A program made the position numbers and the translations under genes. From NCBI GenBank assembly GCA_014773175.1, contig VXCM01001319.1:43168-107167 (forward strand): DNA of 64,000 nt. Direction: 5' to 3'. The stretch is from Lucifuga dentata. Taxonomy: Eukaryota; Chordata; Actinopteri; Ophidiiformes; Bythitidae. Below are positions 1-64,000 of this stretch, piece after piece. The notes under the pieces were generated by a model. The model saw only the letters and a list, made by a program, of their open reading frames with translations, had not been told where the DNA came from and searched no databases. How positions within the stretch are numbered: the first letter of the stretch is position 1; each line of letters opens with the position of its first letter.

Positions 1-3000
1 CCTCTGTCTGATCTTCAGACTGGACGGTGACGTCAAAACTCGTTCTACCCAAAGCGTCGTCCCAGGTCAGCAAGGTGATGCCATTTTCACACGAGTATGT
101 GTATTCCACATGTTCAGGTGTACAGGGTGCTGGGTGACAGAGGAATACAATCATAACCCTTTCTGCTGCAAACTTAACTGTAACTTTAATCCTTGCCCAT
201 GCTTTACCGTATATACTCGAGTATAAGCCAATCTTGTGTATAAGCCGACTCCCTGATTTTGACCTACAAATTTAGATTTTAAAGAAACCCGTATATAAAC
301 CGACCCCGATGTTGTTACATCAATTTATTTCTTTAACAAATTACCTGTTTTTCTGGGTATTGTCATAGTATTCCTGTGATTTTCTGAAAATAATCCATGT
401 ACCGATAAACATGATATTTATTTCAGCAGCTGATTACCGTAACTAACCAATCACAACAGCGCTTACTGGCCGCCGCAAAATGTGCTGGATAAGATGTTTT
501 GTCAGGAAATATNCCAATCACAACAGCGCTTACTGGCCGCCGCAAAATGTGCTGGATAAGATGTTTTGTCAGGAAATATATGATATAATAATATGATATG
601 ATAATAATATGATTTAAACTATTTTCCATGGGTAGTGGTAATGGTAGTATTTCCACTCCTGGAAATTTCCTTCTCTGGGATCAAATTTGAATTTCTCGTG
701 TATAAGCCGACCGCCCCCCCACTCCCGATTTGCTTTGTGAAATTTGGTAATAAAAACTCAGCTTATACTTGAGTATATACGGTAACTCCAAAATAAACAA
801 AAATGAGCAGCAGCGAAATATAATTACACACTTGTCACATGTAAGTTTGACAACTGTCGTTACAGGTCATGTGGGTCATGGAATGACTGTCGTCTACATT
901 TTAAAACTTACCTGTGACAATCTCAAATGTACTGCTGGGTTTACTGTAACACTTTTCTCCTCTTGCAACAGCCTGGACGGTGTAAGTGTTTCCACATAGT
1001 AGATCATCCAGAACACAGCTGGCATTGGTGGCAGAGCTACAGGACGTCGAGTGTCTCTGGGCAGAGACAGCACTGACTTCTACGTCCAGGGCATCCTCAT
1101 CTTTAACCCAAGACACTGAGGCGTGGTTGGAGTAACAGTCTAGAGGGTAGGCCTTGATCACTGGATTGCAGGGGGCTAGAAGCAGGATTGTCACATATTA
1201 CTTTTTTGTCTGTCAGAAGATTTTACACAACATGGTAAATGACACATTTGCCACTCTTCCTGCTTTGGTACAAAACGTTGCCAATGAAAAGAATCTGGAA
1301 ACAATTATATTTTGTAGGAAACACACTGAGAGAATAACTTTATTTATGGATGTGCAAAAGATGCAGTGGAGGTGATAACTACTCTACGCTTCCACTGTAT
1401 CCTTACCCGTCCTGATAGCGGTTTTGGCGAGCATGGTGCTGTTACAGGACCTGTCCCCTGCTAGGACAATCACTGTGTATTCCTTCCCACACTGCAGCTC
1501 GTGTAACTCACAGGAAGTGCCAGTGGATTTGCAGGAGCTGGCATGATCACCTTCACTATCTTGAGCCACAACAGTGTAAAATGCAGCTCCAGCACTGGCC
1601 TCCCATGTCACTGTCACCACCCCCGAGCTGCAGTCCAGGTCAGCAGCCACATTTGTTGGATCACAGGGTGCTGGAACAGACAGGGAGACATGCTGGTGAA
1701 GTCCGAAACTGAAGTCAAACTTAACATATATAACAGTTTGGTTTTTTTTTTACATTTTAATGTTCTTGTGCAAACTTGCATTTAGTGACTGAGAATGCAT
1801 ATTTACCGGTTATCACAGACCCCTCGTTGCTTGTAGGGCTTTTACACCTTTGGTTGATGGCCATCACACTGAACGTATATGTCTGAGCACACTGCAGGCT
1901 AGGAAACTGGCAACTTTCAATGGATGAATTGCAGGAATTTGTGAAGCCTCCCGCTCTGTTTAATGTGGAGATGTAAGACAGTGCACCAGCGGTGGCGTCC
2001 CAGGACATCTGCAAGTTGTTAGAGGAACACTCCACAGCTCCATGGATGTTAGCAGGAACACAGGGGACTGAGGGCGGTAAAGGGAGAAAGAACATGAGGA
2101 GAAGAAAAAGAAAGATGTTTCATCTTAATGGCTTCTTCAGCTCTAAGAATGGTGGGCAATAAACTAATATTTAGCCTCTGAGAGTCCCAGAGAGAGATGA
2201 ATGTCTTCATGACTAAACAGCAAGTCCAGTTCCTCTGAACTACTCCTGCTCAATATCCAGTCACCTGGATGACTAAGAAGCTCTTTAGACTTACCAGAGG
2301 GAATAGGTGGCAGGGTTCTGCTGGGTCCTTCACATGTGCTGCTGACTGCTTTGACTGTCACAGTGTACTCCTGTCCACACTGTAAATTAGTCATCTCACA
2401 AGTGGAACCCTCAGTGAAGCAGGAATGTGTAACGTCCCCCACAGCAAAAAAGGCTGTGACGCTGTAGTTTACTGGCAAAGATCCGGGCGTCCAGCTGACG
2501 GTTAATGCGTTGGTGCTGCAGTCTAAACTTTCAAGTATGTTGTGAGCGGCACATGGGGCTGAAACAGGGGAGCAAAGAATTACACTTTGGTGGTTTGATA
2601 ACAAGTATAAAAGCTGTAGGACTGTAGACGCTGAAAGTAAGAAGACAAACTTTTTACTATGTAGGTAAAAACAGTTTAGCATCCTTAAAGGACAGGTGGT
2701 TTTGCACATGCACATTATGTTACTGACAACCACTTTCCAAAACATAAAACCATATTATAGTTTTCCTATTATTTTGCCAAATCCTCTAATCTTTCTAAAT
2801 CAAATGTTCAGCTTATTCACCCACCTTAAAATTCAGTGTTTCTCCTGCTTAACACATATGTCTGAATGTATAAGGAGACAGTCGTTTTTAATTTCTCTGT
2901 AAAATCTGTCTTTCCCTGGGAATATATTCCCTGGCAGAGACATACATTTTCTTCCATGCAGCTTTCTGTTGGACCGGTTAAATAAAGTTACTTTGACAAA

Positions 3001-6000
3001 AATGTAATAGATATCATATTTGCTGTGATGTATTAGTACTTATCTCAAGCACGTATCAAGTCTCGACAATTTGACTTAGACAGCGTACTGGCATGAACTG
3101 AAACAGTCTGGAAGGTAGAAAATACAATGTAGTATTTACCGCTCCAGTATTATGTTTTGGGAAATGATTGTCAGGAACGTGTATGCTGGTTGTATACATG
3201 CTAAACTATTGGTATAGTCCTTTAACTCCAAAGAGACCTGAACTTTAACAGGCAGCTTCTCTGGTCTTCAGTTTTGGGACAGCACAAGAAACATAAGTGG
3301 ATTAACATTGTTTCTGCGTTTTGGTGAGAAGATTTTTTTTGGATCCGAGAAGAAGAGTAAGCGTTGTAGTTGAACATAAGAGGAAGATGTTTGGAAAGAG
3401 GAATAGAGTAAGAGGAAATTGAAGTTTAGAAAGCAAAAGGACTACTTCCTCACCAGCTGTACGAGTGACTGGCATGCTTTCAGCGGAGCGACATTCCCCA
3501 TCTGTTGCTGACACACTGAAGGTGTATTCTTCGCCACAGTGCAGACCATCTATTTGACAACTCGTCTCCATTCCTACTTCACAGGTCATAATGTTCCCAT
3601 CTCCTCCGTTTCCAGTGTAGCTCACTGCATTGGGACTGGTGTTCCAGTTTAACGTGGCGGAGTTGCTGGCACAATCCACTGAGACGGTCAGCCCAGATGG
3701 AGGGCAGGGTGCTGCAGGGGAAGGACACAGCAGAGGTGTGGAGGCCATGATATTTCAGTGTTTCCATTTTGGGAGGCTTTATAATTCTACTACAGTCTTC
3801 TATGCATTTATTCAACTGATCTGTAAGCGTAAAAATGCCCAAAATTAGAGATACGAGGTGAAAAATGAGTTGGAATCTTCCAGTTTTGGGCATTTTGATC
3901 CTTTATTTCATTATGTCACTGTAATTATGATCCACTGAATCTTTATAAGATTTCACTGCTACTAACTTGACTTTTTCTTATATTTTGAATACAAGACTTT
4001 TACTTGTAAAGTAGTATTTTTACATTGTGGAATTGCCACTTAAGATATAGATTTGACTACTTCTTCCAGAAATATGTCTATTTATTTATTTTTTAAAAAT
4101 ATTTATTTATTTAAATGGGACAATGCACACTAATTAACACTGCAATAAAATAATGCTACTGTAAATGTGCGGGGTTAGCTAAACAGCTAATTTGTACCTG
4201 TAGTCCCAACACTAAAAAAAAAAAAAAAANTAAAAAAAAAAAAAAAAGTAATTAGAATAAAACCAATAACAATAATATCATCACTCATAAGTAATGAAAA
4301 ATATAAAAAAGACTAATCTTTTTACAGTTTAGTTCATCCTTGGTTGCAAATTTGAGTGGATTTCAACTAAAATTTAAGTTTGATTTTAAACATACTATAT
4401 ATGGAGCAGTTCCTAATTTCCAAAGGGAGTGTGTTCTAAAGTCTTGTTGCTCTCACAGAAAAAGCTGACAGCCCAACTTTACTTCTTCTGAACGGAACGA
4501 CCTGAATGGAAATACTAACTGGTCTGTGCCCATCTTTACCTGTCTTTAGTATCAACACGTCGCTCTTCAGGCTTGAGCAGTAGTCATCCACAGCAACCAC
4601 GGTGATATTGTAAACCTGGCTGCATCTTAGGTTATCCAGTACGCATGACGTCTCGCTGGACGAGCACTCCAGGCGACGGCGCTCAAGACCCAATGCAGTT
4701 GCAGTGTAAATGTTGGCGCCGCGGCTGGCATCCCACGACAAGTTCACCGAGCTCAGGTCGCAGTTTTTCTCCACATTCACATTAACGGGCACACATGGCA
4801 CTGAGGAAGAGCAAGACCTCATATCACATCAGGACATTTTTAGCGTCGTCTGTTATAATTAAGGGTAAAGGTAAGGTAAGGTAAGTTATATAAGTTAAGT
4901 TATAAGGTAAGTTACAACCCTGGTAACTGTTTTTATAGCTGAATAATATCGACCATTTAACAAAAAAACAAAATATATATATATCAGTCCCTGTTTGACT
5001 AAAATGAATACTTTCATACTACCATACATTTAATACCAAAATTACATGGATTGAGGGTAGAACTTCCCTTATGCAGCAAATACTGTATAATCTGTTTCCT
5101 CCTTTAAACTTCCAGCAGAGGGCAGTCACAACTCACCATCCAGTCCCAAAAACATTCTCAAATCAAGTCAAATAACCATAACAACACTTTTTTTTTTTTT
5201 TNTTTTTTTTTTTTTGGACAGTGCTTTCTTACCTTGCCTGATTGTTTTTGTCTCGCTGGGAAAACTGAGACAGGAGCCAGTGATGGACATCACCTTCAGT
5301 GTGTACTCCAGTCCACATTCCAGTGTAGTGACGCTCAGCTGAGGCTCTGTCATGTTAAAGGACATGTATCCAGTGCTGTCTGAGATCACAGTCATGTAGC
5401 TCTCTGCATTCGTGGTCGCTTTCCAGTCAACGGTCAGTTCACCTGACTCACAGTCAACGTTGGTCATCACATTGGCTGGTCCGCATGGAACTGGACAGAG
5501 GCAAGGCGAGTTAATTTCACAGCCCCTTTCAGCCACAAATACATGGCAGTGTGTTTTATAAAAGGAATAAAATATATGAAAACAACGAGGAGGTGAAATT
5601 TTTGGAAGAGCAACTGTTTGAGGTGACAAATTTCAATGAAAGGTAAAGCTGGAAAGAGGACTTTAGACTCCATAGGGTTGAAAGCCAGGCTATGTCTATG
5701 CTAGGTCAGCAGTGTGAGTGTCAGCAGTGTGAGTGGACGGAGCTCACCATTTATCTGTCAGGCTTTTTCCATTCTCACATGACTTTTGCTAATTGCCGTT
5801 TCCCATATGCATCTTCCTAATTCACTTCTCTCTCTTTTTGGATACATGGCCCCTCCTCACACTCATGTGTGAGTGTTGAGGAAGCTCGGCTGTGACCAGA
5901 AGTCCATCCAACTGGCTCAGCTGGCTTCTGCGACTCTGATGACGTCCTAGCCTGGTGGTGTCTGCTGTGTGTCCAGCTGGTTCCCCTCCCATGGTGCAGC

Positions 6001-7377
6001 ATGTGCCCCTCCCCACCCCCACNCCACCCCCACCCCATGATGCAACCCTCACCCTCACCCAATTCACTCTGACTCATATTTTAGTCATCATAACACTGAT
6101 TTCATATTGATTAAACTGACACTGGATCATTGATTGTTTGCTGTTCATATTTTTCTGTAATATTTCCTTGTTTTTGATCTTTGTAATTTACCTGTTTCTA
6201 CACNCTGTTCATATTTTTCTGTAATATTTCCTTGTTTTTGATCTTTGTAATTTACCTGTTTCTACACCTGCGGCTCTTACTGCACACCTGGTTGTCTGAG
6301 GAGAGGGAATCTCTCTTTGAATAGCCTCTCCCAAGGTTTCTTCCATTTTCCTTATACAGTAAGGTTTTTGATCATCTTGTTAGAGAGCTTGGGCTGGCCG
6401 GGAACCGCTAATGTGTGGGTCTATAAAACCCATTGAGACGTTGTATGTGATACTGGGCTACACAAATAAATTTGACTTGACTTGATTAAACGCAATTAAC
6501 TCTATTCACTTTACAAAGTTGTTGTCACAAAGAGGGCAGCAGCATTTTATGTTAACAGAATCTATCATACCAGACTCCATGTAGACGGGATTCGAAGGCA
6601 CGCTGGCGCATATGCCATCATCGTGGCTGATAGTCACAGAGTACAGCTGATCACATCGCAGGTCGCCAATCCTGCAGCTTGTTTCACTGGTGCTACAGGA
6701 GAGGAGTCCACCGTCTTCATCAGTCATCACGCCGATGTAGGAGATCATATGAGGTTGACCCTCCCATGAAAGCAGAGCCTCATTGGCTGCGCAGTCCCGG
6801 ATGACTTTCAGGTTATCCGGTGGGCAGGGAGCTGACATGAGACAGAAAAACAGTTAACCAGAAGCAAGTAATAAACCTCGAAACAATTCAACGTGACAGA
6901 AACAAATCAGTAAAATCTGTCTCAGACTAAGAGATTTTAATGTCATCTTTTTAGAAATATTTGCAGGAGAAGCGTGTAATTAACAACATTAATGATGTTA
7001 ATTACATTTAGTTGTGCAAACAGTGTTAGCAAGCCAGCATACAGAATACCAGAACTTTGACATTCCTGAATGGAATTCAGCCACGATTAATGACATTTAT
7101 TACATCTATGTTTTTCCTCCAATGACAGTTCAAAATGTCTGTCTTGAAAGTCCGTTACCATAACAGAGGTAGGAGTTTATTGCAACACTGTACACAAAAA
7201 ATTATTTTCTAATCCCTAAAAAATTATAGGACAATTGTGGAATAGAATGAAAGAAGAGCATCCTGGTCAGTGAGGAGGTTTTCAAATCATTATCTGATTA
7301 TTATATTATGAATCTGACTCACAATCAGTGACTCTCTCTCTCTCTCTCTCTCTCCTTCCTTCTCCTTAGCTCCTATN

Positions 7378-7410
<33 letters not shown>

Positions 7411-9184
7411 TCCTTCTCCTTAGCTCCTATGCCATGTTGGCAATCTCAAAAAGATACCCAAGCAGCATTAAGAGAAGAGCAGTGAAGAACTTACAATACT
7501 TACCTGTTTCTACGAAAACTATCTCACTGTCAAAACTTTGGCAGTTGGTGTTAGCGGCATTGCTGGACATTGTGTAGTTGGTGCCGCACTTCAGGCCATC
7601 GATCTTGCAGGATAAATTTGGTGAGCTACAGGTGTGAATGATGCCATCACTGTCCACTGCCTTGCTGACGTAGGTTAGAGCACCGCTGCTGATAGCCCAG
7701 GTTACCGTGATGGAGTCAGCACCACAGTCCCTTCGTGCCTGTACATTCAAAGGGATGCATGGGCCTGGAGGAGACAGGATAAAACATAATAAGAAGGTTT
7801 CATATCCTATATCCTATTCACAATTACAGCTGAGAAGAGTTGTTCCAAGAATATAATGAAAGAAAATAAAGGCAAAGGCTGACAGTCTCACAGTTATCAC
7901 ATTCTGATGACACAGTATTTACTGTGCCAGCATCATTTTGGCAGCATACAGGTATGTTGCACTAGTCATTAGATCATGTCATTAGATTAATCTATTAATA
8001 GATTAAAAATATTCACAATTTGATCTTTCTCACCAGATATGTAATTTCCAATATTGGTTCGATATACTACAGAAACCAAACCTTTGCCTCACCTGTTTCT
8101 GCCACCTGTGCCATTGACCTTGGGCTGGTGCACTGATCATCAGAAGCTGTCACAAAGACAGTCAAGTACTCTCCACAGTGAATGTCTTCTATGGAGCAGC
8201 TGTTGGAGAATGAGCTGCAGTTGTAGTAACTGTTATGCCTGTTACCAAAGGCCTCCACAGTGTAGTTAATTGCCCCCTCAGCTAGGTCCCATTTGAGCAC
8301 AAGATTAGTGTTGCAGTCAGTTGAAACTTGCACATTTTGTGGAATACAAGGTGCTATAAAAAATAAAAAGAAAAAAAGAAAATGACATTTTTATTTATAA
8401 TTTGTGTAAATCAGAAATTTAAATATGCAAGAAAAAAGAGCTAAAATATTGTCACATTTCCTGAGACTGACAGTTTGATCACAAATTCAATTCCTCAACC
8501 AAGATTATCCACTAGAGGGCCTCATTTAAGTAGGTAAAACCTGGCAAGTAGCTTCTCACACCGTGATCAGTAACAACACTGTTTTAGTCAAAGTTATTAT
8601 AGATTTAGTAGATTATAGATATTAATATGTTTCAGTGGCAAACGTGGTTGTACCTGTGTGAATTTCAACTGTGTCACTAATCTGGCTTCTGCACATGCCA
8701 TAAAAGGAGTAGACTTTGAAGGAATAGAGTCGTCCACACACCGTTTGTGTGAAAAAACAGGAACTGTCCATTGTGAGACACGTCTTGGTCACTCCCTGAG
8801 AACAGAGAAATCAATCCACGTACACCAAATAACCCTGCAGCATATGTTATTTCTTCAAAAGTAAATCATTTTCATACTGGTTTAGTTGGTTTTAAATGGT
8901 TCAGTGAAGATGCAGACATTTTAAAGTGTAAAATGTAATAAATGTAATACCTTGGAGTCCACAGATTCAGCCATGTAGTGACTTGTACCATTTGCATGCT
9001 CCCAGGAAAAGTCGATGACGTTGCTGGTACACTGACGATCCAACCGTAGATTCCTGGGAGCACAGGGGGCTTGGAGAGGATAGATATGGAAAAATAAATA
9101 TATTAATTCAAAATGTGTAGATCTATTTTCTAAGTTTCTTATTGTTGTAAATCCATACTGAATAATCCATAAACAGTGGAGATG

Positions 9185-9251
<67 letters not shown>

Positions 9252-12200
9252 ATTAAATGGTGTCAAACATCAAAGGCATCTCAAACCCTTTTCAGGTTAA
9301 AACGCCCTGATATTGAAGATTGCTCTTTCGTGTTGCTTTTCACTGTATGAGGTTTCAGGTTTAACACAAACACAGGCTTATTCTTAGCAGGCTGAACACA
9401 ACACAATATGATATAGACAGTGGAGCTCAATAGAAGACCCAGTTTTCAAAGAGATACGGTCAAATAAACATGTGAACTTAACCCTCACACAGAAATATGG
9501 GAAAATGTTGTAAACAGCTATTCCCAAATGGTTACAGTGGCTAAGACCTTATCCTTGTAAAAACAAATCTGAAGTTCAAACTTACTCTTGCCATAATTTT
9601 AATAAAGCTCAATGTATAATGTTCTCTAAATCAACTGTGTGAAAAAATCCTTTAGAAGATAGTTGTATGCTGGAATCCAAGGCACACAAAGCTTGGTGAG
9701 ATCTGTATTATTTAAAAATTAAATCAAGTTATTTAAAACCCAGGTTTACAAAAAAAAAAAAGTTTTCCCTCAAGTCATGACTATCATAATTACTCTCAAC
9801 CAAGTCACAACAGCTTAGTGTTGCACAGTTTATCTTGGGTGGATGGACAAAGGATCCAAACCAGGCTCACTAAAAGAATGGAGTATTACGTGAGATGAAA
9901 GGATTAACAAATAGGATACAGATTACAAGGGTGGAGCAATAAAAGTCTCTCCCAGGAAAAACTGTAAGGGAGTTGTCATTGTGTTGGCTGGCCTCAGTGG
10001 GGAGTGTCAAAGGTTAAAACTGTAACTGATTCTGCAAACTAATAAGTAAATCCAAAGAGACGTTTTTTCTAACACTTAGCACATGCTTAAGTGTTTCACT
10101 AGTACTAGACTTGTTAGACTAGTTGTACTAATAATACTTCATGTACTACGAGTACATGAAAAGCCTGAGTTTTCAATCAATGGTGCACAGCCAAGAACAC
10201 TTATTGTGGCTTCTGACATAAATTAGTGCATAATTAGTGGTTGTGTGAAAAATCAGTGATTCAATGTTTCCCCAGATTGTAATGGTAGTTTTGGTCATTT
10301 ACCATCACAGCTTAGAGACCGTCAACGAAGTTTCCAATAGCACTAGTTAAAGCCTTTTAGAGGGATTTTTTTACAAATATTAAAATTTTCGTCAGGCGCC
10401 AAACATGCTAATCCTGTCCGAATCCTATTTCAAGCTAGGTTGCTATGCTAATTGCACATTAGCTAGTTACACCTGAACAGTGTTAACTAAAAAAATGATA
10501 TTAGTAAAACGCAACAAGCTACAAAAGTGTTTCCATTGTTTGTTAAACGTGCATTAATCAATATTGTTGATATTAATAAGTCAAATGAAAAAGTCTCTCA
10601 CAGTGTCAAACTCACAGAGAATTTACGCCATTGTCAGCAAAATTTAGCTCAATATTTTGGATTTATAGCAGAGATTTCCTTGCCTAGAGATGGCAGTTTT
10701 GGCGCCCAGGATCGAAACGTTTCGAAGCCATTCGAAACTTCCGGTTTTGCAGCGGGTCTCGAAACAGTCAGTCACGTGACCAACATGTCAGCTTTCCGGC
10801 GTTCTAGAGTTGTATTACAGTTTCTGCCAGTAGGCTGTGTACCAGTGTTTCATATGTATCGAAACTGTTTTGAAGATTCAAAATTGACATCCCTAATTTA
10901 TATTTAGCACATTTACTTTGTAGTCAAGTATTGTCTTCGCTCTTCAAACTCTTTCTAGGAATATGTTCACACGGTTCCTGTTAAAAAAACTAAGACAACC
11001 TGTATGCTAACTGACTAGCACCAAACCGCAAACGAAGTTGATAACTACGTCCTGAAAAAAAACGAGCATGATTAAAACCCAAATGTTTTCTTCAGAAATC
11101 AGTGAAGACCCAAATAAAACAAAAAGAAGGGTAAATATTGGCCTTACATTCGTCATCTTCACAGAAAACTTAGTCAAAGGTTGCTCATGTAGGCCCATGC
11201 CTGTTGAATTTGTAAGTAGGTAACATTTTGCTAACGTGTCGTCAATCTGCCCCCTAGTGGCCAAAATTTATAAATGTAGCTGAGAGGTAAAATCATCAGT
11301 TCAAGAAAACATGACATGGAATTATCGAAAACATAGGCCACAATGATTCCATAAACAATCAATGTAAATTACAATTACTGATCAGAAACTATCTGTTTCT
11401 TTTTTGGCACTTTTTTCTTCTTTTATTGCTTCCATTCAGTTCATTTCAGGACAAGTCAAATGGAAACAGAAATGGAAGCTCATTTGCCTAGTATTCAGAA
11501 TGTTGGTATTCATGCTACAATCTCTTCAAAATTAAACTCTGAAGAAATTGCACTTCCTGAAATAAACAAAGAAACATATAACCTGTTTTAATTGTTTTAA
11601 AAATCTCACCAGTGTCAAATGTGGCAATGGAGGTGTTATCCTTGTTCCTGCAGTTCTCAGTGATGGGTGTTACATGTACTATGTAGCTCTGACCACAGGT
11701 CAGACCACTGATAAAGCAGCTGGGGCTTGTGCTGGTACAGTTCATCTGTACGCCATCCATGTCAGTGGCTGTGGCCTCATAGGATTTTGCCCCATACACG
11801 GCTGACCAGGACACTTCAGCTACATTTGTGATGCAGCTGTACTCTGCCTTTATAAACGTAATCGGCTTGAGCGCTGCAAGAGACACAGTACATACAAAAT
11901 GGCATCAGTCTGTGACAAATTTCACTTAGCTAAAGGACACATTCAGAGCATATTTAACAGTCATATATGACTGTTATGATAACAGACTTGTGGATATTCT
12001 GTGTATTACCTTTTAGCTGTCACTATTGCATATGTCATGAAAACTACCTCAGTGGTAAAAAAAAAAAAAAAGTAAAGTAAAGAAAAGAAAAAAGTGTAAT
12101 CTTTTATTTTTTTCTGTTTCAATGTGAGATAAGAAAGAAAAATACAGAAAGTAGTGAACAGAAGCCTTGATCAGATAATGTCTAAATTAGAAAGTTGTGC

Positions 12201-15200
12201 CATATTTTAGCCAACATACTGTAGATTAGATAATTGTAAATTGTAAATTTGTTTCCTTATATGTAAATATATATATATATATATGCAATACTTACATAAT
12301 ACTTATATGTAAATACAAATATACATGTTTCTGTATTTTCTACATATTTTTCCCTGCTACTGTCAGTGATGGAAGTTACAAACAATGTTAAAAATCGGTA
12401 ATACACTCTTAGGTCTGAAAGGAAATTATCTGAGGTAATGGGTGTTGTGAGGTTTTTCTTTTGTGCCCTGTGAAAGCTCTTGAGATTGAAACATCAGCAA
12501 AATTAAGTAAATTTCACATTGGAACTTTTTCTTTGATTTTGAATTTTTGGAGGCCACAACTTCACAAATGTTGGTTATGCGCCCTACTTGTCTTTAACCC
12601 TCTGGACCCCATAACATTATATTCTATTTACCCCATAATATTAGAGATTGATCATTCACCAGCTTTTCAAATTTACGTGAACTGAGTAGAACGCTGTTTT
12701 TTTTTTTTTTTNTTTTTTTTTTTTTTTACTCAAAAAGCTTATGTGACTCTGATGCAACTGTTTCAAACAAACTGAGTTGTGTTTGAGCCTCTTTGTGTAC
12801 ATCACATCCTTTTTGTCAATATGAGCTGAAAGACGCACCATTACCATCAACATTGCTAGCACATATCCCATGTTTCACTTTGAAAGGAACAAAATGATCA
12901 ACCTTGATTTATGTTTTTCTCAAGATTGTTTTTGTGTGTAGCCTCAAGCACAAGTAGGTTGCCAGGGCATCTGAATCCTTTACCCTGAGGATCATATTCT
13001 GCATGTCTGAAAGAAATGCCTTAGAATGAATAGCTGACCTAGATCATAATCACCAAGTTATTGATATTGGTTTGGCTCTGTAGACTCACTGTTGGTGGTG
13101 TACACGTGGTCTGTCGACTCGCTAGGCACCAGGAATTTATTGAGCGAGGACACTGATATCAGATAGGTGGTACATGGACGGGTGTCCATCATATTCATCT
13201 CGGTGTTTATAATGTCTTGTTCGTACAGCTTGCTGACAGGGTCATCAGCGACCCTGATGATGACTCTGTACATCAGGACATTCTTCACCGGTTGCCATCT
13301 CACCCTTGCTGTGTTTGGACCCGTGTGCTCTGCCATAACAAACTCTGGTGGTGAAACCACTAAAGAAAGATGTGGGTAATTTGTTAGTGGGGAATATTAT
13401 TCAAAGAACACACACTGCAGAATTATTTTGATATGACACTCTGAAAAGTATTATTATGGCCATTTTGATCCAAGGTTGAGACCACCACACTATTTAAGAA
13501 TTCATCATTTTAGGGCCAACCCTTAAAACAAGATCAACATTTTGAAAAATATTTTATAACAGTGATAATCTAAGCTAAGAAAACTAAATATCCAATAGGA
13601 GAACAAGGCTACTTCAACACTTGTTACTTACATATAAGGCAGGATCATAAACTGTATCATATATATATATGCGCAATTTTCAGCAACTCAAATGACATCT
13701 AACCATCAGTTTAGCCCAACCAATAAGCCAACAGTCAAGTTGCAGATAAGGTTTATGTTAATTTTATTCAATGTAATGCAATGTTTATGCAAAGAAATAT
13801 GAAAAAGCATATGGTGACTATTCACTTATGAATGACACTTAAAATTCAGAGATTGGAAGCTGTGTGTTCAGATATGATTAATAATTCATTGCTTTGACTT
13901 ATTCATGTCTTCTTAGCTATCAATTGATCACTCAGTCATTTAGCCACAGTAAGAGAACTTTGTAGCATCTAGGATCACTCACAGGTGGTGACGGTCCTCG
14001 CTTTGCTGGGTATTCCCAGGCCAGCCTGGTTGGATGTGTAGATGTAGCAGTCATAGGTGGTAGAAGGCTTCAAATTTTCCACCACAGTGCTGTGGGTGGT
14101 GAAAGTTAGATTGAACGATTCTCCCGTGGACACAGACTTCACCACCAGGTAATAGTGATCCGCGGAATGCACCTCAGTCCAATTTACTGCAAATGAAGTA
14201 CTGGATACTGGTTGGCTGTATATTATATGAGATGTGTCGGGGACTGTGAGGAAAGAGCAGGGAAGGAAAAACATCGTTTAGGATGCTATCTAGATGGATT
14301 GCCTAAGGGTGGCCATGCGTAATGGCGCATTTTTGTGCGTAAAGGTGCAGTAGCGACTGTACTATGATTTGATACATATCACATCATGAACAGTTCCCTT
14401 TTTTGTTAACCACATTTATAAATTTGTATGCAATTATGTATAGTTATAAATGTATATATGACAATTCAAATTCTTAATCATATTCAGTACCACACAGTGC
14501 AATTTATTAGTATGATTCTAAATTGAGGTTCTGTTAATTACATCCTTCCATACCTGTTATGGCCACACTAGAATTCGTGCACACCACATGGTAGTACTCG
14601 AAGACTTTGAGAGTGACACTATACGAGGTTCCTGGTCTCAGACCTCGGACCAGTTTCTCTGTGTGGTCTTTTCCTACAGTCACCACTACAGGCGCAATAT
14701 ATGTCTTATTTATCACCCGAAGGTCCAAAAAATAGTTTGTTGCCACAGAATGCTTTTTCCATTTTATGAGAAGTGCTGAAGGGCCTGAAGGTGTTATTGA
14801 CAGGATATCGCATTCTGAAAGAGATGGAGAATTTTGGATTAAAAAGTTAATTTTATACTTAAGTTTACAGAGCAGTGAAAAAAATCATAAAGACACAAAA
14901 CAGAAAAAAAAGAAAAAACACATATAAACATGTTTAGTTATTGTCACTATTTCAACTTCAGTGACAAATTCCTTGTTATAAATGAAGTTATTTTAAAGTA
15001 AATATTTTAGTTTATTGCACTGATGTACTTGGCTAAAATATTTTTCAGTTATGCCTGACACACATGGATTATTTTTTCAATCTACTTCTTTACTTACCTT
15101 CTGCACTAGTGTAAGGTATCTGTAAATGACAAAATAATGAATTACTAATTGGACAAGATAAATACCAGATTATATCCAAATATTTGTTAAGTTTTACAGT

Positions 15201-15283
15201 ATTGTAAAAAAAAAAAAATAGTTTTTTACCTGTATTAGAGACACCAATGCTAAAGAAAAGCCTATGGCTCCCAACAATCCCAT
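1..15283 (-). CDS. fndc7-like: FNDC7-like secreted protein with at least 16 FN3 domains (3' end outside window)
   Basis: Predicted extracellular protein made of tandem fibronectin type III domains; the molecular role of the FNDC7 family is not established. Exons in transcript order: 15283-15230 (signal peptide, MGLLGAIGFSLALVSLIQ), 15119-15098, then FN3 exons 14814-14554, 14243-13983, 13359-13090, 11873-11610, 9069-8951 plus 8795-8654 (one domain split over two exons), 8353-8093, 7764-7504, 6831-6571, 5490-5233, 4800-4540, 3711-3454, 2558-2295, 2067-1807, 1670-1407, 1175-912 and 129-1 (partial). Every whole domain measures 258-270 nt, a multiple of three, with phase 1 at both ends. From the fourth domain on, most carry a PC near the start, a later pair of Cys, then an L-x-C-G motif before the Y-x-V strand. 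This Cys pattern is unlike ordinary FN3 and suggests internal disulfides. N-glycosylation sequons are frequent. About 1378 codons lie in the window. The family call is firm; orthology (fndc7a, fndc7b or a zebrafish-type related sequence) is not resolved. Confidence 0.85.
205..784. mobile_element. Non-autonomous DNA transposon with about 26-bp terminal inverted repeats
   Basis: The left end reads TACCGTATATACTCGAG and the right end is its near-perfect reverse complement, ending in CGGTAA. Further 'tataagccga' blocks sit inside both ends. No transposase ORF is present. The element lies in an intron of the FNDC7-like gene. A 66-bp duplication around an N at 513 inflates its length. Confidence 0.6.
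447..579. repeat. 66-bp exact duplication flanking a single N
   Basis: Positions 447-512 and 514-579 are identical and separated by one N at 513. This looks like two contig ends that overlap but were joined without merging, not a biological tandem repeat. Confidence 0.75.
2685..3225. mobile_element. MITE family copy 1 (ends TTAAAGG / CCTTTAA)
   Basis: Begins TTAAAGGACAGGTGG and ends TATAGTCCTTTAA. Internal landmarks shared with four other copies in the window include 'tgaactgaaa', 'ctggaaggtagaaaa' and 'gggaaatgattgtcag'. No ORF of note. It lies in an intron of the FNDC7-like gene. Confidence 0.6.
4075..4215. repeat. Dispersed repeat remnant
   Basis: An AT-rich stretch followed by 'aaatgggacaatgcac' and 'tagctaaacagctaattt', a pattern I recognise as a common teleost interspersed repeat. 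The recognition is from memory and the class is not assigned. A poly-A run with an N at 4230 follows. Confidence 0.35.
5693..6485 (-). repeat. Interspersed repeat, antisense copy of the element at 43194-44075
   Basis: Shared blocks in opposite orientation with 43194-44075 include the 'acaaataaatttgacttgactt' terminus region, the 'gaaccgctaatgtgtgggtc' segment and the 'tccatccaactggct' segment. The terminal 'aataaatttgacttgac' resembles a retroposon tail. Two single-N joins with duplicated flanks lie inside it, at 6023 and 6204 (63 bp repeated at 6141-6203 and 6205-6267). Confidence 0.55.
7331..7410. repeat. (TC)n microsatellite split by an assembly N
   Basis: Two TC runs, each followed by the same 'cttccttctccttagctcc' segment, are separated by an N at 7377. 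Confidence 0.7.
9185..9250. repeat. (GATA)n microsatellite
   Basis: About 16 uninterrupted GATA units, in an intron of the FNDC7-like gene. The rest of this long intron, from about 9.2 to 11.6 kb, shows no exon that I can support. Confidence 0.9.
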
Positions 15284-15540
15284 CTTTGATATCGACTGCA
15301 GGATTACAATTGGTTTAGTATACAAGGGAGTCAAATACAAAAGGTGTTCTGAAATCTTTTGAGCTTTGGTGCAGGTACACCTGTGGGGTGGGAACCAATC
15401 AGTATTCCCCAAATGGGGACAGACTGTCCCACCAATAGCCTGAGGGCAGTCAGTTCAGAGCTGCCCTGAGAAAAGAGCAGCAGGGAAGGATGGATGAGAG
15501 TATGGAGGATTTACATGAAATCATGGATGAATGGCAAACA

Positions 15541-15542
<2 letters not shown>

Positions 15543-15603
<61 letters not shown>
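15543..15603. repeat. (TC)n microsatellite
   Basis: About 30 uninterrupted CT units. The predicted Ser/Leu-alternating peptide across it is an artefact of the repeat. Confidence 0.9.
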
Positions 15604-15608
<5 letters not shown>

Positions 15609-16310
15609 CTCTCTCCCTATTGCTCTCACACATCTATATCAGTTTGCATAAATACCATCAACTCAACTTTTTCCCTCATCATGGCTCAAACTTCTTGATT
15701 GTATTGTTTCACAGTACAGCAGCATGTAAGGTAATAAGGATATAAGGGTAAGGATATAATATTGCCCTTTCACCCTTTCTGGCAGAAATGATGACACTTA
15801 CTGTGCTGCTGAGACTATTAATCAAATAGTGTGTAGAGCTGAAATTGTTTTAATAACTAATCAATTTAGCCATTTATTAGTAAAAATGTGAATGCAAAAA
15901 TGTCAAAGACACAAGATTCACAATCAAGATTAAGATCAAAATCAACAGATCACTGGTTTATTTTCTGTTTCATACCAACAAACAATTGGGTTTTTTTTCT
16001 TTTATTCTTCTGAAAAAGGCAATCTGGCAAAGGAAAAGGGAAAAGCAAGATGTCATCTTGGGCTCTGGGAAGACCCAATGAGCATTTCTCACTATTTGTT
16101 AAACTCTGAACTCTCATGAAATGATTGATTAGTTGATTAGTTGCAGCACTAATTCTGTGTCAAAGAGCACAACTGTTTTTCTTTCTTACTCTAAGAAGTT
16201 AACATTTGCAATTTTGTCTTTTCTTCTTTCTACATGGTGGTTTGAGATCAATCACATTGCATTTTTCAAGAGTCTTTATAATCATGTTTTGTTATATGCC
16301 ATAAACTAAC

Positions 16311-16400
16311 TGTAATCGTTAGTGCCATGGCACTAACGATTACAAGGTTTGGGGTTCAATTCCCTTGTAGCTCAACTGGCAGTAAATTGGAGCAACACTT
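16311..16400. repeat. 34-bp perfect palindrome abutting tRNA-like A and B box sequences
   Basis: Positions 16311-16344 equal their own reverse complement, with CCATGG at the centre. Immediately after comes GGGGTTCAATTCCC, which resembles a TPsiC arm/B box, and then GTAGCTCAACTGGCAG, which resembles a D arm/A box. The boxes are in the reverse of tRNA order. Most likely a rearranged tRNA-derived SINE fragment. Confidence 0.4.
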
Positions 16401-16886
16401 CCTGGTTGCTTTGATTTTTCTGTTTTCTTCCTGTGCTTTGATTTTCACAGAATGAGAATTTTTTAAAATTGGAGTTCAAAATTCAATTGGGTTAGGATAT
16501 CAAGGACAAATGTCATGTCAGGTTTAGTTAAGTCTTCACTCAGGATAACTTCATGACCGTAATATGAAACACTGCATGAAAACGCTGGCTTACCAATTTA
16601 GAGAGAAAGGCAGAACACCCATGAAAAAATCTGTTCATTAAATGACATACAGTAAGTGACAATTTAGACTCCAAATCTTTCATCAAAGATTGAACTACCC
16701 CTGAATGAGCTTTACTGACAAATAAATGTAAAGCCGGTGTCTTGGACAAAAGGACTCAAGGGAAAAATATCAGATGATCCACTTTAAGCATCAGTGGTTC
16801 AGTTCAAACTGATTATATACGTCTGACCAACACTGATTTTTATCACTGCATTGTCAGAACTTCTATGGTTTACCTACAGTTTGCCC

Positions 16887-16901
16887 NNNNNNNNNNNNNN
16901 N
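16887..16901. other. Assembly gap (15 N) followed by a poly-C run
   Basis: Fifteen consecutive N, then 13 C residues. This is the only multi-N gap in the window. Confidence 0.95.
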
Positions 16902-17105
16902 CCCCCCCCCCCCCGACCTACAAACCAAACACATCCGCAATTACTCTGACTTTGGACCCAGCACACAATCTGACATGTACACACTGTCAGGATTTTATAT
17001 ACTATTAATTTCTCTCTGTGTGTGTCTTTGTTCCTCTATCTTTATCTCTTGTAAAGTTTGTGTACTCTCAAGGGGCTTAACACTCAACCAAAGACCAAAA
17101 TTAAC

Positions 17106-17107
<2 letters not shown>

Positions 17108-17153
<46 letters not shown>
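17108..17153. repeat. (TC)n microsatellite
   Basis: About 22 uninterrupted CT units followed by a C-rich stretch. No gene nearby. Confidence 0.9.
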
Positions 17154-17156
<3 letters not shown>

Positions 17157-19019
17157 CCTCCCCCATTTTAGTTACTGTAAAATCTATAAAAATGACAAGG
17201 CATGCGACAAATTCACACATGGCTGCATTTCTGCGTTCAGTATTTTTCTGTCGCAGTAACAATACATGGGAACAGGGAGAATGACCTGAACCAGAGATAA
17301 AGGCCACCAGGGAGGGGCTGCCTGAGCAAAGGAGACAGGTGCCGCTGAAACCAAAGTCAAGAATGCAAACTTGGGAATTGGGGCTCCATCGAAATGAATT
17401 GTGCTTACCACATATATCAGCTTGGAACTGTTTAAAAGTTTAGAACTCTCTTACACTGTTAGCTTTTGCTTTGAAACAGGTTTGAGAGCATCAAGAAATT
17501 TATTTTAATAAAAAATTGTGTTATTTCCTTCTAGAAAATGTAATCCCTAAGCTGGCTTTATGTAGGCTACATGCTGGGCTGAAAGGATCTTTTATCAGAA
17601 GAGAATAAAGGGCTGTCACCTCCTAGTTCCTCGGCATGTATTCGAAAAAAGGAAGTCAACATGAAAGCTGATATATCCCACACACCTGCCTGGAAACTTT
17701 AGCTGCCCCGCTTAAACAACAGAGCAATTTTGAAACACAGTGAATAAGAACAAGTGATGTGAACGCCTTGATATTTCTTTGTATTTTTGTGTGGCTGTGA
17801 TATTGTCCTACCATAGACACTGTTACAGGTCAGGTATTGAGCACCTTATGAGCTTACGTATAAGTCATTTCTCAAAAGTCATTTAAGACAATGCCGCTTT
17901 TTGTTTTTTAAACAAAATTAAAATTTATGTCATTATTGGGTTTTTTTTTGTTTTTGGTTTTTTTGCTTCAGATTCCTGTTGACAACCTATATGTTGCACT
18001 GGGCCAGTTAAATTCCAGGTCAGGCTTTGCTATTGTATTATGTAGTTTATGTGTGGATATAGTCTTCTCAAAGTACTACATCAATAAATAATCTTCACAT
18101 TCCTTTTTTAGACATTAGTATAATTAATGTAAATAATAAGACTCCAATTAAGAGGATTTGCAGCTTCTCCAGACATCTAAAGTGGATCGTAATTTGTGTG
18201 GCAACATGCTTGATTCTTTTGTGGCATTAAAACAGATTGTTTTACAGCGTGAAACAGAAGGAACAGGGCGTAGCAGTACAAAAACGAATATTATCTCAGT
18301 TTGACTTGATTGTTAGCAGAGGGCAGTTGCTTGTTGCTGAGAAGCCACTTAAAACCACATGATCAATTACATCCATATTCTTATTGCTTTTTATGAGTCT
18401 GCCTTCTGTACAATTTTGCTCCTCAACTACATATTCTGAGTGAGAAATTTCCTTCCAGAAGCTTCTTGAGGAAACTGATGGTTTTTTTTTTTTTTTTTNT
18501 TTTTTTTTTTTTTTTTTTGCACCAATGAACCAGGATGCATTTTGGTCTTATAGTTCCAGCATCATTTTTAAATCTGTCTCAAGGGTAACTAGTCCCCAAA
18601 GGCTTAGGAACTGCTAGGTGGAGCTCACAAGACCAAACATTGCTGATTGGTCAGATGCAAGCTGTTTTAACACGTCATTAATACTGTGAAATGAAAAATC
18701 CTAGGGGGCAGAACCATAAGATCCGGTTCCTTCACAGAGCCAGTATTCCCATCACTGCATAAAAGTATTTCAGCTCCTTTTCTTGCTCTGAAAACCAAAC
18801 TGGTCTCACCCTAAACTAGCAAGAGATAAATGAGCAGGGGTGTGGGCTGAAAATCCAGATATTTAGACTGTTTGGGTGGGTCAGGTTGGGGTGTCACAAT
18901 AAATGCCACACCAGGGCGTATAGCACCTGATTGATTCACATCAAGTCAACTTTATTATCATTCCACAATAGGACATACAGAGGAATGAAATATCATTTCT
19001 TCTGGAACAAGCAAAGCTA

Positions 19020-19096
19020 TGATGATGATGATGATGCCTACTATATTACAACTTCTAACGCTTCTACTACTACTACTGCTACTACTATTGCTGCTG

Positions 19097-19128
<32 letters not shown>

Positions 19129-19131
19129 GAT
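19020..19131. repeat. GAT and CTA trinucleotide runs
   Basis: A short (GAT)n run is followed by imperfect then perfect (CTA)n. The flank at 18940-18990 ('caagtcaactttattatcattcc', 'gaatgaaat') resembles a retroposon end also seen at 29297-29400, so the trinucleotides may have grown beside an inserted element. Confidence 0.6.
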
Positions 19132-19224
19132 ACAGATAATAGAATACAAGAAAACTTACAGAATATGAGACTTGGACTAGACAGCTAATTTTAGACAGTG
19201 GACTGAGTGGTTCAGGCATTTCAT

Positions 19225-19731
19225 TCAGGATACAATAGGACAGAACTCCCAATAGTTTGTTTGCTTTTTATTTAGCACGAACGTTTCGGGCAGCCGCCCT
19301 TCTTCAGCATGCAGTTAACAAAGAAAATTAACACCGACAGGTGTGTCTTTCATGATGTCAGCAAGCCACGACTATGTCGTATTCATATTCACTGGCAATA
19401 TATAAAATAGGCTGCGATTTACAAGAAACAAGACAATACAAAATCCTCATTCATGCCATTAGGTACCATTAGGTACAATGCCCATTCATGGGCATTGAAG
19501 TAGTCCAGCTCTTGTGTTGTCTTGTTTCTTGTAAATTGCAGCCTATTTTATATACTGCCAATGAATATGAATACGACATAGTCGTGGCTTGCTGATGTCA
19601 TAAAAGACACACCTGTCTGTATTAATTTTCTTTGTTAACTGCATGCTGAAGAAGGGCGGCTGCCCGAAACGTTCATGCTAAATAAAAAGCAAACAAACTA
19701 TCGGAGTTCTGTCCTATCCATTGTATCCTGA
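19225..19731. mobile_element. Foldback repeat with about 210-bp inverted arms, possibly Penelope-like
   Basis: The left arm (19225 to about 19440) and right arm (about 19513 to 19731) are near-identical reverse complements from TCAGGATACAA to 'caagaaacaagacaa'. The spacer is about 70 bp and holds smaller repeats such as 'taggtaccattaggtac'. In each arm, CTGAAGA and GAAAC bracket a GGGC/GCCC hairpin (19283-19307 on the minus strand, 19646-19670 on the plus strand), which resembles a hammerhead ribozyme core. Hammerhead motifs in terminal repeats are described for Penelope-like elements, so inverted copies of such a repeat are plausible. No reverse transcriptase ORF is present. Confidence 0.5.
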
Positions 19732-20648
19732 TATGTTATTTTGAGGATTCAGCACCCAGCTTGACACATCAGAGCTGGGCGCTTTGTTGCACCAGCAACT
19801 ACTCAATCATTTCATTCACCATGATCATCAAACCATCAGAGAGAACCTTATCAACAAGGCTGAAATATGATGAAGGTTATTGGTCATCCAGGTCATCAGT
19901 TAAGGCATCTGGATTTGCTGTTTGACTTGCAGTTTAGTTTTCAGGGTAAAATGTTTTGTGACTCATCCAAGTAACTTCTTCATCTGGTGGTGGGCAGTAT
20001 ACCTATATATTCCCAGAAAATCGCTCGCACCTTGGGCTACATGACTTGATGTGAGGGTCATTCTGCTCTTTGGGTATCTAGCAGTTGTAGCTCAAGGCAA
20101 CTGGACTTGCCATTTGGTCTTGAAGACGCTTCGTGACTCATCTAGGTAGTGTCTTAGTAGGGTGTCTGTGGACCGGTATTCCAGAGAATCATTCACTCCT
20201 TGGGCCAGATGACTGTCTGGGTAGCAAGGGAGTCAGTCACAAGTGTTACATGACCATAATAGGGCCAGGATGATGTGACTTTTACATGACTTCCATATGA
20301 CCCAACTAGTTACCTATAGTCCAAGGTGTGAACGACTTTCAGAGGATACCGCTCAACGCTGACTTAAAACTGAAAAAAAGCTACTTGGATGAGTCGCAAA
20401 ACACCTCCAAGACTACACAGCAAGTCCAGTTGCTTCAGATTAACTAATTCAGTTGTTCCAGAAAGAGGATGACACCAACAGTTTCACTTCCTTTTGAAGG
20501 GAAAAACATAAAACAGAATGTGAGAGGCATCTGATCGGATTACTCATTATACTTTGACAAAGCATCTTTCACAGCTCAGTATGATGGTATGAGATCAAAT
20601 CAGGTCACATACACTTGAGAAGCCCTTGTGGGAGAGTCATTTATGAAG

Positions 20649-20684
20649 AAAAAAAAAAAAAAAACNAAAAAAAAAAAAAAAAAC
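20649..20684. repeat. Poly-A tract with an N join
   Basis: Two A runs separated by 'cn' at 20665-20666. Probably one tract that failed to collapse in assembly. Confidence 0.7.
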
Positions 20685-23236
20685 GCCATAAAAATGGGGC
20701 ACGGTGAATCACTGTAAAAATGGGGACTAAAATGCTACGGTCATTTGCTCTCAAATTCAGTTTGAACTGATTTCTATTATTCATTTATTTCCTGTCAGTG
20801 TAAAATTTATTTTCCAGGATGGAAGACATGAGCACAACAACAGGAAAGAAAATGGAAAAAAAAGACTTTTATGTGTACATGTGGCCATAATAACACTATA
20901 GAAAATGTAAATGTGATATGATGTCAACATGGCAAGAGGAAAATAATTTCAGAGCAGTAGAGATTTTTCTCTAGTGGGATGTTACGTAAGCTGCTTAAGA
21001 CCTCCAAATTTGGGTGGGGAGATCTATCATTCCGTCACAAAGAAACCCTGCTATGCCAGTGACTCACGCTCCTCATTTTAGTATGAATGTCAACTAATCC
21101 CCATAGACAAATATTACAGTATCATTATTGATAACCTATACTGCGTACAGTAAACAGAGGAATAATACCAGAATCATCCCTTTTGTACTAGGAGGGACTT
21201 AAGCCAAGTGAAACCTGTTGGGAAAAAGGGGCAGGGCAGTGCATCTTTCTGGGATGGGCGCCCCATGTAGCTCATTCTACTGGCTGGTTGACTTTTAAAG
21301 GAAGAATACACTCATCCAGTCATATTGTCATTATCAGTAGACTGTTATTTTATTGTAAAAGCCAAAAATTTAGTATCCTGATAGATTTAGATCAAATATG
21401 CTGTAATAGCTACCAGTGACATATTGTCTTCAGAAGTGGAAGAAACATTCCTTCCTTTATTTAAATCTCTGGAGTATGAAGTCATTTTTATAGTTTTACT
21501 TTTCATTAAATTTGGCTTTCATTTACACCTGTAAAAATCCTTGACATAGAAGTACAAATTTTGGCTTGTGAAAATCTTGCCATTTCTGCCAGGCAACAAA
21601 AAACAGACTTGAAAAAAATCCAGAAACTCTGACTTCAAGGCCTCATTCGTTGTTTACAGATTAAAAGTTATTTAAAAAAAAAAATGAATCACACAACAAT
21701 CAAGTGTGGAAGAATTTTCAATCAAGTATCATTCATGAAACAAGTTTGTTTGGCTGAAAGAAAACAACTTCTTCAGGACTCAATAACAAACAAAAAATTC
21801 TAAAAGTAGATTTCTATTTTTATAGATGTTTAAATGATTATAGATGTCAAAATTGACAATATGCAGATGTTTATAGTGTTTATTTTATTCAACACACTTT
21901 TGTCCTTTATGAAATTCCAAATTCACAGGTTGAACTACATTTTTTTTCCAGTGCATTTGGCAGTTTCTTTACACTGATGTCAAACTACAAACAAATTATA
22001 TCTAAAATTGTTTGTTTTGTGTACAGAATAGCTTTTGTTCCCTCTAAAAATTCCTCAAATAATAATTCTATCTCTCATCAGTGTGTACAGTTGATTAAAG
22101 GCCAGAATAGCCTTTTATTTTGTCAAAGACCCTAAACAACTATTCCAGGATTTGTTTTAGTTACTTTGATGATAAATGTTTTACAATATATTACTGATAT
22201 ATTTATCAGTATATGAAAATTGGAATTCCGTTAAGACTTCATGTTCATATTCCAACGATATAATGTTATAGGGGAAATGACATCGGCAAAACGTTCTCCA
22301 GTCCAGAAGAAAAAGGAGGGCAGAAAAACTAAAAATAAAAGGTTCTATTATCTAAAATATGTTTCTATGTGCAATTCAAATAACAATACCACAAAATAAT
22401 GCTGGAAATTATTTATTAGCTGAACTATGCATCAGGTTTACACACCCAAAGCAATACATATTCCAAAGAGTTAAATTCATCCTGAGAACAACAGCAGCAC
22501 ACTGGTGAACACATTCAGGTTACACACAATCAGGTGAGAAATACACATCAGTGCCTGTCAATTATCCTCAAGAGGCTCCCTATTTGGGACTGTAAACTAT
22601 GAAGTTTATTTTAATTTTGCCAATTGTCCAATTAATAATATTAAAGCAAAGGGTGTTAAATGTGTAATTAATTAGTTGATGTTTAATTATTTGGAATGGC
22701 TTTTGTGGCACTATTACTCATAATCGATCTATTAATTCATTTTTGTCATTTGGATCAAATATTTGATTTTTATCCAATAGTGCAGTTGTATTTGTGCTTT
22801 TATAGTTCTGATTTTGTGTTTTAGATTATTACAAGATGCTCAACACAGCACATATGCACAGGAATTTAGATGTAGATGTTTGTTCATGATAAATGTTTAC
22901 ATTTACTGAGTTGATTCCATGATGTGTCCTTATTATTCATACATGCTAATCCATGTGTTGTTTGCCTTCCTTTATTTGTCATATTTTAAGTGCTTGATCA
23001 TAATTGTTGAGGACACATTGATGCATTTTTTTTTTTTTTTTTTTTTTGTTTTGGCCATGATACACAAACATCATATAAGAGCAGTACCTGTCAACACTGA
23101 ACAATTATTTTTTTATCATTCTCATTATTCTTATTATTCATCTTCTGGTAGATCACCTGTATCAGGGCCAGTAGACAGGCATTTTTTATTTATTTTTTAG
23201 TTTATTCTTCTATGTATTTATTGGACTGGCTTCATT

Positions 23237-26200
23237 TCAGAAGAGCAGGGATGAAGTAGGAGGAAGAAGAGGATGAAGATGATCTGTGTATCTGTGGAGA
23301 CTGTGAAGATCAAAGAAAACATTCAGTTTAGTAGAGTTTTATTGTCACTGTGGATTATCTAGTTGTTCTAATACCAAAAATAAAAAAGTTTAAAAACTTG
23401 AAATAGTCTTGGAATTTTAATGCAGAATAATCACATCGCCACGTCATGTTTAAAGGAGCATTCGGTGGTTTTGTGTTTGAGCCAATAAATGCTACATAGA
23501 TGCATGTTACGTTACTGCCAGCCATTTTTCAAAACATAAAACCTTATTTAATTTTCATTTTATTTTCCAAATCTCCTAATCTTTCAAAATCAATTGCTCA
23601 GGTGATACACTATCTTAAAATTCAATGTTTCTCCTGCTAACATAAGTTGGTTTTAATTTCTTGGTAAAAGTGTTTTCTCCTGAGATTTAATTCTCGGAGA
23701 TACACTTTTTTTTTCCTCAGTGTAACTCTATGTTGTATCTGTTATATTAAGTAACTTTTACAAAAAAAAAATAAATAAAAAATGAGAACAGCATTTCATT
23801 TGCTGTGATGGATTTCTTATGTCAAGCTTGTTACAAGTCTCTACAAGTTGATTTTTATAGAATGAACTGAAATCTGTGGCTGCCTGGAAGGTAGAAAAAA
23901 CAATTCTAAAATGTAACGCCCTAGTGGAAAATGCTTGGCAGTAATGTAACATGAATGCTGGTTGCATTAATTGGGATCAAACATGCAAAATCACCGGGAT
24001 GCTCTTTTAATCTACATGTAATGTTTCATTATGGCCAGCAGAGGGTAACATAGATACAGGTACAGACTGCTGTCATAAAATATTTGGAAAGGCAACAGCC
24101 AGGTCTTCATAACAATTAAATTATGAACGTACCTTAACATTTTTAGGTTCAGTTGTAAAAAGACATTTGAAGCTGAAGTCTAATTGTAAAAAAAAAAAAA
24201 AGAAATCTGTAGCTATGGTTCATATTTGTACAAAGACATCTGAAGTTCTTGCCTCAGAGTTGTCATTACAACCATAAGGAAGTGAGTACATTATGCCATA
24301 ATTTGTAACTTCCTGCAATCAACCACTGTGACTGTTTTGTACTATAAACCATCAATTTTGATTACTGATCAGATCCCATTATAATTACTCACCATATGCT
24401 AGTCCACACTTCTCTTCCCTCTGTAAATGACTGCAGGAGAATGAGTTAGAATGATATTAGAACATGCTTTTGCCGACATTCAACCAGAAAGTATTGGGAA
24501 CTGTTTAACTGTGACAATTATACAAACATTTATGCAGATTGAGAAGTTTAAGATGCTGGTTATGAAGGTTAAGATACTCACTTGTGCCAACTATGCTCTC
24601 TGAGCAGGTGACTGAAAACAACAGAAAAGAACATTCAGCCAAAATATTGTCAAACATATTATTATTATTATTATTTTTTAGTGGTAATACTGTGTAATGA
24701 TATTGTCACTGGCTACACTAATTAGGTATGATAGTGGTGTAAGATAGCCTTAATTAACAGATGTGGAAAATCAATTCATTCCTCTGACCGCAGCAGACGA
24801 TTGTGCATCAATAAGATGATTTTATTTTATTTCATTTTTACTACAGAAGACTATGATGTATGTAGAGACAATGTAAGTTATGAATAACATTTAGGTTGTT
24901 AAATTTTATTAATAATATTAAGAGCTCTCAGAACAGAGGTTGAATTTAATTTTGCAATCTGTGCAAAACAAATTTACTTTTACTTCCAATACTTAAGTAC
25001 ATTTATTATCAAAATAATACTTTTGAACTTGCTTTTATTTTATTTTTTTAATGGGTGAATTTTCATTCAAACAAAGTAATTTTTTTAATGAGTTATTCCT
25101 ACTTTTACTCAAGTCCAGCTTCCGGGTACTTTATCTACCACTGGTAGTAACAATGGTAGTAATAGTAGTATACTAGTAGGAATAATGGTACTAGTAGTAA
25201 TCATAATCATAGTAGTGACAGTAGTAGGTACAGGAGAAATAGGACTACTTGTAATTGTAGTAGTGGTAATAGTAATAGTTGTAGTACTAGTAATAGCACC
25301 AGCAGTAGTAGTAGTACTGGTAGTAGTTGCAGTAGAAATTGTAGTAGCAATAGTAGTAGTACTAGCAATTTTAGCAGTTACAGTAATAGTAATGTGCTAG
25401 TAATAATAGCAGCAAATATACTAGTAGTAGTAGTATTGATAGTAGTAGTGGTAGTATCATCATCATCATCATCATCTTCATACCTGAGTACATTCTCTGT
25501 GCACAGAACTGGACTTTGGCGCCCTCCAGTGTGAGTGGAGCCACCACTACATGATAGACATTCCCACACTGGATGTTGGGCATGTCACAGCTGTTTTCTC
25601 CAGCAAGTGTTGTGCAGGTATAGTTGGCACTGCTGCTGCTGCTCGTCATTTCTGCTACGTAACTATGGTAACTACTGGAGGTGCGCCAGTACACCCGCAC
25701 TGTGTTATTGGCCATCTTGTACAGCTTTACGCCTGATGGACAGCAGGCACCTAAGAGAAAAACAAAGACCATGAGTGATGTATCTGCTGTAGCGTTATTA
25801 CACCAATATATACCTAAAAGTATACCTGATATAGATGGATGCTTGATTTGTATGACAAGGGTTGACTGATAAGTTCTGAGCCTGGCATAGAGTACCTCTA
25901 TGCAAACCTAACCGTTTTAAAAATTCATTTGTGCCTAATTCAATTAAAATTTTAAACAATATTGACTGAGGCCACAGGGTTGTGCAATAGCTTCACGATG
26001 CTTTTATCTGGTTACGTATATGTGTAATATGTGTTACGTGTAATATGTGTAATTTGATGCAGTATGTAATCTTGTGCGATATGTGTAATTTGTGCAATAT
26101 GTGATTTTGGGTGTGATTTACTAAAGGAGGCAATTATAATTGTGCAGCACTTGAGTCCAAGACAAATTTCCCCATGGGGACAATAAAGTATATCATATCG

Positions 26201-29200
26201 TATCGTATCGCATCGCATTGTATCATATCGTATCGTATCGTATTGCATTGTATCATATCGTATCGTATCGTATCGTATCGTATCGTATCGGTAGCATACA
26301 AAGATCTAACTAAGATGTGTTATGGTTTTTTTTTTTTCACTTGGGAAGAGGTGAAAGTCTGAGTGTATACCAAAAGCATTAATAAAATTTATTTGTGTGT
26401 GTTAATCAACAGAAAATTACAATTTTAACAATCAATTAATCATTTTAATCCTTTATCAAGCAAAACTGCCTCTGAAAGAAAAAGACCCCTGAGCAACATT
26501 AGCATCCTGTGACAATAACACTCTCATCGCCACTCACTGGATGAGAAGCCCTGATAGGTGCAGTTGGCCATCAGCCCAATTTGACTGAATGCCTCCATGG
26601 TGACGGTGTAGTTTGTGCCACAAGTGATGCATCCCATGAGGCAGTGGGAGTCCTGAGTGTGGCAGCGGGCGTGACCCTTTGACGATGTCAGAGAGGTGAT
26701 AAATGTGTTGGCACCTCTGGCATGAGACCATGAGACATTTGTCATTGACTGAGTCACCTGATCCACCGTTAAATTCACTGGACAACAGGGTTCTGTAAAA
26801 AGAAGATTAGTTAGATAAATACCTCCTGTAGGTATTTCCACACTTTATAAGCAGGTGGATCAGTTTAAACCATTGATCACCTGTTACCACTATGTCACTG
26901 TAGCTGGGTAAGCTCTGCCCTGCAGCGCTGGTGGCTATGACGCTGACATCATAGGCGGAGCCACAGGAAAGGTCAGTGATGTCACAGCTGTTGGTAGCAG
27001 TGGTACAGTTGAGTATGCTGTTATGTCTCTGTCCATGTCCCAACACGCTCACAGTGTATGTGGCAGCACGGTTGTTTGCTACCCAGCTGACAGTGATGCA
27101 GGATGAATTTTTCAGATTCACCTCCAGATTCTTTGGCATACAGGGAGCTAACAGGGATGAAGAAAGAAAAGACTTAGAGGTTGTTGCTTTTTTCACTTAA
27201 CATGTCTATACTTCTGACTGTTATATATTTGTTGTTTTTCTTTTGCTGCCAGCTAATCTGAGTACAGTTTCACTGGAATATATAACATATACTGTATACC
27301 TAGGAAACATGTCACCCCAATGGATATGTGTTGATTTATGTGTAGCTATTGCTGTATATGGGCTATGACATATGAATACATGATAATATCATATATCTTT
27401 TGTTTCGGTATCCTGCAAGTAGATTGGTCTATAGGTGTTGAACAATATCTAACATTTACTTATTTCACATATTTATAATTATAATTGATGTATTTTACAC
27501 TATGTATTTGGCATAGATGACTTAATGCAGCATATAATGGTATAAGGTTTAAATTGTGTGTGTGTGTGTGTGTGTGAGTGAGTGTGCTGTACCTGTGTCT
27601 TTGGTGTGAGATGGGCATGCATGGTTGCAACCTCTGATGTCATTGCAGGGCATCACCACCACGCTGTAGGAAGTGTCACAGCTGAGGTCAGAGAGTGCAC
27701 ATACCGGTGACGTGTCATTACACAGGATGATCTCTGAATTGTCCACAGCCCGAATCTGGTACAGCTCTGCCCCCCTCGCTGGCGTCCATATCATCTCCAG
27801 AGTGTCCGTGCTGACCAGGGACACGGACACATCCGTTGGACAACAGGGTACTGAGAGACACAGGGGATATTAGGTGATGGAAGAAATGCTTGAATCCTTT
27901 ACCGAAGTAAAAGTAGCAGTACCACCACTCTGTAAAATACCCCATTACAAGTCAAAGTTCTACTTACAGGTGGTGTAGTTGAGAACCTTTCCTTGCGGGC
28001 TGGATCCAGCCTGGTTTATGGCATACACAGACAGCAGATATGTGTAGCCACACTGACAGTGGAAGCTACAGTTGTAGCTGGTGGTGTTGCAGGTTTCCTC
28101 GCTGCCATCAACTCTCTTGATGAAGGCCCTGTACTTCTCAGCGTGAGGCACGGCATTCCACATCAGTGTGCAGTTTCCTGGCTCTGGCTCCACAACACCT
28201 AAAGGCTCCGGTGGGCAGGGGTCTGGCCAGACAGGACACTCATGCCATAATCATGTATGCACTTTCAGTGTTCCCCAATGCAGAGTGAATACCTCATTCC
28301 CACGGCTGATGTCTGCTAATGCTGCAATTGGATTTTCAGTTTGAAATTAGCGCAAAATACTACTACATTAAAACATTAATTTCTTGTATACTACCTGCCA
28401 AAACAGTAGAATCCATAGTACAGTGGGGATTTCAGCTCTCTTTAACTACCTGGATCCGACCTTAATAAAACCTCTTTTACTTACAAGTGATAAACACCAC
28501 AGGGCTGGATGGGTAGCTGGGCCCGGCCATGTTGTAGGCAGTAACCTGGATGGTGTGTATCTCTCCACAGGCTGCAGGATAAAGGATGCAGGAGTTGGAT
28601 ATGGTGTTACATGTAAGGTTCCTGTCACTGGTCACATGGTAGTTAACGGTTCCGTAGACATCCTGTTCCAGTTTCCAGGACACAGATAGTTCAGCCATTG
28701 TCATAGATACATTGACTTCACTTGGTGAGGGCGGCCCTGTGAGGGGACAAAACCAAAATATGATGATAGTGCACAGTATGAACACAGTATATAAACAGAT
28801 AGAGGCATCTCCTCCTTACGTGTCGTCTGGTTGATAAACAAGCTCTCTCCCTGCCTGCCCTCTGGGTCCCAGGCGTAAGCTTGGATGGTGTAGAGCGAGC
28901 CAGCATCCAGGTTACTAACAGTCAGATTTGTGTCAGTTGTGTTGAACATCAAGCTGCTGGAGCCAAACTTGCATACATCCACAGTGTACAGGACAGCATA
29001 AGCCACAGGAGGCCAGGACACAATGATGCTGTAGTTGCTGGGAGAGGAGCTGGTGACCTGAGGAGGAGGCAAAACTGTGGAGGAGAGGAAATAAAGTGTG
29101 GATATTAATTGTATTTTTTCCTTTACAGAACATTTTACTTCAGATGTAAATTTCAAACTGAGAGTTGTGAATCATTTTTTTATACTCCAAACATTTGTTT

Positions 29201-29443
29201 TTCATTTGCCAGTACAATATTTGTTACAAACATTAAACTTCAATAATTTTAACAGTAAACACAACAAAAATCCAAATAGAATTTTATATTTTGGACATTA
29301 GATTAGATTAGATTAGATTCAACTTTCTTATCATTGCACAGAGTACAGTACTGGGGCAATGAAATGTAGTTTAGCATCTAACCAGAGGTGCAAAACGCAG
29401 TAACGTGCAGGGTAATGTGCATAGAGACATAAATAGCAGTGAG

Positions 29444-29487
<44 letters not shown>

Positions 29488-29489
29488 NG

Positions 29490-29540
<51 letters not shown>

Positions 29541-32287
29541 CACACTAAGATATATATATATATATACAATATGAACAGTATTAACAGTGCGAACAAATGA
29601 AATGAATACACTAAGATATATACAGGTATTTAGTGTATAAATACATAGATACAGATATTTAGTGTATAAAATATATTTTGTATATATAAAAATTATTTTA
29701 TACATTAAAATAACCACATGTGGTTATTTGTAATCATGTCTGGATAAATGCATATGATGTACACTATATCAACGATATGTATCTAAACTATTAGGTTTCC
29801 CATATGCTGCTGAATGATGAGATGAAACCCGAACATGAACAATGGCAAACACCTTGTTGTATGTTCTTTGGTACGTGTGGATTCCCTGGGGTGAGGGGTG
29901 GGGTTGAAGGGTGAGAGCTGTGTTCTCAGGATGAGGTCAACTCTTTGTTTTTACATAGAGGGGTCAGATACAGTTACCAGTGATACAGGAGAAGCCCCAA
30001 GGGGCACCCATGCATGTCTTAGGTAAGATGAATGTGGATTTCCACGGGCACTGAAACTGGATTTTACTGAATGTGTACCTATACCTTCATTTATCTGTAA
30101 TGACTCTCCTATGGGACAAAGAGGCAGATCAAATGACTTCTGCAGGGGATGGGGAGTGATGAGAAAGGTACTCAGTGTTTCTCAGTGAATGCATGACTCA
30201 ATTCTACATACAAACCAGCCCTGAGGGATAATTTTCCCAATTAATACATTTATAAAGTTTATTTCTAATTAGCGAAGCTTTATGTATTAAGCTCTCTCAC
30301 AAACCAACAAAGCAAAAGAGAAAAATGTGACAATCAGATATTCTGCTCTTATATATTAAGATAATGAGAAGGACCACAATACCTGTCTTTGCCTCCATGG
30401 GAGCAGATGGCTGGCTCTGAGAGTCATTCTTTGCAGACCTGATAGAGACAGAGTAGTCAGTATACGGTGTAAGGGACTGAATCTTAGCAGGGGAGGAGGA
30501 CACTGAGTTTTCGGAGAAGTGGCCATTGCTGTTCTGAACACGTATGATGTAGTGAGTTGCCCCGGTTGTCTCAGAGAACTCCACTATCAAGGTGCTGCTG
30601 TCATCTGGTTTCACTTTCTCAATAGCCACCATCGCAGGAGCTAAAACAAAGAAAAGTGGTATAAATTTAACTGCAACCAGAGACAGTTTGGTAGTAGATT
30701 AGAGGAACCTCCTCCTTGGTTACAACAAAAGGGATGAAGTACTTCCTCTCCATCTGTTTTTTAAATTTGAGCAAAATAGACAATGAATTAACAAAAATAA
30801 ATAAAAAAAATCTATCCTTACAAATGTGGGTACCAAAGTATTTTACCTTGTAAAGCACAAAGGAAAAAGTTTGTGTTAACAGTTGATTCATCAGCAGAAT
30901 TCTGAAGTAGAATTATATTCCCTAGTTTAGCCTTGTTATGTCTATTTAAAGAACCATATCAGTGCATTTACAAGGAACATTTTGGGATCCATGCATCCTT
31001 GCTCCAGCTGTGTAATCATCACAGAAAACATCGTCTGCAAAAACCTTTACAAAAGTGCCATTGCTATGGCATCAGAATGCAGTTAAAAAAGCGTTGATTG
31101 ACAAAATAAAAGCTACTTGATTCTTAATGTGACGGATTACACAAGAAAGTTTCAAAGGTGTGCTAATTGGTATTGTGTAATAAAATGGATAGAAATCAAT
31201 GGGTTCTTAGAAGTAAAAAAAAAAAAAAAAAAAATGGTAGGAAATACAACTTTCAGTCTTTAAAGTAAAATTTGGCTGTTGAAGTTTATATTTTAATATT
31301 TAATGATAGTACATCAACGATGATGTTTGACAAATTTCCACTGAAGATTACAACAAATTTCCTGATCTGAATGTTCTGATATAAACTGTATTCAGTAGAA
31401 ATACGAGAAGCACATTAACACCAAATCAAAAATACTCATTCTACAGCATCAGAATAAACAGCAAACAATTCTTTATTTTGAAATCCAGCACAAAAAGTTA
31501 CATGCCCTGTTAACTTGTGGTATCCTGTATATCCTGTTACACAGTAAAAATGCCTACTAGATAGCACAGGCATAGACAGAAGTGTAGCTCACCTGAAGAT
31601 GACTCAATAACTGTTCTGTCCAGTTGTAGTTCAGCAGCATCCAGAGCTTGGATTATAAAGTTGTATGCGGTGTTCGGGGACAGATTATGGACAGAACCCA
31701 ACACAGTGTTTGGTCCAAAGAGGGTAAAAGCAATTGGGCTGCCAGGTGTGCTTTTTGGGATGACAGTGATCTTGTAGGAACTTGCTCCAGTGACCTTTGA
31801 CCATCTGAGGATTGCAGTCGTAGATGTTGACGAAAACACAGATGCTGTGAAAACTGAGGAGAGAGACAGTAGAAGTGGTGATCATAATAAGTCCTCATTT
31901 TCACCCTGAACTAAAAGCAGATTGACTATCACCCTTCATTTTCACATTTGGCAGTGAGTAAAGTGGAATTTATATAGCATAATGGAACGTACCTGCTTGT
32001 GCAATCTGAAAATGTAAATGAAAAGATCAATTAACAATAGTTAAATTCAGTTTTATGTCATAACATCCAAGTAGCATGCTCTCTCTTGATTCTAAACTGT
32101 GACTGTAATGTTAAATTATATGTAACATTATATTTTTTTGGATTGTTCTTCTTTTGTTTTCTATCAATGAGATTAATTTGTCTGCATTTGAGATCATATT
32201 ACATCATAAAAATATTTTATTGCATTACTGTACCTGTGAGGCTATGCCCAGCAAGGCAAACATCACCATCCACTTCACAGAGCCCAT
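23237..32287 (-). CDS. fndc7: Fibronectin type III domain-containing protein 7, nine FN3 domains
   Basis: Complete FNDC7-type gene encoding a predicted secreted protein of 838 aa. Exons in transcript order: 32287-32234 (signal peptide, MGSVKWMVMFALLGIASQ), 32005-31993 (13 nt, completing an AQA-like cleavage site), FN3 exons 31853-31593, 30640-30383, 29074-28820, 28736-28485, 28222-27968, 27850-27593, 27147-26881, 26792-26538 and 25750-25484, then short exons 24611-24582, 24420-24393 and 23300-23237 with a TGA at 23237-23239. Each FN3 exon is a multiple of three and phase 1 at both ends. The first three domains lack the Cys pattern; later ones have the paired Cys and L-x-C-G or related motif. 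Function in the family is unknown. It is divergent from stxbp3, and a fndc7/stxbp3 neighbourhood is known in vertebrates. The last three exons rest on splice sites and frame only and are the least certain part. Confidence 0.87.
23449..24010. mobile_element. MITE family copy 2
   Basis: Begins TTTAAAGGAGCATTCGG and ends GGGATGCTCTTTTAA, with 'gaatgaactgaaa' and 'ctggaaggtagaaaa' inside. It lies in the last intron of fndc7. Confidence 0.6.
25141..25480. repeat. Long imperfect GTA/TAG trinucleotide array ending in (ATC)n
   Basis: About 340 bp of degenerate 'gtagta' and 'gtaata' units, closing with (ATC)6 at 25458-25475. On the transcribed (minus) strand it starts within ten bases of the donor of fndc7 exon 25750-25484. 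Confidence 0.8.
26080..26291 (+). repeat. Retroposon 3' end with a (CGTAT)n tail
   Basis: The block 'aatttccccatggggacaa' followed by 'taaagtatatc' matches a common fish retroposon 3' terminus. A pentanucleotide CGTAT array then runs to 26291. It lies in an fndc7 intron. Confidence 0.5.
27559..27588. repeat. (TG)n microsatellite directly after an fndc7 donor
   Basis: On the transcribed strand this is a CA repeat starting about nine bases into the intron after exon 27850-27593. No complementary GT run is seen at the other end of that intron. Confidence 0.7.
29297..29560. repeat. Retroposon fragment with (ATTAG)n end and TG/TA microsatellites
   Basis: An ATTAG array, then 'ttcttatcattgcacag', 'gggcaatgaaatg' and 'gcatctaaccagaggtgc', a recognisable dispersed fish repeat, followed by (TG)n(TA)n repeated on both sides of an N at 29488. 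It lies in an fndc7 intron. Confidence 0.5.
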
Positions 32288-32759
32288 CTTCTCTCTCCTC
32301 TCACTGTTTCACACAATTTACAGCTTCTGTGAGATTTTTTAAAATGTGTCACTCTAACTGTTTTACCTTTTTTCCAGATTTGCTATCTGTGTTGGTTCAA
32401 ATACTTACATCTTGCCCCTCCCACTGGATACAAATAACAAATCAGAGCCAAGCAGAAAGATGCACCTTAGGGCATGTGCAGGGTTAGAGGAGAATAAAAG
32501 ACTTTTGTAGCCTCAAGGAAATAGTCTGGACACAACAAAATGCAGGTGACGCACAATAAGTGTTGTGTGGTGGAGTGGGGTGGGGGAGTGGGGGGTTCTG
32601 GCAAAGGAGTGGGACATTCTGAAGAAATCACTCCCTTTTTTTTATCATATGTGAAATGCATGAATCAGTGTCCAACATTTCTTAGTAATCTTCATTCCTA
32701 TTCCATATAAATTTTGCACAGACATACAAATACACCACAGAACCAGTGTCTTGATAGAC

Positions 32760-32762
<3 letters not shown>

Positions 32763-32810
<48 letters not shown>
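32763..32810. repeat. (GATA)n microsatellite
   Basis: About 12 GATA units between fndc7 and stxbp3. Confidence 0.9.
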
Positions 32811-32811
<1 letters not shown>

Positions 32812-33380
32812 GAGCCTACTTTCTTTACTGAACTAAATGAATGTACTAGATCTACAGCCATCCTTTGCTTTCAGTTAGCCTGCCTAATGTTTACATGGTA
32901 TTTTTTCTTGTTATGTAGTATTTTTTTTTCCTTTGTGGTATTACTCCATTACTTAGACAAATGTGTATGTAAAGGATTTGGGTTCTTCTTCCACCTCTGT
33001 TAGTGTTAACATGGAAGTGTGTACTGTAGTCTAAAAAATAAATTTTAAGAGCTTTATTGAGCAAGTAATAAGAGAGAACTATCAGGCCACATTCAAAAAC
33101 AAATACTGTGCTAATGATTTGTAAGGAGAGAATAATAATGGATGTTTGATTTATTCAGTCCAAAAGGGGAAAAGGGGTTACAAGATTTACATTTGTGAAC
33201 AGTAAAAATTAAACATTAAAATAAAAAAAATGGCAAGCGAGTAAGCAACTATTCTCGTGATTAAAATATAATTATTACAAGAAATAATGATAAGGCTACG
33301 AACCGTTAATAGCACTGCAAACATGACAAGTAAGGTGTAAAAACTACAGCGGAGCTCCGTCGCACACTTGTTGACGCTGA

Positions 33381-33388
33381 TGACGTCA
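33381..33388 (+). promoter_or_regulatory. Palindromic cAMP-response element
   Basis: A full TGACGTCA palindrome lies 49 bp upstream of the stxbp3 ATG. This matches the CREB/ATF consensus and is in the expected position for a proximal promoter. Binding is not shown by sequence. Confidence 0.5.
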
Positions 33389-33436
33389 AAGGTAGGGGAC
33401 AAAAGACAGGAAGAGGAGCAGAGGAAAAGAAACAAA

Positions 33437-33959
33437 ATGGCAACTGGCTCAGAATACGGACTGAAGAAACTAGTTTGGCACAGTAAGTTTGTTCCTCCAA
33501 ATGAACGTTTTTACACATAAAATGGTGTAACACTTTATATTCACAACGTAGAGGTGTTTAGCTCCGGAATGTTTCAATAATTGTTCACTTCTCTGTGACT
33601 TTGCAGCACGGAATGACATTTCGAAGTTTCATTCTGTTTCTGTGGCGGAAGTTTGCAGAATTAAACGTAGGGGAATAAAAGAAAGGGTATTTAAAGTAAA
33701 AACACTCACCACTGGTTACAACAACACTGCACCAGACTTGCTACGCGTACTATCAGCAGTAATAGGAGTAAAGTCACTTTGTGTCGACCGGAACCCCACC
33801 TCATATCTGCTGTCTCAGAATCTGTCTGCTCATATCAACAACTTCAGCCAACAGACACAACACTAGCAATCATGCACTTTATTAAACCATCCTCAGCTTT
33901 TACACCTTTATTGAGTTTCATGCATTTGAGGCCGCAACCAGAGAGTGGAAAAGTAACAC

Positions 33960-34002
<43 letters not shown>

Positions 34003-37000
34003 AGACAGTCAGAGTTACACCTGGATGTGGTTACAATGACATTAGTAACCTCTATCCTGCACACAAGGCTGAAGATGGTTTCGGATTTGCCAAGTTTAAG
34101 AAGAGCTTGAAGGAAAATATTTGTTAGTCTCTGTTGTTACACCACACAGAATTGTCAAACACGTACTATATACCAGCATATAGTTTTTTTTAAAACCATG
34201 ATAACCATTTCTTCATGTAAACAAAAACAGAAAAAGAAAAAGTCTGTCATTTTTTTTTTAAATTTGTCAAGACTACACAATACAACATCAAACACTGCTG
34301 TGCTTAGACTTGGAGTTTACATTTAATGTTTTGGATTGTTTTAAACCATGCTTAAGATTTGTGAAACTTTTATTTGTGACACCAGGAAAACAAAAGGAGG
34401 CAATTTGATGCCAACATCAACCTCTGCACTGCTGGTTATTTTCATTATCCATTCAGTTATCAGTTTTATATTTGTATGAATATTATTTAATTCTTTATTC
34501 TGAAATTATTAATGCAGTTTGACAAATATTTATTTTTAATCATATGAAACTCCAAAGCAGGAGTTTTTCCTTGAAAAAGGATTGAGTTGATTAATGCATG
34601 GTCAATTATTGATCATTCTAGAACCAAGCTCCAGCCAAAAGTCATCTTATGTTGTCACTGAAAAATATTTTTTCCCCAAATTTATTCATGTTCTTCATGA
34701 TATTATCTGTATTTCCTACAGGACTACAAGAAACAATTATTGCAGATTGCAGAAAATCTGAAGTATGGAAGGTAGGCCTGCTACTCAAAGTATGCAGTTC
34801 AAACTTTTAAGATTGTACTTGGAAAGAAGGATAGTGTCCACTTGTCCTTTTTTATGTAATTGATTTTAATCATGCTCTGACTTGAAGCAGAAATATGATT
34901 TCACACTTTGGCATTAATGAATGTGCAGCATACACTGCAGGCCAGAAGTTTGAGGCCACCCCCCGATTTTTAAAAAAAAATCATCAATACACTGTTTTAC
35001 AATTTATTGCACAAGAAATGACAAAAATACATAAAATAAATGTAACTAATTAGTTTTCAAGAAGAATTTGTCAACATCAAAGCACTTTGAAGTCATTTCA
35101 GGCTCAGACTTTGGTTTCGTCAAAGTAACCCCCTCTGGCCAAGTTGTAATTCTCAAAACCTTTTGCTTCTCATTTAAATGAATGTAATTTTGGCATAATT
35201 TTGATGAATGTTTTGGATCGTTGTCCTGTTGAAGAATAAAATTTTGACCAATAATTGCTAAACTGGATGGAATCGCATGTCTTTGAAGGATGGAATGGTA
35301 ATTCTCTTTCTTCATAATTCCTTTAACTTGGACCAAGTCTCCAGATCTCTCTCCCCCAAAATCCCCACAGCATTACTGAACCCCCCCCCCATGTTTTACA
35401 TGCACAGCAGCAGCAGGAGCAGACTGTGTAGCAAGTTAATCACAAAAGGATTGGGAGACAGCAGACAGCAGCTATTGAATAGAATGTTAAAACACATCAG
35501 CAGGAAATTGGAACACAACTGGAGTGCCAGTGCACTAATACAGACCAGGCATGCCTTCATTAAAAATCATTTGACAAATTCTTCTTGAAAACTAATTAGT
35601 TACATTTATTTTATATATTTTTGTCATTTCCTGTGCAATAAATTGTAAAACAAACTGTCTATTGATGATTTTTTTTTTCTTTTTAAATCTGGGGGTGGCC
35701 TCAAACTTCTGGCCTGTAGTGTAAAGTATACTGTAGTGTCCCAGAAGCAGAAACACAGTCTACCAGCATATCTTGGAGTGATACTTCTGTTGCCAACCAC
35801 ACATTTATCTTCTTCACAGATACTGATTCTGGACCCCTTCACCACCAAACTCCTCTCAGCATGCTGCAAAATGTCCGATCTGATGTCAGAGAAAATAACA
35901 AGTGAGCTATAATGATATGATCATGACATGAGCCACATTCTTACAATGCAAGATCAAAAGCACAGAGGATTTCAGAATATTGGCTCTGGGGAAATGTTGT
36001 TAGTGTTACTATTTCTTGAAAATATTTCAAATAGACCTATATGCTCTCTATGCTTGTATTTCTAGCAGCTCTTTGAAATCATCTTCTCTTTCAGTTGTGG
36101 AGGACCTGTTCAAAACCAGAGAGCCTGTTCCTGAAATGAAAGCCATCTACTTCATGTCCCCCAATGCAAAGGTTTTGATATTACACTTCTGTAATGGCTG
36201 TTTGTTCAGCACAGCAGATGATTTATGTTATCATTTTAAAGTTCTTTTAAAGTTGATCTCTTAAATTTTCTTGCAGTGTGTGGATGCCTTTATTGCTGAT
36301 TTCAAGCCCAAACCCAAGTATAAAGCAGCATATGTTTACTTCACTGACTGTAAGTATGGAACTGATAGAAGTCCTTTTAAATACATAATAAAAACAGAAA
36401 TACTTTTGTGATGAATTTGACAGTTTTTATGGAAGCTTTGCGTTCCCACAGACTGCTCTGATGTCCTGTTCAACAATATGAAGCTGTACTGCGCAAAGTA
36501 CATCCGTGTTTGTAAAGAATTAAGCATGTGCTTCATGCCACAAGAGGCACAAGTAAGACTTTGATGTTTCTTTTTTCCTGTTTCTATTTAAACAGAAAAA
36601 CAGTTTGACATTAATAAACTTTGTCATGAATAACAAAACAATCCCAGTGTACAAAAAATAGGAAAGAGATTAATTTCAGCCCCTCAAAAATACAGACACG
36701 GTAACTTTTCATTTATATCTGAGAAAAATAAATCATAAAAATTAGACTCATAAAATCGTAAGTTAAGGACTGAAAATCCTGGTCAGGTGTGGTAACTGTA
36801 TATTTTAACACATCTGTGAGGATTGCGTGGAGTATTTAATGAACATCTGATTTGCATTTTAAGTAAACATATTTACAACATATACTGTATTTATAATGTT
36901 AAATGTAGTGTACATTGTTGTGATCAAACATAGAAATGGAGGGTGTTTTCAATTATGAAATTATCCATTTCCTCTTTTTACCTACTGTTACTTATGAAAT

Positions 37001-39510
37001 GATGAAAATTTACCTGAAATTACTTACCTGAGTTTATTTTGGCTGACAGTTGGCTGAATTATACGTCATGGTTTTACATCCTATTATTCTATTGGCATTA
37101 TAACAACATCAATTGTCAAACCTACGCACTAAACCTTACTCGTTTTCCTGCTGAGAAAAGCATCTCTTACAGTAGCATACCAGTGGGTTTGCATGTGTAA
37201 GTCCAATATATATACAACCCACATACACATTACATTACTGCTACCCATATTTCCAAAACATGCTACTGGAGTGGTACATTTTTGAGGTTTTTTTCCTGCC
37301 ATCCAGTCAGCCATTGATTTCATTATGCTATAAAAATCAACTTGTAGAGACATAAAACGTGCTTGAGAAAGGTAATCCATCACACGCTTTTTGTCAATTT
37401 AACCAGTCCAACATGGCGCTACATGGAAGAAAATGTGTATCTCTGCCAGGGAATATAGTATAAAGAAAAATGCTTTGACTGAGAAAATAAAATGACCATG
37501 CCTTTGTGTGTAAGCATTAGCAGGCAAAGGATTGGATTTTAAGGTGGATGTATCACTTGAACATTTAATTTTGATAACAGGAAAACTAAAATGCTGTTTT
37601 ATGTTTTTGAAAATGGTTGGTAGTACTGTAACATGCATGTGGGTAGTATTTATCTGGCTCAAACATGTAAAATCACCAGTATGGTCCTTTAAATGTTATA
37701 AAATGTATGTGTTTTTTCACTGAATGCAAATAGTTCTTTTGCACAAGTGTGTTGAATGCTTTTCAGGTGTTTACGTGTGATAATCCGATGGCTTTCCGGA
37801 GCATCTACAGCCCCCACAGTCAGGACAAACAGAAGACACTGGAGACTCTGGCAGACCAGCTTGTCACGCTCTGCGCCACGTTGGATGAGTATCCCGGAGT
37901 CAGATACAAGAAGTAAACCAGAGATCATGTTGTTTAGTCTCATTTTACAAAACATCTCAGCCCCCAAGCAGCCCGAGACCATTTATGAGAAGAGCCTTAA
38001 CTGAGACCATCGAAAGTGTTACCTAACTGTGGCAGAAATGGAAAATTTTGTTACAAATTTGCTCACTTTGCAATGCTAAGCACTCCAGCTGATTGAAAGT
38101 TGAATTTTAAGTCGAGCCAGTACGTACATTAATCGGTGGAGGCATAAATGGTTTGGATATACCTGAAAGATTTCTTTATACATGCTAATTCCATCCATCC
38201 ATCCATTCATGCCTTCATTATCTATACCAGCTTATCCTTGTTTATGGTCAAGGGGGGCTGGAGTCTTTCCCAGGCTGGGGAAAGATTGATTTTCCTTTAC
38301 CTGGAAGCCTGTCTGCTCTTTCCTTTGGGTAGACAGGCTTCCAGTCTATCACAGTTCTAACACGTCGTGACAGACAAATTCATTCACACTCACATTCACA
38401 CCTACAGGCAAAATGTTTTCAGTTTACCTAACCTGCATGTGTTTAGACTGTGGGAGGAAACCGGAGCAACCGGAGGAAAACAACCCACCCACACAGACAG
38501 TTCCACACAGGCAACCATGCTAACCACTGATCAACCGTACAGCCTAATACCATTTATTGAAATTAGTTTATAGGTGGCAAATAGAAAAAATGTCCAGGAG
38601 TCACCATTTGTCGCAGTGGAGGGTACCATGTCATTTCTCAAGATACAGACACTTAAATATGAGCTAGTGCTAAATATTGCCTTGTTATTTTAGCTTAATT
38701 CATTTCATTAGGATTATTTTACAAAAATCATCAACATGCAAACCCTTGAAAAGCACCATAAAAGTTAGTTTGACACATTATAGGTTCTTAACACATCTTT
38801 GAGTACCATCTGTGAGATTATCTAAGATTTGTATAAGGACAGTGTTGGTTGTGCATCATCTTGACTCTTTGATAACTCATTCTTATCAATTTTTATCATA
38901 CCTAGAGACAGCAACATGGAGAATGCCAAGTATTTAGCAGAGCTGGTGGACAACAAGCTGGCCAGACACTACGAGCTGGATGACAGTGGCAAGAAAAAGG
39001 TGAGTCGTGTTACAAAGAGAATGTTGAAAGAATAAACAAAGCCTAGCACTGGAGGTAAATGAGAAGTCACTGTGAATGTACTTATTGTCCGTGACAGCTT
39101 TCTCATAAAAGAAAAGAAATACAGTATTTTCAGTGTGCAACGGACCTGCTTTGCCTTGAGCAGATTACATTGTTATTTCAGCAGAAATTTGAAGAGGGAA
39201 CAGTTAGGTAGAAGCTAATGTGGCACTGCACAGAGAAAACCATTGGTTTTATGTTATTATATTTTATTTTCTGATTGCTAAAGTATATTTCTCTCCCACC
39301 AGGGAAAGACCCAGGCTCAACTACTGATAGTGGAGAGAGGCTTCGACCCCGTTAGCCCCATCCTGCATGAGCTGACCTACCAGGCCATGGCCTATGACCT
39401 CATGGATATCGAGAACAACACCTACAAGTAACATGAGCTAATCCCACCGCATCTCTCTACACTCACACTCCTGTATAACTATATATATATATATATATTT
39501 AGTAATACAG

Positions 39511-39555
<45 letters not shown>

Positions 39556-42500
39556 CATATATATATATATAGCTATGTTGTTTCTCCGTGCTCATATGGA
39601 TGACAAACTATTAGTGAGTCCAATTCAAACAGTCCAACCATCGGTTTGTTTTTGTGGCCAGGTACAAGGCTAAAGATGGCTCAGAGAAGCAGGCCTTGCT
39701 GAATGAGGAAGACATGCTGTGGGTTAAACTGAGGCACAAACATATCGCCGAGGTCTCAGAGTAAGTGTCAGAGATCTGAGGTTGGGTGCTGGGGGGGGGG
39801 NGGGGGGGGGGGAGACTGAGGGTCATTAGATGCCTCCTTTTTTTTATTTTCCTCATCCCTACACTAACCCTGTTTTTTCTTACAATAGCCAGATTCGTAA
39901 GCTGGTAAAGGAAATATCTGCCAGCAAGAAACAGCCAGATGGAAAGGTAGAGTTATTTCATCCTACCAGCAAAAGATAGGTTATCATTTTGAGGCAGTAT
40001 TAGATAAATATCAGTTCGTTAAGAGTGACTGTTGGTATTTTTTAATCTATCTTAGCCTCTGTGTTAAACACCTGTGTGCCTTAGTTGTATTTCATTTATT
40101 TCTTTGTCTATCCTCTTTTCCAGACCACAATTAGCGGTTTGGCTCAGCTGATGAAGAAGATGCCCGCATTTCGTAAAGGACTGGCTGAGGTATGCAGTAC
40201 TATTGTCATCAGAAACGTTGAGCTTAATTAGAGTCAATAGGCATTTGTCAAATTATCTGTTAAACTGTAGTTTGGTTTTTGCAATCAGCAGTTTTTGCAC
40301 AGTCAAGTGGGCCTTTCCACTAATTAGAGCAGAAATGTAACACTGATATGATTTGCTTATGGCTAATTAAAAAAAAAAAAGAGCCAAAATAATAATAGTG
40401 CTGACTGTAGATCCATCATAGTAATAATAATAGAATGTAATAATGAAAGACCAAGTGATCATTATGTTGTGGTTGAGTGGGGTGGATCCAAAGCCCAACT
40501 TGAGTTAAAAATAATGACATCATCTCTTTAAAGCAAGACAGAATTGAAAGTCATAATTTGCAGTCTGTGTAATGATTACCTGTCTCGTTCGTTAGGGAAA
40601 TTAGTTTAAATCTCCGCCAGCAAAATGTACTCAAGTAGTAGTTGAGTATTTTTAATGCTTTCGACCATTTCAGACGTTTTTTTTTTTTTTTTTTTTNTTT
40701 TTGCCTGTTGCCAGGGGACTTTTTTTTTTTCTTTTACCCAGGCAGTCAGGCTATTATGTACTGTATTTAATTCTGTTCTGCTGCAAGGATCTGTTCATGT
40801 TGTTAAAATTTTCTCTCCGTTTGAATTCTAGAAAACGATTCACCTGCAACTAGCTGAGGACTGCATGAAACATTTCTCCAACAATGTGGAGAAACTCTGC
40901 AAAGCTGAACAGGTCTGTCTGTGCTCCTTCTTCTGTTTTGGTGGAAGAGGAGCCAAACCTTTTCACGACACAGTTTTGTATGAAGAAGTATGTTATGTCG
41001 AGAGAAAATATGACAGCAATTATCTGCCCTCCTGAAGTGTCCATGAGCACCTTTGTTGCTAAGCCAGACCTCTGATAAAACAGTGCAAATATACATTTTC
41101 ATTGGATTAAAAAAAAAAAAAGTATCTATAAGTAATCGCACAAACTGGCTCTAACAGTAAAGGACTATGCCTGTGGATTATCTTGCTGCGTAGGACCTTG
41201 CAGTGGGCTCAGATGTGGACGGTGTTAAGGTGAAGGACCCCATGAGGACTCTGCTGCCTGTGCTGCTTCACCCATACAGCACCCATGACAAAATCAGAGC
41301 TGTGCTGCTCTACATTTTCAGCCTCAACGGTACGTCTCTCTCAACCTTCAGCAGGCTGGTCTGCTGTTTCTGGGTTTCTGTAAAAGTTTCCACATTGTTG
41401 CACTTTTCTTTTGTTTCTAGCGGTTTTTAGTCAAACTGAATAGAAACTGTAGGATTCTCCTCGGCTGAACAAATTCTCAGTTCTTTTACTTTGCTTTGTA
41501 AAGCAATTGTCATAGGCTTGTCAAGTGGTTTATCCATTACCAGTAACGTGATAGCAGATTGCTTTTATGACATATCATATTTGTGAATGATGTCATGATA
41601 CCAGAGATGTGATTATCATTTTCCAGCAATGAATAATAAAAAATAAAAATGACTAATCTGCTAAACATATCAGTTGACATAATGACAAATTATTTGAGAA
41701 AGAGCCCTAATAGCAACTTTACATACTTATGGGTTGTGTATGTTTGGGTGTTGTGCATGTGTGACTATGTATAAACAGGAACAACAGATGAGAATTTAAG
41801 TAAACTCATCCAGCATGTAAAGATTGAGGACGAGCGAGAGTTTATCCTGAACTGGAAAGAACTTGGGGTCCCCATCATCACATCGGTATGAGGAAAAATT
41901 GATTCATTTATTGATTATGTAATGCTTTTAAAACTGATTGCAGCCTGTTACATTGTTTCCCTTACTTTTGTTTTCCTAGACCAGTTTCTTCTCTCGCAAG
42001 CCGACCAGACGGGATCGTTCCCAGGAGGAGACGTACAACCTTTCCAGGTGGACTCCTGTCATCAAAGATGTGATGGAGGTCAGTAGGTGGAGATTATCAC
42101 ATTATTTTTCCCTTTATTACACAGACTGAAGACTTGTGCAAAAAAGTTTGCTAAATACTGAATACTAAATACTAAAAAAAAACCAACAAAGAATTTCCTC
42201 TTATTGAGCTCAGATCTGATTTGGATTTTAGCTAAAGGTTTTGAAAATTAGATAAAACTCAAAGGGTGTTCAGACTTCAGTGTATAAATCTCATTTCCAC
42301 ATCACTAAAAGATCAATCTATCGTTTCGTTCACTGATGGACACTGAGCAGTTTGTCCATTGAAAGAGAAATTCAAACAAACATCTGAGGTTTTTGTGATT
42401 GATCTAAAAAGGAACACAGTGGTTCTGCTTGGTGCAACAGTAAGCTTTGGGAACTATAGATACTCTCATGGATTAGATGAAAGATCTGGGTCTATCTTAG

Positions 42501-45500
42501 GAAGCAGTAAGTGGGTTTAGATAGGATGTAGGTTAAGACTGAAAAAAAGAAAAGAGCTTCCAGGAACAACAGAGGATATGGCTTCAAACTCTCATCATAC
42601 AGCTCAGTGTGGGTCAAAGTGCTACCTAAACTGCACCTGAAAGGCATATGTGAGAAAAATGATGAACAAGAGTGTGAAAGCAACACAAAAGCAGGTTATC
42701 AGGTTCAGGTTATCAAATACCTAACATCAGATGCTGTAGATATGTCTGTTGTTCTGTGGAATCCCATTGTAAAAGGCAGAATCATAAGTTCTATAAGAAA
42801 CAATGCTGGACCACTTTGACTTTGTGTGCTAATCTTTGCTGTTGATTAACATCACATCCAACTCATTTGTAGGCTTTAGAAATACTGTGTCAGCAAAATC
42901 CCTTGACATTATTACTCCAGTGCTTTTATTGTACGTGCCTTCAGTGTGAGAGGCTACAAGAGTAAGATGAGATTAAATTTTATGTTAAAATTGAGGCCAA
43001 TCGGCTGCTCCATTATTTATCTTCTTGTTTTTGTCTAATGAAGTTCCTTTGATGCCAGATAAGTTACAAGCCATCAGACTTTAATAAAGGAGGAAGTAAA
43101 ATTTCAACTCTGAAACAGTTCCATTTAAAATTCAACTGCTCTGTCCATTTCTTGGAAATGGTTGAGGAAGTGAGACAGTTACTCCAATATCCTCAGGTCA
43201 AGTCAAGTCAAGCTTATATGTATAGCCCAGTATCACATACAACGTCTCAGAGGGCTTTACAGACCCACACATTAGCGGTTCCCGGCCCAGCCAAAGTTCT
43301 CTAAGAAGATGAGGAAAAACTCCCCAAAAACCTTATTAAAAAATGAAAATGGAGAGGTGACTCAAAGAGAGATTCCGTCTCCTCAGACGACCAGGTGTGC
43401 AATAGGAGCCGCAGGTGCAGAAACAGGTAAATTTCAAAGATCAAAAACAAGGAAATATTACAGAATAATATGAACAGCAAATAATCAATAATCCAATTAG
43501 TCAATATGAAATCAATGTTATGATGACTAAAATATGAGTCACATAGAGTGAATGTGGGGGAGGGCGGGCAGCCAGTTGGATGGACTTCTGGTCACAGCCG
43601 AACTTCAAGACCCCAACACTCACACGAGTGTGAGGAGGGTCCACATATCCAAAAAGAGAGAGAAGGGAATTAGCAAGATGCATATGGAAAATGGCAATTG
43701 GCAAAAGTCATTTGAGAATGGAAAAAGCCTGACAGATAAATGGCGAGCCCCGTCCACCTGCTACACTCACACTGCTGACCTAGCATAGACGTAGGCTAAG
43801 CTAAGGCTTACTACACCTAGCACAGACAAAGGCTGAGCTAAGGTTAACTAAACTTAGCGTAGACATAGGCTTTTCACTGTCCCACACCACAGAGACCATG
43901 CCTGCCTCCTGTTGGATGGAGTGTTATGCTCATTCAAAATATGATGAGAATAGGTGGGTTTTGAGTCAGGATTTAAACATTTCAATCGAGTCAGCCTCTT
44001 TTAGGGCTGCAGGGAGTTTATTCCAAAGAAGAGGAGTGTGGTAGGAGAAGGCTCTGATTCCTGTTTCCTCAGGTGCTAAAAGTCAGATAATTTCTAAACT
44101 CACTGACTCATTTGTCCTCTGTAATGCAAAAGTAGTGTGAGTATAATTTGTACTACTGTACTTTTTCTGTCATTTATATGGTCAAATGAATCACTAATAG
44201 GGGCTTTAATGTACTGCATGCTACTTTTTCAGTGTTAGTATGTGAGTTAGTCTGAAATTATTTGAACTCACAAGTTTCCCAACCCCTAAAATCCATAGCA
44301 AAACACAGTTTATCTCTACAGCATGAATGCCTTGATAGTCTACATTTATTCATATGTGCATGTAAATAGGCTTCCACTAAAAGCAAAAGAGAAACTATTC
44401 AAAATCTCTGATCATCCTTTTTAATGTTTTTGCTTTTTTAAAACATCCTTGAATAACTGAAGAGGCTCCAGAAAAGTCTCTTGATTTGATCAGGTTAATC
44501 AAACAGTAAGGAAGTGAAATGAGGATAGATGAAGAATTTCTCCTTTCAGGATGCAGTGGAGAACAAGCTGGACACCAAGGAATGGCCTCATCTGTCTGAA
44601 TGTCCTGCAGCTTGGAATGGCTCCGGCGCTGTCAGGTGAGTTTTAAGAGTGACTGGGCACCATGATAAACATTTGAGGGACATTTATTTTGCCATTTCTT
44701 ATTTTCTTCTTATGTAAACATCACCAGCAGAGTCTTTCTCAATCGATAATATGAATAATATGAAGCCTTCATCGTAGGCATAACAAGTACATTAATAATC
44801 GTACACAAAAATTCAGCGGTATTTTGCATCACTGCAGTTTGTTCATAACTCTGTTTGTCACGTGGTTCAGATAAATTGTATGAGTTATTGTTGTTGCTAA
44901 TGTTTAAAGGACCATACTGGCTATTTTAATATAGCCTAATATATTCAATTTTCATACACGTAGCATTACTGACAAGCATTTCCCAAAGCTGGGACGGTGA
45001 ATTAAAAATGTTTTTCCTACCTTCCAGATCTCCATTGGTTTCAGTTCATTCTGGTACGCTATTAAAATCAACTTGTTGATACTTGAAACGTTCTTGGGAT
45101 AGGTAATCCATTATCGTGAACAAAACGTGTTCAGGTTTTTTTTTTAGAAGTTACGTAATTTTAGCGTTTAAATGCAATAAAAATGCAATAAAAAGCATTT
45201 GCAGAGTGATCTGCAAATGCTTCTTGTTGTCAATTCGTAACTACAGCACTTGAATGCACCACTAGGAAGCATTTTCAGATCACTCTGTGCTTTTTATTGC
45301 ATTTAAACACTAAAATTATGTAACTTCGAAAAAAAACCCTGAATACACGTCTTGTTTGCGATGATGGATTACCTATCGAAGAGCATTTCAGAATGAACTG
45401 AAACCAATGGCGGTCTGGAAGGTTGGAAATTTTTTTAAGTTCACCATTCCAGTAGTATGCTTTGGGAAATGATTGTCAGTAATTTTACGTGTATGAAAAT

Positions 45501-46411
45501 TAAATATGTTAGGCTCAAACATGCAAAATGGGCGGTATCTTCCTTTAAAGAAAAATTTCTTATAGCCATCTCTTTATCTCTCACACACACTCTCACACAT
45601 ACAGAAGCTCCTACTTACTTCACTTTCACAGCTAGAATCATAATACACATACAATTAGTGATCTCTCTCTAGTGTTGTGTGGAGGTACTACATCTACCTC
45701 TACACAGAATATTGTGTCACGGTATTTTGTGCTCCATCTTCTGCTCCATAGCGCCCGTCAGAAGCACAAAGCCAGCTCTCAGGATGAACGCCGGAGCGGC
45801 TCTCGTCTCATCATCTTCATCATAGGAGGGATGAGTTTTTCGGAGATGCGCTGCGCCTACGAGGTCACCCAGGCAGTCAAATCCTGTGAAGTCATCATAG
45901 GTGGGTAATGACACAGGTTCAGTGGAGATATGTTCACAGATTTAAAAAAAAGATTAAACAGTGCATATAAAGCGTATGCATCTTTTAGCACTTTTAACAC
46001 TGAATTGTATCCTTCGTATCACTGTCACTATTTTTATTAAATGAAGTAAGCAAGAATGATTATCTGTTTATGAAGTTGTCGCCTTTCAGATTTGAAAAAA
46101 AAGATTTGCAGTGCTAAAAAAATTCAGTTCAGTTGGCCTGGAAAGATTAATTTGTCAGGTGCAGACTCTCTTTTTCTCTTTTTTTTTTAGTCTCTACACC
46201 TCCTGCTGGAGCCAGTCAGTATCACTAAATTGTTTTTTTTTTTTTTTTTTTTTTTTTAGATAACTATTGTATCACAGACCTAATGGTTGTTTCTGTTTTC
46301 TTTCCAGGGTCTTCTCACATTGTGACCCCCACCAGTCTCCTGGATGACATCAAAGCTCTGAGCAAAGGTCCCGTGGAAACTTTTACAATAGAGGAGAGGA
46401 GCAATGCCTGA
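33437..46411 (+). CDS. stxbp3: Syntaxin-binding protein 3 (Munc18-3)
   Basis: Sec1/Munc18 protein that binds syntaxins and controls SNARE-mediated vesicle fusion at the plasma membrane; in mammals it is linked to syntaxin-4 and GLUT4 traffic. Nineteen coding exons: 33437-33482, 34722-34771, 35820-35901, 36095-36171, 36277-36349, 36452-36552, 37767-37912, 38906-38999, 39303-39427, 39662-39760, 39889-39946, 40124-40189, 40832-40912, 41194-41329, 41779-41885, 41980-42078, 44550-44635, 45752-45900 and 46308-46411. They sum to 592 codons plus stop, the same length as the human protein. Family landmarks include [44 protein letters not shown] and [15 protein letters not shown]. All joins keep frame with GT/AG sites. 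Introns hold a Tc1 remnant, two MITE copies and other repeats. Confidence 0.97.
33965..33999. repeat. (GA)n microsatellite
   Basis: About 17 GA units in stxbp3 intron 1. Confidence 0.85.
34933..35721 (-). mobile_element. Tc1-like transposon, internally deleted
   Basis: Terminal inverted repeats start CACTGCAGGCCAGAAGTTTG and end in the matching reverse complement, flanked by TA on both sides. The minus strand at 35336-35046 encodes a fragment of a Tc1-type transposase, including a QQDNDPKH motif. At about 790 bp it is roughly half the length of an intact element. It lies in stxbp3 intron 2. Confidence 0.8.
37171..37692. mobile_element. MITE family copy 3
   Basis: Diverged left end near 37171 ('agcataccagtgggttt'); the right end closes ATGGTCCTTTAA. 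Contains 'gggaatatag' and other shared blocks. It lies in stxbp3 intron 6. Confidence 0.5.
38177..38530. repeat. Dispersed repeat with a 'gtgggaggaaaccgga' core
   Basis: Starts with (CCAT)n, then 'cagtctatcacag', 'cattcacactcacattcaca' and 'actgtgggaggaaaccggag', blocks I recognise from a very common teleost interspersed repeat. It lies in stxbp3 intron 7. Confidence 0.5.
39481..39572. repeat. TA/TG/TA microsatellite cluster
   Basis: A (TA)n run, a (GT)n run and a second (TA)n run in stxbp3 intron 9. The two TA runs are self-complementary. Confidence 0.75.
43194..44075 (+). repeat. Interspersed repeat, second copy of the element at 5693-6485
   Basis: Starts 'gtcaagtcaagtcaagc' and shares long blocks in opposite orientation with 5693-6485. 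It extends further, to 'ttattccaaagaagaggag'. It lies in stxbp3 intron 16. Confidence 0.55.
44903..45548. mobile_element. MITE family copy 4, almost wholly palindromic
   Basis: Begins TTTAAAGGACCATACTGG and ends TATCTTCCTTTAA. The two halves are near reverse complements along about 300 bp each, including 'ggtaatccat', 'cattctgg' and 'tcccaaagc' blocks, with a tight inner inverted repeat at 45145-45340. It lies in stxbp3 intron 17. Confidence 0.6.
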
Positions 46412-46633
46412 AAAGCCTGACCTTCTATGTACCACCTCCCCACATCCTCCACACCTCCCTTCATCTCATATGAGCACAGTGCACTCAACCTCCTGGATGT
46501 CTGAAGACTGAAGGGAGTTCAACTTAATGGTCACCTTAATGTTTTGATATTCTTTGCTGGACTTTGGACAAATTTATTTTCAACATCATTTCAGGAAGCT
46601 TTTTTTCTTTTTTCTTTTTTTTTTCTTTAACAG

Positions 46634-46639
46634 AATAAA
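46634..46639 (+). terminator. Polyadenylation signal for stxbp3
   Basis: AATAAA 223 bp after the stop codon. It is the first canonical signal downstream. Confidence 0.6.
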
Positions 46640-47949
46640 GATAGCCACCTAAGATCGGCATGTGGAGTTAAGATTTTGGCATTCAAAAATTTGGCACACT
46701 ATATTTTATTTTACAGTTGATCATGTTAAAGGTGAATTGTCACCTAACTAAGAGCATTTTACTAATCTTTGTCTAACCTGCCTATGTGTGTTTGCCTTAA
46801 TCCTCACAAAAGATGTTACATATCGAAAGACCTCTGAGATGTTTTCACAGCAGAATGTTCTTAGAAAACGCGCTAAGCTAATGTATATACCGTATGTAAG
46901 CACTGAATCCCTGCTATGCCATTTGTGTTTTTTCCATCACTGTTTATATACGTTAACTTTATGTAATTTTGAAAAGTGTTTTTAACATAGAGGATTAATT
47001 TTTGAACAGCTGACTAATAAACGGATGAAGTGGTTCAAATTTCAGCCAGTTTTGAAGAAAGTAATTTCAGTGGCAGAACGAGCTTAGTGAAATTGAAAGT
47101 AGATAAACTAAAACATGAATCGGCTCAGTATTTTAACACATTTAACGTGCATAAAGGAGCAGCTATATACAAAAATTTCTGATGTGTGGTTGTGCAATAC
47201 AAAAATCAACAACAGTAACTTAATATTTTCCATCATTAGAAACTCAAAAATAATAGGGGACAAAGCCAAGTTCTCAAAAGGAGCACAAGGACAAGGATTT
47301 CATAAGAACTCCATGAAAAACAGGTGTCCAGTTATTAAAACACAATGGGTGATCCCATTTTCACCAAGGATATTATGAGGCTTCTGTAATAGAAGGTAAA
47401 GTGTAGTTCTCCCTGATGTCAGTGGGATGCGCTGAAACATAGCGGTGTCAGTTACAGGGAAAGTGTCAGGTGACTTATGAACACAAAGATACACACAGGA
47501 TGGTCCTGCTTCATTGATCCTTTATAGACTTGCACTTAAACTCTACAAGGATAATCCTGCTCTTCGACTTCACCTCGTTTTACACTCCTATTTATATTTA
47601 ATTATCTTAGTTTATCCTAGAGTTCTCCAAAACAGGACAAATTTGACCAACTAACTACCATTTCATATGGCTTTGCCCTGTCCACTCTAATGGAAAAAAA
47701 GTTTTTGTTGTTAGAGAACTGTTTTTGTATACAAACAATAAATGGAAGATAGGATGAATAGTGAAATGGTTATGAATTATTCTTAAATTGAGATCCTTGG
47801 AGCCCCCCTCAGGAACCTCTTGGAGCCATCTGAGGACTTGAGGACTAGTTAGAGAGAGCCACTGCCCTAAGATAGACTTCAGTCACTTTACTTCTCATAA
47901 GGTTCGCTGTGGAAGCCTGTTCCTGTCAGGGTAAAAACAGAAAAGTTAG

Positions 47950-48150
47950 GACATCGTTTCACTGTAAATAAGAGAAGCAAGCTTGTGATTGAAATGTCAC
48001 AGGTTCGTCCCCAGACTGGCTGGAGAAATCCTGGTGGGTCGTTAATGACCACCACTGTGATGCCCTTGAACAAGGCTATAACCTCCAGATGGTGTGGCTG
48101 AGTGACAGCAGATAAACCTGTTACCGTACTGGGCAGCTTCCAGTGAGTCT
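47950..48150 (+). repeat. Probable tRNA-derived SINE fragment
   Basis: B-box-like 'caggttcgtcccc' followed by 'gcccttgaacaaggc', a pattern typical of fish SINEs. No clear A box was found, so the class is tentative. Confidence 0.35.
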
Positions 48151-48391
48151 AAGGTGCAGAAGAGCTTTATGCTCAATGAACGTAATCAACTTAACATTGA
48201 TAAGTTAAGGCTTAAAAAAAAATCTCAAACTTCTTGTCTCATAATTTTCAAATTTTTGACTCATAATCTAAAGTTTTACTTATCTTGTAATTTTAACTCC
48301 AAAGTCAGATATTTTATCCTTTACAGTTGTCTTTATCTCTGCATTTCAAAAGGTGTGTGATTTATGAGTGGACAACATAAATTTTTTAATT

Positions 48392-48424
<33 letters not shown>

Positions 48425-48647
48425 CTGTCTCTGGTTGTCTGGATGCATGGAGGTGAGACAAACTGTCCTCTGGGAGATTCATGTCGTTTTAAACACATTT
48501 AGGAGATTATTGCTTTTGAATGAAAATGACCTCAAGTCTCCAGAATATCGTACGTTTGATGCGTAAATGAGTTTTAACACAATTAAGTCATGATAGAATT
48601 TGAATGGCCACCTGCCAACCTTTCTATACTTTCATCGCTTTTTCATA

Positions 48648-48657
48648 CGCATGCGCA
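48648..48657 (+). promoter_or_regulatory. NRF-1-like site upstream of ankmy1
   Basis: CGCATGCGCA matches the core of the NRF-1 consensus, 124 bp before the ATG. The surrounding bases are GC-rich compared with their neighbours, as in a short CpG promoter. Confidence 0.35.
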
Positions 48658-48686
48658 CCGCGGCAGCTCCTGCTCTCGAGACCCCT

Positions 48687-48700
48687 GTTGTCCTGACAAC
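48687..48700 (+). promoter_or_regulatory. RFX X-box-like perfect dyad upstream of ankmy1
   Basis: GTTGTC-CT-GACAAC is a perfect inverted repeat with a 2-bp spacer, 81 bp before the ATG. It fits the X-box consensus bound by RFX factors, a hallmark of ciliary gene promoters. Confidence 0.5.
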
Positions 48701-48780
48701 CAGCGCCGACAGGAAAGCCAAAACTCGATCCTGTCGAACAGCCAAAGTTTGCTTTTATTTCATTATTTTTTCCTAATTAA

Positions 48781-51700
48781 ATGACACAGGTGGGCTATTG
48801 TCGGGAGGGATACGTCCCGGTTAAAAAGTTGTCAACCTGTGACAGTGTTCCGGCAGCACCGGGTCGAGGTGTGGAGCCGGGGACACAGACACATTACATC
48901 GGCCACATAGGAGGTCAAAGCCGGGGAGAGAAACAAGAGCTCGGCGTTCAGGAGTGGCCTGATGGATCCAAATATGAGGGAGAATTCGTGAATGGGTTGA
49001 AACACGGAACGGGAACGTACACCTGGAAAAATGGAGAGGTGGCTAACAATCAAGGAAATCAGAGAAAACGTGCTTTTTTTTTTTTTTTTTTTTTTTTGGC
49101 TCTGTGTTAGCTAAAAGATAAGCACTAATGGCAAAGTTGTTATATTAACTTTGGGTTATTTCCTTTCACTTTAAACTATTTTTTTTCTTTCTCCTGCTTA
49201 GTACTATAAGGGTTCCTTCTACAAAGACTACAGGCATGGTGATGGGGTGTACTGCTGGCCCACAGGACACAGGTTCACCGGAAAGTTCTACCTCACCAGG
49301 AAGAAAGGATACGGACTGCACTTGTTCCCAGATGGAGGCAGCTTTCAAGTAAACTTGGTGGATGGAGGAGGGTTGAATGAATAGATAAATGGATGGATGG
49401 CAGACATGCTGATAACCTCTCCTCTCTTGTCCTCTCCAGGGTTTGTACCATGCTGACCAGAGGTTCGGTCCAGGTGTGCTCACTTATCCAGATGGGCATC
49501 AGGATGTGGGTCTGTGGGACAGGAAGTACCTGTTCAGGCTCTGCTCCCCTGTAGGAGAGGGCTTCAGCCTGAAGAACTTTCCTGAATATGCTTCCATGGT
49601 GGATCCAGCTGCCACCACAGATTTCCTGACTCAGGTAAATGCAAATAACTGTTTCCTCCAGTGATGAATAGGCAGAACAGAGCAGCTACCAATGCCTGAA
49701 ACAACTTAAGATTTGTATTTGTTTTAAAAACTGAATTTATTGCATTTGATCCAGCCAAAAAGAAGATGAAACATCACTCCTACCGATACAGTCTCAATCT
49801 ATTTGGGTACAACAATTCTGAAGCATTGAATCTGTCTGGGGTCAACAGATTTTTTTTTTTTTTTTTTTTTACCATAATTGTGTTTTGTTGCCAAACTATA
49901 CTAGCCAAAAACCGCTGCTGGACAACATAAGCAACACAATTTCTTAATAGGATTTGATTTTGACTTGTTTTTTTTCATAAAAACACATTTTGCACAGAGG
50001 CTGCTCTTCCAAGAGTTCCTCATAACAAAAAACACCTATGAGATTCATAAAACATTCCAACAACAATAAATGTAATTACATATTGTCTGATAAATCTAAA
50101 ATGTAGAAAATTACAATAGTATATATAAACATACTACAAATACCTCAATGGAGACAGTTTTCACATGTCTATATATACAATCAAATGTAATAAATTACAT
50201 GTTGGTGAACTTATATATAATTGGACAAAAATTATTGATTTTTCTCCTCTCCTCTCCTCTCCCCTCCCCTCCCCTCCCCTCCTCTCCTGGCTTTGTGGAT
50301 TTCAAGTGGAAATGACTTACTTCACTATGGAGCATAAATTACTGTCTGCAGGATGTTATATTCACTCCAAGTGTTGAGCACAGCTGTGTTTGTGTGTGTT
50401 TCAAAGTGTTTTGTGTGGTCACTAAGATCAGCTGAATAATTTATGAATGTACCATTTGATCAAGCTGCTTTCACTCTCCCATGCCTCCCTCAGGTGGAAA
50501 CTGACTCCCTGCTGAACTCCCACAATGAGCAGCTGTCAGATGACAATTTAATCTTTACTCCCGGCATTGAGAAATATTCAGTGGATGGTAACCACTTACC
50601 GCTGCCGCCTAGCCTTAGAAGAGAGTTTGATCAACACTTTTATGGGGAGCAGTGGGAACCAGAATCCTACCAGTACAAAGGCTATGAGCAAGACCCGCTG
50701 TCCATCCTGCCCTTACAGGTCCGCATGCAGGCGCACATTCACAAACACAGGTCAGACAGATTTCCAAGGAAGTCCTTTTAACATCAGCACAGGAACTCAG
50801 GCAGTATATTAATACCAGTATTCAAATTTTTTGAATGGAAACCATGCCTGATTGTTCTTATTGTTATGTAGTGTGTATCTAAATACAGACAAAGTTTCTG
50901 TGAACATGTAATCAGCATTTGTATTTTCAGTTTCTAAAAACTGGTAATTGCATTTTAGTGGAAAATCAGAGATATAACCTCAGATTTGTTTATTTTAGAT
51001 GATATTGTGATTACAGTGATGTAGCTGCTGTGTTTGCTTCTGTTTTCTCTGCTAGACTCCAGGCAGAGAATGTGGGCTTGAACGTGGCAGCAGTTCTGTC
51101 TCTCAGGAGGGACGGCTTTGGTCCTAAAGGGCCTTTAGAAGTCAGCTCAGAGCTGCTGATCCAGCAGGCTTCTTGCGGGGATCAGCAGGCTGTTTCACAG
51201 CTCTTGCTCTCTGGTCTGGTTCACCCTGATGTTGCGGATTCACGAGGACAAACTGCTCTCATTGCTGCCACAGTAACACATTTATTTATTGCATGTTTTT
51301 TCCCCTTTGTTTTGTTTGTTTATTCATTTGTTCATTCATTTGTTCATTTGTCTACCAATATTCCATTTTGCATTTGTCTCCCTGATTGTTTAATTTGTCT
51401 GTTTTTGTCAGATGAACTGCCATAACGATGTGATCCACCTGTTATTGGATATGGGTGCTGATATTGACAAGCTAAATAGTGAAGGCATGTCTGCTCTGGC
51501 TGTGTGTCACATCCTCTACTACCCTGTTCAGTCTCTGCACAAGATATACCTTGATCCACAAGCCAAAACACAAGTACGTTTCTACCTAATTATGTCTTAT
51601 GAAATGATAAAACCTGCCTTAAAGGAGCATACTGCCCATTTTGCATGTTTGAGCCTAATATATTCAATTTTCATACATGTAACATTACTGACAATCATTT

Positions 51701-52367
51701 CCCAAAGCATACTACTGGAACAGTGAATTAAAAATATTTTTCCTACCTTCCAAGTTTCAGTTCATTCTGGTACACTATTAAAATCAACTTGTTGATACTT
51801 GAAACCTTCTTGGGATAGGTAATCCATCATTGTGCACAATCAGGTTTTTTTCAAAGTTACGTAATTTTAGTGTTTAAGCACAATACAAAGTGCAGAGTGA
51901 ATGTATGTCTCCACCGGGGAATATAGTCCCAAAAGAAGACCTGTGTTTATCGAAAAANTGCAGAGTGAATGTATGTCTCCACCGGGGAATATAGTCCCAA
52001 AAGAAGACCTGTGTTTATCGAAAATTTTAACAACCATGACTTCATAAGGCCGCGTAACTATTAGCAGATGAAACATTGATTTTTAAGGTGGGTGTATTGC
52101 TTGAATATTTGATTTTGAAAGATTAAGAGATTTTGCAAAATATCAGGAAAACTGAAATATATTTTTATCCTTTGGGAAATGATTGTCAGTAACGTAATGT
52201 GTATGGAAAATTGAATATGTAAGGCTCAACCATGCAAAATGGCCGGTATGGTCCTTTAACAGGCGTATCTGTAGAACTGCAGTTCAGGGGCACAATGAGT
52301 GAAGGCACCCAGAAGAGATGATTGGATCCATCCTCGGTTAATAACAGATGGGTCACTCCTCCTTTCC

Positions 52368-52409
<42 letters not shown>

Positions 52410-55400
52410 TGTCTTCAGGTAATAAAGTCTCAGTCAACATGTGACAGCCTGGTGGACTTTACTACAGACACGGCCAGCTGTTACACCAGACCTCAGTCCA
52501 GTAACCTGGGCAACCAGATTCACCTCTCTGGCTGGTAGAGACGCTGCTTATATCACCTGTGTCACATTTTAAAGTGTCTGCAGAAACTCTCTCTATCCTG
52601 TCTATATCTTGTATTCAAATATTTAAAGACTTGTGTTGCAAGCATATCACCCAAAATGAGGTTAAATAAAAATATCTGTGACATTTTTCAGGACAACAGA
52701 AGACCTAACAGAGCAGATATCGTATAGTAGCAGCAATCATGACTCCAACGCTGAGGTCTGTAATGGCCTGAATGAATCTGAGACCCCTACAGACACGGAA
52801 CACCTACAGGAGGAGGAGATAGAAGAGAGAGAAAAGTGGGAAGGGGACAGTAAGGAAACAGAAAATGGGAGAAATGCAAGAGAGAGAGAGGAAGACAGCA
52901 GCTGTAGGGAAGCTGAGGAAGAGGTTAAAGGAGAGGAAAGAGAGACAGAGGGAAAGCATGATGAGATATGGAGACAGGGGAGTGAGGTGGAAGGACAGAA
53001 GGACAAAGGTAAGGACAATATTGAGGAGGCTTTGAATAATGGAGAAGAGGACCAGAGTTTTGTGGCAAAGGAAGGACAAATAAAGAATGGAGAAATAGGG
53101 GTAACAGCACAGGAAAGGGAGGAGGTGGATATTGAGTTTGGTGAGAGGAGAGAAACTGAGTCAAGAAATGAGGATGAAGAGGAGAAGATTGATGAAGATA
53201 TAGAGAGGAGAGGGAGGGATATTTGGGAGGAGGATGCAGAGGAGAAAGGAAGTAAGGAGACGCTTGGTGAGGAGCGCTCCATTCAGGTGCTGGATGGTCA
53301 CATTGCAGTGGGTAGCGTGCGGTGGCGGCGTGAAGGCGGAGCTAAGGCACCACGAACACCTCGGGTACGAATCACCTAACTCTGACCCAACCCATAATCG
53401 CTTTGAAAGACCATTATCTCTTCAAAGCTACTCCTCCTCTGTCTGTCTGTCTGCAGGAGGACAAAGTCAAACACTACATGACACAGAGCTTTGATTCCGC
53501 CCGCTCGGTCGACAGCTTCCGCATCACGATCACGGAGGAAGTGATGCAGCGCTCGGCAGAAGCCCTGAGTCGCACGGGAATCTCTCAGCGCACTGACACG
53601 CGGGAGACTGTCCGCAGAATGGCTGCCATGAAAACTGAGTGAGTGAACTGTCTTCCTCCCTGTCCCGTCCTGGTATTAAATAGGGAGACATTCACATCTC
53701 ATTGTGTGTTTCTGTCAGTGTTTATCTGCTTAGATTTTTTTGCGTACCTGTATATTCTCGTCCGATCAGGCACCGTGCTCTTTTAAAGACTTTGAAGCTG
53801 TTGTTGGAGCGAGGCGCTGACCCCAACGCGTCCAGAATCCCCATGCCTCTCCTCTTCCTGGCCATTATGTCTGCTGATATCGAGGCTGTCAGGAGCCTGC
53901 TGCTGTGTGGAGCTCGCACCAACATCCCGCTTCCAGCTGAGGTACAGCAAGAAATACTTTACCTCTGCCAAAAAGATTGAGGTCACCGAGGTGTCTGGTA
54001 AGCCTCTCAGTATTCATTTTTACTTCCTGGAAGGATGTTCATTGACAATGTCATCAAAGGTCAATAGTTGGAATTTGAATTGGCCACAAGGGGGCATTTG
54101 TCTCGGTACAGTAGTTACACACTGGTGTACCACTCTAACTTGCTTAAATCAAAGCTCACTGCCAATTTTAATATTTTTGCAGAAGAAGGGTGTGTATCCT
54201 CTGCACATAGCTGCAGCACTACCAGGTCCAGCAGGTCCCAGAATCACAGAGCTTCTGCTGCACGCTATCACTGACCCCGACACACAGGCATGCGACCAGG
54301 ACGAGATCTATGAGCTGGATAAAGTGTGTTCTTTTCCTTTTAGCTTAATCAGAGTCATTAATAGTTTTTGGTACTGTAACTGTTGAGCAGATCACAAGAG
54401 AGTTTGAGTTATGAAAACAACCGTGTTTCATTCTGGGTCCCTTACAGACTTCCATGGGGCCCCAAGAAGCACTGGGCATCAGTGAGACCAAGCCCAGAGG
54501 TGGCCGAACAGCGCTGCATGTGGCCTGCGAGAGGGACAGTGACTACAGAGTCAGTACACACACGCCCACACTCACACCTGCAGTATACACGCCATCACTC
54601 ACAGCTACAGTATACATGCCATCACTCACACCTGCAGCATACACGCCATCACTCACACCTACAGTATACATGCCATCACTCACACCTACAGCATACACGC
54701 CATCACTCACACCTACAGTATACATGCCATCACTCACACCTGCAGTATAAACGCCATCACTCACAGCTACAGAATACACACCATCGCTCACACCTGCAAC
54801 ATACATGCCATCGCTCACACCTGCAACATACATGCTGTTGCTCACATCTGCAGCACACACACCATCGCTCACACCTGCAGCACACACGCCCTCACACGTG
54901 GATCATAATATCAAATGAAAAGTAATACTGGAAATATGGGCTTAATATCTCAAGAGAATAGATGGGTTTAGAACATTGTGTGGCCCTTGCCTTGCGAAAA
55001 ATTTACAAATAACTGCAAGAACTTCAGTCAAAGGAAAAATTAAAAGCCAAAAGCAAAGCTGTAAGGTTTACAGCACTTTGTGATTTGCTGTGTGTGTGTG
55101 TGTGTTTATGTATGTTTGCAGAATGCGAGTGAGGTGATAGCCCTCCTGCTCTCCCACAGAGCCAACACACATCTTCTCTGGAGTGGACATTCCCCTCTGT
55201 CCCTGGCCATAGCTAGTGGCAATGAACTGGTAGCACACATACACATACACACACACATACACACACACCAACATATGCACAAAAAAAATGTAGCCTGGTG
55301 CTGAAGTTGTCCGTTTCAGGCAATGGAGGAGCTGTTGAAAGGAGGTGCAGATCCAAATCTCCCACTTAGCCACAGGGTAGGCAGCGCCCTCTGTGCCCTC

Positions 55401-56152
55401 GCCAACATCAACTACAACTTTGGTGGAAACAAAGCTAAGATGGTACACACACTCACACACACACACACAGAAAAATACTCCGCTATATGAATGAAAATGA
55501 TGGGTGTTTACATCTTAAATGCTTACAGTTAAATCCACTAGATTCACATTGAGAACAGATTGTTCACACTACCTTCACTTTATATAATTTTCAACAGCAA
55601 ACAAACTCACACAGCCTTTTTTTTTAAAGGAGGCACATAGACAGCAAGACTTTCATTTCTCCGAGAAAAGACTTAATTCTGTGTTATAATGCATTTTGGT
55701 ACATAAACTGTGATTCTATCGCTAAAAGGAGGTTTTTTTCCTGTTGGAAAAGTCATAAATCTTCTCCGTCAGTCACAATCAGCTGGATAGTATAAACTTT
55801 TTTTAGCTGAGATAAACTGTTCTGTCCTGATGGAGGTCAAATGGGGTCTCAAATACAATCTACCCACCACCTATAGTGCTGCTGTCTTCCCTCCCAAAGA
55901 AATTTGGAGACAGGTCCTACACCCAACCATTAAAAATTAGAAGTTGAAATTTATTATTTGAAATTTATTCATTGTTTGAAATTTGAATAATGCATTTTAC
56001 ATCATGCATTATTAAAAAAAAATTGAATACTATATCTATTTATTTGGAATTGAAGGTTTCTTGTGATTTGACACCATAGTTACTGTAGTTACTGGAGGTT
56101 TAACATTCTTCTGTTCATTATTTCTGACTGACAAAGCCGTTTGGATGGACGA

Positions 56153-56183
<31 letters not shown>

Positions 56184-58049
56184 CTCTGTCTCATGCAGCT
56201 GGACATGTTAGCTAACGCTGGTGCCAACATCTTGATGCCCATTAAGGTGGGTGGCGCTGTTGGAACTGCAGTTGACTACGCGTACTACTCCTTCAATCAG
56301 GTAACACACACACACGCATACTGCATGCATACATATATATACACTCAGTGGCCAGACAAATAGAAACACCTGTTCATTGTCATAAAGTCCAATACAACAA
56401 TCCTACAATAAATATAAATTTTATGAAAGTAATAATCTCTGTTTGTTGTGTCAGATAGGTGTTGATTTAGCTCTGTGGTCATTTAAAAAAAAAAATCTGG
56501 AGTCTATGTTGTTTTACTGGACTGTATTATATTGTACCATGTTTCTAATATTTTGGCTCCTCCATATAAGTGAATGAGGTGAACAAAATCTTAGAAACAT
56601 CCTTAAATATTATACAGTCCAATACAACACCTCCACAAAGTACAGCCTCAAAAGGTATCATACAATTAGTTAACACACAAAATCTGAAATAATGTTTAAA
56701 CCACAGGCATGTCTTGATGGGTTATGATTAATGTTTAGAAGATTACAACAATTTAGCCAGCTATATTTTAATCTTCAGCATGCCAATTCTCCACCTTAAT
56801 GTACACGAGTCAAATAATGTTGAATTTGTCAAAATTTTTTGCTTTCATGAATCCGAACTACACGTTTTTTATGTTTCTGTCTATTTAGGACTCACGTATC
56901 GCCAACACTCCCTATCATGCTCTGAACATGCGAGAGAGGGAAACATTCAGGGCACGGAAGCATCTGCTGTGCCTGATGGGAGACCTGCTGAGACAGACTG
57001 CTGTTCGTATGGAGAGAGAGAAACGCATCAGGCTGCAAAGTCAGTACTGCTGCAGCCTTTAATTCATCCCGATAACTGTGTGTGAAGATGTGATTCGGTC
57101 TTTGTTCCTCTATGTGTAAGATGACCAAGATATCGTCTTTGTAAGAATATCTGAAATTCAGAGTTTGTGTGTGTGTGTGTGTGTGTACTGTATGGTTGTA
57201 ACAGGTACCAGCAGTACACAGAGGTTTGTGTACACAGGATCAGGTGCCATGTCTCCAAAGGAGCAGATCCTCAGCTTTGAAAATCTACCACCCATCACAG
57301 ATAAACATAGGTATACATACACACACACACACACACACACGACATGGTATATTGTCACATACCGGTATATACACACACAATCGTGTACTCTACCTGCACA
57401 ATTTACCTTTACGTTGCTTGATTTATTCTTGCTTTTACGTGCACCAAACCCTCTGGAGCATTGCAATTTTTTCCCAGTGAATTTGGCTTCCATTTGCCTC
57501 CTAAAAAGCAAGTGTGTGTGTGTGTATGTGTGTGCATGTGCGTGTGTGTGTGTGCTTGTGTGAATCTTTCACAGCGAACCACTGTTTAAGTTCTGCTATT
57601 ACTGCGGTCGCTCTTTGTTCGTGAAGCTGACCCCCTGTAGCCGCTGCCGCCAAGTCTACTACTGCTCTAGGACCTGCAAACTGAAAGCCTGGGACCAATT
57701 ACACAAGGAGGAGTGCATCCGGGTGTCAGGTGGGAAACATGGACATATTAAACTCCCCCCAAACACACACCCTGACAACATTAACAACCCAGCCAACCCA
57801 AAAAAAAAAAAAAAAAAAAAAAANTTTTTTTTTTTTTTACCATAACCTGAGAACAATGAACACTTTTGTAAGATCTTTTGGATAAATACATCCTGACAAA
57901 ATGTTTTCTATCTGTCTCTCTTTTCAGCAAAACCAACTGGCACACCTCGTCGTGTTGGTTTGAAGTCATCCCCCAGAATCCTTAGGCCCTTGAGTGCGAA
58001 AGAGAAGGACAAAAAAGTCACCCTCAGGGAAACCTACAGCTCCAACTGA
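48781..58049 (+). CDS. ankmy1: Ankyrin repeat and MYND domain-containing protein 1
   Basis: Predicted 1162-aa protein with N-terminal MORN repeats (about residues 58-150, YEGEF and YKGSF type), ankyrin repeats (from about residue 320 and again after residue 740), and a C-terminal MYND zinc finger (Cys pattern [23 protein letters not shown]). Its biochemical role is not established; MYND fingers and ankyrin repeats bind proteins. Nineteen coding exons: 48781-49038, 49202-49348, 49440-49634, 50494-50750, 51056-51272, 51412-51573, 52419-52534, 52692-53364, 53457-53638, 53770-53941, 54183-54323, 54448-54549, 55122-55229, 55320-55442, 56199-56300, 56889-57039, 57205-57310, 57575-57729 and 57928-58049. 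All joins close in frame. Exon 8 encodes about 224 residues of Glu/Lys/Arg-rich low-complexity sequence between the ankyrin blocks. Several introns carry CA runs just after the donor or GT runs just before the acceptor. Confidence 0.95.
51619..52259. mobile_element. MITE family copy 5
   Basis: Begins TTAAAGGAGCATACTGCCC and ends CCGGTATGGTCCTTTAA, with inverted terminal sequence of about 100 bp ('tttgcatgtttgagcct' against 'aggctcaaccatgcaaa'). Contains a false duplication around an N at 51958. It lies in ankmy1 intron 6. Confidence 0.65.
52371..52402. repeat. (TC)n run just before ankmy1 exon 7
   Basis: About 16 TC units ending 16 bp before the acceptor. It probably serves as the polypyrimidine tract. 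Confidence 0.8.
54551..54895. repeat. 27-bp minisatellite in ankmy1 intron 12
   Basis: About 12 imperfect copies of a 27-bp unit beginning 'cacacctgcagtatacac' and ending 'gccatcact', starting directly after the exon 12 donor. The long antisense ORF across it is a by-product of the 27-bp period. Confidence 0.85.
55444..55469. repeat. (CA)n at the 5' end of ankmy1 intron 14
   Basis: The CA run starts within the donor itself (gtacacacac). A complementary (TG)n run sits at 56153-56180, 18 bp before the acceptor of the same intron. Confidence 0.85.
56153..56180. repeat. (TG)n at the 3' end of ankmy1 intron 14
   Basis: Fourteen TG units just upstream of the exon 15 acceptor. It can pair with the CA run at 55444-55469. 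Confidence 0.85.
57318..57340. repeat. (CA)n at the 5' end of ankmy1 intron 17
   Basis: The CA run starts eight bases after the donor. The same intron ends with a GT-rich block at 57511-57562. Confidence 0.85.
57511..57562. repeat. (GT)n-rich block at the 3' end of ankmy1 intron 17
   Basis: Interrupted GT units ending about 12 bp before the exon 18 acceptor. It can pair with the CA run at 57318-57340. Confidence 0.8.
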
Positions 58050-58582
58050 CCAATTCTAGAATTTCACATGCTAAATATTAACAGAAGTCTAACTTTATCA
58101 TCCTACTGCAGCCTCAAACTTTGTTATTAACTACGTATTAACTGTAAATGATTGGCTTACTGATGGCTAAAATTTTTGCACCTTGGTATATTATTATATT
58201 CAAATCTTACATTGTAATATTATACAGGTTTGCTTACAGCTGCTATTAATTAATCTGGAAAACACCTCAGTTTGCCTCATTGTAATCCAGTGCCAGATTT
58301 TGACTTTAAATGTAAGTTTTAGGATTAATCATATTATTATTTTCATTTCTTTAATAAGTCTGAAGTATTTCTGAAATGACATTTCCCATTATTGAGAATT
58401 TTGTTGCCTTGGCGGAGGTATGTGTTCTCTCTTTCTTTCTTTTTAAGACTATGTGATTCCTTCCAACATTTTATTTCTCTTAGAACTACTGACAAGGTTA
58501 TAGCCCACTGAATGTAGGAGGTATGGGTTGAGGTTAGTTTTTTTTATAGCATTCTTCTATTTTATATTTTTATATTAATGGC

Positions 58583-58588
58583 AATAAA
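58583..58588 (+). terminator. Candidate polyadenylation signal for ankmy1
   Basis: AATAAA 534 bp after the stop. No nearer canonical signal was noted. Confidence 0.4.
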
Positions 58589-58672
58589 CATCCTCAAGGT
58601 CCTAAATATTTCTTTTTATGTAGTACTTTGAAATTATGATGTTAGACTCCATGGCTACAGATTTTACCTCTA

Positions 58673-59607
58673 TACTACAGGCCAAAGGTTTGAGGCCATC
58701 CTGAGATAAAAAAAAAATCATCAATACACTGTTTGTTTTACAATTTATTGCACAGGAAATCACAAAAATATATAAAATAAATGTAACCAATTAGTTTTTA
58801 AGAAGAATTTGTCAACAAGAGCACATTATGTAGCCACTATGGCTAAAGAAATGCTTTTTAATGAAGGCTTCAGTCTGTATTAGTGCAGCACTCCTGTTGT
58901 GTTCCAACAGGAGTGCTGATGTGTTTTAACATTCTATTCAATAGCTGCTGTCTGCCTTCTCCCACATCATTTTGGATTAGNCTGATGTGTTTTAACATTC
59001 TATTCAATAGCTGCTGTCTGCCTTCTCCCACATCATTTTGGATTAGCGTGCTACACAGTCTGATCATGCTACTGCTCTGCATGTAAAATATGGGAGGTCA
59101 GTAATGCTGTGGGGGGTTTTGGGAGAGAGAGATCTGGAGATTTGGTCCAAGTTAAAGGAATTATGAAGAAAGAATTACCATTCTATCCATCAAAGACATG
59201 CGATTCCATCCGGTTTACAAATTATTGGTCAAAATTTCATTCTTCAACAGGAAACGATCCAAAACCTTCATTAAAATTATGCCAAAATTACATCCATTCA
59301 AAACAGAAGCAAAAGGTTTTGAGAATTATGACTTGGCCANTTATGCCAAAATTACATCCATTCAAAACAGAAGCAAAAGGTTTTGAGAATTATGACTTGG
59401 CCAGAGAGGGTTCCTTTGACAAAACCAAAGTCTGAGCCTGAAATGACTTCAAAGTGCTTTATGTTGGCAAATTATTTTTGAAAACTAATTAGTTACATTT
59501 ATTTTATGTATTTTTGTGATTTCCTGTGCAATAAATTGTAAAACAAACAGTGTATTGACTTTTTTTTTTTAAATCTGGGGGTGGCCTCAAACTTTTGGCC
59601 TGTAGTG
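58673..59607 (+). mobile_element. Tc1-like transposon, second degraded copy
   Basis: Ends 'tactacaggcc' and 'ggcctgtagtg' are inverted repeats with the same inner sequence as the copy at 34933-35721. The plus strand near 59109-59435 encodes a broken transposase fragment. Two N joins with duplicated flanks (58981 and 59340) lie inside, so the true length is shorter. Confidence 0.75.
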
Positions 59608-59893
59608 TGTGTTGTTTCACACATATTATCTTTGTAGTTCTGCATGTAGGGGTGTGGTGAATATGGGTAAACAGCGCAAATGGCATGACTCGGAGTAAAT
59701 GATCTTGTTTTGCAGAATCTGATGACAGCAGCACAGTATGTTGTTGCTGCTGTACCTGACGTCTTGCATCATACCGACGGAAAAGAGGAGTGGAAATAAA
59801 TGGAAGGCATCCCTTCTCACTAGCAAAGACCTGCGCAGCTACTTTGATGGAGTAAACCACAAAAGCAGAGTGAAACGCAGACTTTTAGCTCTA

Positions 59894-59902
59894 ACCGGAA
59901 GT
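59894..59902 (+). promoter_or_regulatory. ETS/GABP-like site upstream of the RNF14-type gene
   Basis: ACCGGAAGT is a full ETS consensus 87 bp before the ATG. A second, AGCGGAAGT, lies at 59949-59957. Paired ETS sites are common in TATA-less promoters of housekeeping genes. Confidence 0.45.
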
Positions 59903-60695
59903 AAACTCAAGCTGTAAACTAACCCAGCGAAGAGTTTGTAGGGCAAGAAGCGGAAGTTTATTGGTGTTATTTGCGAGAAGACGAAAGAATGAGCTCGGAT
60001 TTGGAGGAGCAGGAAGACGAGCTACTGGCTCTCCACAGTATCTTAGGTTCTGAAGAGTTCGTCCGACTTGAGCCGAAACCTGCCGGAGAAATCCGAGTGT
60101 GGGCGGATCTGCCAACAAGCTTTATAGTGGCTCTAAGAGAAGGTAAATAAATCACTAAAAGACAAAAATGGTTCCTTTTACTGATTAGACTACAAACAAC
60201 AGCATGTTGAGCTCATTATTGTCCTGGTTCTGTAACACATCAGGGTTGGTTAAGTGTTTAAAAACTTTTTAATAATGTACAATAAACTTGAATTGTAAAT
60301 TACAGAAGTGAAAAATGAAAACTAACATTAAAATGGACATGAAAATGAGTCATTATACATGATTCAACAGAGACTATATTAACTTATATGTAAATGTCCA
60401 ACCAGAGATGGAAATTTGTCTTAGGTCCCACTTTAGTTACTTTCACACCAAGGTACATAGTTAAATTATGTAGTTATGTTACAACGGGAATCACAGTGTG
60501 CATGTTCAAGAAGCAGGTTTACTGAGTTAAAGTCAACCCACCCCAAATCTGAAAAACTAACTGATTTGAAAAGACCTTTTCCAGCTTTTAATCAGCAGAG
60601 TTATCCATATATCACCATAAATCTACTTCCTGGAAGAGAACTCCAGAAGGTTTGTCATATTGTTTCATTACCATGCATCATGTACTTTGGTCATG

Positions 60696-60696
<1 letters not shown>

Positions 60697-60746
<50 letters not shown>
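60697..60746. repeat. (TG)n run just before exon 2 of the RNF14-type gene
   Basis: Twenty-five TG units ending eight bp before the acceptor. No CA run is seen at the start of this intron. Confidence 0.9.
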
Positions 60747-60747
<1 letters not shown>

Positions 60748-61204
60748 TCCTCAGGTGATACGACGAGGCAGTACGAGATCTCATTCCTTCCACCTCTGCT
60801 TCTGACCTTCGAACTCCCTGAGGACTATCCCTCCTCCTCCCCTCCCTCTTTCAGTCTTACCTGCAGCTGGCTCACACACACACAAGTAAATTCTACAGGG
60901 TGTAATCGAATAGGTCCATGAACAACATTGATCAGAAATACATCCTGGCATTGTGTGTGTGAGAGAGAAACAGATGAGGAAATATAGATGGAATGAAGAT
61001 AAACTGATAGGAGCGGATCGATAAAGATGACGTTCTCTCTTTTTTTCCTCCATCCTCAGCTCTCTGCACTGCAGGCTCATCTTATTGATCTCTACAACAC
61101 CACTGGGGGCAGTGTGGTGCTTTTCTCCTGGGTGCAGTTTCTCAGAGAAGAGGCTCTCTGCTTCCTGGGCATCAATTCTCTGCTGGAGCTCCCCTCTGAT
61201 GAAC

Positions 61205-61428
61205 TAAACATTCTACACACTTCTTCTTCTTTTCCTTTCGGCTTTCCCTTCAGGGGTCACCACAGCGAATCATCTGCCTCCATCTAACCCTATCCTCTGC
61301 CTCCTCTTCTCTCACACCAACTAACTTCATGTCCTCTTTCACTACATCCATAAATCTCCTCTTTGGTCTTCCTCTAGGCCTCCTGCCTGGCAGTTCCAAC
61401 CTCAGCATCCATAAACATTCTACACACT
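61205..61428 (-). mobile_element. Retroposon fragment inserted in an RNF14 exon, with 17-bp target-site duplication
   Basis: The same 17-bp sequence, taaacattctacacact, occurs at 61205-61221 and 61412-61428. Between them, the first bases are a TTC-rich run, which on the minus strand reads as an AAG-type tail after 'agccgaaagg', so the element's 3' end is at the left and it lies antisense. The inner sequence ('ggtcaccacagcgaatcatc', 'atgtcctctttcac') matches a fish LINE-type 3' region I recognise but cannot class. Confidence 0.85.
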
Positions 61429-63930
61429 AGCGGCCATAAACCAAATGCTGTCATTTCTGAGCTCCCAAATAACCATCACACTCTGATGACAGGATCTACA
61501 GGTGATCAAAATAGTGATGCTTCAGGATCGTGTAAAACTGGACTTCTCTTGTCATCCTTGAAAAATCAGGTTCTGATTCTTGCTGATGGACACAATTCTT
61601 CAACCTCAGAATGGAGCAACATTGATCAAAATGTCATATCTGTACAGACAAACGGTATACATAATGTAATAATCTCAGACCCTGACAAAATAGAGCAAAA
61701 CATCTCTAACAATGCAAAAGCCTCCATTTTTAGTGAGGCTGAACAGGTCCTCCAGAGCTCAGAGCAGAAGACTGACCTCCAGAATGATCTGTCCTCAGAT
61801 GCAGGCAAATCTGGGCTTCTGTCTGGCCAGTCTGATCTAAATGTCAAAGCAAAAAGCCATGACCTTTCCGCATCTTTACCACTTCCTTCAGCCTCCTCAG
61901 TCCCATTAGGTCAAAGTGAACAAGCAGCTGCAGACCAGATGCTTTCTCTGCCTTCCCACCTCAGAGAATCCATTCAAAAGAAAGACCAAACCCTCTCCCG
62001 TCTTCTCCCCTTAGTCCCAGCTCAAGCCCTCCTGTCCCAGCTCCTGGTCTACAATGAGGCTCAGAGGCAGAAAATGTTTGCTACCACCATGTTTGACTGC
62101 GGCGTGTGTTTCATGTCCTGGCTCGGCTCAGAGTGTGTGCAGTTGTGGGAGTGTGGCCACGTCTACTGCCGGTCCTGCCTGGCCCAGTTCTGTAAAGTCC
62201 AGATAGCAGAGGGGAATGTCCGAGGGGTCACGTGTCCTCAGCCAGGTTGCAATGCAACCCCAACACCTGCACAGGTAAACACCTGTCTGTCTGCTAGCTA
62301 CCAAATCTTTCTCTACTGATTCATATAGCTCAGAACATTTATTTAAATATTCTACTTAAGAATGATTTTTAGGTATTTTACTCAAGTATTTTCATTTTGG
62401 GAGATTGTATTGATCTGAAAGCTGTAATTAGTAATTACTTTGTAGTAACATTTTGAATGCAGGATTTTTACTTCAGTAAAGAGTTTGAGAATTCTTCCTC
62501 CAGTAGCCATGTTTGTTGGCTGTAGGATGCTGGGCAGCATATCTGCAGTAGAATATATATTTGATATATTTTAATTTATTACTTAAAATAATTTTTGCTC
62601 TGAAAATACCCAACCACTACTTCTCCTTTTGCCCCTCATAGGTGAAGCTGTTGATCGGTGAGGAGCTGTTCAGCCGTTATGACCGCCTCCTGCTGCAGTC
62701 TTCTCTGGACAGTATGGCTGGTGTGTTTCTATGATATATGTATACAGTAATACTGAGGAAGTACTCAAATGTGTTATACATAGTTTGTTTTTTGTTTTTT
62801 TAGTTTTTATTAGTTTACACATACAAAAATAATACAAAATACAAAATGTCAGAAATAAAAAAAAGTAAAAATAAAATGTGAAGGAGAGCTGCAAAAAACT
62901 CTCAAGGGGCTTGAACAGGGCAGCTCTCCATAAGGTGCATGAAAATAATTAAATTATAAGACAATTAAAAGTGGAAAATAAGAAAGTGAAAAACTAAAAA
63001 TAAAAGAATTTGAAATGGTGATCATATCAACATCGCAGAATAGACTACAGATGTGATATTGTTTCTCTGGAAAAGTATGTTTTATAGAATAGTTATTATA
63101 TTGGTGACATCATAGGAGCGTACTGGAATATAGTGTCCAACGTTTCATGCATTTTATGCATTTGATGATGGTGTTTAGTTGTTTGAGTTTTTCAGCAGGA
63201 AACCCAGCTATATACCAGCTTTATAACTGTAGGCCACTGAACCAGTGCCATAGTCAGATTTTAGAAAAAAATTGTTTCATAAGTCCCTCATCGCAACTGG
63301 CTCAGGATTTTTGGCTTCCTAAAAAAGTCTGCAAAATTTTGTAAAAATTTGTGTTTTTTTGCTCACATTTTTAAGCAATTAAATTTCAGAACGCTTGGTT
63401 AAGATACACTAATTAATTTTTCTTCTTTTGCTGTCCAATTTAAAAAATATACAGTCTCAAAAATATTTGAATCACACTTTTAAAAAAAACCAAACATGCC
63501 ATGTGGAAATTTTTAATTATACAATGTAAGCTGCAAAACATGGAGAAGAAATAAGTAGTTGTCCTCAGTACTTAACTGTGGAAAATCATGGAGCCACAGA
63601 ATCTCCATCATGTCTTTTTTTCTTTTCTTTTCTTTTCTCTGTCTCAGATGTGGCGTACTGTCCTCGGCGCTCCTGTGGTTCTGCTGTAATTCTGGAGAAG
63701 GGCAGCAGGGCGGCGATGTGCTCCGTGTGCAGCTACGCTTTCTGTGTTTCCTGCAGAAAGAATTACCATGGAATAGACAACTGCCAAGCAAAGAAGAACA
63801 TGAAAAAACAGGAAGAAGAAGAAGACACACAGCACCCCTTTGCAAACCTACCACAGACACAAGGTAGGAAGAAAGGAATATCTACTCCTTTTAGAGGTTG
63901 GTAACATGATATTTTATGATAACAGTCTAA

Positions 63931-64000
63931 TACTAGAAATGCAGCCTCAAGGGGGCACAAGCCAGTGTCCACCTTGTGCCGGTCCCAAGCCCGAATAAAT
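63931..64000. repeat. Probable start of a dispersed repeat at the window edge
   Basis: The block 'gggggcacaagccagtg' and 'ccggtcccaagcccg' followed by 'aataaat' recalls a common teleost repeat. It is cut by the window end, so the class is not assigned. Confidence 0.3.

What the first reader, a model, noticed from the sequence alone, without database searches (positions are those of the whole stretch)
61205..61428. Recent retroposon insertion inside a coding exon of an RNF14-type E3 ligase
A 190-bp antisense retroposon piece with a tail and a clean 17-bp target-site duplication splits exon 3 between the RWD domain and RING1. The 207 added bases are a multiple of three, so the downstream frame is unchanged, but a TAA falls at 61285-61287. 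The rest of the gene shows no decay. This suggests a very young null allele, or a gene now made as a short RWD-only protein of 170 codons, or RING/IBR translation restarting at 61486. The GT sites in the insert fit the donor consensus poorly, so removal by splicing is not obvious.
Basis: partly seen in the sequence, partly recalled or inferred. Interest (0 to 1): 0.8.

Follow-up and report, generated by a model that had tools for sequence, protein, structure and literature searches.

The report
LINE insertion inside cavefish RNF14-like gene
In the assembled genome of a blind Cuban cavefish, a short backwards copy of a young jumping gene has landed inside the coding part of a ubiquitin-ligase gene and introduced stop codons, most likely switching that gene copy off, which is a clean but ordinary kind of gene loss.

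Summary
Exon 3 of an RNF14-like gene in Lucifuga dentata (Cuban blind cave brotula) is interrupted by 190 bp (61222-61411) between two identical 17-bp target-site copies, with a TAA at 61285-61287. The insert is the antisense 3' end of a LINE, RTE-like by recall. A 27-mer of it has 1145 matches genome-wide; 17 of 30 copies read equal the insert over 185 bp. The joined flanks align across the empty site with 86 of 135 homologues.

Best reading: a recent LINE insertion giving a null or strongly reduced allele (mRNA decay inferred). RWD-only and restart products are unlikely. The insert also carries two strong acceptor-like sites; one (61378) would join exon 2 in frame after the last stop, giving a ligase without the end of its RWD domain; no RNA could be read.

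Caveats: the contig ends before RING2, whose exons were not found in the assembly, so "no decay" covers five exons. Age is poorly bounded and allele frequency unknown. Canonical rnf14 is on another contig with its domain exons open.

The parts
59989..60142 (+). exon 1 of the RNF14-like gene (start codon, first part of RWD)
60755..60885 (+). exon 2 (middle of RWD); ends in phase 0 after residue 95
61060..62274 (+). exon 3 (end of RWD, variable linker, RING1), interrupted by the insert
61205..61221 (+). target-site duplication, copy 1
61222..61411 (-). 5'-truncated LINE 3' end, antisense to the gene: last codons of the reverse transcriptase ORF, TGA, short 3' UTR, (GAA)n tail
61412..61428 (+). 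target-site duplication, copy 2
61285..61287 (+). first in-frame stop codon (TAA), codon 171
61234..61254 (+). strong 3' splice site-like sequence in the insert (pyrimidine tract from the antisense tail, TTCAG/G); exon would begin at 61254
   Evidence: 8.2 bits against 8.4 for the native exon 3 acceptor
61358..61378 (+). second 3' splice site-like sequence (CTCTAG/G), 6.9 bits; an exon beginning at 61378 is in frame with exon 2 and lies after the last in-frame stop
61486..61488 (+). ATG used as start by the GenBank model LDENG_00272200; poor context
62642..62720 (+). exon 4
63648..63863 (+). exon 5 (IBR); the contig ends 137 bp after it, before the RING2 exons

Best explanation
A copy of a high-copy, very homogeneous LINE (RTE-like by recall) was reverse-transcribed into exon 3 of the RNF14-like gene of Lucifuga dentata in antisense orientation. 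It was truncated to its last ~190 bp and left a 17-bp target-site duplication (shown). The insert places three in-frame stops between the RWD domain and RING1 (shown). The mRNA should therefore be degraded by nonsense-mediated decay or give at most a 170-aa RWD stub, so this allele is null or close to it for the ligase (inferred). Canonical rnf14 is still present elsewhere in the genome, which may make the loss tolerable (presence shown, tolerance inferred).
For: Exact 17-bp duplication. Same-genome copies: four others at 99-100% over the insert, 1145 27-mer matches, different 5' truncation points among the 30 copies read, reverse transcriptase ORF in the longer copies L019 and L025 (PF00078 E=5.7e-38 for L019). 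17 of 30 copies are identical to the insert over 185 bp. The joined flanks give an open frame that aligns across the junction with 86 of 135 proteins compared, 34 of them without a gap (125 gave any hit). Of 136 proteins fetched, the only 5-residue words shared with the insert's reading are one that belongs to the conserved RWD motif FLPPLL, one more in P0080 and one in P0114. Stops at 61285 and two later codons. Best donor upstream of the insert within exon 3 scores -1.6 bits against 2.1 to 5.2 for the five native donors. One RNF14-like locus plus canonical rnf14 on C4 found.
Against: No transcript data could be read, so decay and loss of protein are inferred. Two strong acceptor-like sites in the insert could allow splicing round the stops. 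The assembly is a draft of one fish (PMC7826195, passages), so fixation is unknown and an empty allele may exist. The RING2 exons were not found in the assembly, so the gene could already have been damaged before the insertion. One of 135 proteins (P0028) gave a BLAST alignment running across the filled site; it pairs that fish's ordinary linker with the insert reading at low similarity, not a copy of the insert.
Confidence: 0.75

Rival explanations
1. The insert works as a new 3' splice site: exon 2 is joined to 61378, skipping the head of exon 3 and all stops. This keeps an in-frame RBR ligase that lacks residues 96-149, that is the last quarter of the Pfam RWD match (31 of 121 positions) and the conserved stretch after it.
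For: PWM scores 8.2 (61254) and 6.9 (61378) against native acceptors 1.7, 8.4, 7.5 and 10.8; 61378 follows the last stop and is in phase 0 with exon 2. In five chosen pairs of fish database models (three within a species, two between related species) one model lacks parts of the linker but keeps the frame.
Against: The native exon 3 acceptor is as strong and comes first. The lost stretch is strongly conserved in the 13 homologues aligned that cover it. The PWM was built from recalled consensus frequencies. No RNA evidence; the short models may be prediction artefacts.
Confidence: 0.1
2. The gene is now expressed as an RWD-only protein of 170 aa that competes for GCN1 (a natural dominant negative), or as an RBR-only protein started at 61486.
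For: [quoted passage not shown] The RWD is complete before the stop (Pfam RWD 6-126). A few RWD-only database entries exist in other fish, such as P0122-P0124.
Against: Stop far upstream of exon junctions (decay expected). ATG 61486 has a poor context and is preceded by a 170-codon frame. The GenBank model that uses it reads into an intron.
Confidence: 0.06
3. The gene was already dead or truncated at its 3' end (RING2 lost), and the LINE landed in a pseudogene.
For: No RING2 exon of this gene was found in two protein searches of the 598-Mb assembly; the best hits of the second are canonical rnf14 and other loci at 34-47%.
Against: The contig ends right after exon 5, so an assembly gap explains the absence equally well. 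The five exons seen have no other stop or frameshift, and the aligned cysteines and histidines of RING1 and IBR are kept, by eye.
Confidence: 0.12
4. Assembly artefact: a repeat read wrongly inserted into a unique exon.
For: The assembly has single-N joins with exact flanking overlaps of 63-66 nt at four places in this window.
Against: No N within 59341-64000; a misjoin would not be expected to create a 17-bp duplication of the target in the pattern of insertion; three of four other copies show their own 13-16 bp duplications.
Confidence: 0.03

Closest known systems
5'-truncated LINE insertions with target-site duplications in coding exons
   Same: Truncated 3' end, tail, target-site duplication, disrupted frame, very similar copies elsewhere in the genome.
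   Different: Nothing in kind. The antisense tail and ORF end happen to bring two strong acceptor-like sites.
RTE-clade LINEs
   Same: Reverse-transcriptase ORF ending close to the 3' end, very short 3' UTR, short-repeat tail rather than long poly(A), heavy 5' truncation (clade features recalled).
   Different: Target-site duplications of 13-17 bp in the four clear cases here, longer than the 10-12 bp peak given for RTE in PMC4245944 (passage). Clade not tested by a tree.
RNF14 (RWD + RING1-IBR-RING2 ligase)
   Same: RWD, RING1-like and IBR in this order; similar to the canonical rnf14 found on C4.
   Different: A separate RNF14-like gene of fish with a long variable linker. The L. dentata copy is broken, and its RING2 is not in the assembly.
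Pseudogenes of Lucifuga dentata (Policarpo et al., PMC7826195; outline, passages and section 15 seen)
   Same: Loss of function in a cave lineage with few defects per gene.
   Different: That study treats vision, circadian and pigmentation genes and scores stops, frameshifts, start, stop and splice-site losses; the words transposable and retrotransposon do not occur in its main text. A full-text search for Lucifuga with RNF14 found 0 papers.

Membership tests
LINE (non-LTR retrotransposon) insertion | target-site duplication | tested here: met
   17/17 bp; three of the four other copies have clear 13-16 bp duplications, L001 unclear
LINE (non-LTR retrotransposon) insertion | variable 5' truncation, common 3' end | tested here: met
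   30 of 1145 matches read: different 5' end points, from 33 bp to at least 1500 bp upstream of the probe; L018 (rearranged), L021 and L033 (N runs) give no end point; GAA-type 3' ends
LINE (non-LTR retrotransposon) insertion | reverse transcriptase ORF in longer copies | tested here: met
   L019 and L025, 546 residues up to the stop in both, no stop inside; PF00078 E=5.7e-38 for L019
RTE clade | AP endonuclease domain and position in an RT tree | not tested
   the longest copy read (L038, 649-aa frame) was not scanned for an endonuclease; no tree made; the clade label is recalled
RTE clade | target-site duplication peak 10-12 bp | tested here: inconclusive
   13-17 bp in four copies; the peak value is from a passage of PMC4245944
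RNF14-type RBR ligase | N-terminal RWD | tested here: met
   PF05773 E=3.3e-22
RNF14-type RBR ligase | RING1 and IBR | tested here: met
   IBR PF01485 E=2.9e-13, above its cut-off; RING PF13639 20.8 bits, below its cut-off of 27.3, but aligned with homologues over this stretch
RNF14-type RBR ligase | RING2 with catalytic cysteine | tested here: inconclusive
   contig ends first; not found elsewhere in the assembly
null allele / pseudogene | premature stop before the catalytic domains | tested here: met
   TAA 61285-61287
null allele / pseudogene | no functional transcript or protein | not testable with these tools
   the transcriptome GIAU01 (named in PMC7826195) is not held here

The most novel reading that the evidence does not exclude
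The antisense LINE end acts as a ready-made 3' splice site that cures its own damage: exon 2 is spliced to 61378, the stops are removed with the head of exon 3, and the locus now makes an in-frame RBR ligase whose RWD lacks its end and may no longer bind GCN1. The insertion would thus rewire rather than kill the gene.
Probability: 0.08. Interest if true: 0.55.

Novelty: new member of a known kind. Interest (0 to 1): 0.3.

Why it matters
It is a clean loss-of-function candidate in a cave lineage outside the vision, circadian and pigmentation genes surveyed in PMC7826195, and annotation hides it: the GenBank model starts after the insert. If fixed, it says that the RNF14-like ligase, a relative of the ribosome-stalling E3 RNF14, is dispensable in this fish while canonical rnf14 remains. 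If polymorphic, it would be good evidence that this LINE has moved very recently.

Tried and rejected
A discrete 190-bp SINE: one search returned five places (the window's own and four others) with the same 5' end, which at first looked like a short unit with a fixed start. Rejected: one search gave 1145 matches, one search showed many different truncation points, and one search found exactly five exact matches in the genome with a base other than A at that junction, the same five. The DNA search says that it skips common words; it had most likely keyed on the rare junction (inference).

Removal of the insert as an internal intron: not favoured, for lack of a donor upstream in exon 3. Excision through inverted repeats (SOS splicing, recalled; one paper seen only in a listing): the two inverted pairs found, 10 nt each, do not flank the insert; one has an arm upstream and an arm inside it, the other lies wholly downstream.

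An extra exon at about 60586-60648 (SYPYITINLLPGREL): not needed, as exons 1 and 2 join in frame without it and align to homologues.

Empty allele or second RNF14-like copy in the assembly: none among the 17 matches of the protein search; the DNA searches for it did not complete.

Dating: 0 differences in 185 bp of core plus 34 bp of duplication gives, with u = 1e-8 per generation (the value assumed in PMC7826195), a 95% upper bound of about 1.4 million generations, about 5.5 My at 4 years per generation. That does not place the event before or after the 4.1-My split from L. gibarensis (hand arithmetic; split and generation time from section 15).

A literature search by sequence string gave 0 papers. 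Two searches on LINE-derived short elements and antisense insertions gave listings from which only PMC4245944 was opened, in passages. Rfam: no hit in the window at gathering cut-offs.

Full report
What the sequence is. The window is the right-hand 64 kb of a 107,167-bp contig of a 598-Mb genome in 8189 contigs. A predicted protein encoded here, 100% identical over its match and on a contig of the same length, is GenBank LDENG_00272200 of Lucifuga dentata, the Cuban blind cave brotula. PMC7826195 (outline, passages and section 15 seen) describes an annotated draft genome of one L. dentata.

The gene. Exons 59989-60142, 60755-60885, 61060-62274, 62642-62720 and 63648-63863 join at GT/AG sites into one frame. 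They encode RWD (E=3.3e-22), a long variable linker, a RING1-like finger (below Pfam's cut-off) and IBR (E=2.9e-13). 233 proteins passed the homologue search and 120 are listed; the named ones are mostly fish RNF14-like proteins, the best full-length being Toxotes jaculatrix. Genypterus blacodes, of the same order (recalled), is 73% identical over 31% of the query. The contig ends 137 bp after exon 5. A genome search with the Genypterus protein gave 17 matches: this locus, canonical rnf14 on contig C4, and distant loci; no RING2 exon of the RNF14-like gene was among them. A second search with the last 105 residues of the Thunnus protein gave 15 matches; the top two are canonical rnf14 at 34% and 42%, the others 25-47%. 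The absence may be an assembly gap. Canonical rnf14 on C4 has open exon pieces for RWD, RING1, IBR and RING2; no full splice model was made for it.

The insert. The 17-bp duplication is exact. The antisense strand of the 190 bp reads as the last 53 residues of an ORF, TGA, about 30 nt, and a (GAA)n tail. The genome holds 1145 matches to a 27-mer of it with up to one mismatch, and no match for the reversed control. Thirty of these were read: 17 are identical to the insert over 185 bp and 6 have one difference; some of the larger counts come from indels, since the comparison was ungapped. Where an end point can be told, the 5' ends lie from 33 bp to at least 1500 bp upstream of the probe. Two longer copies carry the same open reverse-transcriptase frame. 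The insert is therefore a 5'-truncated LINE of a very homogeneous family, probably active until recently (inference). The RTE label is recalled; no tree was made, and the 13-17 bp duplications are longer than the 10-12 bp peak reported for RTE (PMC4245944, passages).

A false trail. The first genome search returned five places, all with the same 5' end, which suggested a discrete short unit. One search found exactly five exact matches with a base other than A at that junction, the same five, so the tool had most likely selected them by that rare word. With some 1145 copies and many truncation points, five at one point is not remarkable (not tested formally).

Effect on the gene. Leaving out the insert and one repeat copy in a script gives an open frame that aligns across the junction with 86 of 135 proteins compared, 34 without a gap; 125 gave any hit. 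The insert sits a few residues after the conserved LELPSDE block that follows the RWD domain, at the start of the poorly conserved linker (14 chosen homologues including the locus's own GenBank protein). It adds 69 codons with three stops, the first at 61285. Exon junctions follow the stop at 62274 and later, so decay of the mRNA is expected (established rule, not tested here). ATG 61486 is in a poor context. In five chosen pairs of database models one lacks parts of the linker, so the linker varies; whether that reflects splicing or prediction cannot be told.

Splicing. With a simple weight matrix from recalled consensus frequencies, upstream donors in exon 3 reach only -1.6 bits (five native donors 2.1 to 5.2). 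The insert carries acceptor-like sites of 8.2 bits (61254) and 6.9 bits (61378); native acceptors score 1.7, 8.4, 7.5 and 10.8. Of 4154 AG sites scanned on the + strand of the window, 0.55% reach 8 and 1.5% reach 6. An exon 2 to 61378 junction would be in frame after the last stop. The product would lack residues 96-149, including 31 of the 121 positions of the Pfam RWD match.

Age and frequency. Zero differences in 185 + 34 bp bound the age only at about 1.4 million generations (u = 1e-8 assumed as in PMC7826195; hand arithmetic). The five exons have no other stop or frameshift. One draft assembly cannot say whether the insertion is fixed, polymorphic or private to this fish.

Verdict. A real, well-supported LINE insertion and probable null allele of a fish RNF14-like ligase in a cavefish; a new member of a known kind.

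Noticed in passing
513, 6204, 58981, 59340: Single N positions flanked on both sides by 63-66 nt of identical sequence: probably false tandem duplications left by the assembler at overlaps. L018 shows a similar pattern inside a LINE copy.
   Followed up: partly
58655-59610: Inverted ends (ACTACAGGCCAAAGGTTTGAGGCC ... GGCCTCAAACTTTTGGCCTGTAGTG) around a stretch resembling a Tc1-like transposase remnant, just upstream of the gene (read by eye; family recalled).
   Followed up: no
61486-63904: GenBank model LDENG_00272200 omits the RWD exons and runs into the intron after exon 5, so annotation-based scans would not see the broken gene.
   Followed up: yes
L064-L068: The five exact matches in the genome with a base other than A before GGATGCTGAGG all have T there, although the longer copies read have A.
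   Followed up: no
54543-54902: A tandem array (17-mers such as CACTCACACCTGCAGTA recur at 162-bp spacing), open in frames on both strands, near pieces that look like an ankyrin- and MYND-domain gene (domain names recalled).
   Followed up: no
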